Origin: Streptomyces seoulensis
GTDB taxonomy: Bacteria; Actinomycetota; Actinomycetes; Streptomycetales; Streptomycetaceae
Length of the DNA: 64,000 nucleotides
Direction of reading: 5' to 3'
Assembly: GCA_013364255.1 (NCBI GenBank)
Contig: CP054936.1
Location: 6,714,353 to 6,778,352, forward strand
Shown here one piece after another: positions 1-64,000 of this stretch; position 1 is the stretch's first letter, and each line of letters starts with the position of its first letter. The notes beneath the pieces were generated by a model, which saw nothing but the letters and a program-made list of their open reading frames with translations, had not been told where the DNA came from and made no database searches. Made by a program: the position numbers and the translations under genes.

Positions 1-1
1 G

Positions 2-850
2 CGGCTGGTCGGCCACCCGGACGTGGCCATGACCTCCTTCACCGGCTCCACCGCCGTCGGCAAGCGGGTCGCCGAGGTCGCCACCGCCACCGTCAAGCGC
101 CTGCACCTGGAGCTGGGCGGCAAGGCGCCGTTCGTCGTCTTCGACGACGCCGACCTGGAGGCCGCCGTCCACGGCGCGGTCGCCGGCGCGCTCATCAACA
201 CCGGCCAGGACTGCACCGCCGCCACCCGCGCCTACGTGCAGCGCCCCCTGTACGAGGCGTTCGTCGAGCGCACCGCCGCCCTGATGGAGACCGTCCGCCT
301 CGGCGACCCGTTCGCCCCCGGCACCGACCTCGGCCCGCTGATCTCGCACGCCCAGCGCGACCGCGTCGCCGGGTTCGTGGACCGGGCCCGCGGCTACGCC
401 CGCGTGGTCACCGGCGGCGAGGCCCCGGGCGGAGAGCTGAAGGACGGCGCCTACTACCGCCCGACGCTGATCGCGGACGCCCCCCAGGACAGCGAGATCG
501 TCCAGTCCGAGATCTTCGGTCCCGTCCTCGCCGTACTGCCCTTCGACGGCGACGACGAGGGGATCCGGCTCGCCAACGACACGCCGTACGGTCTGGCCGC
601 CTCCGCCTGGAGCCGTGACGTCTACCGCGCCAACCGGGCCACCCGGGAGATCAAGGCGGGCTGCGTCTGGGTCAACGACCACATCCCGATCATCAGCGAG
701 ATGCCGCACGGCGGGCACAAGCAGTCCGGCTTCGGCAAGGACATGTCGGCGTACTCGTTCGAGGAGTACACACAGATCAAGCACGTCATGTTCGACAACA
801 CCGCGGTGCCCCGCAAGGACTGGCACCGCACCGTCTTCGGGGACCGATAG
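2..850 (+). CDS. Aminobutyraldehyde-type aldehyde dehydrogenase, 5' end missing
   Basis: C-terminal part (about 282 residues) of an NAD-dependent aldehyde dehydrogenase. The frame is open to the left edge, so the true start lies outside the window and the GTG at 23 is internal. Visible are the catalytic Glu in LELGGKAP and the nucleophile Cys in NTGQDCTAA. The C-terminal block WVNDHIPIISEMPHGGHKQS resembles the YdcW/PatD gamma-aminobutyraldehyde dehydrogenases. This fits its position 49 bp before a polyamine ABC importer and upstream of an amine oxidoreductase. The expected reaction is oxidation of 4-aminobutanal to GABA in putrescine breakdown. The family call is secure. The substrate is inferred from motif and context, and a betaine-aldehyde-type activity cannot be excluded. 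Confidence 0.9.
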   Translation, partial: RLVGHPDVAMTSFTGSTAVGKRVAEVATATVKRLHLELGGKAPFVVFDDADLEAAVHGAVAGALINTGQDCTAATRAYVQRPLYEAFVERTAALMETVRLGDPFAPGTDLGPLISHAQRDRVAGFVDRARGYARVVTGGEAPGGELKDGAYYRPTLIADAPQDSEIVQSEIFGPVLAVLPFDGDDEGIRLANDTPYGLAASAWSRDVYRANRATREIKAGCVWVNDHIPIISEMPHGGHKQSGFGKDMSAYSFEEYTQIKHVMFDNTAVPRKDWHRTVFGDR

Positions 851-899
851 CACACCGGCCGTCCGACCAGGCCGACCCCTCCCGAAAGGGCACCAGCGC

Positions 900-2147
900 A
901 TGGAGCAGTACGAGCCCGACCGCCCGCCCCAGGCCCCGCCGCGCACCGCCGGGCGCGGCCCGACCGGCGGCAGGACCGCCCTCACCCGCCGGTCGCTGCT
1001 GCGGGCCGGCGCGGGCGGCGCGCTCGCCGTCGGCGGACTCGGGGCGCTCAGCGCCTGCGGGATCCCCGCGGCCGGCAGGACGCAGGGCGGCACCGCGACC
1101 GAGGACCACTCGGCCGAGGAGAAGACCGTGAACTTCTCCAACTGGCCCGAGTACATCGACGTGGACGACAGCGGCAAGCACCACCCGACCCTGGAGGCGT
1201 TCACCAGGAGCACCGGCGTCCAGGTCAAGTACACCGAGGACATCAACGACAACAACGAGTTCTTCGGCAAGATCAAGCCGCAGCTCGCCGCCGGCCAGGA
1301 CACCGGCCGCGACATCATCGTCCTCACCGACTGGCTGGCCGCCCGGGTGATCCGGCTGGGCTGGGTGCAGAAACTCGACCCGGCCAACCTGCCGCACGCC
1401 TTCGCCAACCTCTCCGCCCAGTTCCGCAGCCCCGACTGGGACCCCGGCCACGCCTACGGCTATCCCTGGCAGGGCGTCTCCACCGTCATCGCCTTCAACA
1501 AGAAGGCCCTCGACGGCGTCGAGGTGAAGTCGGTCTCCGACCTGCTCGACAACCCGAAGCTGAGGGGCCGGGTCGGCTTCCTCCAGGAGATGCGCGACAG
1601 CATCGGCATGACCCTGCTCGACATGGGCAAGGACCCGGCCAAGGTCACCGACGACGACTACGACGCGGCCCTCGCCCGCCTCCAGAAGGCGGTCGACAAG
1701 GGCCAGATCCGCCGCTTCACCGGCAACGACTACACCTCCGACCTCAGCAAGGGCGACCTGGCCGCCTGCGTCGCCTGGGGCGGCGACGTCGTCCAGCTCA
1801 AGGCCGACAACCCGGCCATCGACTACGTCATCCCGGCCGGCGGCTACATGACCTCCACCGACGTCATGCTGGTCCCCAACAAGGCCCGTCACAAGACCAA
1901 CGCCGAGCGGCTGATCGACTTCTACTACCGGCCCGAGCAGGCGGCCGCGCTCGCCGCGTACGTCAACTACGTGTCTCCCGTCGACGGTGTCCGGCCCTAC
2001 CTTGCGAAGATCGACGCGTCGGCGGCCGACAACCCGCTGATCGTCCCCACCAAGGACACGGCAGCCAGGTCCCACTCCTTCCGCGCCCTCGGCGAGAAGG
2101 AAGAGACGGCCTACGAAGAGAAGTTCGCGAAGCTCACAGGGGCGTGA
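900..2147 (+). CDS. potD: Polyamine ABC transporter substrate-binding lipoprotein (PotD/PotF-like)
   Basis: Extracellular solute-binding protein of 415 residues that would capture spermidine or putrescine for the PotABC importer encoded next. The N-terminus has a twin-arginine stretch (TRRSLLRAG), a hydrophobic run and a lipobox ending LSAC, so it looks like a Tat-exported lipoprotein. This is common in Streptomyces. The mature part begins near NFSNWPEYID, typical of PotD-like proteins. The ATG at 900 is chosen over longer upstream options because it follows a purine-rich GAAAGGG Shine-Dalgarno and leaves a proper signal peptide. Its stop overlaps the GTG of the ATPase gene, implying translational coupling. 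Polyamine specificity is family-based inference. Confidence 0.9.
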   Translation: MEQYEPDRPPQAPPRTAGRGPTGGRTALTRRSLLRAGAGGALAVGGLGALSACGIPAAGRTQGGTATEDHSAEEKTVNFSNWPEYIDVDDSGKHHPTLEAFTRSTGVQVKYTEDINDNNEFFGKIKPQLAAGQDTGRDIIVLTDWLAARVIRLGWVQKLDPANLPHAFANLSAQFRSPDWDPGHAYGYPWQGVSTVIAFNKKALDGVEVKSVSDLLDNPKLRGRVGFLQEMRDSIGMTLLDMGKDPAKVTDDDYDAALARLQKAVDKGQIRRFTGNDYTSDLSKGDLAACVAWGGDVVQLKADNPAIDYVIPAGGYMTSTDVMLVPNKARHKTNAERLIDFYYRPEQAAALAAYVNYVSPVDGVRPYLAKIDASAADNPLIVPTKDTAARSHSFRALGEKEETAYEEKFAKLTGA

Positions 2148-3310
2148 CGACCATGAACACGACGACAGACAACAGCGGCGACGTCCGCCTCACCCAGATC
2201 GGCAAGCGCTACGGCGCCTTCACCGCCGTGCACCCGCTGGACCTGACCGTGCCGCAGGGCTCCTTCTTCGCCCTGCTCGGCGCCTCCGGCTGCGGCAAGA
2301 CCACCACCCTGCGCATGATCGCCGGCCTGGAGGAGCCCAGCCAGGGCACCGTCCACCTCGGCGACCAGGACGTGACGCACCTGCCGCCCTACAAGCGCCC
2401 GGTGAACACCGTCTTCCAGTCCTACGCCCTCTTCCCGCACCTCGACATCTTCGAGAACGTCGCCTTCGGCCTGCGCCGGCGCGGCATCAAGAGCGTGAAG
2501 AAGCAGGTGGAGGAGATGCTCGACCTGGTCCAGCTCGGCGAGCAGGCGCGCAAGAAGCCGCACCAGCTCTCCGGCGGCCAGCAGCAGCGCGTGGCCGTGG
2601 CCCGCGCCCTGATCAACCACCCCAAGGTGCTGCTGCTGGACGAGCCGCTCGGCGCCCTCGACCTCAAGCTGCGCCGCCAGATGCAGCTGGAGCTCAAGCG
2701 CATCCAGACCGAGGTCGGCATCACCTTCGTGCACGTCACGCACGACCAGGAGGAGGCCATGACCATGGCCGACACGGTCGCCGTGATGAACGCCGGCCGG
2801 GTCGAGCAGCTCGGCTCGCCCGCCGACCTCTACGAGAACCCGCGCACCACGTTCGTCGCCAACTTCCTCGGCACCTCCAACTTCATCGAGGCCGACGTCG
2901 ACTTCAAGAGCGGCGACGAGATCGTCCTGAACGCGGGCGGCGGCAAGCTGTTCCTGCCCACGGCGCGATGTTCGGCCCAGGCCGCGGCCGGCGGGAAGGT
3001 GCTGGTGGGCGTGCGGCCGGAGAAGATCGCCCTCGCCCACGCCGACGACGCGGGCGAGATCCCCGAGGGCCGCAACCGCATCACCGGCCGCATCGCCGAC
3101 TCCAGCTTCATCGGAGTCTCCACCCAGTACGTGATCGACAGCCCGGTCTGCTCCGGCTTCGAGGTCTACGCCCAGAACGTCGACCGCGACCCGCGCCTGA
3201 CCCCCGGCGCCGAGGTCGTCCTGCACTGGAACCCGGCGCACACGTTCGGTCTCGACGCCACCCAGGCCATCGACGCCGGTGTCGAGAGTGTCGAGGAGGA
3301 CGCCGCCTGA
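2144..3310 (+). CDS. potA: Polyamine ABC transporter ATP-binding protein
   Basis: 388-residue ATPase that powers the importer. Walker A is GASGCGKT (residues 46-53). The signature LSGGQQQR, Walker [12 protein letters not shown] and switch His in [11 protein letters not shown] follow in order. The C-terminal third is a TOBE-type regulatory domain, introduced by [18 protein letters not shown], which is characteristic of PotA/CysA-type ATPases. The start is GTG, overlapping the previous stop by 4 bp; an ATG lies 9 bp further in. It ends in a TGA/ATG overlap with the first permease, so the four transport genes form a coupled operon. Confidence 0.95.
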
Positions 3311-4239
3311 TGTCCGCCGCCACCGAGGCGCCGCCCCCGCTCGCGCCCACCGCCCCCGAGACCAGGCCGCCGCGAAAGCGCGGCCGCCTCACCCCGTACT
3401 GGCTGCTGCTGCCCGGCATCCTGTGGCTGGTCGTCTTCTTCGCGCTGCCGCTGGTCTACCAGGCCTCCACCTCCGTGCAGACCGGCTCCCTGGAGCAGGG
3501 CTACAAGGTCACCTGGCACTTCGCGACCTACTGGGACGCGCTGTCCGAGTACTGGCCGCAGTTCGTCCGCTCGGTGCTGTACGCGGCGTCCGCGACGATC
3601 CTGTGCCTGCTGCTCGGCTATCCGCTGGCGTATCTGATCGCCTTCCGCGCCGGCCGCTGGCGCAACCTGATCATGATCCTGGTGATCGCGCCGTTCTTCA
3701 CCAGCTTCCTGATCCGCACCCTGGCCTGGAAGACGATCCTCGCCGACGGCGGCCCGGTCGTCGGCGCCCTGAACACCCTGCACGTCCTGGACGTCACCAA
3801 CTGGCTCGGCTGGACCGCGGGCGACCGGGTGCTGGCCACCCCGCTCGCGGTGGTGTGCGGACTGACGTACAACTTCCTGCCGTTCATGATCCTGCCGCTG
3901 TACACCTCGCTGGAGCGGATCGACGGGCGGCTGCACGAGGCGGCCGGCGACCTCTACGCCCGGCCCTGGACCACCTTCCGCAAGGTCACCTTCCCGCTGT
4001 CCATGCCCGGCGTGGTCTCCGGCACCCTGCTCACCTTCATCCCGGCCGCCGGCGACTACGTCAACGCCGACCTGCTCGGCTCCACCGACACCCGCATGGT
4101 CGGCAACGTCATCCAGTCGCAGTTCCTGCGGATCCTCGACTATCCGACGGCCGCCGCGCTCTCCTTCATCCTCATGGCCGCCATTCTCGCCATGGTCACC
4201 GTCTACATCCGCAGGTCCGGGACGGAGGATCTCGTCTAA
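3310..4239 (+). CDS. potB: Polyamine ABC transporter permease 1 (PotB-like)
   Basis: 309-residue inner-membrane permease. A Pro-rich cytoplasmic N-terminus precedes about six hydrophobic segments, the first being WLLLPGILWLVVFFALPLV. The EAA loop that docks onto the ATPase is visible near residue 215 as EAAGDLYARPWTTFRKV. The ATG at 3310 overlaps the potA stop by one base. A much longer open frame extends upstream but only shadows potA. It pairs with the next permease to form the channel. Confidence 0.93.
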   Translation: MSAATEAPPPLAPTAPETRPPRKRGRLTPYWLLLPGILWLVVFFALPLVYQASTSVQTGSLEQGYKVTWHFATYWDALSEYWPQFVRSVLYAASATILCLLLGYPLAYLIAFRAGRWRNLIMILVIAPFFTSFLIRTLAWKTILADGGPVVGALNTLHVLDVTNWLGWTAGDRVLATPLAVVCGLTYNFLPFMILPLYTSLERIDGRLHEAAGDLYARPWTTFRKVTFPLSMPGVVSGTLLTFIPAAGDYVNADLLGSTDTRMVGNVIQSQFLRILDYPTAAALSFILMAAILAMVTVYIRRSGTEDLV

Positions 4240-5040
4240 ATGCCCTTCGTCAACTGGCTCAAGCGCCGCCTCGTCGTCATTGCCGGACTCATCACGCTCG
4301 GTTATCTGCTGCTGCCGAACGTCGTCGTCACGGTGTTCTCCTTCAACAAGCCCAAGGGCCGCTTCAATTACGAGTGGCAGCAATTCTCCACCGACGCCTG
4401 GAAGGACCCGTGCGGCGTCGCCGGAATGTGCGGCTCGCTCTCGCTCAGCCTCCAGATCGCCGTCTGGGCGACCCTGGGCGCCACCGTGCTGGGCACGATG
4501 ATCGCCTTCGCGCTGGTCCGCTACCGCTTCCGCGCCCGCGGCGCCGTGAACTCGCTGATCTTCCTGCCGATGGCGATGCCCGAGGTCGTCATGGCCGCCT
4601 CGCTGCTCACCCTGTTCCTCAACATGGGCGCCCAGCTGGGCTTCTGGACCATCCTCATCGCCCACATCATGTTCTGCCTCAGCTTCGTCGTCACCGCCGT
4701 CAAGGCACGGGTGATGTCGATGGACCCGAGGCTGGAGCAGGCCGCGCAGGACCTCTACGCCGGCCCGCTGCAGACCTTCCTCCGGGTCACCCTGCCCATC
4801 GCGGCGCCCGGAATCGCCGCGGGCGCGCTGCTCGCCTTCGCGCTCTCCTTCGACGATTTCATCATCACCAATTTCAACGCCGGTTCCACCGTCACCTTCC
4901 CGATGTTCGTGTGGGGCTCGGCGCAGCGCGGCACACCCGTCCAGATCAACGTGATCGGAACGGCCATGTTCGTCGTCGCCGTACTGTTCGTGCTGACCTC
5001 CATGGCGATCTCGAATCGCCGTAACAAGCAAAAGGCATGA
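4240..5040 (+). CDS. potC: Polyamine ABC transporter permease 2 (PotC-like)
   Basis: 266-residue second permease subunit, starting directly after the potB stop with no gap. Six hydrophobic segments are apparent, and the EAA loop reads EQAAQDLYAGPLQTFLRV. Its size and motif placement match PotC/PotI. Together with potB and potA it would import polyamines delivered by the lipoprotein. The oxidoreductase gene follows after 29 bp and is probably in the same transcript. Confidence 0.93.
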   Translation: MPFVNWLKRRLVVIAGLITLGYLLLPNVVVTVFSFNKPKGRFNYEWQQFSTDAWKDPCGVAGMCGSLSLSLQIAVWATLGATVLGTMIAFALVRYRFRARGAVNSLIFLPMAMPEVVMAASLLTLFLNMGAQLGFWTILIAHIMFCLSFVVTAVKARVMSMDPRLEQAAQDLYAGPLQTFLRVTLPIAAPGIAAGALLAFALSFDDFIITNFNAGSTVTFPMFVWGSAQRGTPVQINVIGTAMFVVAVLFVLTSMAISNRRNKQKA

Positions 5041-5069
5041 CCGTCATAACTCTGTAGGGAGTTGAAATC

Positions 5070-6488
5070 ATGGCCCCTGGCGCCATGACCCGTTGGACCA
5101 CGTCACTTTCCGAAGCGCAGCCGGTCGCGTACTGGCTGGACGACCCCGGCAGGCCCCGCCCCGAGCCCGCCCTGACCGGCGCCGAGACCTGCGACCTGCT
5201 GGTGGTCGGCGGCGGCTACAGCGGACTGTGGACCGCGCTGATCGCCAAGGAGCGCGACCCGGCCACGGACGTGGTGCTGGTGGAGGGACGTGAGGCGGGC
5301 TGGGCCGCCTCCGGCCGCAACGGCGGCTTCTGCGCCGCCTCCCTCACCCACGGCCTGTCCAACGGACTCACCCGCTGGCCCGCGGAGATCCACAAGCTGG
5401 AGGAGTTGGGCGCCCGCAACCTCGACGCCATCGAGAAGGCGGTCGCCCGGCACGGCATCGACTGCGAGTTCGAGCGCACCGGCGAGATCGACGTCGCCAC
5501 CGAGCCGTACCAGGCACGGGAGCTGGAGGAGTGGCACACCGAGCTGGCGGCCAAGGGGCTGGCTGAGGGCCTGGAGTTCCTCGACCGGGACGCGGTGCGC
5601 GAGCAGGTCGCCTCGCCCACCTTCGAGGCCGGGCTGTGGGACCGACGGGGCGTGGCCATGCTGCACCCGGCCAAGCTCGCCTGGGGCCTGAAGCAGGCCT
5701 GCCTGCGCCTCGGGGTGCGGATCTACGAGCACACCCCGGCCCTCGCCCTCAAGCCGTACGGCGCCGGCATGGCCGTCCGCACCCCCTACGGGCACATCCG
5801 CGCCCGCCAGGTCGCCCTGGGCACCAACATCTTCCCCAGCCTGGTCAAGCGGGTGCGCTCCTATACGGTGCCGGTCTACGACTACGCGATGATGACCGAG
5901 CCGCTCACCGCCGGCCAGCTGGCGTCGATCGGCTGGCAGAACCGCCAGGGCCTCGGCGACTCGGCCAACCAGTTCCACTACTTCCGGCTCTCCGCCGACA
6001 ACCGGATCCTGTGGGGCGGCTATGACGCGGTCTACCCCTACGGCGGCCGGGTGCGCGCCGAGTACGACGACCGCCCGGAGACGTACGCCAAGCTCGCCGG
6101 GCACTTCTTCACCTGCTTCCCGCAGCTGGAGGGGGTGCGCTTCACGCACACCTGGGGCGGCGCGATCGACACCTGCTCGCGCTTCTCGGCGTTCTTCGGC
6201 ACCGCCCACCAGAACAAGGTCGCCTACGCCGCGGGCTACACCGGCCTCGGAGTCGGCGCGACCCGCTTCGGCGCCGAGGTGATGCTCGACCTGCTGTCGG
6301 GCGAGCGCACCGAGCGCACCGAGCTGGAGATGGTCCGCAAGAAGCCGCTGCCCTTCCCGCCCGAGCCGTTCGCCTGGACCGGCATCGCGCTCACCAAGTG
6401 GTCGCTGGCCAGGGCCGACGCGCACGGCGGGCGGCGCAACCTGTGGCTGCGGACGATGGACAAGCTGGGGCTCGGCTTCGACAGCTGA
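5070..6488 (+). CDS. FAD-dependent amine oxidoreductase, PuuB-like (DAO family)
   Basis: 472-residue flavoprotein of the D-amino acid oxidase fold. The ADP-binding motif is VVGGGYSGLW (GGGYSG at residues 47-52). It is followed by a charged ribose-binding position (VEGREAGWAASGRNGGF), the usual FAD/substrate signature of gamma-glutamylputrescine oxidoreductases. A C-terminal FAD contact lies near GYTGLGVGATRFGAE. It sits at the end of the polyamine import operon, so a role in oxidising putrescine or a glutamylated derivative to the aldehyde used by the first gene is likely. The ATG at 5070 has a GTAGGGAG ribosome site; ATG at 5085 is an alternative. The exact substrate is inferred. Confidence 0.88.
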   Translation: MAPGAMTRWTTSLSEAQPVAYWLDDPGRPRPEPALTGAETCDLLVVGGGYSGLWTALIAKERDPATDVVLVEGREAGWAASGRNGGFCAASLTHGLSNGLTRWPAEIHKLEELGARNLDAIEKAVARHGIDCEFERTGEIDVATEPYQARELEEWHTELAAKGLAEGLEFLDRDAVREQVASPTFEAGLWDRRGVAMLHPAKLAWGLKQACLRLGVRIYEHTPALALKPYGAGMAVRTPYGHIRARQVALGTNIFPSLVKRVRSYTVPVYDYAMMTEPLTAGQLASIGWQNRQGLGDSANQFHYFRLSADNRILWGGYDAVYPYGGRVRAEYDDRPETYAKLAGHFFTCFPQLEGVRFTHTWGGAIDTCSRFSAFFGTAHQNKVAYAAGYTGLGVGATRFGAEVMLDLLSGERTERTELEMVRKKPLPFPPEPFAWTGIALTKWSLARADAHGGRRNLWLRTMDKLGLGFDS

Positions 6489-6523
6489 CGCGGCAGGTAC
6501 GGAGGCGGGCGCCGCCACAGGTC

Positions 6524-6552
6524 TTGACAACCCAATTGGTCTGGACCAAATT
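6524..6552 (+). promoter_or_regulatory. Chitinase promoter with DasR-type (dre) operator
   Basis: A good -35 box TTGACA occurs at 6524-6529. Immediately downstream, where the spacer and -10 region should lie, is the inverted repeat TTGGTC-TG-GACCAA (6536-6549), perfect except for the central pair. It closely matches the Streptomyces dre consensus (ACTGGTCTAGACCACT, from memory) bound by the GntR-family repressor DasR, which controls chitin and N-acetylglucosamine genes. The next gene is a chitinase 44 bp downstream. The position suggests promoter occlusion, relieved by glucosamine-6-phosphate. Confidence 0.8.
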
Positions 6553-6595
6553 GTGCGGCGCCCACCCTCCAATTTCCCCCTGCCCGGAGGCACTT

Positions 6596-8437
6596 GTGGT
6601 TCCCGAGGTTCGCGACAGATCCAGAACGGCCAGGCGACGGCTGCTCGCCGCGCTCACCGCCACGCTCCTGGCCGCCCCCGGCCTCACCGCCCTGTCGACC
6701 ACCGCCCGGGCGGCCGACGCGGACCTCGCCCGCAACGGCGGCTTCGAATCCGGCCTCGACGGCTGGACCTGCACGGCCGGCAAGGCCGTGACCAGCCCCG
6801 TGCGCACCGGCACGGCCGCGCTCCAGGCCACCCCGGCCGGCAGCGACAACGCGCAGTGCTCGCAGACCGTCGCCGTGCAGCCCAACGCGCAGTACACGCT
6901 GTCCGGCTGGGTGCGCGGCTCGTACGTCTACCTCGGCGCGAGCGGCACCGGCACCACCGACGGCTACAGCTGGACCCAGTCCGCCGCCGACTGGCAGCAG
7001 CTGACCACCACCTTCAAGACCGGCGCGAACACCACCCAGGTCACGATCTACACGCACGGCTGGTACGGCACCGGCGCCTACTACGCCGACGACGTCTCCC
7101 TCACCGGCCCCGGCGGCGGCACCACCCAGCAGCCGCCCGCCGCGCCCGCCGGCCTGAAGACCGGCACCGTCACCGCCACCAGCGTGGCCCTGTCCTGGTC
7201 GGCGGCGACCGGCGCGACGAGCTACGCGGTCTACCGCGACGGCGCCAAGGTCCAGACGGTGACCGGCACGTCGGCCACCGTCACCGGCCTGACCGCCGCC
7301 ACCGCCTACGGCTTCCAGGTCAGCGCGGTCAACGCGGCGGGGGAGTCCGCCAGGTCGGCGGCGGTGACGGCGACGACCGCCGCTGACCCGGGCAACCCGG
7401 GCGGCGGGGGCGGCACTTCCGGCCTGCCCGCCCACGCCCTGGTCGGCTACCTGCACGCCAGCTTCGCCAACGGCTCCGGCTACACCCGCATGGCCGACGT
7501 CCCCGACAGCTGGGACGTCATCGACCTGGCCTTCGGCGAGCCGACCTCGGTCACCTCCGGCGACATCCGCTTCACCCGCTGCCCGGTCACCGAGTGCCCG
7601 AACGTGGAGAGCGACGCCGACTTCAAGGCCGCCATCAAGGCCAAGCAGGCGGCCGGCAAGAAGGTCCTCATCTCCATCGGCGGCCAGAACGGCCAGGTCC
7701 AGCTGACCACGACGGCCGCGCGGGACACCTTCGTCTCCTCCGTCTCCAAGATCATCGACGAGTACGGTCTGGACGGCCTCGACATCGACTTCGAGGGCCA
7801 CTCGCTGTCCCTGAACACGGGCGACACCGACTTCCGGAACCCGACCACGCCGGTGATCGTCAACTTGATCTCGGCGATCAAGACCCTCAAGGCCAAGTAC
7901 GGCTCGAAGTTCGTGCTGACGATGGCCCCGGAGACCTTCTTCGTCCAGATGGGCTACCAGTACTACGGCAGCGGCAAGTGGGGCGGCCAGGACCCGCGCT
8001 GCGGCGCCTACCTCCCGGTGATCTATGCCCTGCGCGACGACCTGACCCTGCTGCACGTCCAGGACTACAACTCGGGCTCGATCATGGGCCTGGACAACCA
8101 GTACCACTCCATGGGCGGCGCGGACTTCCACATCGCGATGACCGACATGCTGCTGACCGGCTTCCCGGTGGCCGGCGACACCGGCAACGTGTTCCCGGCG
8201 CTCCGCCCCGACCAGGTCGCCATCGGCATGCCGGCCTCCACCCAGGCGGGCAACGGCTACGTCGCGCCCGCCGAGGTCACCAAGACCCTGGACTGCCTGA
8301 CGAAGAAGACCAACTGCGGTTCCTACGCCACCCACGGCGCCTGGCCGGCCCTGCGCGGCCTGATGACCTGGTCGGTCAACTGGGACCGGTTCGGCGGCTG
8401 GCAGTTCCAGAACACGTTCGACTCGTACTTCGGCTGA
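6596..8437 (+). CDS. Secreted chitinase, GH18 with carbohydrate-binding and FN3 domains
   Basis: 613-residue extracellular enzyme that hydrolyses chitin. In order it has a basic signal peptide ending near ARA (residue 40), a carbohydrate-binding module of the CBM4/9-16 type (about 42-178), a fibronectin type III domain (about 182-265), a short Gly-rich linker and a GH18 barrel. The catalytic motif DGLDIDFE spans residues 393-400, with E400 the proton donor. The GTG at 6596 follows a CGGAGG ribosome site; frames further upstream overlap the promoter. This domain order and genome position fit the S. coelicolor ChiA/ChiB class. The upstream DasR-like site suggests induction by chitin products. 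Its 3' end overlaps the convergent phosphatase gene. Confidence 0.95.
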   Translation: MVPEVRDRSRTARRRLLAALTATLLAAPGLTALSTTARAADADLARNGGFESGLDGWTCTAGKAVTSPVRTGTAALQATPAGSDNAQCSQTVAVQPNAQYTLSGWVRGSYVYLGASGTGTTDGYSWTQSAADWQQLTTTFKTGANTTQVTIYTHGWYGTGAYYADDVSLTGPGGGTTQQPPAAPAGLKTGTVTATSVALSWSAATGATSYAVYRDGAKVQTVTGTSATVTGLTAATAYGFQVSAVNAAGESARSAAVTATTAADPGNPGGGGGTSGLPAHALVGYLHASFANGSGYTRMADVPDSWDVIDLAFGEPTSVTSGDIRFTRCPVTECPNVESDADFKAAIKAKQAAGKKVLISIGGQNGQVQLTTTAARDTFVSSVSKIIDEYGLDGLDIDFEGHSLSLNTGDTDFRNPTTPVIVNLISAIKTLKAKYGSKFVLTMAPETFFVQMGYQYYGSGKWGGQDPRCGAYLPVIYALRDDLTLLHVQDYNSGSIMGLDNQYHSMGGADFHIAMTDMLLTGFPVAGDTGNVFPALRPDQVAIGMPASTQAGNGYVAPAEVTKTLDCLTKKTNCGSYATHGAWPALRGLMTWSVNWDRFGGWQFQNTFDSYFG

Positions 8438-9122
8438 GCCGCCGCAGCACCAGCCCCAGGCAGGTCAGCAGCACGGCGCACAGACACCAGCTGGCCGCCA
8501 CGTCCAGCGGCCAGTGGTAACCGCGCCGCACCAGCCCGTACGAGACCGCCAGCACCAGCGCGGCGCAGACCCCCACGGCGACGCGCCGCGCGAGCGCCGA
8601 CCGCAGCCACGGAAGGAGCACCAGCACCGCGCCCCCGTAGGCGACCGCCGCGGTGGCGGTGTGCCCCGAGGGGTAGTACCCGGTGCCGGGCGGCACGGCG
8701 GAGGTGCCGTGCCGCCCGGCCCATTCCTTGACGGGCACGACGAACGCGGGCAGCACGGCCATGAGCACGGCCGCCGCCAGCGGCGCCGCCCACCAGCGCA
8801 CCACCCCCGCCCCGCGCGCCCGCCAGGCGGCGTACCCGAGCACCATGACCAGCACCGGCACCGCGACCTGCACGTTCCCGAGGTCGGAGAGCAGCTCGGA
8901 GGCGCGGTCGGGCTCCACCAGCGCACGGCTGAGCCGCCGGTCCGCGCCGAGCAGCGGCCCGTCGTCGACGACCTGCCAGGTGATGAGGGCGAAGAGGACG
9001 GCGGGCAGCCCGACGAGCACGGCGGCCGCCGGACCTCCCCAGCCCCGCCGCGCCGGGGCGGGGCGCGCCGCGTCCCGGGCGGCGGGCGCGTGCCGATGAT
9101 GCTGATCTCGCGAGGCCGACAT
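8376..9122 (-). CDS. PAP2-superfamily membrane phosphatase
   Basis: 248-residue integral membrane protein with about five to six hydrophobic segments. It carries all three PAP2 motifs: KEWAGRHG (motif 1), GYYPSGHTA (motif 2) and SYGLVRRGYHWPLDVAAS (motif 3, with the catalytic His-Asp pair). Members dephosphorylate phosphatidic acid, undecaprenyl pyrophosphate or similar lipids at the outer face. The ATG at 9122 follows GGGAAG and starts the His-rich cytoplasmic leader MSASRDQHH; an in-frame start further upstream is possible. Its last 62 bp run into the 3' end of the chitinase gene on the other strand. Its tail is an Arg/Ser-rich stretch probably constrained by that overlap. Confidence 0.88.
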   Translation of the reverse strand: MSASRDQHHRHAPAARDAARPAPARRGWGGPAAAVLVGLPAVLFALITWQVVDDGPLLGADRRLSRALVEPDRASELLSDLGNVQVAVPVLVMVLGYAAWRARGAGVVRWWAAPLAAAVLMAVLPAFVVPVKEWAGRHGTSAVPPGTGYYPSGHTATAAVAYGGAVLVLLPWLRSALARRVAVGVCAALVLAVSYGLVRRGYHWPLDVAASWCLCAVLLTCLGLVLRRLSRSTSRTCSGTASRRTGPS

Positions 9123-9259
9123 GCCGTACAGCTTCCCAGCCCGGCACGCCATGGCCCGTGACGGGGGAACTCCGGGTGCAACCGGGCCCGCCTCTTCGGG
9201 CACGCGTCGTGCCCCGAGGCTTACTGACCCGGCGCTGTCGCCATGTTTAAAGTCCGGGA

Positions 9260-10723
9260 GTGAGCCTCTGGACTTCCCTCGAGCCCGCCTCCGCGACCGT
9301 GGACCCGGGTGGTAGTACGACCGTGCGGCTACGTCTGCGCAACACCAGCGACGTGGTGGACGAGTACCGCTTCGAGGCGGTGGGCGCGCTCGCGCCCTGG
9401 GCCGTCGTGGAGCCGCAGACGCTGCGGCTGTATCCGGGGACGACGGGGTCGGTGGAGCTGACCTTCTCCCCGCCGCGCACGCCGGACGCGACGGCGGGCC
9501 CGAATCCGTACGCGGTGCGGATCACGCCGACGGAGCATCCGGAGGCGGTGACGGTCCCGGAGGGCAACCTCACGATCACGCCGTTCACGGAGGTGCGGGC
9601 GGAGCTGGTTCCGCCGACGGTGAAGGGGCGGTTCCGGGGCCGACCGCGGCTCGCGGTGGACAACCTGGGCAATACGAAGGTCACCGCGTCGGTGAGCGGC
9701 AGCGACAACGGTGACCAGCTGTCGTACGACATCCGTCCGAGCAATGTGCAGATCGAACCGGGCCGCGCGGTGTTCGTCGGGACGACGCTGAAGCCGCGGA
9801 AGATCATCTGGTTCGGTTCGGCGGAGCAGCGGCCCTACACCCTGGCGGTGCAGCGGTCGGGCGTGACGCCGCTGAACGTGGAGGGCACGTATCTCCAGCG
9901 CGGGTTCCTGCCCCGCTGGCTCGCGACGTTCTTCGGCGTGTTCCTGGCCCTCGGCATCACCTTCACCATGCTGTGGATCGCCTACAAGCCGAACGTCGCC
10001 AGCGGTGCCACCGAGAAGGCCGCCGAGGCCGGCAACACGCTCGCGCCCGCTGCCTCACCGACCTCCCAGGCGCCGAAGGCCCCGGCCGACGACGTCCCGG
10101 CGCCCCCGGCCGCGACCACGTCACCGCAGGCCGGCGACGACGGAGCCGCGAAGGGCGACGGAGCCGGGGCGGGAGGCGGGTCGGGCGGCGGCGGTTCCGA
10201 GAAGAAGAAGGAGGAGAAGGCGCCGGAGAGGACCGCGGCGACGGCCGTGCAGCAACTGGCCGCGACGGACCCGAGCAGACAGCACATCTGCTACCGGATC
10301 TACACCGCGGGCCGGGGCTGGTCCGAAGTCGCCTGTGACGGCGGGACGGCCGGCACGGTGGGTTCGGGGAAGCCGACCACGGCCGTCAACGTCGCCGTGT
10401 CCGGAACCAAGGGCACCTCCATGGCCGCCTTCGTCCACAACCCCGCGTCGACCGACGGCACGGGATACTTCCCCGATCCGTGGGCGGGCGCCGACGACGG
10501 CGTCGACAACTACGTCGGCAGCACCAAGAAGGACGCCCCGCACATGCTGGGCTTCCCCATCAACGTCGACAAGGGCGCCGAGACCCTCTGCCAGACCTCC
10601 TACATCCACGACGGCGCCTGGCTCGGCATGGCGTGCGACAACCCCGGGGACGCGCTCACCCTCACCTACGTCGGCACCCACGACAACAACCTGTGGATCG
10701 AGGCGATCAGGCTCACGGTGTGA
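9260..10723 (+). CDS. Membrane-anchored protein with Ig-like domains and ChW-like repeats
   Basis: 487-residue protein with no obvious enzyme motif. Residues 1-210 look like two beta-sandwich (NPCBM/COG1470-like) domains, with SLEPASATVDPGGSTTVRLR typical of such folds. A single transmembrane helix lies at about 217-240 (WLATFFGVFLALGITFTMLW). A Pro/Ala/Gly-rich linker with a KKKEEK patch follows to about 330. The rest holds two repeats resembling clostridial hydrophobic-W (ChW) modules: CYRIYTAGRGW...CDGGTAGT and CQTSYIHDGAWLGMACDN...LWIEAIRLTV. There is no N-terminal signal, so the N-terminal half should be cytoplasmic and the ChW-like part outside. The GTG start overlaps its own GGGAG, so initiation may be leaderless. 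Function unknown; a wall or ligand-binding role is a guess. Confidence 0.8.
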   Translation: MSLWTSLEPASATVDPGGSTTVRLRLRNTSDVVDEYRFEAVGALAPWAVVEPQTLRLYPGTTGSVELTFSPPRTPDATAGPNPYAVRITPTEHPEAVTVPEGNLTITPFTEVRAELVPPTVKGRFRGRPRLAVDNLGNTKVTASVSGSDNGDQLSYDIRPSNVQIEPGRAVFVGTTLKPRKIIWFGSAEQRPYTLAVQRSGVTPLNVEGTYLQRGFLPRWLATFFGVFLALGITFTMLWIAYKPNVASGATEKAAEAGNTLAPAASPTSQAPKAPADDVPAPPAATTSPQAGDDGAAKGDGAGAGGGSGGGGSEKKKEEKAPERTAATAVQQLAATDPSRQHICYRIYTAGRGWSEVACDGGTAGTVGSGKPTTAVNVAVSGTKGTSMAAFVHNPASTDGTGYFPDPWAGADDGVDNYVGSTKKDAPHMLGFPINVDKGAETLCQTSYIHDGAWLGMACDNPGDALTLTYVGTHDNNLWIEAIRLTV

Positions 10724-11140
10724 TCCGGACCGCCCGGCCGCTCGGGGGAAGGCGGCCCCGGACACACCGAAGGGCCGGCGCGAGGGGGGGATTCGCGTCG
10801 GCCCTTCTGGGAACGGTCGGTCCGAACGTCTGCGGTGACCGTCCTGATCGGGACGGAACGTCGCGCGCCCCGGGGGGTTTGGGGCGGGCGACCGTCCGAT
10901 CGGTGAGGAGATCCGGAGCCCGGGGGCTCCGGTGTGCGCGAGGCACGACCAGGTCGAAGCTGGGGAGGCCACGGCCCGGGTTCGCCCACAGTCCCCTGTG
11001 GGCGGGTGTATCTCTCATCTGCCGTAGAACCTACGGCAGCCGGGGGGCCGGGGACAGCGGGTACGACGACCCGCCATCCTCCTCCCACACCTTCTTCACA
11101 CGGTCTGCCGCCGGGCGCGCCCGATGGGCGGACCCACCGC
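10724..11140. other. Gene-free region between convergent genes, with several hairpins
   Basis: No supportable gene. It contains a terminator-like hairpin (10769-10807) close after the ChW-like gene. Two perfect 9-bp-stem hairpins lie close together at 10983-11004 and 11019-11039, nearer the 3' end of gabT. Confidence 0.7.
10769..10807 (+). terminator. Intrinsic-type hairpin after the ChW-like gene
   Basis: Stem GAAGGGCCGGCGCGA (10769-10783) pairs with TCGCGTCGGCCCTTC (10793-10807) with one G-T wobble and a 9-nt G-rich loop. It lies 45 bp beyond the stop. There is no U-tract, as usual in Streptomyces. Confidence 0.7.
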
Positions 11141-12475
11141 TCAGATGCGCGCGAACGCCTGCTCGATGATGTCGAGACCCTCGTTCAGCAGGTCCTCGCC
11201 GATGACCAGCGGGGGCAGGAAGCGCAGCACGTTGCCGTAGGTGCCGCAGGTCAGCACCAGCAGGCCCTCGGCGTGGCAGGCCTTGGCGAGCGCGCCGGCC
11301 GCCTCCGGGTTCGGCTCCTTGGTGTCGCGGTCCTTGACCAGCTCGATCGCGATCATCGCGCCGCGGCCGCGGATCTCGCCGATGGCGTCGAACTTCTCGG
11401 CCATGGCGCCCAGGCGGGCCTTCATGACCTCCTCGATGCGCCGGGCCTTCCCGTTGAGGTCCAGCTCCTTCATCGTCTCGATCGCGCCGAGCGCGCCCGC
11501 GCAGGCCACCGGGTTGCCGCCGTAGGTGCCGCCCAGGCCACCGGCGTGCGCGGCGTCCATGATCTCGGCGCGGCCGGTCACGGCGGCCAGCGGCAGACCG
11601 CCGGCGATGCCCTTCGCGGTCGTGATCAGGTCCGGGACGATGCCCTCGTCCTCACAGGCGAACCACTGGCCGGTGCGGCAGAAGCCGGACTGGATCTCGT
11701 CGGCGACGAAGACGATGCCGTTGTCGGCGGCGAACTGGCGGACCGCGGGCAGGAAGCCCTTGGCCGGCTCGATGAAGCCGCCCTCGCCGAGCACCGGCTC
11801 GATGATGATGGCGGCCACGTTCTCCGCGCCGACCTGCTTGGTGATCTGGTCGATGGCCTGCGCGGCGGCCTCCGGGCCCGCGTTCTCCGGGCCGGTCGGC
11901 CAGCGGTAGCCGTAGGCGACCGGGACGCGGTAGACCTCGGGCGCGAACGGGCCGAAGCCGTGCTTGTACGGCATGTTCTTCGCCGTCAGCGCCATGGTGA
12001 GGTTGGTGCGGCCGTGGTAGCCGTGGTCGAAGACCACGACCGCCGGGCGCTTGGTGTAGGCGCGGGCGATCTTCACCGCGTTCTCGACGGCCTCGGCGCC
12101 GCTGTTGAACAGGGCCGACTTCTTCGCGTGGTCACCCGGCGTGAGCTCGGCCAGCGCCTCGGCGACGGCCACGTAGCCCTCGTACGGGGTGACCATGAAA
12201 CACGTGTGGGTGAAGTCGGCGAGCTGCGCGGAGGCGCGGCGTACGACCGCCTCGGCGGACGCGCCGACGCTGGTCACGGCGATGCCGGAACCGAAGTCGA
12301 TGATCCGGTTGCCGTCGACGTCCTCGATGATGCCGCCGCCGGCGCGGGTGACGAAGACCGGCAGCGTGGAGCCCACGCCCTGCGCGACCGCGGCGGTACG
12401 GCGGGCCTGCAGCTCCTGCGACTTCGGGCCGGGGATGGCGGTGACGACGCGGCGCTCCTGCTCAAGTGCGGTCAT
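11141..12475 (-). CDS. gabT: 4-aminobutyrate aminotransferase
   Basis: 444-residue class III PLP aminotransferase that converts GABA plus 2-oxoglutarate to succinate semialdehyde plus glutamate. The PLP-binding Lys is K288 in TTAKGIAGG. Also visible are the phosphate-binding NSGAEAVENAVK, the ring-stacking FDHGYHGRT and the cofactor Asp in VADEIQSGFCRTG. The ATG at 12475 follows GGGAG; the upstream in-frame extension is non-conserved Arg/Pro-rich sequence. It is near the polyamine operon and a second aldehyde dehydrogenase that could oxidise its product. It points away from the VirD4-like ATPase gene with a 341-bp intergenic region between them. Confidence 0.95.
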   Translation of the reverse strand: MTALEQERRVVTAIPGPKSQELQARRTAAVAQGVGSTLPVFVTRAGGGIIEDVDGNRIIDFGSGIAVTSVGASAEAVVRRASAQLADFTHTCFMVTPYEGYVAVAEALAELTPGDHAKKSALFNSGAEAVENAVKIARAYTKRPAVVVFDHGYHGRTNLTMALTAKNMPYKHGFGPFAPEVYRVPVAYGYRWPTGPENAGPEAAAQAIDQITKQVGAENVAAIIIEPVLGEGGFIEPAKGFLPAVRQFAADNGIVFVADEIQSGFCRTGQWFACEDEGIVPDLITTAKGIAGGLPLAAVTGRAEIMDAAHAGGLGGTYGGNPVACAGALGAIETMKELDLNGKARRIEEVMKARLGAMAEKFDAIGEIRGRGAMIAIELVKDRDTKEPNPEAAGALAKACHAEGLLVLTCGTYGNVLRFLPPLVIGEDLLNEGLDIIEQAFARI

Positions 12476-12816
12476 GGGGGGCTCCCTGATGAGATCTTGC
12501 GGGGACGTACGACCGGGGCCGGGCCTGTGCGGGGCCGCGCACCAGGTGCGTACGAGGCGTTCTCCGGACGCTTTCCGTCTTTTCTCGCAGGTTAGGGCGG
12601 CGGAGGAGGGGTGGGCATGCTCCATGTGGGCGTTGTCGGCGTTCGCCGTTGTCCGAGATGGATAGAGAAGGGGGGACGGGCTTCGGCCGGCCGCCGGCCG
12701 GCGGCCTTCCGCACGCCTTCGCGCGCGTACCGTGAACTCCCCTTGCCGGGGCGTTAGATTGACTCGCGGATCGACTCCATGACGATGACGGAACGGCTGC
12801 TCAGGGGGCACGGGAG
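12476..12816. other. Divergent intergenic region gabT / VirD4-like ATPase
   Basis: Expected to carry promoters in both directions. A perfect 18-bp GC palindrome (GGCCGCCGGCCGGCGGCC) lies at 12689-12706. For the rightward gene, a possible sigma-HrdB promoter is GTGAAC (12732-12737), a 17-bp spacer, then TAGATT (12755-12760). I could not identify a convincing gabT promoter or operator. Confidence 0.4.
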
Positions 12817-15285
12817 ATGGACGACGGGACGCAGGACGCCCGGGGGACGCACCCGAAGCACGCGCACCCCGTGCCGCGCCCCGCGGCGCCGCGGGACACC
12901 CCGCCCGCCGCGCCGCCGTACGCCCCGCCGGAGCCCCCGCGGGCCCCCGCGGCCCCGCCCCGGCCCGCCGGACCGCCGGACGCCCGCCGGGCGCCGTACG
13001 CCCCCGGACCGGCCGCGCCGCGCTCCGCCGTCGCCGACTGGCTCGACACCCCCCGCCCGGCCGCCGCGCCCGGCATCTGGCGCCTGGGCCACCGCCCGCC
13101 CAAGGACGCCGCCCCCGACCGGCTGCCGTCGATCACCGTCGTCGGACTGCTGGTCCCGCTCGTGCTCGCGCTGCTCGTGTGGTCGCTGTGGCGGCAGGGC
13201 GCGGTGCCCTACGAGTCGGCGCCGCTGCGCCTGTTCACCCCCTCCGACTGGTGGTGGGCCGGCACCGTCTCGCCCAAGGGCATGGAGGGCCGCGAGGCCA
13301 GGGTGGTCTACGACGGCCTCTTCTTCGCCGTCCTCGTCTACGCCGTGGCCCGGCTGGGCAGCTGGCCCGAGGTCGTACGGCACTTCGTGGGCCGCCGCCC
13401 GCAGCCCGCCCGCGCCGGGTACGCCGCCCTCGGCGCCCTCGGCGCGCTCAGCCTGGTCTTCCCGAGCGCCTTCCCGCTGGTGAACTGGGACCCGCTGCCC
13501 GTCGCCGACCCGGTCTTCTCCCTGGTCGTCCTCGTCTCCGGCGGCTACGACCTGTTCGCCTCCCAGCTGTTCACCGACGCCCTGTACGCGCTGATCACCG
13601 CCCTGGTGGTGTGGCCGTTCGCCCGCGTCGGCGGCTGGTGGGCCTACGCCGCCGAACTCGCCGCCCGGCGCCGCGCCGCCGCCGACCCCGCCGCCCCGCC
13701 CCCCGCCGACCTGCCCCGCTCCCAGTGGCCCGCACTGCGCCACGCCGGCCGGCACCAGGCCGCCGACCTGCTGACCGCCGAGGTGGCCGGCGGCCGGATG
13801 ACCGACGTGGACTGCGCCCGCGTGGAGCGGGCCTGGACCGAGGCCCGGGACGGGGCGCACCCGGACGCCTTCGCCGACACCGTGCTGCGGCACGGCGCCG
13901 CCGCCTTCGTCCACCCCTCCGGCGCCCGCGACCTGCCCGGCCGCACCGCCCGCCACGACCTGCTCGAAGGACAGGTGCGGCTCGGCCGCTGGGTGCCCGC
14001 CGAGCGGACCCCGCGCCCGTACCACGACGCCGGCGCGGCCCTCAGCCCCGACCTGCTGGCCACCTCCCTGCTCCTGGTCGGCCCGCCCGGCTCCGGCAAG
14101 ACCCGGTACGTCACCGAGCCGATCACCGAGTCGCTCGCGCTCCAGGCGCTCACCGGCCGTTGCGCGGTGGTCGCCGTCTCCGCCGCCGGGGCGCCGCTCG
14201 GCCGGGACGCGGCGTACGACGTGGTGGTGCGGATCGGCGACCCCGCCTCCGTCCACGACCTCGACCCCTACGCCGAGTCCGACGACCCGGACGAGGCCGC
14301 CGCCTTCCTCGCCGAGGCCCTCGTCGGCGACCTCGACGGCGCCGGCGGCGTCACCGCGCGCGGCGCCGCCACCGCCCTCGCCCAGCTCCTCGGCCCCTAC
14401 CGCGCCGTCCACGGCCGCTTCCCGCCGCTGCCCGTGCTGCGCGAACTGCTGGAGGGCGAGCCGGGCACGCTGGCCGCGCTGCGGGCCGGACTCGCCGCCG
14501 ACGAGCACACGGTGATGCGCCGCGAGCTGGACGCCCGGATGCGGCAGGCCGGCACCCCCACCGACGCGGGACCGGCCCTCGCCGACCGGCTCTCCCTCCT
14601 GGACCGCCCCGTCTTCGCCGACTTCTTCGGCACCGGCGAGGGCGGCGGCAGGCCCTTCTCACTGCGCGCCGTCGCCCACCACCCGCTGCGGGTCCGCGTC
14701 GACCTGCCCGAACGCGGCCACGAGGAGGCGTCGCGGCTGATCACCCGGCTGGTCCTCGCCCAGTTCCACACCGTCGTACGCGACACCCGGCGCGGCCACC
14801 GCGCCTTCCTGGTCCTGGACGACGCCACCGGCGCCGTCACCCCCGAGTCCGTGCGCCGCGTCCAGCGGCTGCGCGCGCTGAACGCCGGGGTGGTCCTCGC
14901 GCTGCGCACCGTCGCCGACGTGCCCGAGGCGCTGCACGGCCCGCTGCTGGGCGCGGTCGGCTGCCGGATGGCGCTGGCCGGGGTCACCACCTGGGACGGC
15001 GGCCGGTTCGCGCACGCCTGGGGCACCGAGTGGGTGGAGACCAAGGAGGTCGCCAAGCACACCGTCTTCGCCGACCAGCCCATGACCCGCGCCCTCCACG
15101 CCCTGCGCAAGCTGGTCACCGGCAAGGCCGTCACCACCGACGCGGTCACCACCAAGCAGGTCGAGCGCGAGCGCTGGTCCGCCTCCCAGCTGGCCCACGA
15201 GCTGCCGCCGGGCCACGCGGTGCTGTCGCTGACCGGAGTGCGCGGCGAGCACGCCCCGCCGCTGCTGGTGGACCTGCGCGGGTGA
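12817..15285 (+). CDS. Membrane-bound VirD4/TraG-like ATPase
   Basis: 822-residue protein. A Pro/Ala/Arg-rich cytoplasmic leader (about 1-100) is followed by about four hydrophobic segments: one near ITVVGLLVPLVLALLVWSLW and three more before residue 290. The ATPase region has Walker A GPPGSGKT (422-429) and a Walker B-like LVLDD (D668/D669). A late block resembles the arginine/sensor part of conjugative coupling proteins (VLALRTVADVPEALHGPLLG). The layout resembles TraG/VirD4 coupling ATPases, but no relaxase or type IV secretion genes are nearby. The start is ATG with a G-rich upstream stretch. What it translocates or remodels is unknown. Confidence 0.8.
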   Translation: MDDGTQDARGTHPKHAHPVPRPAAPRDTPPAAPPYAPPEPPRAPAAPPRPAGPPDARRAPYAPGPAAPRSAVADWLDTPRPAAAPGIWRLGHRPPKDAAPDRLPSITVVGLLVPLVLALLVWSLWRQGAVPYESAPLRLFTPSDWWWAGTVSPKGMEGREARVVYDGLFFAVLVYAVARLGSWPEVVRHFVGRRPQPARAGYAALGALGALSLVFPSAFPLVNWDPLPVADPVFSLVVLVSGGYDLFASQLFTDALYALITALVVWPFARVGGWWAYAAELAARRRAAADPAAPPPADLPRSQWPALRHAGRHQAADLLTAEVAGGRMTDVDCARVERAWTEARDGAHPDAFADTVLRHGAAAFVHPSGARDLPGRTARHDLLEGQVRLGRWVPAERTPRPYHDAGAALSPDLLATSLLLVGPPGSGKTRYVTEPITESLALQALTGRCAVVAVSAAGAPLGRDAAYDVVVRIGDPASVHDLDPYAESDDPDEAAAFLAEALVGDLDGAGGVTARGAATALAQLLGPYRAVHGRFPPLPVLRELLEGEPGTLAALRAGLAADEHTVMRRELDARMRQAGTPTDAGPALADRLSLLDRPVFADFFGTGEGGGRPFSLRAVAHHPLRVRVDLPERGHEEASRLITRLVLAQFHTVVRDTRRGHRAFLVLDDATGAVTPESVRRVQRLRALNAGVVLALRTVADVPEALHGPLLGAVGCRMALAGVTTWDGGRFAHAWGTEWVETKEVAKHTVFADQPMTRALHALRKLVTGKAVTTDAVTTKQVERERWSASQLAHELPPGHAVLSLTGVRGEHAPPLLVDLRG

Positions 15286-15294
15286 GGGAGGTCG

Positions 15295-15393
15295 GGGGCG
15301 GCCGAGGGCGGACGGTGGCGGACGGGGGCGGACGGCGGCGGCCGGGGCGCACCGGACCGGACCGGAGCGGACCGGAGCGGAGCGGCCGGTGTA
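15295..15393. repeat. GC-rich low-complexity repeat
   Basis: Short degenerate repeats of GGGCGGACGG and then GGACCGGAGC-type units fill the intergenic stretch between the ATPase and the PucR regulator. The region is almost free of A and T until about 15400, where the more AT-rich likely promoter of the regulator begins. Confidence 0.6.
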
Positions 15394-15499
15394 CCGACTC
15401 GCGCCGATCGTACGGTGAGGCACAATCGGCAGAGGTCGTTCATACGCGGCGGCCAAAACGCCCCACCCCTCACCCGACCTCCGCAGATCTGAAGGCCCC

Positions 15500-17191
15500 A
15501 TGCCCCCGACGCTCGCCTCGCTCGTCCACCATTCCGCGCTCAAGCTGACCGTGCGCGCGGGCGGGGACCGCCTGAACGTGCCCGTCCGCTGGGCGCACGT
15601 CAGCGAGCTCGCCGACCCCGTGCCGTACATGGAGGGCGGCGAGCTGCTGCTGATCACCGCGCTCAAACTGGACGCGGCGGACCCCGAGGCGATGCGCCGC
15701 TACGTGAAGCGGCTGGTCGGGGCCGGCGTCGTCGGGCTCGGCTTCGCCGTCGGGGTGAACTACGACGAGGTGCCGGCCGCGCTGGTGGAGGCGGCCGAGG
15801 CGGAGGGGCTGCCGCTGCTGGAGGTGCCCCGGCGCACCCCGTTCCTCGCCATCAGCAAGGCCGTCTCCGCCGCGATCGCCGCCGACCAGTACCGCGCGGT
15901 CACCGCGGGCTTCGCCGCCCAGCGGGAGCTGACCCGGCAGGCCCTGATCTCCGGCCCGGAGGGACTGCTCGCCGCGCTGGCCGCGCAGGTCGACGGCTGG
16001 GCGGCGCTCTACGACGCCTCGGGCGCCGTCGTCGCCACCGCGCCCGAGTGGGCCGGCCGCCGGGCGGCCCGGCTCACCGCCGACGTCGAACGGCTGCGCG
16101 ACCGGCCGGCGCCCGCCTCCGCCGTGGTCGGCGGCCCCGACACCGAGGACCGCGTCGAACTGCACTCCATCGGCACCGGCCGCCGCCCGCGCGCCGCCCT
16201 CGCCGTCGGCACCGCCGCGCCGCTGGGCACCGCCGAGCGCTACGCCGTGCACTCCGCCATCGCCCTGCTCACCCTCACCACCGAACGCTCGCGCTCGCTG
16301 CACGCCGCCGAGCAGCGGATCGGCGCGGCTGTGCTGCGCATGCTGCTGGCCGGCCAGCCCGACCACGCCCGCGGCGTCGCCGGGGACCTGTACGGCGGGC
16401 TGCTGGACGCGCCCTTTAGGGTGATCGTCGCCGAGTCCGCCTCGGCGTCGGCGGCGCGGGCCCACGCCGACGCCCACGCCCGCGTCCCGGCCGCCAAGCC
16501 CACCGCCCAGACGGCCAAGCCCACCGCCTCGGCCGCCCCGCCCGTCGTCCTGGGCGGCGACCCGCTCGCGGGCCTCGCCGAGATCGTGGAGGCGGCGGCC
16601 GCCCGCTCCGGCGAGGCGGTGCTGGTCGTCCCCGACGGGGAGCGGCTGGTGGTGCTCGCCGGGGACGGCAGCGCGGCCGTCGCCGCCTGCGCGGAGCACG
16701 CCGCCGCGCTGGAGGCCGCGCGGGCCGCGGCGCCGTCCGAGCAGCGGGCGGGGGAGGGGGGCGAGCTGGTCGTCGGCCTGTCCGCCCCGGCCGGCCCGAT
16801 CGCCGCGGCCGGCGCCTACAAGCAGGCCGAACAGGCCCTGTCGGTGGCCCGGCGGCGCGGCCGGGTGCTCGTCGAGCACGAACAGCTGGCCTCCGGCTCC
16901 GTCCTGCCGCTGCTCGCGGACGACGCGGTGCGGGCCTTCGCCGACGGCCTGCTGCGGGCGCTGTACGAGCACGACGCGACCGGCCGCGGCGACCTGGTCG
17001 CCTCGCTGCGCGCCTGGCTCTCCCGGCACGGCCAGTGGGACGCGGCCGCCGCCGACCTGGGCGTCCACCGCCACACCCTGCGCTACCGCATGCGCCGGGT
17101 CGAGGAGATCCTCGGCCGCTCTTTGGACGACCCGGACGTCCGCATGGAACTCTGGCTGGCCCTCAAAACCACCACCCCGGACCAGCCGTAA
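15500..17191 (+). CDS. PucR-family transcriptional regulator
   Basis: 563-residue cytoplasmic regulator. The N-terminal PucR ligand-sensing domain spans about residues 8-130 (HVSELADPVPYMEGGELLL). A central GGDEF-like CdaR domain follows. The C-terminal PucR helix-turn-helix at about 512-545 reads AAADLGVHRHTLRYRMRRVE. An Ala/Lys/Pro-rich insert is seen near residue 330. The ATG at 15500 has GAAGG upstream. Members activate nitrogen-compound catabolism. Lying between gabT and an aldehyde dehydrogenase gene, it is a plausible regulator of GABA/polyamine use, which is inference from position only. Confidence 0.9.
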   Translation: MPPTLASLVHHSALKLTVRAGGDRLNVPVRWAHVSELADPVPYMEGGELLLITALKLDAADPEAMRRYVKRLVGAGVVGLGFAVGVNYDEVPAALVEAAEAEGLPLLEVPRRTPFLAISKAVSAAIAADQYRAVTAGFAAQRELTRQALISGPEGLLAALAAQVDGWAALYDASGAVVATAPEWAGRRAARLTADVERLRDRPAPASAVVGGPDTEDRVELHSIGTGRRPRAALAVGTAAPLGTAERYAVHSAIALLTLTTERSRSLHAAEQRIGAAVLRMLLAGQPDHARGVAGDLYGGLLDAPFRVIVAESASASAARAHADAHARVPAAKPTAQTAKPTASAAPPVVLGGDPLAGLAEIVEAAAARSGEAVLVVPDGERLVVLAGDGSAAVAACAEHAAALEAARAAAPSEQRAGEGGELVVGLSAPAGPIAAAGAYKQAEQALSVARRRGRVLVEHEQLASGSVLPLLADDAVRAFADGLLRALYEHDATGRGDLVASLRAWLSRHGQWDAAAADLGVHRHTLRYRMRRVEEILGRSLDDPDVRMELWLALKTTTPDQP

Positions 17192-17796
17192 CACCCCTCG
17201 CGCCCACCACCCGCGCCCGCTGCCCGGGACCGGCCCCACCCGCTCGCCCCGACCGGCCGCGGCCACGCGCCCGCACCGTCCGTGGCCGCCCGCCCGGGCC
17301 GCCGGTGCCCGCCTCTCCGGCCCGGCCGCAGGCGTTCGTCCGCGCGCCAGTGGCGATGCCCGGGCGGCAGCCGCTCCGGACCGCCCATGGCCGTTTCACC
17401 GGGCCGCGTGGCCACTTGCCCGGCTCGCCCCGTCGACAGCCGCTCGCCGGATCGGCCGTGGCCGTTCGCCCAGGCCGTGTCGCCGCTTGCCCGGCCCGGC
17501 CGCAGGCGTTCGCCCGGGCCGCGTGCCCGCCCGTCTCCCCGGCCCGGCCGTGGCCGCCCGTCTCCCCGGCCCGGCCGTGGCCGTTCCTCCGCGTCGGTGG
17601 CGGTGGCTCGACCCGGCCGCCCGCGACCGCTCACCCGCCAACCGCCCCGCGCCGGCCGCCCACCCCGCCTCTGCCAAACCGGCGCACCCCCGCCCCCCAC
17701 TGCTCCACCCCGGACAAGCGCCGTGCGTGCGTCGTCGCCCTACCGTTGACGACGCAAGCAGACCACCCCCAACGCGGAAGGGCCGGACTCGTCACA
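17192..17796. repeat. 605-bp gene-free region with degenerate GC-rich repeats
   Basis: No credible gene. Imperfect copies of a unit of about 65-85 bp can be aligned at about 17275-17345, 17379-17449, 17450-17515 and 17516-17590. They share blocks such as GGCCGTGGCCGTTC, TTGCCCGGC and CCGGCCGCAGGCGTTCG. Within the last copy a 27-bp piece is duplicated head-to-tail (around 17527-17580). A TTGACG (17746-17751) about 50 bp before the next gene could be a -35 element. Confidence 0.6.
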
Positions 17797-19242
17797 ATGA
17801 CTTCCACCACCGCCTTCTGGCTCGCCGGCCGCCAGGTCACCGGCGAGGACACCTTCGACGTCACCTCCCCGTGGGACGGCCGCACGGTCGGCACGGTCGG
17901 CGTGCCGACCGACGCCCAGGTCGAGGAGGCCGTGGCCGCCGCGCACGCCGCGCTGGACGAGTTCGCCGCCACCCCCGCCCACGTACGGGCCGCCGCCCTG
18001 GACCACGTCGGCAAGCGCCTGACCGAGCGCACCGAGGAGATCGCGCAGCTGATCTCCGCCGAGAACGGCAAGCCGATCAAGTGGGCGCGCGGCGAGGTCG
18101 GCCGTGCCGTCTCGGTGTTCCGGTTCGCCGCGGAGGAGGCCCGCCGCTTCAACGGCGGCGAGGCCCAGCGCCTGGACACCGACGGCGGCGGCCAGGGCCG
18201 CCTGGCCCTCACCCGCCGCTTCCCCAAGGGCGTCGTCCTCGGCATCGCGCCGTTCAACTTCCCGCTGAACCTGTGCGCGCACAAGGTCGCCCCGGCCATC
18301 GCCGCCGGCGTCCCGATCATCCTCAAGCCGGCCCCGGCCACCCCGCTGTCCGGCCTGATCCTCGGCGAGCTGCTGGCCGAGACCGAGCTGCCGGCCGGCT
18401 CCTGGAGCATCCTGCCGGTCGCCAACGACAAGATGCCCGCCCTCGTCCAGGACGAGCGGCTGCCGGTCATCTCCTTCACCGGCTCCGAGCAGGTCGGCTA
18501 CGCGATCATGGACTCGGTGCCGCGCAAGCACTGCACCCTGGAGCTGGGCGGCAACGGCGCGGCCGTCGTCCTCGGCGACTGGGCGAGCGACGAGGACCTG
18601 GACTGGGCCGCGAACCGCATCGCGACCTTCTCCAACTACCAGGGCGGCCAGTCCTGCATCTCGGTGCAGCGCGTGATCGCCGACGCCGCGGTCTACGACC
18701 GGCTGCTGCCGCGCATCGTCGCCGCCGTCGAGGCCCAGGTCACCGGCGACCCCGCCGACCCGAGGACCGAGGTCGGCCCGCTGGTCAGCGAGGCCGCCGC
18801 CCAGCGCGTCGAGTCCTGGGTGAGCGAGGCCGTCGACGCCGGCGCCGCCCTGCTCACCGGCGGCAAGCGCGACGGCGCCTCCTACGCGCCGACCGTCCTC
18901 GCCGATGTCCCGGCCGGTGTGACGATCGCCCGCGAGGAGGTCTTCGGCCCGGTGCTGACCGTGCAGAAGGCCGACGGCGAGGCGGCCGCGTTCGCCGCCG
19001 TCAACTCCTCCAAGTACGGCCTCCAGGCGGGCGTGTTCACGCACGACCTCCAGGTCGCCTTCCGCGCCCACCGCGCGCTGGAGGTCGGCGGTGTCGTCAT
19101 CGGCGACGTCCCCTCCTACCGCGCCGACCAGATGCCCTACGGCGGCGCCAAGCAGTCCGGCGTGGGCCGCGAGGGCGTGCGCTACGCGATGGACGACTAC
19201 ACCTACGAGCGCGTCCTCGTCCTGACGGGCCTCGCCCTGTAG
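17797..19242 (+). CDS. Aldehyde dehydrogenase (possibly succinate-semialdehyde type)
   Basis: 481-residue NAD(P)-dependent aldehyde dehydrogenase. The Rossmann part includes PFNFPLNLCAHKVAPAIAAG. The catalytic Glu is in LELGGNGAAVVL and the nucleophile Cys in YQGGQSCISVQ. The C-terminal PYGGAKQSGVGREG is standard. The ATG at 17797 is preceded by GGAAGGGCC; longer in-frame extension runs into the repeat region and is rejected. With gabT and a PucR regulator close by, oxidation of succinate semialdehyde would complete the GABA route. Several aldehyde dehydrogenase subfamilies look alike at this level, so the substrate is uncertain. A strong hairpin terminator follows. Confidence 0.9.
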   Translation: MTSTTAFWLAGRQVTGEDTFDVTSPWDGRTVGTVGVPTDAQVEEAVAAAHAALDEFAATPAHVRAAALDHVGKRLTERTEEIAQLISAENGKPIKWARGEVGRAVSVFRFAAEEARRFNGGEAQRLDTDGGGQGRLALTRRFPKGVVLGIAPFNFPLNLCAHKVAPAIAAGVPIILKPAPATPLSGLILGELLAETELPAGSWSILPVANDKMPALVQDERLPVISFTGSEQVGYAIMDSVPRKHCTLELGGNGAAVVLGDWASDEDLDWAANRIATFSNYQGGQSCISVQRVIADAAVYDRLLPRIVAAVEAQVTGDPADPRTEVGPLVSEAAAQRVESWVSEAVDAGAALLTGGKRDGASYAPTVLADVPAGVTIAREEVFGPVLTVQKADGEAAAFAAVNSSKYGLQAGVFTHDLQVAFRAHRALEVGGVVIGDVPSYRADQMPYGGAKQSGVGREGVRYAMDDYTYERVLVLTGLAL

Positions 19243-19592
19243 GACCGCCCCGGGTCGCCGAACCGGCGACCGCAGAACGACGACGGCCGGAGCCCGTGTG
19301 CGGGGGCTCCGGCCGTCGTCGTGCCGTCCCGGGGCCCGTACGGGCCCGACGGGCCCCGGCTCGCCCGCGTCGCGCGGATCGGCCCGTACGACTGGCCACC
19401 GGGGCCGTACGGCGCGATGCTGGGAGCAATCCGTTCCGCGACCGGCCGGACACGCACCGTCGCACCGCCGCGAGGCGGGCGCTCCCGCCCCGCGGGGCGG
19501 TGATCCCGGCCTTCGGGCGGGTACGGGTGAACCAGCACGACCGGTCGGTAACCGACATCCCCCATAGCCCACTTGGCGGCGAGGTGAGCCTC
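19243..19592. other. Intergenic region with terminator and probable leader
   Basis: The first 80 bp hold a strong terminator. The remainder (19323-19592) has no gene I can support and should carry the promoter of the acyl-CoA dehydrogenase gene; no clear -10/-35 pair stands out. Confidence 0.5.
19277..19322 (+). terminator. Strong hairpin terminator after aldehyde dehydrogenase
   Basis: A perfect 19-bp stem, ACGACGACGGCCGGAGCCC (19277-19295) with its complement at 19304-19322, and an 8-nt loop. It starts 35 bp after the stop codon and has no following T-run. Confidence 0.88.
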
Positions 19593-21530
19593 ATGTCCGC
19601 ACCAACGTCCAAACCCACCGTCACCGAGCGCGAGGCGCGCGAGGTGGCCGAGGCCGCACGGGAGCAGGACTGGCGCAAGCCCAGTTTCGCCAAGGAGCTG
19701 TTCCTCGGCCGCTTCCGCCTCGACCTGATCCACCCCCACCCGCTCCCCGCCGACGACGACGTCGAGCGCGGCGAGGAGTTCCTCGCCAAACTCCGCGACT
19801 TCTGCGAGTCCAAGGTCGACTCGGCCCGCATCGAACGCGACGCGCGCATCCCCGACGACGTGATCACCGGGCTCAAGGAGCTCGGCGCGCTCGGCATGAA
19901 GATCGACACCAAGTACGGCGGCCTGGGCCTCACCCAGGTGTACTACAACAAGGCCCTCGCCCTGGCCGGCTCCGCCAGCCCGGCCATCGGCGCGCTGCTC
20001 TCCGCGCACCAGTCGATCGGCGTCCCGCAGCCGCTGAAGATGTTCGGCACCCAGGAGCAGAAGGACACCTTCCTGCCGCGCTGCGCCCGCACGGACATCT
20101 CCGCCTTCCTGCTGACCGAGCCGGACGTCGGCTCCGACCCGGCGCGCCTGGCCACCACCGCCGTGCGCGACGGCGACGACTACGTCCTGGACGGGGTCAA
20201 GCTGTGGACGACCAACGGGGTGGTGGCCGACCTCCTCGTCGTCATGGCGCGGGTGCCGAAGTCCGAGACGGGCCGCGGCGGCATCACCGCCTTCGTCGTG
20301 GAGGCCGGCTCCGAGGGCGTCACGGTGGAGAACCGCAACGCCTTCATGGGCCTGCGCGGCATCGAGAACGGCGTCACCCGCTTCCACCGGGTGCGCGTCC
20401 CGGCCGCGAACCGCGTCGGCGAGGAGGGCCAGGGCCTCAAGATCGCTCTCACCACCCTCAACACCGGCCGCCTCTCCCTGCCCGCGATGTGCGCGGGCGC
20501 CGGCAAGTGGTGCCTGAAGATCGCCCGCGAGTGGTCCGCGGCCCGCGAGCAGTGGGGCAAGCCGGTCGCGCTGCACGAGGCGGTCGGCGCCAAGATCTCC
20601 TTCATCGCCGCCACCACCTTCGCCCTGGAGGCCGTCCTCGAACTGTCCTCCCAGATGGCCGACGAGAACCGCAACGACATCCGCATCGAGGCCGCCCTCG
20701 CCAAGCTCTACGGCTCCGAGATGGCCTGGAAGATGGCCGACGAACTGGTCCAGATCCGCGGCGGCCGCGGCTTCGAGACCGCCGCCTCGCTCGCCGCCCG
20801 CGGCGAACGCGCCGTCCCCGCCGAGCAGATGCTGCGCGACCTGCGCATCAACCGCATCTTCGAGGGCTCCACCGAGATCATGCACCTGCTGATCGCACGG
20901 GAGGCCGTCGACGCCCACCTCTCGGTCGCCGGCGACCTCATCGACCCGGACAAGTCCCTGCCCGACAAGGCGAAGGCGGGCGCGAACGCGGGCCTGTTCT
21001 ACGCCAAGTGGCTGCCGAAGCTGGTCGCGGGCCCCGGTCAACTCCCCGGCTCCTACGCCGAGTTCCATCCGGCCGGCCACGTCGACCTGTCCCCGCACCT
21101 GCGTTACGTCGAACGCACCGCGCGCAAGCTCGCCCGCTCCACCTTCTACGCCATGTCCCGCTGGCAGGGCCGGATGGAGACCAAGCAGGGCTTTCTGGGC
21201 CGGATCGTCGACATCGGCGCCGAGCTGTTCGCGATGAGCGCGGCCTGCGTGCGCGCCGAACTCCTGCGCGGCCGGGGCGAGCACGGCCGCGAGGCGTACC
21301 AGCTCGCCGACGCCTTCTGCCGCCAGTCCCGCATCCGGGTCGGCGAACTCTTCGACCGGCTGTGGACCAACACCGACGACCTGGACAACAAGGTCGTCAA
21401 GGGCGTCCTCGGCGGCGTCTACGAGTGGCTGGAGCACGGCGTCATCGACCCCTCGGACGACGGCCCGTGGATCGCCGAGACGCCGCCCGGACCGAGCGGA
21501 CGCGAGAACGTCCACCGCCCCGTCCGCTGA
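19593..21530 (+). CDS. Acyl-CoA dehydrogenase, long (VLCAD/ACAD9-like) form
   Basis: 645-residue FAD enzyme that introduces the 2,3-double bond into acyl-CoA. After a charged 70-residue leader come the three ACAD domains, with [13 protein letters not shown] and LWTTNG as flavin/substrate signatures. The catalytic-base region [14 protein letters not shown] lies near residue 425. About 190 further residues form a C-terminal helical extension like that of VLCAD-type enzymes, usually linked to long-chain substrates or dimer/membrane contacts. The ATG at 19593 has GAGGTGAG in front. It stands alone after a terminator; no partner electron-transfer genes are adjacent. Confidence 0.93.
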
Positions 21531-21590
21531 CCACCCGCCCCGGCGGGGCCCCGCGGCCGTGCGGGCGCCCCGCCGGGGTATCCGCGCCCC

Positions 21591-21821
21591 ATGCGGAAGC
21601 GAATCCAGTACGTGCTCGGCGCCGGCGCCACGTACGCCGCCGTCGCTCTCTTCCTCCGGTTCGCCGGCTCCGGCGTCGGCTGGGGCGCGGCGCTGCTGTT
21701 CGCCCTGGTGGCGACCCCGCTCGTCTTCTGGGCGTCCTGGCTGCGGGGCCGGATGCGGGAGCAAGCCGTGGAGTGGGGACGGCGGCGCTTCAGGCCGTGG
21801 CCCGAGGAGCGCCGCCGATGA
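21591..21821 (+). CDS. Small two-helix membrane protein
   Basis: 76 residues with two predicted transmembrane helices (about 7-25 and 29-49), a basic N-terminus (MRKRIQ) and an Arg-rich cytoplasmic tail ending WPEERRR. No family recognised. Codon usage is typical of the genome. It lies 60 bp after the acyl-CoA dehydrogenase and just before dxr, in the same direction. Confidence 0.7.
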
Positions 21822-21884
21822 CGGCGGGACCCGCCCGGGGGACGCGCTGTCAAAGGACGGCGCCGGTGCGGCCACAATGGGGGG

Positions 21885-23147
21885 ATGAGCGACCGTCCAG
21901 CCCCTCTCGCCGATCCGCACCTCGTCTTCGATCCCGTCGCCGGGGACGGCCCCAAGGACGTCGTGGTCCTCGGGTCCACCGGGTCCATCGGCACCCAGGC
22001 CATCGACCTCGTGCTGCGCAATCCGGACCGCTTCCGGGTCACCGCTCTGTCCGCCAACGGCGGCCGGGTCGGCCTCCTCGCCGAGCAGGCGCGCCGGCTG
22101 CGGGTCCGGGCCGTCGCCGTGGCCCGCGAGGACGTCGTGCCGGCCCTGCGCGAGGCGCTGGCCGCCGAGTACGGCGCCGGCGAGCCGCTGCCGGAGATCC
22201 TGGCCGGACCCGAGGCGGCCACCCAGCTCGCCGCCTCCGCCTGCCACACCGTCCTCAACGGCATCACCGGCTCCATCGGCCTCGCCCCGACCCTCGCCGC
22301 CCTGGAGGCGGGCCGCACCCTGGCGCTCGCCAACAAGGAGTCGCTCATCGTCGGCGGCCCCCTGGTCAAGGCCGTCGCCAAGCCCGGCCAGATCATCCCG
22401 GTCGACTCCGAGCACGCCGCGCTCTTCCAGGCGCTGGCCGCCGGCACCCGCGCCGACGTACGCCGACTCGTCATCACCGCCTCCGGCGGCCCCTTCCGCG
22501 GCCGCACCAAGGCGGAGCTGGCCGACGTCACCGTCGAGGACGCCCTCGCGCACCCCACCTGGGCGATGGGCCCGGTGATCACGGTCAACTCCGCCACCCT
22601 CGTCAACAAGGGCCTGGAGGTCATCGAGGCGCACCTGCTGTACGACATCCCCTTCGAGCACATCGAGGTCGTCGTGCACCCGCAGTCGTACGTCCACTCG
22701 ATGGTCGAGTTCACCGACGGGTCCACCCTCGCCCAGGCGACGCCCCCCGACATGCGCGGGCCGATCGCCATCGGACTCGGCTGGCCCGAACGCGTCCCCG
22801 ACGCCGCGCCCGCCTTCGACTGGAGCACCGCGTCGACCTGGGAGTTCTTCCCCCTCGACACCGACGCCTTCCCCTCCGTGGGCCTGGCCCGGCACGTGGG
22901 CCGCCTCGCGGGCACCGCCCCGGCCGTGTTCAATGCGGCCAACGAGGAGTGCGTCGACGCGTTCCTGCGCGGCGCGCTGCCCTTCAACGCCATCATGGAG
23001 ACCGTGACACAGGTGGTCGAGGAACACGGCACGCCCGGGACGGGAACTTCCCTGACGGTCCCGGACGTCCTGGAAGCGGAGGCCTGGGCCCGCGCCCGGG
23101 CCCGGGAACTGACAGCGCAGACGGCGACCGCGGAGGCGCGTGCATGA
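21885..23147 (+). CDS. dxr: 1-deoxy-D-xylulose 5-phosphate reductoisomerase
   Basis: 420-residue NADPH- and metal-dependent enzyme that makes 2-C-methyl-D-erythritol 4-phosphate, the second step of the MEP isoprenoid pathway. The N-terminal NADPH site is [15 protein letters not shown]. Metal and substrate residues occur in [11 protein letters not shown] and in [10 protein letters not shown]. The [13 protein letters not shown] and [14 protein letters not shown] blocks are diagnostic. Initiation may be nearly leaderless: an ACAATG-like -10 lies just upstream of GGGGG and the ATG. Its stop overlaps the rseP-like ATG by 4 bp, and ispG follows, so two MEP steps are grouped. Confidence 0.97.
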
Positions 23148-24448
23148 CGTCCCTGATGATGATCCTCGGCATAGTCGTCTTCGTGATCGGCCTGCTGTTC
23201 TCCATCGCGTGGCACGAGCTGGGCCACCTGTCCACGGCCAAGCTGTTCGGCATCCGGGTGCCGCAGTACATGGTCGGCTTCGGCCCGACGATCTTCTCCC
23301 GCAGGAAGGGCGAGACGGAGTACGGCGTCAAGGCCATCCCGTTCGGCGGCTACATCCGCATGATCGGCATGTTCCCGCCGGGCGACGACGGCCGGATCGC
23401 CGCGCGCTCCACCTCGCCCTGGCGCGGCATGATCGAGGACGCCCGCTCGGCCGCCTTCGAGGAACTCCAGCCGGGCGACGAGAAGCGCCTGTTCTACACC
23501 CGCGCCCCGTGGAAGCGGGTCATCGTGATGTTCGCGGGCCCCTTCATGAACCTGATCCTCGCGGTCGCGCTGTTCCTCACCGTCCTGATGGGCTTCGGCA
23601 TCTCGCAGCAGACCACCGCCGTCAGCTCGGTCTCCAAGTGCGTCATCGCCCAGAGCGAGAACCGCGACACCTGCAAGGCCACCGACGCGCCCTCCCCGGC
23701 CGCCGCCGCGGGCCTGAAGGCCGGCGACCGCATCGTCTCCTTCGACGGCGTGAAGACCGACGAGTGGGACCGCCTGTCGGACCTCATCCGCGCCAACCCC
23801 GGCAAGGACGTGCCGATCGTCGTCGAGCGGGGCGGCCAGGACGTCACCCTGCACGCGAAGATCGCCACCAACCAGGTCGCCGAGAAGGACTCCAGCGGCC
23901 GGATCGTGGAGGGCAAGTACGTCGACGCCGGCTTCCTCGGCTTCAGCGCCGCCACCGGCGTCGCCCGCCAGGACTTCGGCCAGTCGGTGAGCTGGATGGG
24001 CGACCGCCTCGGCGAGGCCGTCGACTCCATCGCCGACCTGCCCGGCAAGATCCCCGCCCTGTGGGACGCGGCCTTCGACGGCGCCCCGCGCCAGCCCGAC
24101 TCCCCGATGGGCGTGGTCGGCGCGGCCCGCGTCGGCGGCGAGATCTTCACCCTGCACATCCCGCCCACCCAGCAGCTGGCCATGGCCCTGATGCTGGTCG
24201 CCGGCTTCAACCTCTCCCTGTTCCTGTTCAACATGCTCCCGCTGCTGCCGCTGGACGGCGGCCACATCGCGGGCGCGCTGTGGGAGTCGCTGCGCCGCCG
24301 GCTGGCCAGGGTGCTGCGCCGCCCGGACCCGGGCCCGTTCGACGTGGCGAAGCTGATGCCGGTGGCCTACGTGGTGGCCAGCGTCTTCATCTGCTTCACC
24401 GCGCTCGTCCTGATCGCCGACGTGGTCAACCCGGTCAAAATCTCCTAG
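23144..24448 (+). CDS. rseP: RseP-type site-2 zinc metalloprotease (M50B)
   Basis: 434-residue intramembrane protease. The zinc motif HELGH is at residues 24-28 in the first membrane helix, and the third ligand motif LDGG is at 370-373. A PDZ domain lies between them (about 180-265; [16 protein letters not shown]). About four membrane segments are apparent. Family members cleave anti-sigma factors or signal-peptide remnants within the membrane. The ATG at 23144 overlaps the dxr stop, as in many actinobacteria where dxr, this protease and ispG are consecutive. The substrate in this organism is unknown. Confidence 0.95.
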
Positions 24449-24631
24449 GACAGGCCCTGGCCCCCGGGCGTTCACCAGGCGGCCGGGCGGTCCACCGCTC
24501 CGGCCGCCTACCAATGAGTGGTTTGCCGGGTGGGATGTGCTCGGGCAGCGCCACGTACCGTAATCTCGAAGCCTGGAGCCCGCCGCTGAACGGGGCCGGA
24601 CCTTGATCCACGACTTGGGGTTGCACAGCAG

Positions 24632-25789
24632 ATGACTGCGATTTCTCTCGGCATGCCGTCCGTTCCGACCAAGCTCGCCGAGCGCCGCAAGAGCCGGCAG
24701 ATCCAGGTCGGCACGGTCCCGGTGGGCGGGGACGCGCCGGTGTCGGTGCAGTCGATGACGACGACGCGTACGTCGGACATCGGCGCGACGTTGCAGCAGA
24801 TCGCGGAGCTGACCGCGTCGGGCTGCCAGATCGTGCGGGTGGCGTGTCCGACGCAGGACGACGCGGACGCGCTGGCGACGATCGCGCGCAAGTCGCAGAT
24901 CCCGGTGATCGCGGACATCCACTTCCAGCCGAAGTACGTGTTCGCCGCGATCGAGGCGGGCTGCGCGGCGGTGCGGGTGAATCCGGGCAACATCAAGAAG
25001 TTCGACGACCAGGTCCGGGAGATCGCGAAGGCGGCCAAGGACCACGGCACGCCGATCCGGATCGGGGTGAACGCGGGCTCGCTGGACCGCAGGCTGCTCC
25101 AGAAGTACGGCAGGGCGACGCCGGAGGCGCTGGTGGAGTCGGCGCTGTGGGAGGCGTCGCTGTTCGAGGAGCACGACTTCCGGGACATCAAGATCTCGGT
25201 GAAGCACAACGACCCGGTCGTGATGATTGAGGCGTACCGGCAGCTGGCCGAGCAGTCCGATTACCCGCTGCACCTGGGTGTGACGGAGGCGGGTCCGGCC
25301 TTCCAGGGGACGATCAAGTCGGCGGTGGCGTTCGGCGCGCTGCTCTCGCAGGGCATCGGCGACACCATCCGGGTGTCGCTGTCGGCGCCGCCGGCCGAGG
25401 AGGTCAAGGTCGGCATCCAGATCCTGGAGTCGCTGAACCTGCGTCAGCGGGGTCTGGAGATCGTGTCGTGTCCGTCGTGCGGGCGCGCGCAGGTGGATGT
25501 GTACAAGCTGGCCGAGGAGGTCACGGCGGGTCTGACGGGCATGGAGGTGCCGCTGCGGGTCGCGGTGATGGGCTGTGTGGTCAACGGTCCCGGCGAGGCG
25601 CGTGAGGCGGACCTGGGTGTGGCGTCGGGCAACGGCAAGGGGCAGATCTTCGTGAAGGGCGAGGTCATCAAGACCGTGCCGGAGTCGAAGATCGTGGAGA
25701 CCCTGATCGAGGAGGCCATGAAGCTGGCCGAGCAGATGGAGGCCGAGGGCGTCGCCTCCGGCGAACCGGAGATCTCGGTCGCGGGCTGA
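24632..25789 (+). CDS. ispG: 4-hydroxy-3-methylbut-2-en-1-yl diphosphate synthase
   Basis: 385-residue iron-sulfur enzyme of the MEP pathway, converting MEcPP to HMBPP. The N-terminal TIM-barrel begins after [13 protein letters not shown]. The [4Fe-4S] ligands are C280 and C283 (SCPSCGR) and C315 in [10 protein letters not shown], with E322 as the fourth. The ATG at 24632 gives the family length; the 183-bp gap before it suggests its own promoter. Codon third positions here are somewhat less C-biased than in the flanking genes. A short tandem repeat follows the stop. Confidence 0.97.
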
Positions 25790-25798
25790 ACCCCGCGA

Positions 25799-25878
25799 CG
25801 ACCCGAGCGCCGCGCCCGAAACCCCCGGCGACCCGAGGGCCGCGCCCGAAACCCGCGGCGACCCGAGGGCGCGCCCGG
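25799..25878. repeat. 30-bp tandem repeat after ispG
   Basis: Units CGACCCGAG(C/G)GCCGCGCCCG + AAACCC(C/G)CGG occur at 25799-25828 and 25829-25858, with a truncated third copy at 25859-25878. It fills most of the gap between convergent ispG and the phosphatase gene. Confidence 0.8.
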
Positions 25879-25897
25879 CACACGGCCGCAGCCGCCC

Positions 25898-27883
25898 TCA
25901 CTCCTCCTCGTCCGAATCCCCCGACCCCTCCTCGGGGGACCCGCCCCCGAACTTCTCGGACGGCCCGTCCCGGACCTCCTCCGGCGGCCCGCCCCCGAAC
26001 CCCTCCGGCGGGCCGTCCCCCGGGAACTGCCCCCGCAGCCCCCGCGTGGGGTCCTTGACCGGCGCGTCCTCCTGGAGCGAACCGGGCGCGGAGCGGTCCG
26101 GGGCGGCCGGACTGTACGGCGACTGCGGGGGCGGCGGCGCACTGCGGTCGCCGGGCGCGCCCGCACCCGACGGCGGCAGCCGCAGCGCGAGCAGCGCGAC
26201 GTCGTCGCCGCTGGGCGCGATCCGCCGCAGCAGCTCGTCGCAGAACTCGTCCACCGTCCCGCCGGTCGGCCGCCGCACCAGCACCGAGGCGTGGTGGCGG
26301 AGCTTGGCCAGCCCCAGGTCGATCGGCCGGCCCCGGCTCTCCACCAGCCCGTCGGTGTACAGCAGCAGCGTCGACCCGGGCGGCAGCTCCTCGTACGCGT
26401 CGGGCCAGCTCAGGCCCAGGTGCAGGGTGGCGCTCATGCCGATCAGCGGACCGTGCCCGCCCGTCAGGTACCGCGCGTCGCCCTCCCGGGTCACCAGCAG
26501 CGGCGGCGGATGCCCGGCGTTGACCCAGTTCATCCGCCACGGCCCGCCCTCCGGGCCCTCGATCCGGGCGAAGACGAGCGTGGCCATCGGGGCGTCGCTG
26601 GTGTTCGTCACCGCCTCGTCCAGACGGCACACGATCAGGCTGGGCGGATGCTGCTGGTCCCAGGCCAGGGCGCGCAGCATGTTGCGCACCTCCGCCATGT
26701 GCGCCGCGGCCTTCAGATCGTGGCCGACCACGTCCCCGATCACCAGGGCCATCACCCCGTCGGCGAGCAGGAACGCGTCGTACCAGTCGCCGCCGACCTC
26801 CATGGCGCGCTGCGCGGGCAGGTAGCGGGCGGCCATCCGCAGGTGGTCCACCTGGGGGAGCGGGGCGAGCAGCTGGCGCTGCATGGTCTCGGAGACGTTG
26901 CGCTGCTCCTGGTAGAGCCGGGCGTTGTCCAGCACCAGCGCCAGCCGGCGGCCGATGTCGGCGAGCAGTCTGATCTCGGCGCGGGTGGGCGCGGGGGAGT
27001 CCCCGGTGCGGCCGAGGGTCAGCATCCCGTAGTGGTTGCGGCGGGCGGTCAGCGGGACGACCACGGCCGAGTGGCCGCCGAGCCGCTCGAACAGCTTCCC
27101 GTGGGTGGTGGCGAGCGGGGCGTCCGGGTCGCGCATCTCCTCGGCGGTCAGCGGCACCGGCTCGTCGGCGCTCAGGATCCGGGCCACCGCCGCGCGGACG
27201 CCGGCCGGCAGCGGCGGCAGCGGACCCTGGAGCCGCTTGGCCCGGCGCTGGTGGGCGGGGCAGCGCACGGCGACCCGCTCCAGCGCCCCGGTCCGCTCCG
27301 AGTACAGGGACACCGACGCCCAGTCGCCCAGCTCCGGCACCAGCACCCGCAGCAGCCGGCGCATCCGGTGGTGCGAGTCCAGGGCGGTCATCAGCACCGC
27401 GGAGACGTCCGCCAGCAGGTTCAGCCGGGCGGTCAGCGCCTCCAGGGCGGCGGTGTGCGCGGCCATCCGCTCCTCGGCCGCGCGGTGCAGGCTGAAGTCG
27501 CTGAAGACGACCACCAGCCCGGCCACCCGGCCCGCCACCCGCAGCGGGGTGGTCGACCAGATGATCGGCACGGTGGTGCCGTCGGAGCGCAGGAAGTACT
27601 CCTCGCTGCCCTCCTCGGCGGTCCGGCTGCCGCGCATCGGGGTCTGCATGGCGCACTGCTCGCGCGGCACCGGCGAGCCGTCGGGGCGGCGGTGCAGCAG
27701 GTCGTGCGCGTCCTCGCCGAGCATGTCGTCGAGTTCCCGGCGCAGCAGCCGCTGCGCCCACGGGTTGACGTAGGTGATCCGCCCCGCGGTGTCCAGCGTG
27801 AAGACACCGGTGCCCAGATCGCGCAGGACCTGGAGCGGGAAGTCCGGGTCCAGGGCGGGATCCGCCGTGCCCGCCCCGCTCAT
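25898..27883 (-). CDS. PAS-GAF-SpoIIE (PPM) serine/threonine phosphatase
   Basis: 661-residue signalling phosphatase of the RsbU/SpoIIE type, which would dephosphorylate anti-sigma antagonists. A PAS domain is at about 15-130 (GVFTLDTAGRITYVNPWAQR), a GAF domain at about 150-320, and the PP2C-like catalytic domain at about 345-560. Metal-binding Asps are in GGDWYD (366-369), VIGDVVGHD and SGDDVALLAL. The last 95 residues are a Pro/Gly/acidic tail with short repeats (PPEGFGGG, PSEKFGGG) ending in DSDEEE. No kinase or anti-sigma gene is adjacent, so its partner is unknown; Streptomyces has many such orphans. The start is ATG at 27883. Confidence 0.93.
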   Translation of the reverse strand: MSGAGTADPALDPDFPLQVLRDLGTGVFTLDTAGRITYVNPWAQRLLRRELDDMLGEDAHDLLHRRPDGSPVPREQCAMQTPMRGSRTAEEGSEEYFLRSDGTTVPIIWSTTPLRVAGRVAGLVVVFSDFSLHRAAEERMAAHTAALEALTARLNLLADVSAVLMTALDSHHRMRRLLRVLVPELGDWASVSLYSERTGALERVAVRCPAHQRRAKRLQGPLPPLPAGVRAAVARILSADEPVPLTAEEMRDPDAPLATTHGKLFERLGGHSAVVVPLTARRNHYGMLTLGRTGDSPAPTRAEIRLLADIGRRLALVLDNARLYQEQRNVSETMQRQLLAPLPQVDHLRMAARYLPAQRAMEVGGDWYDAFLLADGVMALVIGDVVGHDLKAAAHMAEVRNMLRALAWDQQHPPSLIVCRLDEAVTNTSDAPMATLVFARIEGPEGGPWRMNWVNAGHPPPLLVTREGDARYLTGGHGPLIGMSATLHLGLSWPDAYEELPPGSTLLLYTDGLVESRGRPIDLGLAKLRHHASVLVRRPTGGTVDEFCDELLRRIAPSGDDVALLALRLPPSGAGAPGDRSAPPPPQSPYSPAAPDRSAPGSLQEDAPVKDPTRGLRGQFPGDGPPEGFGGGPPEEVRDGPSEKFGGGSPEEGSGDSDEEE

Positions 27884-28148
27884 GGCCCGACCCCCTCCCC
27901 GCTCCGGACGGTCCTCCGGTGTGCCGTCACCGCGATCACCGCTCTCCCGAGGCCGTCCCGTTCGTCTCTCCTTGTACCATTCTTACCGTTCTGGGGAAAC
28001 CCGTCGCCGTTCGGGCGGAGTGTGTCGCCGGCCCCGCAGCACACCCTCCGCCCACCCCCCAAGGCCCCGTCCCACAGGGGGCGGCGCGGCCCGGATTCGG
28101 CGGGTACAGTGCGGAGATCAGCGATACCCCCAGCGTGAGGCCCCGTAC

Positions 28149-28997
28149 GTGTTGACCCAGACCACCTCACGGGTGCTCGAACCGAGCGACCTGGACGCCG
28201 CGCTCGCCGTCCTCGACCGCGAGCCGGTCGTGAACGCCTTCGTGGCCTCCCGTGTGCGGGTCGCCGGGCTCGACCCGTGGCGGCTCGGCGGCGAGATGTG
28301 GGGCTGGTACGAGGACGGGACGCTCACCTCGCTGTGCTACGCGGGCGCCAACCTCGTTCCCATATGCGCCACCCCGCGCGCCGTGCGGGCCTTCGCGGAC
28401 CGCGCCCGCCGGGCCGGCCGCCGCTGCTCCTCCATCGTCGGCCCCGCCACCCCCACCACCCAGCTGTGGCGGCTGCTCGAACCCAGCTGGGGCCCGGCCC
28501 GCGAGGTCCGCGCCCGCCAGCCGCTGATGGTCGCCGACCGCATGCCCGCCGACATCGCCCCCGACCCGTACGTCCGCCGCGTCCGCAAGGACGAGATGGA
28601 GACGATCATGCCGGCGTGCGTGGCGATGTTCACCGAGGAGGTCGGCGTCTCCCCGCTCGCCGGCGACGGCGGCCTGCTCTACCAGGCCCGGGTCGCCGAA
28701 CTCGTCGGCTCCGGCCGCTCCTTCGCCCGCGTCGACGAGCACGGCAAGGTGATGTTCAAGGCCGAGATCGGCGCGGCGACCGACCGGGTCTGCCAGATCC
28801 AGGGCGTCTGGGTCGCCCCCGAGCACCGCGGCCGGGGCCTGGCCGCCCCCGGCATGGCCGCCGTCCTTCGGTACGCGCTGGCCGACGTGGCCCCGGTGGT
28901 GAGCCTGTACGTCAACGACTTCAACACCCCGGCCCGCCGCACCTACCACCGCGTCGGCTTCCGCGAGACCGGCGCCTTCACCAGCGTGCTGTTCTGA
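28149..28997 (+). CDS. GNAT acetyltransferase with N-terminal DUF4081
   Basis: 282-residue protein. The first half matches the DUF4081 type seen in actinobacterial GNAT proteins. The second half is a GNAT fold with the acetyl-CoA loop VAPEHRGRGLAAPG, and SLYVNDFNTPARRTYHRVGF forms the last strand and helix. The GTG at 28149 has GTGAGG 8 nt upstream; the adjacent TTG is an alternative. A longer frame exists upstream but crosses the divergent promoter region. Substrate unknown. Confidence 0.88.
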   Translation: MLTQTTSRVLEPSDLDAALAVLDREPVVNAFVASRVRVAGLDPWRLGGEMWGWYEDGTLTSLCYAGANLVPICATPRAVRAFADRARRAGRRCSSIVGPATPTTQLWRLLEPSWGPAREVRARQPLMVADRMPADIAPDPYVRRVRKDEMETIMPACVAMFTEEVGVSPLAGDGGLLYQARVAELVGSGRSFARVDEHGKVMFKAEIGAATDRVCQIQGVWVAPEHRGRGLAAPGMAAVLRYALADVAPVVSLYVNDFNTPARRTYHRVGFRETGAFTSVLF

Positions 28998-29033
28998 GCT
29001 CTTGTGCGGGCGTGTGCCGGGTAGTCTCCCCGC

Positions 29034-29618
29034 ATGGCGCACATTCCCGGTCACGGCTCCGGCCACCGCCCCGACGCGATCGCGGACGACATCGAGATCG
29101 GTCCCCTCGACCTGCCGGCCCGTGTGGACGAGGCGCTGGCCGTGCAGGCCGTCGCCTTCGGACTCGGCGCCGAGGAGGTCGCCGTACGCCGCCAGATCGT
29201 GCTGCGGCACATGAACAACCCGGGCGCCCGCGCCCTGGGCGCCACCACCCCCGACGGACGGCTGGCCGGCTTCGTCTACGGCATGCCCAACGACCGCGCC
29301 CACTGGTGGTCCACCGTCGTCGAGCCGTACCTGCGCGCCCGCGACAACGACGAATGGCTCGACGACTCCTTCGTCATCACCGAGCTGCACGTCCACCCGC
29401 GCCACCAGAACCGCGGCGTCGGCCGCGCCCTGATCACCGCCCTCACCGACGGCGCCGCCGAGTCCCGCTCGATCCTCTCCGCGATCGACGCCGACAGCCC
29501 GGCGCGCGGCCTCTACCACTCCCTGGGCTACACCGATCTGGCCCGCCAGGTCGTCTTCCCCAGCGCCCCGAAGCCGTACGCCGTCATGGGCGCCCCGCTG
29601 CCGCTGCGCCGCCGCTGA
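29034..29618 (+). CDS. GNAT family N-acetyltransferase
   Basis: 194-residue GNAT protein. The acetyl-CoA pyrophosphate loop is VHPRHQNRGVGRAL, and the C-terminal part SPARGLYHSLGYTDLARQ is typical. The N-terminus is His-rich (MAHIPGHGSGHR). It follows the other GNAT gene by 36 bp and may be cotranscribed with it, though the two are not close paralogues. Substrate not predictable. Confidence 0.88.
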   Translation: MAHIPGHGSGHRPDAIADDIEIGPLDLPARVDEALAVQAVAFGLGAEEVAVRRQIVLRHMNNPGARALGATTPDGRLAGFVYGMPNDRAHWWSTVVEPYLRARDNDEWLDDSFVITELHVHPRHQNRGVGRALITALTDGAAESRSILSAIDADSPARGLYHSLGYTDLARQVVFPSAPKPYAVMGAPLPLRRR

Positions 29619-29704
29619 CCGCCGCGGTTAACCGATTTCCACCGGCCCACCCCGCCCGGCTAACCTCCTAGCCATCACCCATACCCGGCAGGAGTACGAG
29701 AACC

Positions 29705-31408
29705 ATGGCCAACGTACCGGTCCAGCGCATGTCCCAGTTGATGGCGAAGACGCTGCGCGACGACCCGGCCGACGCCGAGGTCCTCAGCCACAAGCTGCTG
29801 GTCCGCGCCGGTTACGTCCGCCGCACCGCCGCGGGCATCTGGAGCTGGCTGCCGCTGGGCAAGAAGGTCCTCGCGAACGTCGAGCGGATCGTCCGCGAGG
29901 AGATGGACGCCATCGGCGCCCAGGAGGTCCTGCTGCCCGCGCTGCTGCCCAGGGAGCCGTACGAGGCGACCGGCCGCTGGGACGAGTACGGCGGCGAGCT
30001 GTTCCGCCTCAAGGACCGCAAGGGCGGCGACTACCTCCTCGGCCCCACCCACGAGGAGATCTTCACCCTGCTGGTGAAGGACCAGGCGTCCTCCTACAAG
30101 GACCTGCCGGTCATCCTCTACCAGATCCAGAGCAAGTACCGCGACGAGGCCCGCCCCCGGGCCGGCATCCTGCGCGGCCGCGAGTTCCTGATGAAGGACT
30201 CCTACTCCTTCGACGCCGCCGACGAGGGCCTGGCCGCGTCCTACGGCCTGCACCGCCAGGCCTACCAGCGGATCTTCGAGCGCCTCGGCCTCGACTACCG
30301 CATCTGCGCGGCGACCGCGGGCGCGATGGGCGGCTCCAAGTCCGAGGAGTTCCTCGCCCCGGCCGAGGCCGGCGAGGACACCTTCGCCGACTGTCCGAAC
30401 TGCGACTTCGCCGCCAACACCGAGGCGATCACCTACGAGCTGAAGCCGGTGGACGGCTCCGGCGTGCCCGCGCTGGAGGAGATCCCCACCCCGGACACCC
30501 CCACCATCGAGACCCTGGCCGCCTCGCTCGGCGTCCCGGCCTCCGCCACGCTGAAGAACCTGCTGGTCAAGGTGGACGGCGAGATCGTCGCCGTGGGCGT
30601 GCCCGGCGACCGCGAGGTGGACCTCGGCAAGGTCGAGGCGCACTTCGCCCCGGCCGCCGTCGAACTGGTCACCGCCGAGGACTTCACCGGCCGCCCCGAC
30701 CTGGTGCGCGGCTACGTCGGCCCGCAGGGCCTGGGGGAGAAGGTCACGTACGTCGCCGACCCGCGCGTCGCCCCCGGCACCGCCTGGATCACCGGCGCCA
30801 ACAAGGAGCACACGCACGCGAAGAACGTCGTCGCCGGCCGTGACTTCGAGGTCGACGCGTACGTGGACGCGGTGGTCGTGCGCGAGGGCGACCCCTGCCC
30901 CCGGTGCGGCACCGGCCTCAAGCTGGACCGCGCCATCGAGATCGGCCACATCTTCCAGCTCGGCCGCAAGTACACCGACGCCCTCAAGCTCGACGTGCTC
31001 GGCCAGAACGGCAAGCCGGTCCGCGTCACCATGGGCTCCTACGGCATCGGCGTCTCCCGCGCGGTGGCCGCCCTCGCCGAGCAGCACGCCGACGAGCACG
31101 GCCTCGTCTGGCCCGCCGAGGTCGCCCCGGCCGACGTGCACGTGGTCGCCGCCGGCAAGGCCCTCCAGACCGAGGTGGCCCTCGACGTGTCGCAGAAGCT
31201 GGCCGCGGCCGGCGTCCGCGTCCTGGTCGACGACCGCGCCGGCGTCTCCCCGGGCGTGAAGTTCACCGACGCCGAACTCATCGGCGTCCCGCAGATCCTG
31301 GTCGCCGGCCGCCGCGCGGGCGAAGGCGTCCTGGAGCTGAAGAACCGCCGCACGGGCGAGCGCGAGGAACTGACCGTCGAGGAAGCCCTCACCCGCCTGA
31401 CCGCGTGA
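29705..31408 (+). CDS. proS: Prolyl-tRNA synthetase (bacterial type)
   Basis: 567-residue class II aminoacyl-tRNA synthetase. Motif 2 is seen in [20 protein letters not shown] and motif 3 near [18 protein letters not shown]. The ProX-like editing insertion (about 230-390) marks the bacterial ProS type. The C-terminal anticodon-binding domain contains [23 protein letters not shown] at 29705 with CAGGAG upstream. A hairpin follows the stop and separates it from the convergent kinase-like gene. Confidence 0.97.
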
Positions 31409-31420
31409 CGACTCCCCCCG

Positions 31421-31462
31421 ACAGCCCCACCACCCGCCTTCCGGACGCGGCGGTGGGGCTGT
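31421..31462. terminator. Hairpin between convergent proS and APH-like gene
   Basis: ACAGCCCCACC (31421-31431) pairs perfectly with GGTGGGGCTGT (31452-31462) around a GC-rich 20-nt loop. It starts 12 bp after the proS stop and could serve both directions. Confidence 0.75.
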
Positions 31463-31510
31463 TCTCCACCCCCGGCGCCTCCGGGCGGCCGCCCCCGCAC
31501 GCGGCATGGC

Positions 31511-32446
31511 TCAGAGCCAGGTGGCGAACTCCAGGAGGAGTTCCGCGTCCTTCGGGCGGCCCACCCGGCGGGCCCGCAGGCCCGACTCCACCGCGCGGAA
31601 CAGAGTCCAGCCGCGCAGCCGCTCCCGGTCCACCTCCAGCGACTCCGCCAGCCGCTTCACCCGCCGCCGGGTGATGGCCGGACCGGACGGCGCGGCGATC
31701 AGGTCCTCCACCCGGTCCCGGACCAGCCGGGCCAGATCGAAGGCGCTCTCGCCGACCACCGGATCGGGCCCCACCGCCAGCCACGGCATCCGGTCGCCCG
31801 CCAGCACCTTGCTCTGCCGGAACGTGCCGTGCAGCAGCAGCCGTTCCGGCGGCGCGGCCAGCAACTCCTCGCGCACCGCGAGCGCCGCCGCGACCAGCGC
31901 CTCCGCCTCGGCCTCCGGCGGCGTGCCCGCCCGCATCGCCTCGGCCTGCCGGCCGGTCCGCTCGGCCACCGTCTCGAACAGCCCGCCCGCGCCCTCGGGG
32001 GCTTCCGGGTCCTGGGGGTTCACGGGCGGCGCCACCCACAGCCGCCGCAGCGTGTCCGCCGCCTCCAGCAGCGCCCGCGCCTCCGGCAGCGACCGCACCG
32101 ACACGTCCGGGTGCAGCCGCTCCAGCAGCAGTACGCCCTCGTCCGCCGCGCCGCCCTCCAGCAGCCGTACGGCGCCGCGCCCGTCCCAGTGCGCCAGCGC
32201 GGCCAGCTCCGCGGCCGGCCGGGCCCGCGACGGCGCCAGCTTCAGCACGGCCGGCGCGTCCCGCGCCGTCCGCACCAGCACCACCAGGCTGCTGCGCCCG
32301 CCGGGCGCCTGCACCCGCTCGACCGTCAACCCGCGCTCCGAGACGGCCCGCCGGGCCAGTTCGGGCAGCCGCTCCAGCCAGTCGTCGCCCTCGGGCGACG
32401 TCTCCCCGAGCGCCCGCACCAGCCGCGTCGGTGCTTCGAAAGCCAT
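31511..32446 (-). CDS. APH(6)/hydroxyurea-kinase-like protein with lost catalytic residues
   Basis: 311-residue protein that aligns by pattern with the streptomycin 6-phosphotransferase-type family (AVLKLAPSRARPAAELAALA; WLAVGPDPVVGESAFDLARL). The catalytic loop, HGD(L)xxxN in active members, reads HGTFRQSKVL at 206-215: Asp is T208 and the metal-binding Asn is K213. The second metal ligand (Asp of a WLAIDP-type motif) is G226. With three key positions changed it is unlikely to phosphorylate aminoglycosides and may be a pseudokinase. The frame is intact with normal codon use, so it is not obviously a decaying gene. ATG at 32446. Convergent with proS. Confidence 0.8.
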   Translation of the reverse strand: MAFEAPTRLVRALGETSPEGDDWLERLPELARRAVSERGLTVERVQAPGGRSSLVVLVRTARDAPAVLKLAPSRARPAAELAALAHWDGRGAVRLLEGGAADEGVLLLERLHPDVSVRSLPEARALLEAADTLRRLWVAPPVNPQDPEAPEGAGGLFETVAERTGRQAEAMRAGTPPEAEAEALVAAALAVREELLAAPPERLLLHGTFRQSKVLAGDRMPWLAVGPDPVVGESAFDLARLVRDRVEDLIAAPSGPAITRRRVKRLAESLEVDRERLRGWTLFRAVESGLRARRVGRPKDAELLLEFATWL

Positions 32447-32564
32447 GCGCGAGTCGTTCCTTCCTGGACGCGTCGCGACGCGTTCCCTGTCGGTCGTTGC
32501 GCCGGGGCGCCTGCCGCGTCCCTACGGGCGCGCCGTGCTGCCGGACACCGTCGCGCGCGGCGTG

Positions 32565-33032
32565 CTAGGGCGTCGGGGTCGCCGCCCCCGTACCGGCGCC
32601 GGCCCGTTCGGCGAGACCAGGGAAGGCTACGCTCTCCCCGCGCCAGCGCACCGCCCGCACCGCGGCCTCCCGCAGCGCACCGGCGGCGTCCCGCCGTGTC
32701 GCGCCCGAACCGGCCCGCACCAGGTCGGAGTAGACCCCGGCCACCCGGTCCTCCAGCACCGCCGCGAACCGCGCCGCCGCCGCCGAGTCCGGCACCGCGA
32801 ACGGCAGCGCGTAGGCAGCGGCGGCCGCCACCGGCCGCCCGCCCAGGTCCCGTACCCGGCGCATCAGCGCGTCCCGCCGCGCCCGGTGCGCGTCGTACGC
32901 CGTCCGGGCCTCCGCGCGCCGCTCCCGGCGGATCCGCCCGCCCACCACGCCGTACCCGTACACGGCCGCGTGCTCCGCCGCGAGCGCCGCCTGCACGGCC
33001 GTCAGTTCCCGCGCGTCGTCCGCCTGGCTCAC
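32565..33032 (-). CDS. Ferritin-like domain protein (DUF4439 type)
   Basis: 155 residues, almost entirely helical, with EHAAVYGYGVVGGR near the start. This is typical of the actinobacterial ferritin-like DUF4439 family. The usual paired iron-binding EXXH sites are not clearly present, so metal binding is uncertain. ATG at 33032 overlaps the stop of the upstream lipoprotein gene by 4 bp; the two are translationally coupled and probably act together. Confidence 0.82.
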   Translation of the reverse strand: MSQADDARELTAVQAALAAEHAAVYGYGVVGGRIRRERRAEARTAYDAHRARRDALMRRVRDLGGRPVAAAAAYALPFAVPDSAAAARFAAVLEDRVAGVYSDLVRAGSGATRRDAAGALREAAVRAVRWRGESVAFPGLAERAGAGTGAATPTP

Positions 33033-33679
33033 TTGTCACCCTCCGTCAGCAGATACGCGTGCGCCGCCCCGGCCGCGGCCACGGAGGCCAGCAGCCGGGC
33101 CAGTTCGCCGGGGACGTCGAGCAGCGCGGCCGCCCGCGCGTCGGCGAGCGCGCGCTCGGCGGCGGCGAGCGCGGCGAGGGCGTCCGCGGGCTTGACGGGA
33201 ACGGCGGGCGACGCGGCGCCCGAAGGCCCCTTGGACGGCCCGCCGGTCTCCCCGCCCGTGGCCGTCGCCGTGGCCGTGCTGGAGGCGGGCGCCGTGGCCC
33301 CGCCCGTCGCGGTGGGGCCCGCGGGCGCGGCCGGCGACCCCGTGGCCGTCCCGGAGGGGGACCCCGTGGGGGAAGGCGACGGCGCGGCGCCGCCGAAGGC
33401 CGCCGCGTGCCGCAGCACCTCCGCCCGCAGCGGCCGCAGCCGCTCCGCCAGCGCCGGATGCGCGGCGATCACGGCGTCGTAGCGCCGTGCCAGCCCCGCG
33501 CTGTCCTCGGCCGCGCGCGTCCGCGCCCGCTCGGCGGGCGACGGGCCGCGGTCCGCGGCGCCGGGGTCGTCGGCTCCGGCGGAGCAGCCCGCGAGCAGGG
33601 CGGCGCCGGCCGCCGAGGCGAGCAGGCTCCTTCGGCGCGGCCCCCAGGACAGGGCGCGCGGGGATGGCGGCAACGGCAC
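33029..33679 (-). CDS. Lipoprotein of unknown function, coupled to DUF4439 protein
   Basis: 216-residue predicted lipoprotein. [18 protein letters not shown] gives an Arg-rich n-region and a lipobox with the Cys near residue 32. The mature part is Ala-rich and helical, split by a low-complexity Pro/Ser/Thr/Gly linker (about 100-155). The GTG at 33679 is preceded by GAGGA at good spacing. A longer in-frame start at 33760 would translate the 8-bp repeat upstream and is less likely. No enzymatic motif seen. Confidence 0.78.
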
Positions 33680-33712
33680 GGCGGTCGTCCTCGGGTGCGT
33701 GCGAACGGGAAG

Positions 33713-33768
33713 GCGGACAAGCGAACAAGCGAACAAGCGAGCAAGCGGAAAAGCAGGCAAGCGGGAAA
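33713..33768. repeat. 8-bp tandem repeat, GCGAACAA type, seven units
   Basis: Consecutive octamers from 33713: GCGGACAA, GCGAACAA, GCGAACAA, GCGAGCAA, GCGGAAAA, GCAGGCAA, GCGGGAAA. More degenerate purine-rich copies continue to about 33811. It lies in the divergent intergenic region between the lipoprotein gene and rimP and is strikingly A-rich on one strand for this genome. Confidence 0.85.
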
Positions 33769-33966
33769 CCGGGAAGCCGGAAGAGCAGCAAACCGGAAAA
33801 GCAGTGCGGCGGCCCGCCCGTGATCACCGTACCCGCGCACCCCGCGGACACGGCTCAGCGGCACCGCCCCAGGCCAGGTGGACGGCAACACCCCTTGGAA
33901 CCGGATACCCTTTGACCGGACACGCGACCATCCCACAACAGCACACGCGGCCGAGGAGTCACCCGG

Positions 33967-34476
33967 ATGAGCACCACCCAGAGCGAGAGGCTGCGGGAAC
34001 TGCTGGAACCCCTCGTCGCCTCCCAGGGCCTGGATCTCGAAGAGATCGCCGTGGACTCGGTCGGCCGCAAGCGGGTGCTGCGGGTCGTGGTCGACTCCGA
34101 CACCGGAGCGGACCTCGACCGGATCGCCGATGTGAGCCGCGCGCTCTCGGCGAAGCTCGACGAGTCGGACGCGATGGGCGAGGGCGAGTACACCCTCGAG
34201 GTCGGCACCCCCGGCGCCGAGCGCCTCCTCACCGAACAGCGGCACTACGTGCGCGCCACGGGCCGGCTGGCGAAGTTCCAGCTGGCCGAGGGCGGCGAAC
34301 TGGTGGCCAGGATCCTCGGGGTGGACGACGAGGGGCTCGACCTGGAGGTGCCCGGAGTCAAGGGCCGCAAGGCCACGACCCGCAGAGTCGCCTTCCCGGA
34401 CGTCCTCCGGGCGCGCGTGCAGGTCGAGTTCAACCGCAAGGACGACAAGGACATGAAGAAAGAGGAGGAGGCGTAG
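33967..34476 (+). CDS. rimP: Ribosome maturation factor
   Basis: 169-residue protein needed for 30S subunit assembly. The two-domain layout is visible: an N-terminal alpha-beta domain ([18 protein letters not shown]...VVVDSD) and a C-terminal SH3-like domain after [20 protein letters not shown]. The tail is a charged [12 protein letters not shown] stretch. First gene of the rimP-nusA-rnpM-infB operon; nusA begins 2 bp after its stop. Confidence 0.96.
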
Positions 34477-34478
34477 CC

Positions 34479-35465
34479 GTGGACATCGACATGAGCGCCC
34501 TGCGGGGCTTGGTGCGGGAGAAGGAGATCTCCTTCGACCTGCTGGTCGAGGCGATCGAGTCGGCCCTCCTCATCGCCTACCACCGCACCGAGGGAAGCCG
34601 CCGCCACGCGCGCGTGGAGCTCAACCGGGAGACCGGGCATGTGACCGTGTGGGCGAAGGAGGACCCGGAGGACATCGAGGAGGGCCAGGCGCCCCGCGAG
34701 TTCGACGACACCCCGTCCGGCTTCGGCCGCATCGCCGCCACCACCGCCAAGCAGGTCATCCTGCAGCGGCTGCGCGACGCCGAGGACGACGCGACGCTCG
34801 GCGAGTACGCCGGCCGCGAGGGCGACATCGTCACCGGTGTGGTGCAGCAGGGCCGCGACCCGAAGAACGTCCTGGTGGACATCGGCAAGCTGGAGGCCAT
34901 CCTGCCCGTGCAGGAGCAGGTCCCCGGCGAGACGTACCCGCACGGCATGCGGCTGCGCTCGTACGTCGTCCGGGTGGCCAAGGGCGTGCGCGGTCCGTCC
35001 GTCACCCTTTCGCGCACCCACCCGAACCTGGTGAAGAAGCTCTTCGCCCTGGAGGTCCCGGAGATCGCCGACGGCTCGGTGGAGATCGCCGCGATCGCCC
35101 GCGAGGCCGGCCACCGCACCAAGATCGCCGTACGGTCCACCCGTTCGGGCCTGAACGCCAAGGGCGCCTGCATCGGCCCGATGGGCGGCCGGGTGCGCAA
35201 CGTCATGGGCGAGCTGAACGGCGAGAAGATCGACATCGTCGACTGGTCGGACGACCCGGCCGAGATGGTGGCGAACGCCCTGTCCCCGGCCCGCGTCCAC
35301 AAGGTCGAGGTCGTGGACCTGGCGGCCCGCTCGGCCCGGGTCACCGTGCCGGACTACCAGCTGTCGCTGGCCATCGGCAAGGAGGGCCAGAACGCCCGGC
35401 TCGCCGCCCGGCTCACCGGATGGCGCATCGACATCCGTCCGGACACCGAGCAGGCCGGGGAATAG
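34479..35465 (+). CDS. nusA: Transcription termination/antitermination factor
   Basis: 328-residue NusA. The N-terminal RNA polymerase-binding domain is at about 1-105, the S1 domain at about 108-180, then two KH domains ([40 protein letters not shown] near the end). It lacks the acidic C-terminal repeats of E. coli NusA, as is usual in actinobacteria. GTG start at 34479, two bases after rimP, with AGGAGGAGG inside the rimP end as ribosome site; ATG at 34491 is possible. Confidence 0.96.
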
Positions 35466-35567
35466 ATCCTGGCCGAAAGGCGCTCAGATCACGACAGGTT
35501 TGGGCGCGGCACGTGTGCGAATCCTGCCCCGAAGGGGTGAGGTGCGTTCGGGGAGGTAGACTTAGCG

Positions 35568-35864
35568 GTGTCTGGCCGGACACGGGCCCGAGTGTGCCCT
35601 GAACGCACCTGTGTGGGGTGCCGGGAACGAGCGGCCAAGACGGAACTGCTGCGGATCGTGGCGATCGAGGACGAGTGCGTCCCCGATCCTCGCGGTACGC
35701 TGCCCGGCCGGGGTGCGTACGTACACCCCGCCCTGGTCTGTCTCGACCAGGCGGTGCGCCGCCGGGCGTTCACGCGGGCGCTGCGCGCCCCGGGAGCGCT
35801 CGACACAAAGGCGTTGCGCCAACACGTCGAGCGGACAACAGTTGCCGAGCAGGCAACACGGTAG
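35568..35864 (+). CDS. ylxR: YlxR/RnpM-type RNA-binding protein
   Basis: 98-residue DUF448 protein. The signature RTCVGCRER is at about residues 13-21, with the conserved GRGAYVHP further on. In other bacteria this protein binds RNase P RNA and modulates its activity. GTG start at 35568 has GGGAGG upstream. It sits between nusA and infB, the usual operon position. Confidence 0.92.
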   Translation: MSGRTRARVCPERTCVGCRERAAKTELLRIVAIEDECVPDPRGTLPGRGAYVHPALVCLDQAVRRRAFTRALRAPGALDTKALRQHVERTTVAEQATR

Positions 35865-35931
35865 GAAGACAAGTCGTGCGGAAGAACCCGTGCGGCCTGG
35901 TACCTCGCGAGTCGAAAGCAGGTCGAGATTG

Positions 35932-35976
35932 CGATGAGCACTCGATGAGTACGCGATGAGTACGCCCATGAACTAG
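35932..35976 (+). promoter_or_regulatory. Three overlapping mini-ORFs on an 11-bp tandem repeat in the infB leader
   Basis: The 11-mer CGATGAG(C/T)AC(T/G) is repeated three times (35932-35964). Each copy supplies an ATG whose preceding frame ends in the overlapping TGA (ATGA). Reading frames are 35934-35948 (Met-Ser-Thr-Arg), 35945-35959 (Met-Ser-Thr-Arg) and 35956-35976 (Met-Ser-Thr-Pro-Met-Asn). The last stop is 38 bp before the infB start. No strong ribosome site precedes the first ATG. Whether any is translated is unknown. Confidence 0.5.
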
Positions 35977-36014
35977 CGACGGTCCGGCCGCAACCCGGAC
36001 CTCAAAGGAGCGAA

Positions 36015-39086
<3,072 letters not shown>

Positions 39087-39103
39087 CACCCCACGGAGCC
39101 TCG

Positions 39104-39141
39104 GCACCGGCCGGCGGGACCTGGTTCCCGCCGGCCGGTGC
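39104..39141 (+). terminator. Hairpin terminator after infB
   Basis: GCACCGGCCGGCGGGA (39104-39119) pairs perfectly with TCCCGCCGGCCGGTGC (39126-39141) around a 6-nt loop, starting 17 bp after the stop codon. Confidence 0.85.
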
Positions 39142-39327
39142 GGCCGTGTCCGGGCCCACGCCCGCACCCCACGGCCGCACCGCCGGAACGGCCGGGACCC
39201 GGGCGCCGGGCCGGGCGGGAGGAAACCCCGTCGAGCCCGCGCCGGGATCGCGGTACCGTTCTTGATGTCCCTGCCCGCACCGAGGCAGGAGCATCGACCC
39301 CGCACCGGCGGGCAACCCGGCACACAC

Positions 39328-39624
39328 ATGTACGTGGGGACTCTGTCCTTCGACCTGCTCCTCGGCGACGTCCACTCGCTGAAGGAGAAGCGCTCCGTCG
39401 TCCGCCCGATCGTCGCCGAGCTCCAGCGCAAGTACGCGGTGAGCGTGGCCGAGGTGGACCACATGAACCTCCACCGGCGGGCCGTCATCGGCCTGGCCGC
39501 GGTCTCCGGCGACGCGACGCACCTGACCGACGTGCTGGACCGGTGCGAACGGCTCGTCGCCGGCCGCCCCGAGGTGGAGCTGCTGTCCGTACGACGCCGC
39601 ATCCACGGCGAGGACGACGACTGA
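39328..39624 (+). CDS. DUF503 (YlxP-like) protein
   Basis: 98 residues with the conserved DUF503 start MYVGTLSFDLLLGDVHSLKE and the KRSVVRPIVAELQRKYAVSV core. YlxP-type proteins accompany infB and rbfA in many Gram-positive genomes; their role is unclear, with a ribosome-related function suspected from location. ATG at 39328; the ribosome site is weak. Longer in-frame starts overlap infB and are rejected. Confidence 0.9.
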   Translation: MYVGTLSFDLLLGDVHSLKEKRSVVRPIVAELQRKYAVSVAEVDHMNLHRRAVIGLAAVSGDATHLTDVLDRCERLVAGRPEVELLSVRRRIHGEDDD

Positions 39625-39715
39625 GGCCCCCAGCGGGCCGTACGGCGCGGTGCGCGCCGCACCCCACCGCACCACCCGACAGAACGCAGAAGAAGAAAGA
39701 ACGGGAGACGGACCA

Positions 39716-40183
39716 GTGGCCGACAACGCGCGGGCGAAAAGGCTGGCGGACCTCATCCGAGAGGTGGTGGCCCAGAAGCTGCAGCGCGGGATCAAGGACC
39801 CGCGGCTCGGCTCGCACGTCACCATCACGGACACCCGGGTCACGGGCGACCTGCGGGAGGCGACCGTCTTCTACACGGTCTACGGCGACGACGAGGAGCG
39901 CCAGGCCGCCGCGGCCGGCCTGGAGAGCGCCAAGGGCGTCCTGCGCTCCGAGGTCGGCCGTGCGGCCGGAGTGAAGTTCACCCCCACCCTCACCTTCGTC
40001 GCGGACGCCCTCCCGGACACCGCCCGCACCATCGAGGACCTCCTCGACAAGGCGCGCCAGTCCGACGCCGCGGTGCGCGAGAAGTCCGCGGGCGCCGCGT
40101 ACGCCGGCGGGGCGGACCCCTACCGGAAGCCCGGTGAGGAAGACGGGGCCGACGCCGACGAGACGGACGACACCACCGAATGA
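39716..40183 (+). CDS. rbfA: 30S ribosome-binding factor A
   Basis: 155-residue KH-fold assembly factor that matures the 16S rRNA 5' end. The core includes IREVVAQKLQRGIKDPRLG and TVFYTVYGDD, with LRSEVGRAAGVKFTPTLTF at the RNA-binding face. An acidic tail ends DETDDTTE. GTG start at 39716 with GGGAGACGG; an in-frame start at 39650 would add an unconserved leader. The stop overlaps the truB ATG by 4 bp. Confidence 0.95.
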   Translation: MADNARAKRLADLIREVVAQKLQRGIKDPRLGSHVTITDTRVTGDLREATVFYTVYGDDEERQAAAAGLESAKGVLRSEVGRAAGVKFTPTLTFVADALPDTARTIEDLLDKARQSDAAVREKSAGAAYAGGADPYRKPGEEDGADADETDDTTE

Positions 40184-41085
40184 CCAGCAAGCCCACCCCG
40201 CCCGACGGCCTTGTCATCGTCGACAAGCCGTCGGGCTTCACTTCGCACGACGTCGTGGCCAAGATGCGCGGGATCGCCAAGACCCGCCGCGTCGGCCACG
40301 CCGGCACCCTCGACCCCATGGCGACGGGCGTCCTCGTCCTCGGCGTGGAGCGGGCCACCAAGCTCCTCGGCCACCTCGCGCTGACCGAGAAGGAGTACGT
40401 CGGCACCGTCCGCCTCGGGCAGAACACCCTGACCGACGACGCCGAGGGCGAGATCACCTCCGCCGCCGACGCCTCCGGGATCGCCCGCGAGGCCATCGAC
40501 GCGGCCGTCGCCAAGCTGACCGGCGACATCATGCAGGTGCCGTCCAAGGTCAGCGCCATCAAGATCAACGGCGTGCGCTCCTACAAGCGGGCCCGCGAGG
40601 GCGAGGAGTTCGAGATCCCGGCCCGCCCGGTGACCGTCTCCTCCTTCCAGGTGTACGACCTGAGGGACGCCGTCGCCGCCGACGGCACCCCCGTGCTCGA
40701 CCTGGTCGTCTCGGTGGTGTGCTCCTCCGGCACCTACATCCGCGCCCTCGCCCGCGACCTGGGCGCCGACCTCGGCGTCGGCGGCCACCTCACCGCGCTG
40801 CGCCGCACCCGCGTCGGCCCGTACAAGCTGGACGCGGCGAAGACCCTGGACCAGCTCCAGCAGGAGCTGACCGTCATGCCGGTCGCCGAGGCCGCCGCCG
40901 CGGCGTTCCCGCGCTGGGACGTCGACACCCGCCGCGCCGGGCTGCTCGCCAACGGCGTCCGCCTGGAGATGCCCGACGAGTACGCGGGCCGCGGCCCCGT
41001 CGCCGTGTTCACCCCCGAGGGCCGCCTGCTGGCCCTGGTGGAGGAGCAGCGGGGCAAGGCCAAGAGCCTGGCCGTCTTCGGCTGA
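40180..41085 (+). CDS. truB: tRNA pseudouridine-55 synthase
   Basis: 301-residue enzyme that makes pseudouridine 55 in the T loop of tRNAs. The catalytic Asp is D45 in HAGTLDPMATGVL. KEYVGTVRLGQNTLTDDAEG and SGTYIRALARDLG are further family motifs. A C-terminal PUA-like segment is present. Coupled to rbfA through an ATGA overlap, and followed by a strong hairpin that ends the block. Confidence 0.96.
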   Translation: MTSKPTPPDGLVIVDKPSGFTSHDVVAKMRGIAKTRRVGHAGTLDPMATGVLVLGVERATKLLGHLALTEKEYVGTVRLGQNTLTDDAEGEITSAADASGIAREAIDAAVAKLTGDIMQVPSKVSAIKINGVRSYKRAREGEEFEIPARPVTVSSFQVYDLRDAVAADGTPVLDLVVSVVCSSGTYIRALARDLGADLGVGGHLTALRRTRVGPYKLDAAKTLDQLQQELTVMPVAEAAAAAFPRWDVDTRRAGLLANGVRLEMPDEYAGRGPVAVFTPEGRLLALVEEQRGKAKSLAVFG

Positions 41086-41112
41086 CGCCCGGCGGACGAC
41101 CCGTCCGCCTGC

Positions 41113-41156
41113 CGTGGAGCGGCGGCCACAGGACCCCCTGTGGCCGCCGCTCCACG
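41113..41156 (+). terminator. Very strong hairpin terminator after truB
   Basis: A perfect 20-bp stem, CGTGGAGCGGCGGCCACAGG (41113-41132) with its complement at 41137-41156, and an ACCC loop. It separates the ribosome-assembly block from the STAND gene. Confidence 0.9.
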
Positions 41157-41351
41157 ATCTCCCCCGGTTCCCCCACTCCTAGGATGGGTTCCGCCACGCC
41201 GCGCTATTCACCCGACCGCGCGGGCGCTCGGAGTGAACCGGGGGAGTGCGAGGGGGCGCGTTCACCGCGCGATCTTTCCCGCTGATCATTTCCTGCCTAC
41301 CGTCGGAGCATCCGGACACGAAGGTGCGGCGACACGGCGGGAGGCACGACC

Positions 41352-44300
41352 ATGGCGGCACACGACGCGCGGACCACGGCCGCGCCCGCCCGCCGGCCGG
41401 GCGGCGACCGCACGGGCGGCGAACCGGCCGGACCGGGCGCGCGCACCACGACGGGCGGGATCGTCCCGGCGCCGGCCGGCGGCGACACGGAGCCCCCGGC
41501 CGGGGCGGGCCGGCGGCAGGCCGCCGCCGACGCCCTCGACCGCGCCCTGGACGCCTCCCTGGTCTGCCTCCGCGACCTCGCCGGCCGCCCGCGCGGCACC
41601 GGCTTCGCCGCCGACCACCACGGCACGGTCCTCACCAGTCACGAGGCCGTCGACGGCCTCACCCGGCTCGTGCTGCACGCGCCGGGCGCGGGCGGCAGAT
41701 CCTGCGTGGTGGGCGCCGACGCGGTGACACCGCTGCCCGAGCTGGACCTCGCCCTCGTACGGACCGAGGGCCTCGGCGTGGAGCCGCTCCCCGTCACCGC
41801 CCGGGACGCCGTCGGCACCGGCGCCTACGTACGGATCGCGGCCGGCGGCTGGCGCGAGGCCCGGGTCCTCGGCCCGGCCTCCGTGACGTACACCGCCACC
41901 GAGGGCCGCCATCTCCTGGACGGGGCGCTGGAACTGGCCATCGGCACGGCGGGCCGGGACGCGCTGCGCCGGGGCGGCGGCACGGCCGGCGGTCCGGTGC
42001 TGGACGCGGCGACCGGAGCCGTCGTCGCCGTCCTCGGCACGGCGCTGCGCTCCGGCGACCGCGACGCCCGCTTCGCCGTCCCGCTGCGCGCGCCGTCGCC
42101 CGGCCCCGCGCGGGCGGGCGGCGCGGCCCTGACCGAGGGCCCGCTCGCCGACCTGCTCGCCCGCAACGCGGCCACCGTCCCCGCCTACGGCCCCGACCTC
42201 AACCTCGCGGCGGTCCTGGAGCTGACGGCCACCTCGGTGGCCCAGGACGGCCCCCAGGACGCCCTGCCCCGGCACGCCGCCCCCGCCGCGCCCACGGCCC
42301 ACACCCTGTTCTCCGGGTGCGCCGGACCGTACGCCCACCCGGCCCTGCGGACGGCGCCCGCATCCCCGCCGTCCTCCGGCCCCGGCGCGCCGCCCTCCCT
42401 CCCCGCCCCCGTCCCCGGACCCGGTGGCCCGGACATCCCGGTCGCGGGCCTTCCGGCGGCGGACGGCGCCCGCCTGTCGTGGCCGGCCGACACCGAAACG
42501 GCCCCGCCCACCCCCACTGCCCACCACCCCGGCCGTTTCCCGATCCGCGTCGAACGCACGCATACCGCAAGGGAGTTGGATGCCTTCGGCGCCGGCCCGT
42601 CGGTCGTGCTCGGGCTCGTCGGAGCGCCCGGCAGCGGCCGCACGACCGAACTCGCCGCCCTCACCGGCCGCCGCGCCCGGGGCGACGCCCCCACCCCCAC
42701 GCTGTGGCTGCGCGGCGCCGACCTGGACGGCGCGGACGACGGCGTGGCGGACGCGGCGGGCCGCGCCCTGGACCGCGCGGCCCGGATCGTCGCCGCCGCC
42801 CGCGCCCCCTTCCCCACCGAACTGGCCGACCTCACCCCGGCGCGCGTCGCCCGGCTGGCGCACGCCCACGGCCGTCCGCTGCTGCTCCTGCTGGACGGGC
42901 CCGAGGAGATGCCCGCCGCCCTGGACCACCGGCTGGCCGGGTGGACGGACGGCACCGCGCGGTGGCTGCGCGGAACCGGCGCGCGCCTGGTGGTGGCGTG
43001 CCGGGAGGAGTACTGGGAGAGCGCGGCCGCCCGCTTCCCGGCCGGCCTGCTGCACACCCCCGCCCCGCAGGACGACGTACGCGCCGCTCCCACCGAGCCG
43101 CCGCCCGGGCTGCGCCTGGGCGACCTCACACCGGACGAGGCCCGCCGGGCCCGCCTGCGCTACGGCGTCCCGGACGGCGCCCTGGTCGACGCCGACGCCG
43201 GCCACCCCCTCACCCTCCGCCTCCTCGCCGAGGTGCGCGCGGCCCTGCCCGGCCTGCCCGGCCACCCCCCGCTCGACCGCGCCGACGTCCTCGCCGCCCA
43301 CCTCGACCTGATGTGCCTGCGCGTCGCCGTCCGCCTCGCCGCCGAGAACGACCTGCGCGGCACCGCCGTACGGCGGCTCGCGGCCCGGGTCTGCGGGCAG
43401 GTGCACGAGGCCGCCCGCCGCAGCCTCGGCCCCGGTGGGGAGCTGGACCGGGCGACGTTCGAGGCGGTGTTCCCGTGGGGGCCCGCGCCCGCCCGGCTCG
43501 GCGGCGGCACCGGCTGGGCCTCCGCCGTCCTCACCGAGGGCCTGCTCGTCCCGGCCGGCGACGGCTACCGCTTCGCCCACGAGGAACTGGCCGACTGGAT
43601 CCAGGGCGCCCACCTCGACCTGGACGAGGCGCTGCGCGTCCTGGTCCACAAACGGCACATCCCCGGCGAGACACGCCCCGTGCCGCCCGTGCCGCACCAC
43701 CGCATCGGCCCCGTCGTCCACGCCCTGCTGCTCCTGGCCCGCCAGCACGGCACCCGGCGGCTCGCCGTCCGGCTGGAGGAACTGGTGTGCGCGCTGGACG
43801 TGGACCCCGGCGCCTGGTGGCCGTCCCGGCTGCTCACCGGCGTCCTGCTGCGCGTGCCGGACGCGCGGCCCTACGCCGGTGTGCTGCGGCTGCTCGCCGA
43901 GCGGATCGTGGCCTGGCAGCAGTGCGAACTGCCGGTGCCGGACGGCTTCGGACCCGGCTTCTGGACCGCGCTGCACCTGCCGCCGGCCGACCACTGCGAC
44001 CTCCTCCGCCGCCTCCTGCCGACCGATCCGGCGCCCCGGGGGCTGCCGCACGCGGAGAGCGCCGGTGCCGCGCACCCGGGTCCCGCGCCTCTCGACGCCG
44101 GCCGACCGGGTCACGCGCCCACCGGCTCCGCGCCTCCGGACCTCGCGTACGCGGTGGGGTCCGCTTCCGCGGCACGTGGGGGAGTCGCGGAAGGGCCGGG
44201 TCCCGCGCAGGGCTCCGCGCGGCCCTCACCCGGCCCGCGGGAAGCGCCGGGCGCGCACGGCGCACCCGACCGCGTCCAGTCCTCTCAGCACTCCCGGAGC

Positions 44301-45587
44301 GCGCAGGGCTCGCTCCTGGCCCCACCGTCCGCGCCACCGGAGCCCCCCGCGCCCTGCGCGCCCCCCGCGCCCGCCCCTCGCCCGGTCCGCTATCTCGACG
44401 CCGCCGCCCGGCTGCTGGCCGCCGATCCGGTGGCCGTGCAGCCGCATCTCGTCCGCTGGTTCGACGACGAGCGGCCGCTGCCCGCCGCGCCGGACGCCAC
44501 CGTGGCCACGGCCGCCCAGGCGCTGCTGCACACCCACCGGCACCGCGCCCCGGACGACCTCACCGAGACCCTGGTCGAGTCCGCGCACGAGCGGGCCGAC
44601 GAACTGCTCGCCGCGCTCGCCGAGGAGGAGCCGGCCCTGCTCTGCCGTGCCGTCGCCCGGTGGGCGCGCGACGCACGCCCGGACCGGCGCGCCGCCGCGG
44701 TGACGCACGCCCTGCGCACCGTCGAGCACGTCCGTACCGACGCCGACCTCGAAGCGCTGCGCGAGGCCGCGCTGACCCTGCTCGCCCGGCCCGCCGACGC
44801 CGCCCTGCACGGCGGCGCGCTCGCCCTCCTCGTCGCCGACCCGCGCACCCGCGCCCGCCATCTGCCGCGGGCGCTGCGGCACTTCGCCACCGGCGACGCG
44901 AACCTGCCGCCGAGCGCGCTGGCCCCCGCTCTGGTCACCCACCCCGAGGCCGTCCTCGCCGCCTTCGGCGAACGCCTGCGGCACGGGCCCGGCGGCGGTG
45001 CGGCGGAGGCGCTGCGGGTCCTGGCCGATGCGGCCCCGGCCGCGCTCGCTCCGCGCGTGGCCGCCCTGATCAGCGCGGCGGTGGCGCACCGGCCCGACAC
45101 CGCCGGACAGGTGGCCGCCCACGTCGACCGGCGGCTCCAGTCCGGTCCGGTCGCGCGCTCGGCGCTGTTCCCGCTGGTCAACGGCCTCCTGGAGGGCGGT
45201 CCCACACCCCTGCGGGCCGCGCTGGGCGGCGTCCTCGCCACGCCCGGCGCCCCGGACCGCCAGGGGACGCGCCGGGCACTGCTCGACTCGCTGCTGGCCC
45301 ACGAGAGCGACCCGGCCGTGCTGGACGCGGTGCTGCACACCGCCGCCCGCGGCGCCGAGGAGGACCTCGGCGACCTCGTCCGGCGCATCGGCCTGCTCCT
45401 CGTCCGCACCCCTCAAGGCGCGGCCGTCTTCGACCGCGCCCTGACGGAGCTGGGCCGGCACGTGCCCGGCTTCGCCGCCCGCGTGGCGGGCTGGCTGACC
45501 GACGCCCCGCAGGACTGGACCGCGGTGGTGGGCCCCAGCGCCCGCCGTACCCTGCTGGACCTCGCGGCGGCCCCCGCCCTCGCCTGA
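41352..45587 (+). CDS. STAND-type NTPase with degenerate trypsin-like domain and helical repeats
   Basis: 1411-residue protein. Residues 75-245 resemble a trypsin-like fold (GTGFAADHHGTVLTSHEAV; LDLALVRT with D132). However, the Ser of the GDSGGP-type motif is Ala (GTAGGPV, A212), and H97 is one place off the expected LTxxH position. A Pro-rich linker follows. The NTPase part has Walker A GAPGSGRT (424-431) and Walker B LLLLLDGPEE (D515), then winged-helix-like sequence. After another low-complexity linker (about 900-1010) the C-terminus is Ala/Leu-rich repeating helices, HEAT-like. This architecture is that of signal-transducing STAND ATPases; target and trigger are unknown. ATG at 41352 with GGGAGG. 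Confidence 0.82.
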   Translation: MAAHDARTTAAPARRPGGDRTGGEPAGPGARTTTGGIVPAPAGGDTEPPAGAGRRQAAADALDRALDASLVCLRDLAGRPRGTGFAADHHGTVLTSHEAVDGLTRLVLHAPGAGGRSCVVGADAVTPLPELDLALVRTEGLGVEPLPVTARDAVGTGAYVRIAAGGWREARVLGPASVTYTATEGRHLLDGALELAIGTAGRDALRRGGGTAGGPVLDAATGAVVAVLGTALRSGDRDARFAVPLRAPSPGPARAGGAALTEGPLADLLARNAATVPAYGPDLNLAAVLELTATSVAQDGPQDALPRHAAPAAPTAHTLFSGCAGPYAHPALRTAPASPPSSGPGAPPSLPAPVPGPGGPDIPVAGLPAADGARLSWPADTETAPPTPTAHHPGRFPIRVERTHTARELDAFGAGPSVVLGLVGAPGSGRTTELAALTGRRARGDAPTPTLWLRGADLDGADDGVADAAGRALDRAARIVAAARAPFPTELADLTPARVARLAHAHGRPLLLLLDGPEEMPAALDHRLAGWTDGTARWLRGTGARLVVACREEYWESAAARFPAGLLHTPAPQDDVRAAPTEPPPGLRLGDLTPDEARRARLRYGVPDGALVDADAGHPLTLRLLAEVRAALPGLPGHPPLDRADVLAAHLDLMCLRVAVRLAAENDLRGTAVRRLAARVCGQVHEAARRSLGPGGELDRATFEAVFPWGPAPARLGGGTGWASAVLTEGLLVPAGDGYRFAHEELADWIQGAHLDLDEALRVLVHKRHIPGETRPVPPVPHHRIGPVVHALLLLARQHGTRRLAVRLEELVCALDVDPGAWWPSRLLTGVLLRVPDARPYAGVLRLLAERIVAWQQCELPVPDGFGPGFWTALHLPPADHCDLLRRLLPTDPAPRGLPHAESAGAAHPGPAPLDAGRPGHAPTGSAPPDLAYAVGSASAARGGVAEGPGPAQGSARPSPGPREAPGAHGAPDRVQSSQHSRSAQGSLLAPPSAPPEPPAPCAPPAPAPRPVRYLDAAARLLAADPVAVQPHLVRWFDDERPLPAAPDATVATAAQALLHTHRHRAPDDLTETLVESAHERADELLAALAEEEPALLCRAVARWARDARPDRRAAAVTHALRTVEHVRTDADLEALREAALTLLARPADAALHGGALALLVADPRTRARHLPRALRHFATGDANLPPSALAPALVTHPEAVLAAFGERLRHGPGGGAAEALRVLADAAPAALAPRVAALISAAVAHRPDTAGQVAAHVDRRLQSGPVARSALFPLVNGLLEGGPTPLRAALGGVLATPGAPDRQGTRRALLDSLLAHESDPAVLDAVLHTAARGAEEDLGDLVRRIGLLLVRTPQGAAVFDRALTELGRHVPGFAARVAGWLTDAPQDWTAVVGPSARRTLLDLAAAPALA

Positions 45588-45801
45588 CCGGCGGTCCCGG
45601 CCCGCGCCCGACCGGCGGCCGGCGCGGCCGGCGGACGGCGCACCGCCGGCCCGGTGACGTGCGCCCCGTCACAGCCCCCATGCCGATGCGGGCGGGGGGC
45701 GCCGGGCATGGCACCCTTAGACCTGCGGACGAGCAGCCCCGCGGACAAGCAGCAAGGCAACCAAGGCAACACGGACACGGGTTCGACGAGGAGCGGTCAC
45801 A

Positions 45802-46749
45802 GTGCAGCGCTGGCGTGGCTTGGAGGACATCCCCCAGGACTGGGGGCGCAGCGTCGTCACCATCGGCTCCTACGACGGAGTCCACCGAGGCCACCAGCTC
45901 ATCATCGAGCACGCCGTGAACCGCGCCCGCGAACTGGGCGTCCCGGCCGTGGTCGTCACCTTCGACCCGCACCCCAGCGAGGTCGTCCGCCCCGGCAGCC
46001 ACCCGCCGCTGCTGGCCCCGCACCACCGCCGCGCCGAACTGATGGCGGACCTGGGCGTGGACGCGGTGCTGGTGCTCCCGTTCACCACCGAGTTCTCGCG
46101 GCTGTCCCCGGCCGACTTCGTGGTCAAGGTGCTGGTCGACCGGCTGCACGCCAAGGCGGTCGTCGAGGGCCCGAACTTCCGCTTCGGCCACAAGGCCGCC
46201 GGGAACGTCGACTTCCTGGCCGAGCAGGGCAAGCTCCACGACTTCGAGGTCGAGGTCGTCGACCTGTACGTCACCGGCTCCGCGGGCGGCGGCGAACCGT
46301 TCTCCTCCACCCTGACCCGGCGCCTGGTCGCCGAGGGCGACGTCGGCGGCGCCCGCGAGATCCTGGGCCGCCCGCACCGCGTCGAGGGCGTCGTCGTGCG
46401 CGGCGCGCAGCGCGGCCGAGAACTGGGCTTCCCGACCGCCAACGTCGAGACCCTCCCGCACACCGCGACCCCCGCCGACGGCGTCTACGCCGGCTATCTG
46501 CACGCCCAGGGCGAGGTGATGCCGGCCGCGATCTCCGTCGGCACCAACCCGCAGTTCGACGGCACCGAGCGCACGGTGGAGGCGTACGCCATCGACCGGG
46601 TCGGCCTCGACCTGTACGGCCTGCACGTCGCCGTCGACTTCCTGGCCTTCGTCCGCGGCCAGGCCAAGTTCGACTCGCTGGACGCCCTGCTGGAGACGAT
46701 GGCCGAGGACGTCAAGAAGTGCCGCGAGATCATCGCGGCGGACGCCTAG
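45802..46749 (+). CDS. ribF: Bifunctional riboflavin kinase / FAD synthetase
   Basis: 315-residue enzyme producing FMN and then FAD. The N-terminal nucleotidyltransferase domain has TIGSYDGVHRGHQ, where the GxxDGxHxGH nucleotide motif is seen. The C-terminal flavokinase domain contains RGRELGFPTANVE and GVYAGYLHAQGEV. GTG start at 45802 with GAGGAG upstream, and a 214-bp gap to the STAND gene. It is normally the next conserved gene after truB, so the STAND gene is an insertion in that order. Confidence 0.95.
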   Translation: MQRWRGLEDIPQDWGRSVVTIGSYDGVHRGHQLIIEHAVNRARELGVPAVVVTFDPHPSEVVRPGSHPPLLAPHHRRAELMADLGVDAVLVLPFTTEFSRLSPADFVVKVLVDRLHAKAVVEGPNFRFGHKAAGNVDFLAEQGKLHDFEVEVVDLYVTGSAGGGEPFSSTLTRRLVAEGDVGGAREILGRPHRVEGVVVRGAQRGRELGFPTANVETLPHTATPADGVYAGYLHAQGEVMPAAISVGTNPQFDGTERTVEAYAIDRVGLDLYGLHVAVDFLAFVRGQAKFDSLDALLETMAEDVKKCREIIAADA

Positions 46750-47074
46750 CAGACGCGGGCGGGACCCGTCCCTCACGGCGCAGGCGGGCCCCGCCCCCCT
46801 CAAGATGCGGGCGGATCCCACCTCCCTCAAGGCGAGGCCGCCCCACTTCGCCGAGGCACAGCCATCCCGCCCCGGCGAGGCGTAGGTTCCGCGCCCCAGC
46901 GAGGTATAGGCACCCCGCCCCGGCGAGGCGTAGGCACCCCGCCCCGCCGGGACGCGGGCGTCCCGCCCCGGTGAGGCATAGGCACCCCGCCCCGGCGAGG
47001 CGGAGGTTCCCCGCCCCGGCGAGATCCGGGCGTCCCGCCCCGCCGAGGCATCGGCACCCCCACACCCGCCCCCG
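46750..47074. other. Gene-free convergent gap dominated by a 24-bp repeat
   Basis: The gap separates convergent ribF and the ABC ATPase gene. It is almost filled by the minisatellite described separately, with related but more diverged sequence from about 46760. No separate terminator hairpin is visible. Confidence 0.7.
46837..47060. repeat. 24-bp tandem minisatellite, about nine units
   Basis: Exact 24-bp period from 46837, with well-aligned units at 46861, 46885, 46909, 46933, 46957, 46981, 47005 and 47029. The consensus is GGCACCCCGCCCCGGCGAGG followed by CGTA. Copies differ at a few positions. The period is a multiple of three, so open frames with 8-residue repeats exist in several frames by necessity. 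Confidence 0.9.
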
Positions 47075-48139
47075 TCACTGGGCGGGCGTCGCCCTCTCCG
47101 CGCCCGTTCCCGCCCCCGCCCCCGTCTCCGCGCCCGCCCGGGCGTGTGCCCAGTGGCAGGCGACCTGGGCCGTGCCGCCGCCCGTCAGGATCCCCGGGTC
47201 CTGGCTCCGGCAGGCGTCGGCGATGCCCGCGCGTTCCGCCTCGCCGCCCGCCAGGATCTGGCAGCGGGCGTGGAAACGGCAGCCGCCGGGGATGCGGGAG
47301 GGGTCGGGCGGTTCGCCGGTGAGGACCACCGGGGCGCCCGGGGCCTCCGGCAGCACGGACAACAGTGCCTGCGTGTAGGGGTGTCGGGGCGCGGTGAGCA
47401 CCTGCTCGACCTCGCCCGTCTCCACGATCCGGCCCAGGTACATCACCGCCACCCGGTCGGCGATGTTCCAGGCCAGCCCCAGATCGTGCGTCACCACCAG
47501 CGCGGACAGCCCGAGTTCGGCGCGCAGCCGCAGCAGCAGCGCGAGGATCTCGCCGCGCACCGAGGCGTCGAGCGAGGCCACCGGCTCGTCGGCGACGAGC
47601 AGTTCGGGCTCCAGCACCAGCGCGCCCGCGATCACCACCCGCTGCCGCTGGCCGCCGGACAGCTCGTGCGGGTAGCGCAGGAAGAACCGTTCCGGCGGGC
47701 GCAGCCCGGCCCGCGCCAGGGCCCCGGCGACCGCCGCCCGCTCGTCACCGCCGTAGCCGTGGATACGCAGGCCCTCGGCGACCGCGTCGTAGACCGTGTG
47801 CCGGGGGTTCAGCGACCCGCTCGGGTCCTGGAGGACCAGCTGCGCCCGCTTGCGGTACGCCTTCAGCGCCCGTGCGGAGGAGGCGAGCGGTGCGCCGTCG
47901 AACAGGATGCGGCCCGAGGTCGGCGGGACCAGGCCCAGCAGGGAGCGGGCCAGCGTCGTCTTGCCGCACCCCGACTCGCCGACCAGTGCCACGATCTCGC
48001 CGGGCCGGATGTCGAGGTCCACCCCGTCCACGGCCCGGGCGGGCGGCGCGCCGTTGCGCCCGGGGAAGGCGATGCGCAGGTCCGCCACGCTCAGCAGCGC
48101 CGGCGTGCTCGTCGTCGTGTTCGTCGTCGCGCTCGTCAT
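47075..48139 (-). CDS. Peptide-type ABC transporter ATP-binding protein (DppF/OppF-like)
   Basis: 354-residue ATPase. Walker A is ALVGESGCGKTTLARSL, the signature LSGGQRQRVVIAGAL, Walker B LLVADEPVASLD, and the C-terminal oligopeptide-transporter region contains the Cys-bearing GGCRFHARCQI. Such paired ATPases drive uptake of di/oligopeptides or nickel-type ligands. The ATG at 48139 overlaps the previous gene's stop by 4 bp. Last gene of the operon; its stop abuts the 24-bp minisatellite. Confidence 0.92.
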   Translation of the reverse strand: MTSATTNTTTSTPALLSVADLRIAFPGRNGAPPARAVDGVDLDIRPGEIVALVGESGCGKTTLARSLLGLVPPTSGRILFDGAPLASSARALKAYRKRAQLVLQDPSGSLNPRHTVYDAVAEGLRIHGYGGDERAAVAGALARAGLRPPERFFLRYPHELSGGQRQRVVIAGALVLEPELLVADEPVASLDASVRGEILALLLRLRAELGLSALVVTHDLGLAWNIADRVAVMYLGRIVETGEVEQVLTAPRHPYTQALLSVLPEAPGAPVVLTGEPPDPSRIPGGCRFHARCQILAGGEAERAGIADACRSQDPGILTGGGTAQVACHWAHARAGAETGAGAGTGAERATPAQ

Positions 48140-49134
48140 ACGGTGCCGCTCCTCACTTCCGCCTCCGCCCCGGCCGCCGGGACCTCTCCGGCCACGTGCA
48201 CGCACGCCGCCCGCCGGCCCGCGCCCGCCGCCCGCAGCGCCTGGTCCTCGGTGGCGCACCGGTCGAGGGCGACCGGGCAGCGCGGATGGAACGCGCACCC
48301 GGACGGCACGGCCGCCGGGTCCGGCGGATCGCCGGGCAGCCCGCGCGGCGCGAACCGGGAGGCCGGGTCGCCGATGCGCGGGAACGCCTCCGACAGGGCC
48401 CGGCCGTAGGGGTGCCGGGCGTCGTCGTAGACCTGCCGGGCCGGGCCCTCCTCGACCACCCGGCCCGCGTACATCACCGCGAGCCGGTCGCAGGTGTCGG
48501 CGAGGACGGCCAGATCGTGGCTGATCATGATGAGGCCCACGTCCTGCTCGCTCACCAGTTCCTCGATCAGCCGCAGGATCTGGGCCTGGATCATCACGTC
48601 CAGCGCGGTGGTGGGCTCGTCCGCGATGATCAGCCGCGGATCGCAGGCCAGCGCCATCGCGATCATCACGCGCTGGCGCTGCCCGCCGGACAGCTCGTGC
48701 GGGTACGCGCTCGCCCGGGCCGCCGGCAGCCCCACCTGCTCCAGCAGTTCGCCGGCCCGCTTCCGGGCGCCCGCCGCGCTCGCCTTCCTGTGCAGCAGAA
48801 TCGGTTCGGCGATCTGGTCGCCGATCCGGTGCACGGCGTTGAGGGAGTGCATCGCGCCCTGGAAGACGATGGACGCGCCCGCCCAGCGCACCGCGCGCAC
48901 CCGCCCCCACTTCATCGTGAGCACGTCCTCGCCGTCCAGCAGGATCTCCCCGCCGACGCGCGCCCCGGCCGGCAGCAGCCGCAGCAGGGCCAGCGCCAGC
49001 GTGGACTTCCCGCACCCGGACTCCCCGGCGACGCCGAGCTTCTCGCCCGCCGCCAGCGCCAGGTCGACCCCGCGCACGGCGGCGGCCCCGCCCGGATACG
49101 TCACGTGCAGATCGCGTACGTCGAGCAGGCTCAA
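48136..49134 (-). CDS. Peptide-type ABC transporter ATP-binding protein (DppD/OppD-like), TTG start
   Basis: 332-residue ATPase, first of the pair. Walker A GVAGESGCGKSTLALAL, signature LSGGQRQRVMIAMAL, Walker B LIIADEPTTALD, and a C-terminal GCAFHPRCPVALDRC motif. The protein-coding match begins at LSLLDVRDLHVTYPGG. The only suitably placed initiator is TTG at 49134, which overlaps the permease stop (TTGA) and follows GGGGGTG. The more upstream in-frame start would put 55 unconserved residues over the permease gene. Confidence 0.9.
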   Translation of the reverse strand: MSLLDVRDLHVTYPGGAAAVRGVDLALAAGEKLGVAGESGCGKSTLALALLRLLPAGARVGGEILLDGEDVLTMKWGRVRAVRWAGASIVFQGAMHSLNAVHRIGDQIAEPILLHRKASAAGARKRAGELLEQVGLPAARASAYPHELSGGQRQRVMIAMALACDPRLIIADEPTTALDVMIQAQILRLIEELVSEQDVGLIMISHDLAVLADTCDRLAVMYAGRVVEEGPARQVYDDARHPYGRALSEAFPRIGDPASRFAPRGLPGDPPDPAAVPSGCAFHPRCPVALDRCATEDQALRAAGAGRRAACVHVAGEVPAAGAEAEVRSGTV

Positions 49135-50102
49135 CGCGACACCCCCAGCCTGGGGTTGAGGACGGACTCGACCGCGCGCCCGCACAGCGTGAACGCCAGC
49201 GCGACGACCGCGATGGCGATGCCCGGCGGCACCAGGTACCACCAGTCGCCGGAGCTGACCGCCCCCGCCTCCCGCGCGTCCTGGAGCAGCCCGCCCCAAG
49301 AGACGACCGTCGGGTCGCCCAGCCCGAGGAAGGCGAGCGTCGCCTCGGCCAGGATCGCCGAGGAGATGATCAGGGTGGTCTGAGCGAGGACCAGCGGCAT
49401 CACGTTCGGCAGCACATGCCGGGACATGATGTGCCAGTGCCCGCCGCCGAGCGCCTTGGCGCGCTCGATGTACGGCCGGGACTCCACCGCCAGCGTCTGC
49501 GCCCGCACCAGCCGCGCGGTGGTCGGCCAGGTGGTGACGCCGATGGCGAGCACGACCGTGCCGAGCGAGCGCGACAGCACGGTGGCCAGCGCGATGGCGA
49601 GCACCAGCGTCGGCATCACCAGGAACCAGTCGGTGACCCGCATCAGCACCGTGGCGTACCAGCCGCGGAAGTGGCCCGCCGTGATCCCGATGACCGCGCC
49701 GATCGCCACCGACAGCACCGCCGCCAGCAGCCCCACCAGCAGCGACACCCGTGATCCCCAGATCACCAGCCCCAGCAGGTCGCGCCCGAACTGGTCGGTG
49801 CCGAGCGGGAAGTGACCGCTCGGGCTCTGCAGGGGCTGCCCCGGCGCGGCCGTCACGCTCGCCACGTCCGACCCGACGGTCAGCGGCGCGGTGAGCGCGA
49901 CCAGCGCGAACAGCACCAGCGCGGCCAGCCCGACCACGCCCGCGCGGTGTGTGCGGAACGCGCGCCAGAAGCGGGCGGCGGAGGCCCGCCGGCGCTGCCA
50001 GGAGAGCGCGCGCGGGCCCGGGCCCGGGGCGGCCCCGTCGGCCCCATCGGCCCCGGCCGCCCCGGTGGGCTCGGCGGCCTCGGTGGTCTCGGCACTCGTC
50101 AT
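49131..50102 (-). CDS. Peptide-type ABC transporter permease (DppC-like)
   Basis: 323-residue membrane permease. An Ala/Gly-rich cytoplasmic leader of about 35 residues precedes the DppC-specific N-terminal helix (GVVGLALVLFALVALTAPL-like) and FPLGTDQFGRDLL. The binding-protein-dependent transport domain contains ERAKALGGGHWHIMSRHVLP as the EAA loop. ATG at 50102 overlaps the dppB-like stop by 4 bp. Confidence 0.92.
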   Translation of the reverse strand: MTSAETTEAAEPTGAAGADGADGAAPGPGPRALSWQRRRASAARFWRAFRTHRAGVVGLAALVLFALVALTAPLTVGSDVASVTAAPGQPLQSPSGHFPLGTDQFGRDLLGLVIWGSRVSLLVGLLAAVLSVAIGAVIGITAGHFRGWYATVLMRVTDWFLVMPTLVLAIALATVLSRSLGTVVLAIGVTTWPTTARLVRAQTLAVESRPYIERAKALGGGHWHIMSRHVLPNVMPLVLAQTTLIISSAILAEATLAFLGLGDPTVVSWGGLLQDAREAGAVSSGDWWYLVPPGIAIAVVALAFTLCGRAVESVLNPRLGVSR

Positions 50103-51175
50103 CGGCCCACCCTCGGATCGAGCAGCGGATACAGCAGGTCGGCGAGGGTGTTCATGATGATCACCGCCGCGGCGAAGACGAAGAACAGCCCCTGCACCAG
50201 CGGCAGGTCGGGCACGCTCAGCGCCTGGTAGAACAGTCCGCCGAGCCCCGGCCAGGAGAAGACCGTCTCGACCAGGATGACGCCCGCCACGGTCCGCCCG
50301 AGGTTGACGAAGATCAGCGTCACGGTCGGCAGCATGGCGTTCGGCACGGCGTGCCGGCGCCTGACCAGATCGTCGCGCAGCCCCTTGGCCCGCGCGGTGG
50401 TCAGATAGTCGCCGCCCATCTCGTCCAGCAGCGCCGACCGGGTGACCAGCAGCGTCTGCCCGTACTCCACCGCGACCAGCGTCACCACCGGCAGCACCAG
50501 ATGGTGGACGACGTCCACGACGTAGGCGAAGCCCTCCTTGCCGCCCGACTCCATGCCCCCGGTCGGGAACAGGCCCGGGACCGGGCCCGCGCCGACCGAC
50601 AGCACGATGATCAGCAGCAGCCCCAGCCAGAACGACGGGATGGAGTACAGGGTCAGCGCGAGACCGGTGTGGAACCGGTCGCCGAGCCGGCCGTGCCGCC
50701 ACGCCGAGCGGGTGCCGAGGAAGACGCCCAGCGCCGTGTAGAGGACGAAGGCCGTGCCGGTGAGCAGCAGCGTGTTCGGCAGCGCCTCGGTGATCTTGTC
50801 GGTGACCGGCACGTGGAACTGGTACGAGGTGCCCAGGTCCCCGGTGAGGGCCTTGCCGCAGTACTGCGTGAACTGCCGCCACATCGGCAGGTCGAGGCCG
50901 AACTCCCGCCGGTAGGCGGCGATCTGCTCGGCCGAGACCGGGCGGCCCCCGGTCATGAACTTCACCGGGTCGCCCGGGATCAGCCGGAACAGGAAGAAAC
51001 TGGTGACGAGCACGGCCAGCAGCGAGACGGCGGCGCCGCCCAGCTTGCCGGCCACGTAGCGGGCGTACCCGGCGCCGGGGCGGCCGGACCGGGCGCGCCC
51101 GGCCGCGGCCGGACCGGAACCGCCCGGGCCGGCGACGGCCGTGTCCAGGGCCGAGGGTGTCGCTTCAGCGGTCAT
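50099..51175 (-). CDS. Peptide-type ABC transporter permease (DppB-like)
   Basis: 358-residue permease. After a Gly/Ala/Arg-rich leader of about 50 residues the typical DppB start appears (LLAVLVTSFFLFRLIPGDPV). The EAA loop is TTARAKGLRDDLVRRRHAVP. About six membrane segments. ATG at 51175 is 12 bp from the binding-protein stop, so the junction is close but not overlapping. Confidence 0.92.
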   Translation of the reverse strand: MTAEATPSALDTAVAGPGGSGPAAAGRARSGRPGAGYARYVAGKLGGAAVSLLAVLVTSFFLFRLIPGDPVKFMTGGRPVSAEQIAAYRREFGLDLPMWRQFTQYCGKALTGDLGTSYQFHVPVTDKITEALPNTLLLTGTAFVLYTALGVFLGTRSAWRHGRLGDRFHTGLALTLYSIPSFWLGLLLIIVLSVGAGPVPGLFPTGGMESGGKEGFAYVVDVVHHLVLPVVTLVAVEYGQTLLVTRSALLDEMGGDYLTTARAKGLRDDLVRRRHAVPNAMLPTVTLIFVNLGRTVAGVILVETVFSWPGLGGLFYQALSVPDLPLVQGLFFVFAAAVIIMNTLADLLYPLLDPRVGR

Positions 51176-51187
51176 CGGTACGCGTCC

Positions 51188-53092
51188 CTACTCGCGGTCT
51201 TCCGCGGTGGACCGGCGGCGCACCGCGAAGAGCACCGCGAGCCCGCCGAGGACGACGACCCCGGCGACGATCCCGATCACGACGCCGGTGGACGTGCCGC
51301 CGCCGGAGGAGCCGTCGGAGTCGGCCGGCACCGCCGACCACCAGCTCCAGTAGCCGTCCTGGCCGTAGATGTTGCCCGCGGCGGACGGCATGGTGGTGAT
51401 CGACTTGATCTGGTCCGTGCGGTAGGCCTCGACCGCGTTCGGATAGGCCATGACGTTCATGTATCCCAGGTCGTACAGCCGCGACTCCATCTGCTTGACG
51501 AGGTCCGCCCGTTTGGCGGGGTCGTACTCGGCGAGCTGCCGGGCGTACAGGTCGTCGTACGTCTTGTCGCAGATGAAGTTGTCGGTGGCCCCGGTGTCCT
51601 TCGGGGTCTGCGGGCGGGCGGCGCAGGTGTGGATGGAGAGCACGAAGTCGGGGTCGGGGTTGACCGACCAGCCGTCGAAGGCGAGGTCGTACTTGCCGGC
51701 CAGCCACGGGTCGGTCACGTTGTCCAGGCAGTCGAGGCTGACCCCGACGCCGATCTTGCCCCACCACTCCTGGAGGTATTTCCCGACCGCCTTGTCGTTC
51801 GGGTCGGTGGCGTGGCACAGCACGCGGTAGTTCAGCGGCTTGCCGTCCTTGCCGACCCGCTTGCCGTCGGCGTTCTTCCGGTAACCCGCCTGGTCGAGCA
51901 GCTGCCCGGCCTTCGCCGGGTCGTACGCCAGGTCCTGCCCGGCGGACGGCTGCCAGTAGTACGACGAGAAGCGCGGCGGGATGTAGCCCTGGCCCTGGAC
52001 GGCGTGGCCCTGGAAGACCTTGTCGACGATCGTCCCGCGGTCCACCGCCATGAACAGCGCGTGCCGCACCCGCTCGTCCAGCAGCGAGGGGTCCCCGTCG
52101 CCGAACTTCGTGCCGTCCTTGGCCTGCGCGCCCGGGTTGGTGGCCAGCGCGTAGAAGCGGCGGCCCGGGCCCTCGTTGACGTGGATGTCCTTGTCGCCCT
52201 TGAGCGAGGCCGCCTGCGCCGGGGTGAGCGACGGCGAGCCGGCCACGAAGGAGACCTCGCCCTTGCGCAGGGCGGCCACGGCGGCGTCCTGGTCCTTGTA
52301 GTAACGGAACACCAGTTCGTCGAACTTCGGCGCGCCCCGCCAGAAGTCCTTGTTGGCCTTCAGCTTCACATAGCTGTCCGGCTTGTAGTCGGTGAGGACG
52401 AACGGCCCGTTCCCGACGATCGGGAAGCTCTTGTCGTTGTTGAACTTCGAGAAGTCCTGGACCTTCTCCCACACGTGCTTGGGCACGATCGGCACGTCGA
52501 GCGCGGTCATCGTGGCCTGCGGCTTCTTCAGCCGGATCACCAGCTGGGCGGGGCTGGGCGCGGTGACCTTCGCGAAGTTGCCGACGAAGCTGCCGTTGGC
52601 GGTGGCGGCGCCCGGGTCGGTCATCATCTTGTTGAACGTCCAGGCCGCGTCCTCGGCGGTGACCTGCTGCCCGTCCGACCACTTCGAGTCCGAGCGGATC
52701 GTGTACGTCCAGGTCAGCTTGTCCGGCGACGACTCCCACTTGGTGGCCAGACCCGGGATGGCGTGGGCGTCCTTGGGGTCGTAGTTCGTCAGGTACTCGT
52801 ACATCAGCCGGCTGACGCTGGTGCTGAGCAGCCGTACGGCCAGGAACGGGCTGAGCGAGTCGACGCTCTGCGCCACGGCCACGGTGAGCACCTTGCCGCC
52901 GTGCCCCTGCCCCTGCCCCTGTGCCTGCTCCTGCCCCTGCTGGGTGTTGCCGGCCTGTTGCGCGGCCGAGGCCGCCGGGGCCGCGAGGCCGGACGCGAGG
53001 AGGAGGGCGGCGGCGCCGGCCGCGGCGAGGAGCCGTGCTCTCCTCGGGCGGGGTCCGGTACGTCCTCTGCCGTGCTGATCTTGTGTGTTCAT
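51188..53092 (-). CDS. ABC transporter substrate-binding protein, family 5, with C-terminal membrane anchor
   Basis: 634-residue extracellular binding protein (SBP_bac_5; YEYLTNYDPKDAHAIPGLAT, WTYTIRSDSKWSDGQQVTAE). The N-terminus has a Sec-type signal ending near AASA and no lipobox Cys. Instead the C-terminus has a Ser/Gly/Thr-rich spacer and a transmembrane helix (about 604-624) followed by RRRSTAEDRE, so it should be tethered at the C-terminal end. The chosen ATG is 53092, with GAGG upstream; an in-frame start at 53113 is also possible. Substrate probably peptides; not certain. Confidence 0.92.
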   Translation of the reverse strand: MNTQDQHGRGRTGPRPRRARLLAAAGAAALLLASGLAAPAASAAQQAGNTQQGQEQAQGQGQGHGGKVLTVAVAQSVDSLSPFLAVRLLSTSVSRLMYEYLTNYDPKDAHAIPGLATKWESSPDKLTWTYTIRSDSKWSDGQQVTAEDAAWTFNKMMTDPGAATANGSFVGNFAKVTAPSPAQLVIRLKKPQATMTALDVPIVPKHVWEKVQDFSKFNNDKSFPIVGNGPFVLTDYKPDSYVKLKANKDFWRGAPKFDELVFRYYKDQDAAVAALRKGEVSFVAGSPSLTPAQAASLKGDKDIHVNEGPGRRFYALATNPGAQAKDGTKFGDGDPSLLDERVRHALFMAVDRGTIVDKVFQGHAVQGQGYIPPRFSSYYWQPSAGQDLAYDPAKAGQLLDQAGYRKNADGKRVGKDGKPLNYRVLCHATDPNDKAVGKYLQEWWGKIGVGVSLDCLDNVTDPWLAGKYDLAFDGWSVNPDPDFVLSIHTCAARPQTPKDTGATDNFICDKTYDDLYARQLAEYDPAKRADLVKQMESRLYDLGYMNVMAYPNAVEAYRTDQIKSITTMPSAAGNIYGQDGYWSWWSAVPADSDGSSGGGTSTGVVIGIVAGVVVLGGLAVLFAVRRRSTAEDRE

Positions 53093-53246
53093 GGCTCGGT
53101 GACCTCGCGTCATCGCACGCGCGGGGCGGGGTGCGCCCCGCGCGGGGCGGGCTTCGAACAGATGTGAACAGGCCGAAACGGAGTGGAAGGGCGTGAACGA
53201 GCTGGAAGGACCTTGATCGGGTGGCGCGCCGGCGGAATGAAGTGAG

Positions 53247-53290
53247 TGTCTATCAGCGGCAGTCTGCGCGCGTCAACGGTTTGCCAAACC
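53247..53290 (-). promoter_or_regulatory. Candidate promoter and operator of the peptide ABC operon
   Basis: On the minus strand, TTGACG (53276-53271), an 18-bp spacer, then TAGACA (53252-53247) resemble a sigma-HrdB promoter. Directly upstream of the -35 is the perfect inverted repeat GGTTTG-C-CAAACC (53278-53290), a possible regulator site. Confidence 0.5.
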
Positions 53291-53411
53291 CCATGTGGCC
53301 TGCGGAAACAACGAGTTGACCACGATGTTGCTCCCATTGGTCGAGACCACTGACGCCCTCCTGGTGAGGGCGTGGCGGCGTGTTTTCGCCGTTCTGCCCG
53401 CGCACGTGCGA

Positions 53412-53442
53412 AGGCCCGCGCCGTCAAGGACGGCGCGGGCCT
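53412..53442 (-). terminator. Hairpin terminator of the EspI-like gene
   Basis: AGGCCCGCGCCGTC (53412-53425) pairs perfectly with GACGGCGCGGGCCT (53429-53442) around a 3-nt loop, about 70 bp beyond the EspI-like stop. Confidence 0.85.
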
Positions 53443-53514
53443 GGGAATCACCCGGTTGCCGCTGGGCGGCGGCGGTCGGGTGCTCGTTCCGGTGCTCGGT
53501 CTGGTGCTTTCGGG

Positions 53515-56500
53515 CTACTGCTGCGGGTGCTGCGGGGCAGGGGGCGGCGGGGTCTGGCCGCTCTGGCTGTCCTGGGCGGGCTGCGGCGGGTAGGGCCGGC
53601 CGGGTTGTCCCGGCTCGCCGGGCTGTGCGTACGGCTGGGGCTGCGGTTGCGGCTGGGCCGCGAACTGGCCGGGAGCCGGCGGCTGACCGGGGTACGGCTG
53701 GCCCGGGTACGGCTGGGCCTGCCCCGGAGGCATCGGCTGCTGGCCGGGTTGCTGGGGGTAGGGCTGCTGGCCGGGCTGCTGGAGGTAGGGCGACTGTCCG
53801 GTCTGGCCCGGCTGTCCCTGCTGCTGGGGCGGCTGGCCGGGCTGCGCGTACGGCTGCCCGTACGGCTGCGGCTGTGCCGGGGCCTGGGGTGCGAACTGGC
53901 CCGGCGCGGGCTGGCCGGGTTGTCCGGGCTGGCCCGGATACCCGGTCTGGCCCTGCTGGCCCTGCTGGTCCGGGGCGGAGGGTTGGCCGTACTGCCCCGG
54001 TTGGCCGTACGGGGCCGGCTGTCCGGGCTGGCCGGAGTAGGGGGTCTGTGCGGGCTGGCCCGGCATGGGCTGTCCGGGCTGGGCCGGGTAGGGCTGCTGG
54101 GCCGGGTAACCCTGGCCCGGCTGGCCGGCGTAGGGCTGCTGACCGGGGTAGGGCTGGCCCGGCATCGGCTGGCCCGGCGCGGACTGGCCCGGCATCGGCG
54201 GGGCCGCCACCGGGGGCGGGTTGCCGTCCGAGGTCCACAGCCCGTGCGCCTGCTGGTGCCGGACGAAGTCCTCGGCCACCAGCGCCGCCAGCTGGAAGTA
54301 CGCCTCGCGCACCTTCGGCCGCATCATGTCGAGGTTCACCTCGGCGCCCGCCGCCAGGTGCTCGTCGAACGGCACCACGACGACCCCGCGGCAGCGCGTC
54401 TCGAAGTGGGTGACGATGTCCTCCACCTTGATCATCTTGCCGGTCTCGCGCACCCCGGAGATCACGGTGAGGGAGCGCGAGACGAGGTCGGCGTACCCGT
54501 GCGCGGACAGCCAGTCCAGCGTCGTACTGGCACTGGAGGCGCCGTCCACGGAGGGCGTGGAGATGATGATGAGCTGATCGGCGAGGTCCAGCACCCCGCG
54601 CATCGCGCTGTAGAGCAGACCGGTGCCGGAGTCGGTCAGGATGATCGGGTACTGGTTGCCCAGCACGTCGATCGCGCGCCGGTAGTCCTCGTCGTTGAAC
54701 GTCGTGGACACGGCCGGGTCGACGTCGTTGGCGATGATCTCCAGTCCGGAGGGCGCCTGCGACGTGAACCGCCGGATGTCCATGTACGAGTTGAGGTACG
54801 GGATCGCCTGCACGAGGTCGCGGATGGTGGCCCCGGTCTCCCGGCGCACCCGGCGGCCGAGCGTGCCGGCGTCCGGGTTGGCGTCGATGGCGAGGATCTT
54901 GTCCTGCCGCTCGGTCGCCAGCGTGGAGCCGAGCGCGGTCGTGGTCGTCGTCTTGCCGACGCCGCCCTTGAGGCTGATGACCGCGATCCGGTAGCAGGAC
55001 AGCACCGGCGTACGGATCAGCTCCAGTTTGCGCTGTCGCTCGGCCTCCTCCTTCTTGGCGCCGATCCGGAAGCGCGAGCCGGCCGCGGCCGGACGGGTGC
55101 TGCGCGCCTTCTGCTTCTTGTTGTTGAGCAGCCGGTCGGAGGACAGCTCCACGGCGGCCGTGTAACCGAGCGGCGCGGCACCGGGGTTGGTCGGCTGCCG
55201 CTGGTCGTGCTGGATCGGCTGCGGCCAGGCGGTACCGGTGCGGGGATCCACGGGCTGCTGCGGCGCCCACGCCTGAGGCTGCGCGGCTTGTGGCTGCGCG
55301 GCGCGGGGGTCGGCCGTCTGGGGCTGCGCGGCCCGGGGCGCGCCCTGCTGGTCGGGCGCCTGCTGGGGCGTGCCCTGCGCGTCGGTTCCCTGCTGCGGGG
55401 CTGCTTGCTGCGGGGCTGTCTGCGGGGCGGCGGTCGAGGGGTCGGCCGCCGGATCGGGGCGCGGGCCCGCGTCCGACCGGTCCTGCGGCTGCCCCTCCTG
55501 GGGAGGCTGGGGCGCGGGCGGCGGCGGGAAGCCGTAACCGCCATGCTGTGCGGGCGGGTTGGGGGTGTTCGGTTGCTGCGGGAAGCCGTAGCCACCCTGT
55601 GCCGGACCGCTCGGCGCGGGCTGCTGCGCGGCGGGCTGCGGGAAGCCGTAACCGGCGTGCTGTGCGGGCGGGTTGGGGGTGTTCGGGGGCTGCGGGAAGC
55701 CGTAGCCGCTCTGTGCCGGGCCGGTCGGCGTGGGCTGCTGCGCGGCGGGCTGCGGGAAGCCGTAACCGGCGGGCGGCGCCGGGGGAGTGGGTGTCGCGCC
55801 CTGCTGGGGGACGCCCTGCGGGTTCCACCCGGTCGGCGCGGGCTGCGGGGCCTGCGGCTGGAAGGGAGGCTGCTGAGGGGGCGCCGGAGGCTGAGCCTGC
55901 TGGGGCTGACCGGGCTGGGGCTGCGCGGGCCACTGCGCCGCGGCGGCCGGAGCGGCGGGCCGGTAGGCCGGCGGAAGCGGCGGAACCGTGTTCTGCGGCA
56001 CCGGCGGCGGCCCCCACCCCTGCGGCGTCTCCGCGACGGCGTCCTCGGCGGCCGCCGCCGGAACGGCGTCCCGCACGTCGTCCGCCGGGGCCGGGACGAC
56101 GGCGGCGTCGCCCTTGCCCCCGGCGTCAGGAGCCGGCTCGGCCACGGCGTCCCGTACGTCGTCGTCCGACCCGGCGGGCGTCGCGTCGTCCTGCGCGGCG
56201 GGCACGTCGTCGGGGACGCCGTCCGCGACCGGCGCGGCACCGGCCGACTCCTCGACGTCGCCGGCCGCGTCCGTGCCGGAGCCGTCGTCACCGTCCTCGT
56301 CGGCGCCGGACCCGGAACCGCTCCCGGCCGCCGCCGCGGCGGCGGGCTCGGCCTCGGGGACCGCCTCGGCGTCGTGCCCGCCGTCCGCCCGTACGTCCTC
56401 GCCGCCGTTCGCCCGTACGTCCTCGCCGGCCACGGCTTCCGCGTCGGCCTCGGCGGATGCACCGCCAAAGGCCGCCGCGACACCGTCCTCCGTGCCCGGA

Positions 56501-57051
56501 GCCGTACCGCCGGCCACGGCCGCCGCCTCACCGGGCCCGTCGGCGGCGCCGTCCGCGGAGCCGCTCAGGGAGCCGCTCGCGGAGTCGTCCGCCGCTCCCG
56601 GCGGCACCGCGTCCTCGCCCGCCGCCGGGTCGACGATCCCCTTCGCGGCGTCCCGCTCCGCGAACTCCCGCTTCAGCGCCGCCGCGGAGATCCGCATCGT
56701 CGCGCCGCTGACGAGGTCGCCGTTGTCGGCGGGCTCCGCGTCCGGGGCCGGAGGGGCGACGGCGGGCGGCGGCGTCCAGGCGGGCTGGAAACCGCTGCCC
56801 GGCGGCGGATCGGGCAGCTGGACCGGCGGACCGACCGGCGGGGGCGGCGGCGGGGTCGCCGGGGTGGCCGCGGCGGCCGGCGCGGACTGCTGGGCGTCGC
56901 CGCCCGAGCCCGACGAGTTCTGCGTGTACCAGGCCGGCGGGGCGTAGTCGATGGTGAACTCGCCCGTCGCCTCCACGGCGGACGCCGCGTCGGACTGGTC
57001 GTCGCCAGGCGTGGCCCAGCCCCCGCGGTTCCCGTCCCGATCGCTGTTCAC
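53515..57051 (-). CDS. EspI-like MinD/ParA ATPase with long disordered arms (type VII locus)
   Basis: 1178-residue protein. Residues 1-350 are acidic and Ala-rich, and about 350-650 Pro/Gln/Gly-rich, including two and a half copies of a 38-residue repeat with GYGFPQP. The ATPase domain (about 685-935) starts [18 protein letters not shown], with the deviant Walker A KGGVGKTT at 695-702 and [16 protein letters not shown] after it. The last 220 residues are another Pro/Gln/Gly arm with PGQPYPGQ-type repeats. This matches mycobacterial EspI (a Pro-rich MinD-like ATPase of ESX-1) in layout and lies beside eccE, eccB and mycP genes. It may couple energy or ATP level to secretion, by analogy. ATG at 57051 with AGGAGG. 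Confidence 0.85.
55531..55770 (-). repeat. 114-bp direct repeat inside the EspI-like gene
   Basis: Near-identical blocks begin at 55531 and 55645 and restart at 55759, each opening with GCCGTAACCG. The 114-bp period equals 38 codons and keeps the frame. The peptide alternates GYGFPQP with [10 protein letters not shown]-like and [12 protein letters not shown]-like segments. Confidence 0.88.
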
Positions 57052-57537
57052 AGTTCCTCCTGGTGTGGTCGAGCACCCTCATGCCGTGCTGGGGCGACCG
57101 TTGGCGTCCATTGGGGTCGGTCGGAAGCGGTCGCCGGCGGAACGGAACCGATCCGGCCCGCCCGGCCTCCCCCGGGGCGCCGACGGCTCAGCCGCGGGTT
57201 CTGATGTGGCGCCCGGTCCCAGCCTAATCACCACAAGCGCGCTCACGGCAGGCCCGTCCAGCCCTCCGCACCCGTCAGCGACATGACGCCGCGCCCCGGC
57301 GGGCCCGCCCGCATCCCCGGCAGCTGGTCGAAACCGGACGGAACATCACCATGGGGACGGTCGCCCACCGCACCGAAACGGCGGCCGTCGCGACGTCAAC
57401 CCGCCCGAGACAGGCGGATGAACCGGTCATCCTCACCCAATCCCGGTCACCCGCATCCCCGTTCACCACCCCGCCGCCCCGACGGCGCCCGTGCGCCCGC
57501 CCCCGCGCCCGCACCGCGCCGTCAACACCGCGACTCT
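57052..57537. other. 486-bp gap between two type VII locus genes
   Basis: No convincing gene on either strand. It should carry the promoter of the EspI-like gene (minus strand). A TTGACG occurs on the minus strand near 57396, but it is far from the start and no matching -10 is clear. Confidence 0.45.
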
Positions 57538-58320
57538 TCAGTCCATCCGCCGGGGCGTCCCCAGCAACCCGATCTCCGCGTCGGTCGGCTGCGTCATCAC
57601 GTACTGCCGGTCCCGGTCGGCGCACCACAGGGTGACCCCGTCGGGAAGCGTGGGCAGCGATTCGATGTCGGGCCGCGGCAACGCCATCGTGCGGCCCAGC
57701 TCGGTGGCCTCGTCCGGCGAGATCCGCTGCACGCCGACGAGCCGCGCCTGCCGGATCAGCCGGGGCGCCACCGGACTCAGGTACGGCAGCAGCGTCACCA
57801 CCGACTGCCAGGGTCCGGAGACCACCCGCCCGCGCGGCGGCCGCATGCCGCAGTCCCGCACCACCAGCACCGGCGTGCCCGCCGACGCGCCCTGCGGGGG
57901 CACCCGGCCCACCTCGTACACGGCCAGGCCGTTCTGCCCGCCGCCCATGGCGTGCACCATCTGCATCCACGCCTGGGGACGGCCCGTCTCCACGGCGACC
58001 CGCGCGCCGGTGGCCGCCGCGCGCAGCGCCAGCACCTGCGCCGTCCACAGGCTCCCTATCAGCACGACGTCGTAGGGCGTGGGCCGGTTGAGCCCGAGGA
58101 CGGCGGGCTGCCCCTCGGTGTCCACGCCGACGACGACGCCGTCGTCCCCGATGGGCAGCGCGAGCGAGTCCACCTGCTCGGCGGAGAGCGCGTGCCGTGC
58201 GTGCCGCGGGCCGCTCAGCCCGAGGCCGCTGCGCAGCCGGTCGCGCATCCGCGCGGCGGCGGAGGCGGACGGCCCGGCGGCGGAAGGGGAAGGGGCCGAC
58301 CGTGCGGCGGCGGCGGTCAT
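57538..58320 (-). CDS. Conserved type VII locus protein of unknown function
   Basis: 260-residue, apparently soluble protein. An Ala/Ser-rich leader precedes a globular part with ALSAEQVDSLALPIGDDGVV and VVLIGSLWTAQVLALRAAAT, which looks like a beta-strand/helix nucleotide-fold unit but has no Walker motif. Later comes LWCADRDRQYVMTQPTDAEI. The ATG at 58320 overlaps the eccE stop by 4 bp, so it is coupled to eccE. I do not recognise a named family; an ESX-locus accessory role is inferred from position. Confidence 0.78.
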   Translation of the reverse strand: MTAAAARSAPSPSAAGPSASAAARMRDRLRSGLGLSGPRHARHALSAEQVDSLALPIGDDGVVVGVDTEGQPAVLGLNRPTPYDVVLIGSLWTAQVLALRAAATGARVAVETGRPQAWMQMVHAMGGGQNGLAVYEVGRVPPQGASAGTPVLVVRDCGMRPPRGRVVSGPWQSVVTLLPYLSPVAPRLIRQARLVGVQRISPDEATELGRTMALPRPDIESLPTLPDGVTLWCADRDRQYVMTQPTDAEIGLLGTPRRMD

Positions 58321-59651
58321 CGGGCGCCTCCCAGGGGCAGCGTGGCGAGCATGCCGGGCGTCTGTTCCCGGTCGAGCCGGGCGAGCTGCGCGCCCACCTG
58401 CCGGGCGGCGTCCTCCAACGACCGCCGCGCGGCCACGAGTTCGTCGTCGCTGCGGCCGGTCACCCGCAGGTGCCCGCACAGCGCGGTCTCCTGCCGCTCC
58501 GCCCGCGACAGCGTCAGGCTGAACGTGGTCGCGAGCGCCGGCACACTGGTCAGCTGCGCCACGAGCTGCGCCAACGACGCTCCCTGGCCGCCCAGTTGCG
58601 GCCAGCGGTGGATCCAGTAGGTGGTGTGGCGGCGGTTGTCGCAGCGCCAGCTGCGGCCCAGCTCCTCGGTGCGCCGCTCCCGTACCTCGGTCCGTCCGGC
58701 CTCCGCCGTCACCAGCGGATTGGCGCACGCGGAGGTGGCGAGGGCGGCGGTCAGCTCCTCCTCGTTGAGCACGGTGGCGCGGAAACCGGCGCCGGTCAGC
58801 CGGCTGGCGAGGTGGTCGGTCACCCGGGCCAGGCACTTCTGCGCGCCCTCCAGACCGCCGCCCCGCGCCGCCACCGCGTCCCGGCACAGCTCCGGGTCCA
58901 GCTTCAGCGCGATCCAGGTGATGCGCACCGCCGGGGCGCCCGTCCGGGCCTGCAACGGGGCGTAGTTGGTGACGGCGACCGAGTGCTGCGGCAGGTGCAG
59001 CGCGGGCGCGGGCTGGGTGTGCAGCACGATCTGCGCCGACTCCAGCCGGATCCCGTCCACCTCCAGCGCGTCGCGCACCAGGGCCACCGGCAGCGGCTGC
59101 CGGCCCCGCTCGGCGCGCAGCGCGGCGACGTCGGCCTCCACCTGCACCAGGGCGCTGACGAAGGTGCCGTCGCCGATCATGCCGACCGGCCGCCGGTCGT
59201 GGCCGCCGTAGGAGTGGGTGCGCAGGGTGGGGTCGCATTCGACGACCGGCGCGAGTCCCGGCTCGACGCCCTGGGGCGGCGGCGTGCTCGCGGCCCGCCG
59301 CCTGCGGGCGCGCAGCGCGAGCAGGGTGCCCAGCCACTCCGGCAGGGTGCGGCCGCGGCGGCGGACGAAGGCCAGCGCCACCAGCGCGGCGGCGACCACG
59401 GCGGCCGCGACCAGCGCGACCGTGCCGACCGCCCAGCCGCACAGCACCAGCGCGGCGGCCAGTTCCAGCAGCACGAGCCGCTGCCGGGCCGAGGCGCCGC
59501 CGCTGCCCGGACGCGAGGTCAGACGGGGTGCGGCGAGCGGGCCGGACACACGTGTGCCGGTGCGGGGCGCGCGGGAGCCCGACCGTCCCCCGTCGCCCGA
59601 TCGTGACCCCGATTGCGATCGCGACCGGGTCCGTGCTGCGGAAGCCACCAC
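58317..59651 (-). CDS. eccE: Type VII secretion protein EccE
   Basis: 444-residue membrane protein. A basic Ser/Arg-rich leader is followed by two adjacent transmembrane helices (about 59-80 and 82-98), then a large soluble domain with RRPVGMIGDGTFVSALVQVE and TYWIHRWPQLGGQGASLAQL. Two membrane spans near the N-terminus plus this domain are the EccE layout. EccE sits at the periphery of the ESX membrane complex. The GTG at 59651 follows a GGGGG stretch; longer in-frame starts would extend into the eccB promoter region. Divergent from eccB. Confidence 0.85.
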   Translation of the reverse strand: MVASAARTRSRSQSGSRSGDGGRSGSRAPRTGTRVSGPLAAPRLTSRPGSGGASARQRLVLLELAAALVLCGWAVGTVALVAAAVVAAALVALAFVRRRGRTLPEWLGTLLALRARRRRAASTPPPQGVEPGLAPVVECDPTLRTHSYGGHDRRPVGMIGDGTFVSALVQVEADVAALRAERGRQPLPVALVRDALEVDGIRLESAQIVLHTQPAPALHLPQHSVAVTNYAPLQARTGAPAVRITWIALKLDPELCRDAVAARGGGLEGAQKCLARVTDHLASRLTGAGFRATVLNEEELTAALATSACANPLVTAEAGRTEVRERRTEELGRSWRCDNRRHTTYWIHRWPQLGGQGASLAQLVAQLTSVPALATTFSLTLSRAERQETALCGHLRVTGRSDDELVAARRSLEDAARQVGAQLARLDREQTPGMLATLPLGGAR

Positions 59652-59862
59652 TGCAAAACCCCCGAACTCTCCCGAAAACCCTCGTGCACGGCCCCTTCCG
59701 GGCCCCAGCACCCTACCCGTGCCGCGGGCGGTGCGCCGCAACAGGCATAGTAGGGGCCGGTGCTGACAGCCGAGGCACCAGAGGCAGTCCGGGGGACGGG
59801 CACGGAGCGCGCGCATTCTCCACACCCCCTTCACAGCTCTGCACGGGGAGAGAGCGGAACAG

Positions 59863-61395
59863 ATGGCATCACGGCGGGACGAACTCAACGCCTACACCTT
59901 CGCGAAGCGCCGCATGCTCGCGTCCTTCCTGCGGCCCGCCGCGTCGGGCTCGGAGGAGGGCGCCCCCAAGCCGCTGGGCGCGGTGGTGCCCGGCGTCGTC
60001 GTCGGCGCGGTCGTCCTCGCGGTCTTCGGCGGCATCGGCATGTTCAGTCCGACCGCCCCCAAGGGCTGGGACACCCCCGGCGAACACGTCATCGTCGCCA
60101 GCAAGTCCACGACGCGGTACGTGGTGCTGAAGACGGGCAAGCAGGTGCAGCTGCACCCGGTCCTCAACATGGCGTCGGCCCGGCTCCTGCTGGACCCGGC
60201 CAAGGACAGCGTCATCACCGTCGACGAGAAGGTCCTCGACAGCGGCAAGCCCCCGCACGGCGCCACCATCGGCATCCCCTACGCCCCCGACCGGCTGCCC
60301 GCCCCCGAGGAGGCCGAGGCCGCCAAGCGGTGGGCGGTGTGCGAACGCCCCGGCGCCGGCGGCCGGGCCATCCAGAAGGCGGCGTTCGTCCTGGCCGAGA
60401 AGGACTGGGCCAAGGTCGAGGGCCGCGACCGGACGACCGGCGGCGACCTGATGTACGTCGTCGCCCCCGACGGCAGGACGCAGTACGTCGTCGACGCGCG
60501 CGGCTACCGCTACCGGCTGGCCGACCCGGCCGGCACGGAACTCCTCAAGGCGCTCGACACCCAGGGCCGCGCACCGCAGCGCGTCTCGCAGGAGTGGCTG
60601 GCGACCTTCCACAAGGGCGACGACATCGTCGTCCCGCACATCGACGGCGCCGCGGGCGCCAAGGCCGGCGCGTTCAGCGGCCTCCAGCAGTACGACCAGT
60701 ACGACAAGATCGGCATGGTCATCAAGGCGTACGACGGCCGGCGCATGCAGTACTACGTGGTGCTGCGCGGCCGGGTGGCGCGGATCTCGGAGTTCACCGC
60801 CACCCTGCTGCTCAACAGCCGCCAGCTGGTGGACGTCGGGCAGGCGGGCGAGGCGCAGCAGGTCAGCCCCGGCGCGGTCACCGACAGCACGACGTTCGAG
60901 GGCGACAAGACCTGGCCGGCCTACAAGCCGCGGACGGTCAACGACGGCGGCGCCGCCGCCGGCGGCCGCGACACCGTCTGCAACGTACTGCGCTCGGTCG
61001 ACGGACACGGCACGACCACCCTGTCCACCTGGGCCGGCGCCGACTTCCCCGCCGACCTGCCCACCGGCTCCTCCAGCGCGTACGTCACCGCCGGCTCCGG
61101 CCTGCTCTTCCGCCAGTTCCAGGGCACCGAGACCCAGGCGGGCGGGGTCTTCCTGGTCACCGACACCGGCCTGCGCTACGCCCTTCAGTCCAACAGCGAC
61201 AGCGCCACCGACGACAAGGGCATCGGCACCACCGCCCAGCAGCGCAAGGACGCCCTCAACGAGGCGAAGATCGCCCAGACCCGGCTGGGGTACGCCAAGG
61301 TCAACCCCACTCCCGTCCCCATGGAGTGGTCGACGTTCCTGCCGACCGGACCGCGCCTGTCGGAGGCGGCGGCCCGCCAGCCGCAGGGCTCGTAG
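59863..61395 (+). CDS. eccB: Type VII secretion protein EccB
   Basis: 510-residue core subunit of the ESX membrane complex. The N-terminal MASRRDELNAYTFAKRRMLA is diagnostic, followed by one transmembrane helix (about 37-60) and a large extracytoplasmic domain. Two Cys (CERPG and DTVCNVLRS) could form a disulfide, as in mycobacterial EccB. ATG at 59863 with GGGAGAGAG upstream. Twenty base pairs separate it from the mycosin gene. Confidence 0.95.
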   Translation: MASRRDELNAYTFAKRRMLASFLRPAASGSEEGAPKPLGAVVPGVVVGAVVLAVFGGIGMFSPTAPKGWDTPGEHVIVASKSTTRYVVLKTGKQVQLHPVLNMASARLLLDPAKDSVITVDEKVLDSGKPPHGATIGIPYAPDRLPAPEEAEAAKRWAVCERPGAGGRAIQKAAFVLAEKDWAKVEGRDRTTGGDLMYVVAPDGRTQYVVDARGYRYRLADPAGTELLKALDTQGRAPQRVSQEWLATFHKGDDIVVPHIDGAAGAKAGAFSGLQQYDQYDKIGMVIKAYDGRRMQYYVVLRGRVARISEFTATLLLNSRQLVDVGQAGEAQQVSPGAVTDSTTFEGDKTWPAYKPRTVNDGGAAAGGRDTVCNVLRSVDGHGTTTLSTWAGADFPADLPTGSSSAYVTAGSGLLFRQFQGTETQAGGVFLVTDTGLRYALQSNSDSATDDKGIGTTAQQRKDALNEAKIAQTRLGYAKVNPTPVPMEWSTFLPTGPRLSEAAARQPQGS

Positions 61396-61415
61396 CGGCC
61401 GGAGGAGACGCACTC

Positions 61416-62681
61416 ATGCTGAAGGCACACGCCCGCCGCCGCGCGGGGACGCCCACCCGGGCCGCGGTCGTCGCCGCGGCCACCGCGCTCACCGCGGCCA
61501 CCTCGGTCCTCGCCCTGCCCGCCGCCGCCCACGCCGACGACGGCCAGTGCACCTTCCCGTCGAAGCCGTACACCGGCCGGCCCTGGGCCCTGCAACGCGT
61601 CAACCTCGACGAACTGTGGGCGCTGTCCACCGGCAAGGGCGTCCGGGTCGCCGTGATCGACACGGGCGTCGACGTCAAGAACCCGCAGCTCAAGCAGGCG
61701 GTGGACGCGTCCAAGGGCATGAACAACCTGCCCCCGAAGAACGCCAGGGGCGAGAAGATCGAGCGCGGCGACGCCCACGGCACCACGGACACCGTGGGCC
61801 ACGGCACCCGCGTCGCCGGCATCATCGCGGCCCGCCCCGCCAAGGGCACCGGCTTCGTCGGCCTCGCCCCCGACGCGACGATCATCCCGATCAAGCAGAA
61901 CGACGCGGAGGGCGACGGCACGGCCAAGACCCTCGCGGACGCCATCCGGCACGCGGTCGGCGCCGGCGCCGACGTCATCAACATCTCCCAGGACACGGCG
62001 AACGCCGTACGCCCCGACTCCGCGCTCGAACAGGCCGTCGACTACGCCCTCGGCCACCAGGTCGTGGTCGTCGCCTCGGCCGGCAACGACGGCCTCGGCG
62101 GCACCGTCCAGATCACCTACCCGGCGTCCTACGAGGGCGTCCTCGCGGTGGCTGCCTCCGACCGCAACAACGAGCGCGCCGCGTTCTCCCAGTCCGGCGA
62201 GTTCGTCGGCGTGGCCGCACCCGGCGTGGACATGATCTCGACGGTCCCCGGCGGCGGCCACTGCTCCGACAACGGCACCAGCTTCTCCGCGCCCTACGTG
62301 GCCGGCGTGGCCGCCCTGCTGAAGTCCAAGTACCCCGACTGGACCGCCCGCGAGATCGTCGCCCAGATCGAGCAGACGGCGGAGCGCTCCATCCCCGGCC
62401 ACGACCGCCTGGTCGGCTGGGGCGTGGTCGACCCGGTCCGGGCCCTCACCGACGTCGACCCGGCCCGCCCGGTCCAGTCCCCCCGCCCCGAGGGCGGCGT
62501 CACCCGTGCCCAGCCCCCCGCCGTCGCCCCCCTCCACTTCGGCGAGACCCCCACCCAACGCAACCACCGCCTGGGCACCTACGTGGCGATCAGCGCCCTG
62601 ATCCTGGTAGCGGCCCTCAGCGGCACAGCGATAGCGGTACGAGACGCCCGCCGGCGGGGGAGGGTGAACGGGGCGTTGTGA
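61416..62681 (+). CDS. mycP: Mycosin, type VII secretion-associated subtilisin-like protease
   Basis: 421-residue S8 serine protease. Signal peptide ending near AHA, then the catalytic triad D82 (VAVIDTGVDV), H129 (GHGTRVAGI) and S289 (GTSFSAPYVAG). A Pro-rich stretch and a C-terminal transmembrane helix (TYVAISALILVAALSGTAIAV) anchor it to the membrane. This is the MycP layout; mycosins cap and stabilise the ESX complex and can cleave secreted substrates. ATG at 61416 with GGAGGAG, just after eccB. Confidence 0.95.
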   Translation: MLKAHARRRAGTPTRAAVVAAATALTAATSVLALPAAAHADDGQCTFPSKPYTGRPWALQRVNLDELWALSTGKGVRVAVIDTGVDVKNPQLKQAVDASKGMNNLPPKNARGEKIERGDAHGTTDTVGHGTRVAGIIAARPAKGTGFVGLAPDATIIPIKQNDAEGDGTAKTLADAIRHAVGAGADVINISQDTANAVRPDSALEQAVDYALGHQVVVVASAGNDGLGGTVQITYPASYEGVLAVAASDRNNERAAFSQSGEFVGVAAPGVDMISTVPGGGHCSDNGTSFSAPYVAGVAALLKSKYPDWTAREIVAQIEQTAERSIPGHDRLVGWGVVDPVRALTDVDPARPVQSPRPEGGVTRAQPPAVAPLHFGETPTQRNHRLGTYVAISALILVAALSGTAIAVRDARRRGRVNGAL

Positions 62682-62705
62682 GGACGCGGCTTTCCGGCGC
62701 GGTCG

Positions 62706-63242
62706 TCAACCGCACCGTGTCTTCGTGGATGCCTGCGTGTAGCGGGTGATCAGACGCTTCATGGCGTCGGCGTCGCGGTGGTCGGAGCCGGTGGCCTGGA
62801 TCGCCGTGAACAGCACCTGGCCCTTGTGCTTGGCGCTGTGGCAGCTGTCGGCCTTGCCGAACGCCTGATGTCCCGAGTAGGCGTACACACCGTCGTCCGT
62901 GTCGTGGTCGGGGTCGTCCAGGGTCATGCCCCGCGCGAACTCGCGTACGGACATGGCGTTCCACCATTCCTGAGAGGTGGTGACGACCAGCTTGCCATCC
63001 ACGGTCACGCCGCACTTGAAACCCTGCGCCGTCGTGGTCGCCTTGGTCGTGAGCCTCTTCCCGGAGGGAAGGAACGCCGAGAGTGCTTGCGCGTCGACGG
63101 ACGTCCCGCACAGGGAGCCCGGCACCGTGTACTCGCGCTTCTGCGTGCTCCCCCCGCATCCCGGCAGAGCGATGAGCAAGGCGATCGCTCCCGACACGGT
63201 GAGGAAGGAGCGACGGTGTGCGAGGGTGCGTGAAAGGTTCAT
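62706..63242 (-). CDS. Small lipoprotein next to type VII genes
   Basis: 178-residue predicted lipoprotein. The signal runs RRSFLTVSGAIALLIALPGC, with the lipobox LPGC near residue 29. The mature domain has several Cys (GSLCGT, FKCGVTVDG, DSCHSAKHKG, KTRCG) and patterns seen in actinobacterial DUF3558-like lipoproteins, but the family is not certain. ATG at 63242; the ribosome site is poor. It lies 22 bp after the partial gene that follows on the same strand, so the two are likely cotranscribed, and it converges on mycP. Confidence 0.78.
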   Translation of the reverse strand: MNLSRTLAHRRSFLTVSGAIALLIALPGCGGSTQKREYTVPGSLCGTSVDAQALSAFLPSGKRLTTKATTTAQGFKCGVTVDGKLVVTTSQEWWNAMSVREFARGMTLDDPDHDTDDGVYAYSGHQAFGKADSCHSAKHKGQVLFTAIQATGSDHRDADAMKRLITRYTQASTKTRCG

Positions 63243-63264
63243 GATCGTCCGATGGGGGAGAGGG

Positions 63265-64000
63265 TCATCCGAAGTTGGTGGTGCTCCCGGGAGCCTGTCC
63301 GTCCAGGACGGCCCGCGCGTTGATGTACCCCTGGCGAGCGCCCTCCCGGGCCCAGGTGTCCACATCCCCGGCATTGGTCAGGTGGTACTTCTCCGCGGCG
63401 CTCTGAGCGCCGAGGCCGACGTACTCGTTGTTCTTGGTGAGGCCGGCCTGCCAACGGTCGCCCATCGCGTCGGCGGCCTCGTCCAGAGCATGCCCTTCGG
63501 CATCCTTGAAGACCTTCTCCAGCACGGCACTGGTGACGGTGCCCGCACCGCCTCCGACCGCGGCTCCGACCCACGGTGTCGCGATGCCGGACGTACCCAC
63601 CCCGACCGCCGTCCCGACCCCGCCGGAGATCCAGTTCTTGTACTGGGACACCGCGTAGTCGTAGTCCTTGTCCTTCTCGGAAGCCGCCTCGCCGAGGGCC
63701 TGCTGGCGTCCGAGTCCGAGGGTTCCCGACACTTCTCCCGAACGTTCGGAGATGTAGTGGACCGTGGTCTGCGGATCCTGAGAGAACCGCTGGTCGGCGG
63801 GCAGCTCGGGGTTCAGGTGGTGATCCATCAACTTGGCCGTGTACGCCTGCTGACCGACCTCGACGGCGGCGTACCCCTCCTCGTTCTGGCCCACGGCGTA
63901 CAGGAACTTCGTGACGTCCGTGTGACCCAGCTCGGCGTCGCTCCCGGCCACCGGGAACAACCGCTCCACGGCCTGCCAGGACTTCGAGTCGGCGTCCCTG
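63265..64000 (-). CDS. C-terminal part of a large type VII locus protein, 5' end missing
   Basis: At least 244 residues, open past the right edge; the GTG at 63969 is internal, because coding sequence continues upstream of it as RDADSKSWQAVERLF. A helical part containing KFLYAVGQNEEGYAAVEVGQ is followed by a Gly/Ala-rich hydrophobic hairpin-like stretch (GGVGTAVGVGTSGIATPWVG) and a soluble end. This pattern is seen at the C-termini of large Streptomyces proteins near WXG100/ESX loci (DUF6571-like), possibly secreted or membrane-active. The identity is tentative because the N-terminus is not in view. Confidence 0.7.
   Translation of the reverse strand, partial: RDADSKSWQAVERLFPVAGSDAELGHTDVTKFLYAVGQNEEGYAAVEVGQQAYTAKLMDHHLNPELPADQRFSQDPQTTVHYISERSGEVSGTLGLGRQQALGEAASEKDKDYDYAVSQYKNWISGGVGTAVGVGTSGIATPWVGAAVGGGAGTVTSAVLEKVFKDAEGHALDEAADAMGDRWQAGLTKNNEYVGLGAQSAAEKYHLTNAGDVDTWAREGARQGYINARAVLDGQAPGSTTNFG

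Follow-up and report, generated by a model that had tools for sequence, protein, structure and literature searches.

The gene at positions 41,352–45,587 of the window, the 64,000-nucleotide stretch of Streptomyces seoulensis DNA analysed here, encodes a protein that joins an HtrA-like pseudo-protease to a NACHT-type STAND module and a HEAT/ARM-like tail. As judged by aligned residues, the protease site and the Walker A Lys are both replaced. With middling confidence, we explain it as an NLR-like scaffold or switch in the cytosol, encoded in the core genome of Streptomycetaceae, with a dead protease that would bind a peptide or a partner. The layout of pseudo-protease, STAND NTPase and helical repeats, proposed in a preliminary description of this DNA, is borne out by the residue alignment and by the fold matches of an orthologue, L031. 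The structural Z values given below come from the AlphaFold2 model of L031 (pLDDT 88) and not from the window protein.

41352–45587, + strand: coding sequence, 1411 amino acids; HtrA-like pseudo-protease, NACHT-type STAND module and HEAT/ARM-like tail
42252–42542, + strand: poorly conserved Pro/Ala-rich linker, residues 301–397
44028–44363, + strand: low-occupancy insert, residues 893–1004

The open frame comprises 1433 amino acids, and an ATG start with an upstream GGAGG is selectable in 58 of the 63 Streptomyces loci. The maximum mean hydropathy over 19 residues is 1.58 for the full protein, and a cytosolic location is proposed because a strongly hydrophobic segment is lacking. The S. coelicolor locus tag is, we presume, SCO5710.

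An HtrA-like head with a degenerate active site

41547–42089, + strand: HtrA/trypsin-fold domain, residues 66–246, catalytically degenerate (Pfam Trypsin_2, HhoA/Deg1 profile match, VIA)
41640–41645, + strand: H97-E98, with Glu on the aligned catalytic His position in 64/64
41745–41747, + strand: D132, aligned with the catalytic Asp (D 32, G 20, N 11, A 1; n = 64)
41985–41987, + strand: A212, aligned with the catalytic Ser (A 61, S 2, C 1; n = 64)

Pfam Trypsin_2 was matched above its cut-off over residues 82–227 (32.9 versus 27.6 bits). The L031 model has a trypsin/HtrA (S1C) fold, matching Deg1 (VIA Z 18.9, rmsd 3.5, 183 aligned) and MamO 5hma (Z 18.1, rmsd 2.7, 173 aligned). The head domain is HtrA/S1C-like, which corrects the plain label "trypsin-like" given to it previously. 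Pfam found no PDZ domain in the six proteins scanned, and in the L031 model the protease is followed by helices and the NACHT region. BFVD returned 46 mixed matches at E 0.001 or better, several of them named proteases or polyproteins, which were left unused.

Residues were counted in 64 aligned sequences, namely 63 Streptomyces loci and the window, and in 16 usable deeper rows. In the HhoA profile alignment, E98 occupies the place of the catalytic His and H97 lies one residue earlier, ungapped, a register read from the sequence alignment. His at position 98 is found in none of the 64 sequences and none of the deeper rows, whereas Ser at 212 persists in two of the 64 (L027 and L046) and five of the deeper rows, and Asp at 132 in two of the deeper rows. 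The family thus lacks the His-Asp-Ser triad of active HtrA proteases; of the two changes anticipated in the preliminary description, the shift of the His held in all 64 sequences and the loss of the Ser in nearly all of them, and none of the orthologues has an intact triad. An active serine protease was rejected on these aligned losses, and the head looks dead across the family.

A still-active enzyme would have to rely on a rearranged triad or use H97-E98 otherwise, for example as a metal site. The conservation of this pair, with His and Glu each kept in 14 of the 16 deeper rows, the Ser212 of the sequences named above, and the di-His site through which MamO binds metal, according to the accessible text of PMC4794232, are compatible with such an enzyme. 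However, given the Ala at 212 in nearly all sequences, the absence of Asp132 from half of the 64 and the missing His98, we consider it very improbable. Since L027 and L131 retain both Asp132 and Ser212 beside the shifted His, residual chemistry would be conceivable in these two.

The same genome has 15 Trypsin_2 places including this gene. L154, L156 and L157 carry TNAHVV and GNSGG and two more carry TAAHCV, as against TSHEAV in this gene, while the remaining nine failed the motif filter used. Judged by frame length, none of the other 14 is a second Trypsin_2-STAND fusion (305–803 versus 1433 amino acids). We take the S1C domain of RsgI9 to be a pseudo-protease.

All domains are under purifying selection, with median dN/dS values of 0.314 for the protease, 0.34 for the NACHT region and 0.367 for the tail (2011/2016 pairs); with medians this low, the dead protease domain is not decaying. 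A decaying or misannotated gene could be suspected from the genomes without a match and from the inner stops or multi-frame matches at 6 of the 72 loci, but the selection on every domain, the 208 invariant positions in the first alignment (67 rows) and the confident L031 model contradict this explanation and make it extremely improbable.

The NACHT-type module and the helical tail

42549–43031, + strand: NACHT-type P-loop domain, residues 400–560 (VIA and sub-threshold Pfam NACHT, both in L031)
42621–42644, + strand: Walker A GAPGSGRT, residues 424–431, Arg430 replacing Lys, 64/64
42879–42911, + strand: Walker B LLLLLDGPEEM (D515, E518, E519)
43002–43004, + strand: sensor-1-like Arg551, 64/64 and 8/16 deeper rows
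43104–43661, + strand: the STAND module's helical and winged-helix part, containing HPL (618–620) and YRFAHEELADW
44373–45575, + strand: HEAT/ARM-like helical tail, residues 1008–1408 (AF2 pLDDT 90.9)

A NACHT, winged-helix and helical fold was recognised through NLRP3 7alv (VIA Z 20.1, rmsd 4.3, 403 aligned), the match spanning model residues 204–708 of L031. The Pfam NACHT family stayed below its curated cut-off, with a best score of 15.8 versus 26.7 bits in L031, and the other five scanned proteins did not match it. A search for a solved NTPase relative by sequence profile yielded at best FlhF (E 0.042), covering the P-loop only; the assignment of NACHT as the closest solved STAND class is one made on the model.

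The P-loop and D515 noted earlier are both present and conserved (D515 in 64 of 64), as are E518 (64 of 64), E519 (60 of 64) and the sensor-1 Arg. The replacement of the Walker A Lys had been overlooked. Arg430 is also found in all 16 usable deeper rows, and the family departs from the GK[ST] consensus, but a K-to-R change at this position may still permit the binding or turnover of nucleotide. H743 in YRFAHEELADW is assigned by motif as the WH-His, a feature of STAND proteins according to the part of PMC2323615 available to us.

The animal NLRs NLRP3, NOD2 and NLRC4 resemble this module in the NACHT, winged-helix and helical region (Z 19–20), the acidic Walker B, the sensor-1 Arg and a WH-His-like residue. 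They differ in that the present protein has Arg for the Walker A Lys, a pseudo-protease head, and a HEAT/ARM-like tail where they have an LRR. Among the 50 structural matches shown for the tail, most are solenoids such as PP2A-A and importin (Z up to 13.0), so that, in the models, the C-terminal region is a repeat fold as the preliminary description had it.

A largely fixed locus between truB and ribF

40180–41085, + strand: truB, upstream neighbour (TIGR00431 above cut-off)
41113–41156, + strand: 20-bp perfect, terminator-like hairpin after truB (z −9.4, without a U tract)
41207–41239, + strand: conserved element upstream of the gene, with the inverted half-sites TTCAC / GTGAA
41298–41303, + strand: conserved TACCGT, a possible −10 hexamer by its sequence
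45802–46749, + strand: ribF, downstream neighbour (NF004160 and TIGR00083 above cut-off)

Homologues were found at 72 loci of the genome contigs searched, all of them Streptomyces records; 125 of 150 Streptomycetaceae genomes gave a match and 25 did not, and outside Streptomycetaceae there was no match below E 1e-5. Both truB and ribF flank the gene at 66 of the 72 loci and were found at 19 of 20 deeper loci; contig ends truncate the remaining six of the 72. In L120 and L125, truB lies 2.4 kb and 3.6 kb away, and in L124 it is absent from the 2.1 kb before the gene, a stretch present on the contig. To say that the gene interrupts the usual truB-ribF neighbourhood is thus misleading, as its place beside them is the common state. 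In 16 genomes truB directly adjoins ribF; the gene was probably lost in two of these, since they still carry its upstream element. Junctions are clean at loci where the gene is missing.

The "very strong terminator" described before the gene was upheld as regards the hairpin, but the U tract is missing. In 59 of 60 regions the core of the upstream element has no more than a single mismatch, and the element occurs once in the genome. RNA structure in the element was rejected, folding being no better than in shuffles (z 0.39), and Rfam returned only miRNA matches far below cut-off, on the truB hairpin. These features bear on a quite unlikely alternative, by analogy with DAP3/mS29, in which an inactive STAND would bind RNA or the ribosome and be tied to the rimP-infB-rbfA-truB cluster. 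The gene does sit at the end of this translation cluster, and the accessible portion of PMC8195603 describes inactive NTPases as nucleic-acid receptors, with S29/Dap3 binding single-stranded RNA. However, between truB and this gene lie the hairpin and the gene's own conserved element, the protein matched no RNA-binding family, and position by itself is weak evidence.

A somewhat more probable, though still unlikely, alternative is a fixed chromosomal conflict or phage-defence STAND, whose dead trypsin, comparable to the inactive trypsins of vWA-MoxR systems, would be an effector without enzymatic activity, such as a decoy, a dominant-negative or a peptide binder. The architecture is of the same kind: in the parts of PMC12799240 and PMC12169576 that were available, Avs/bNACHT STANDs and protease-bearing AVAST likewise join a STAND switch to an effector and a sensor. 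Avs4 appeared among the full-length Foldseek matches, at a low TM-score. The gene's domains also show roughly 2 to 3 times the divergence of TruB and RibF, as a defence role would predict. Nevertheless, a phage-defence role found no support. PADLOC gave no useful match (best OloA, E 0.66) and PHROGs none, the tail is not clearly faster-evolving than the other domains, and the locus is fixed. Unlike in Avs/bNACHT systems, the protease is inactive and the adjacent genes are truB and ribF instead of one for a nuclease; the nine nearby window genes scanned encode RimP, an RnpM-like protein, IF-2, RbfA, TruB, RibF and three opp-type transporter components. Protein distances follow those of TruB and RibF (r 0.28–0.58) about as closely as the two neighbours follow each other (0.39). 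A vertically inherited core gene fits better than a mobile defence gene.

No MoxR or vWA partner gene is among these nine. The vWA-MoxR systems share inactive trypsin, iSTAND / iSTAND2 modules and an occurrence in multicellular bacteria, as far as the available text of PMC7159879 and PMC8195603 describes them, whereas here protease, NACHT and tail form one polypeptide at a fixed core locus.

A putative NLR-like scaffold or switch

In the scaffold or switch that we favour, the NACHT-type module would bind nucleotide but turn over little of it or none, or would need no nucleotide, and the tail would bind a ligand or partner. The dead protease may act as a head that, by binding a peptide or a protein, recruits or regulates a second protein, perhaps, by analogy only, an active HtrA-type protease in the manner of MamO and MamE. 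The pseudo-protease MamO of Magnetospirillum promotes MamE-dependent proteolysis, and it shares the trypsin/HtrA fold and a degenerate site kept for non-catalytic work; as described in the consulted part of PMC4794232, it belongs to the magnetosome, carries a TauE domain and has neither a STAND module nor a helical tail. The role of the present protein would lie in stress signalling or resident physiology rather than in an acquired defence against phages. Of the three functions proposed beforehand, scaffold and regulator are thereby favoured by inference, and decoy is unsupported. A bolder possibility, which we put forward tentatively, is a wholly non-catalytic bacterial NLR, whose head and switch were disarmed before the sampled Streptomycetaceae genera split and which was kept in the core genome, with its own conserved operator-like element, as an assembly or RNA/ribosome hub where the translation cluster ends.

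The literature consulted on the Streptomyces truB/ribF locus and related architectures names no such family. The gene offers a family-wide, natural NLR-like case in which the effector site and the Walker A Lys are replaced while every domain is still selected. It cautions that not every bacterial trypsin-STAND fusion is a phage-defence enzyme, and it makes a catalysis-free NLR scaffold function testable in genetically tractable Streptomyces.

Distribution and neighbourhood of the gene

The ORF at 41352-45587 on the (+) strand encodes a 1411-aa protein, and a contig scan for homologues found 72 loci, every one a Streptomyces record. Six of these loci were set aside for frame problems and three because they were partial; the remaining 63 proteins, 978-1585 aa long as delimited, were aligned with the window protein. 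The Pro/Ala-rich segments at 44028-44363 and 42252-42542 are present in few orthologues. Both truB and ribF accompany the gene in 66 of the 72 loci, and at least one of them in all 72. Both were also found in 19 of 20 loci from sister or deeper genera ("deeper loci"), the exception being L124, where truB was not found in the 2.1 kb preceding the gene. The distance from truB to the first match is 2.4 kb in L120 and 3.6 kb in L125.

Within the genus, 18 of 21 genomes gave matches; genomes G017 (no match) and G002 (weak match) carry gene fragments at contig ends. At the family level, 125/150 genomes and 9/17 genera matched. At E 1e-5, the order-level search matched 116/147 genomes, confined to one of five genera, and the class-level search, with three candidates scored per genome, matched 36/394 genomes in one of 137 genera. 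A smaller class scan matched 13 of 148; the three lying outside the family were marginal, at about 8e-4.

The consensus of 60 upstream regions reads TTCACCCG...CGGAGTGAACC...TACCGT, upstream of the ATG.

The conserved block spans 41207-41303 and contains a pair of inverted half-sites, TTCAC/GTGAA.

Of the 60 regions, 59 carry its 17-base core with no more than one mismatch, and the core is recognisable, with 1-3 mismatches, in 8 of 19 deeper loci tested. With up to three mismatches allowed, a longer element pattern has a single site in the 8.35-Mb genome (control, 0). One further site in the 64-kb window fits the core with three mismatches. A 20-bp hairpin lies between truB and the element.

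We inspected the ribF locus in 18 genomes with a weak or no match. In 16, the truB-ribF gap is 114-412 bp and contains no match to the gene; six of these (L135, L136, L137, L139, L142 and L150; 5.5-7.6 Mb) belong to the window's genus. Other genomes of this genus, scored as lacking a match from the order-level search alone, reach 9.4 Mb. Since the element core persists in L137 (1 mismatch in 17) and L139 (4 in 17, with similar flanks), these two probably lost the gene. The other 14 have 5 to 8 mismatches to the core.

The protease head

The N-terminal domain passed the Pfam cut-off for Trypsin_2, and the family profile matched HhoA and Deg1. HhoA LTNAHVV aligns without gaps to TSHEAV, placing the catalytic His at Glu98. 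Thus, as the preliminary description had proposed, the His is shifted: H97 lies one residue before the catalytic position. H97 and E98 are invariant in all 64 aligned sequences; the 16 usable rows of the deeper loci have E (14) or Q (2) at 98, and H (14), R (1) or L (1) at 97. The proposed loss of Ser at 212 also held, with A in 61, S in two (L027 and L046) and C in one (L009) of the 64. The deeper rows have A 9, S 5, P 1 and T 1. Position 132 is variable (D 32, G 20, N 11 and A 1; deeper rows, G 13, D 2 and N 1). Asp132 and Ser212 are both kept in the Streptomyces locus L027 and the sister-genus locus L131, which counts against reading the head as a dead enzyme. In the five sister-genus rows L127-L131, Ser212 lies within SGTP/SGSP, and because it persists there, the Ser was probably lost after the His.

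The putative nucleotide-binding module and predicted folds

Arg430 of the P-loop is present in 64/64 aligned sequences and 16/16 deeper rows; D515, singled out earlier, is indeed invariant. The corresponding motif of human NLRP1-14 is GxxGxGKT, and NLRP3 K232A lowers hydrolysis about three-fold and forms no ASC specks (PMC9633759). Sensor-1 Arg551 is kept in 64/64 aligned sequences, yet in just 8/16 deeper rows. Its replacement suggests that the nucleotide switch has eroded further in the deeper genera. Loci with G, S or L at this position are L113-L116, L118, L121, L122, L124 and L126. H743 is present in 59/64 aligned sequences and 14/16 deeper rows.

An AlphaFold2 model of the 1116-aa orthologue L031, built on the 64-sequence alignment (pLDDT 88, pTM 0.72), gave NLRP3 7alv as its top VIA match (Z 20.1, rmsd 4.3, 403 aligned). 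Deg1 3qo6 (Z 18.9, rmsd 3.5, 183 aligned) and MamO 5hma (Z 18.1, rmsd 2.7, 173 aligned) also matched. The window's own tail, modelled separately, has a pLDDT of 90.9; PP2A-A and importin-type solenoids predominate among the 50 matches listed, with Z up to 13.0, a value that similarity in overall shape can produce between helical repeats.

Divergence and possible role

Median dN/dS values, from 2011 of 2016 pairs and rough, as NG86 was applied to GC-rich genes, are 0.314 (protease), 0.204 (bridge), 0.34 (NACHT), 0.305 (winged-helix part), 0.467 (helical) and 0.367 (tail). The median protein distance among 63 sequences is 0.23-0.29 for four domains, as compared to 0.107 for TruB and 0.086 for RibF. 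Domain distances correlate with those of TruB and RibF at 0.28-0.58, and TruB with RibF at 0.39.

Inactive trypsins and STAND modules have precedents in conflict systems (PMC7159879, PMC8195603). A characterised example of a pseudo-protease is MamO (PMC4794232). No description of the present family was found in the open-access literature searched. On the basis of the modelled folds, residue losses, selection and position, the best reading, which we consider evenly poised, is a non-enzymatic NLR-like scaffold or switch. The STAND module would bind nucleotide without normal turnover, the tail would act as a sensor and the pseudo-protease head as a binding module, and the protein may serve resident physiology.
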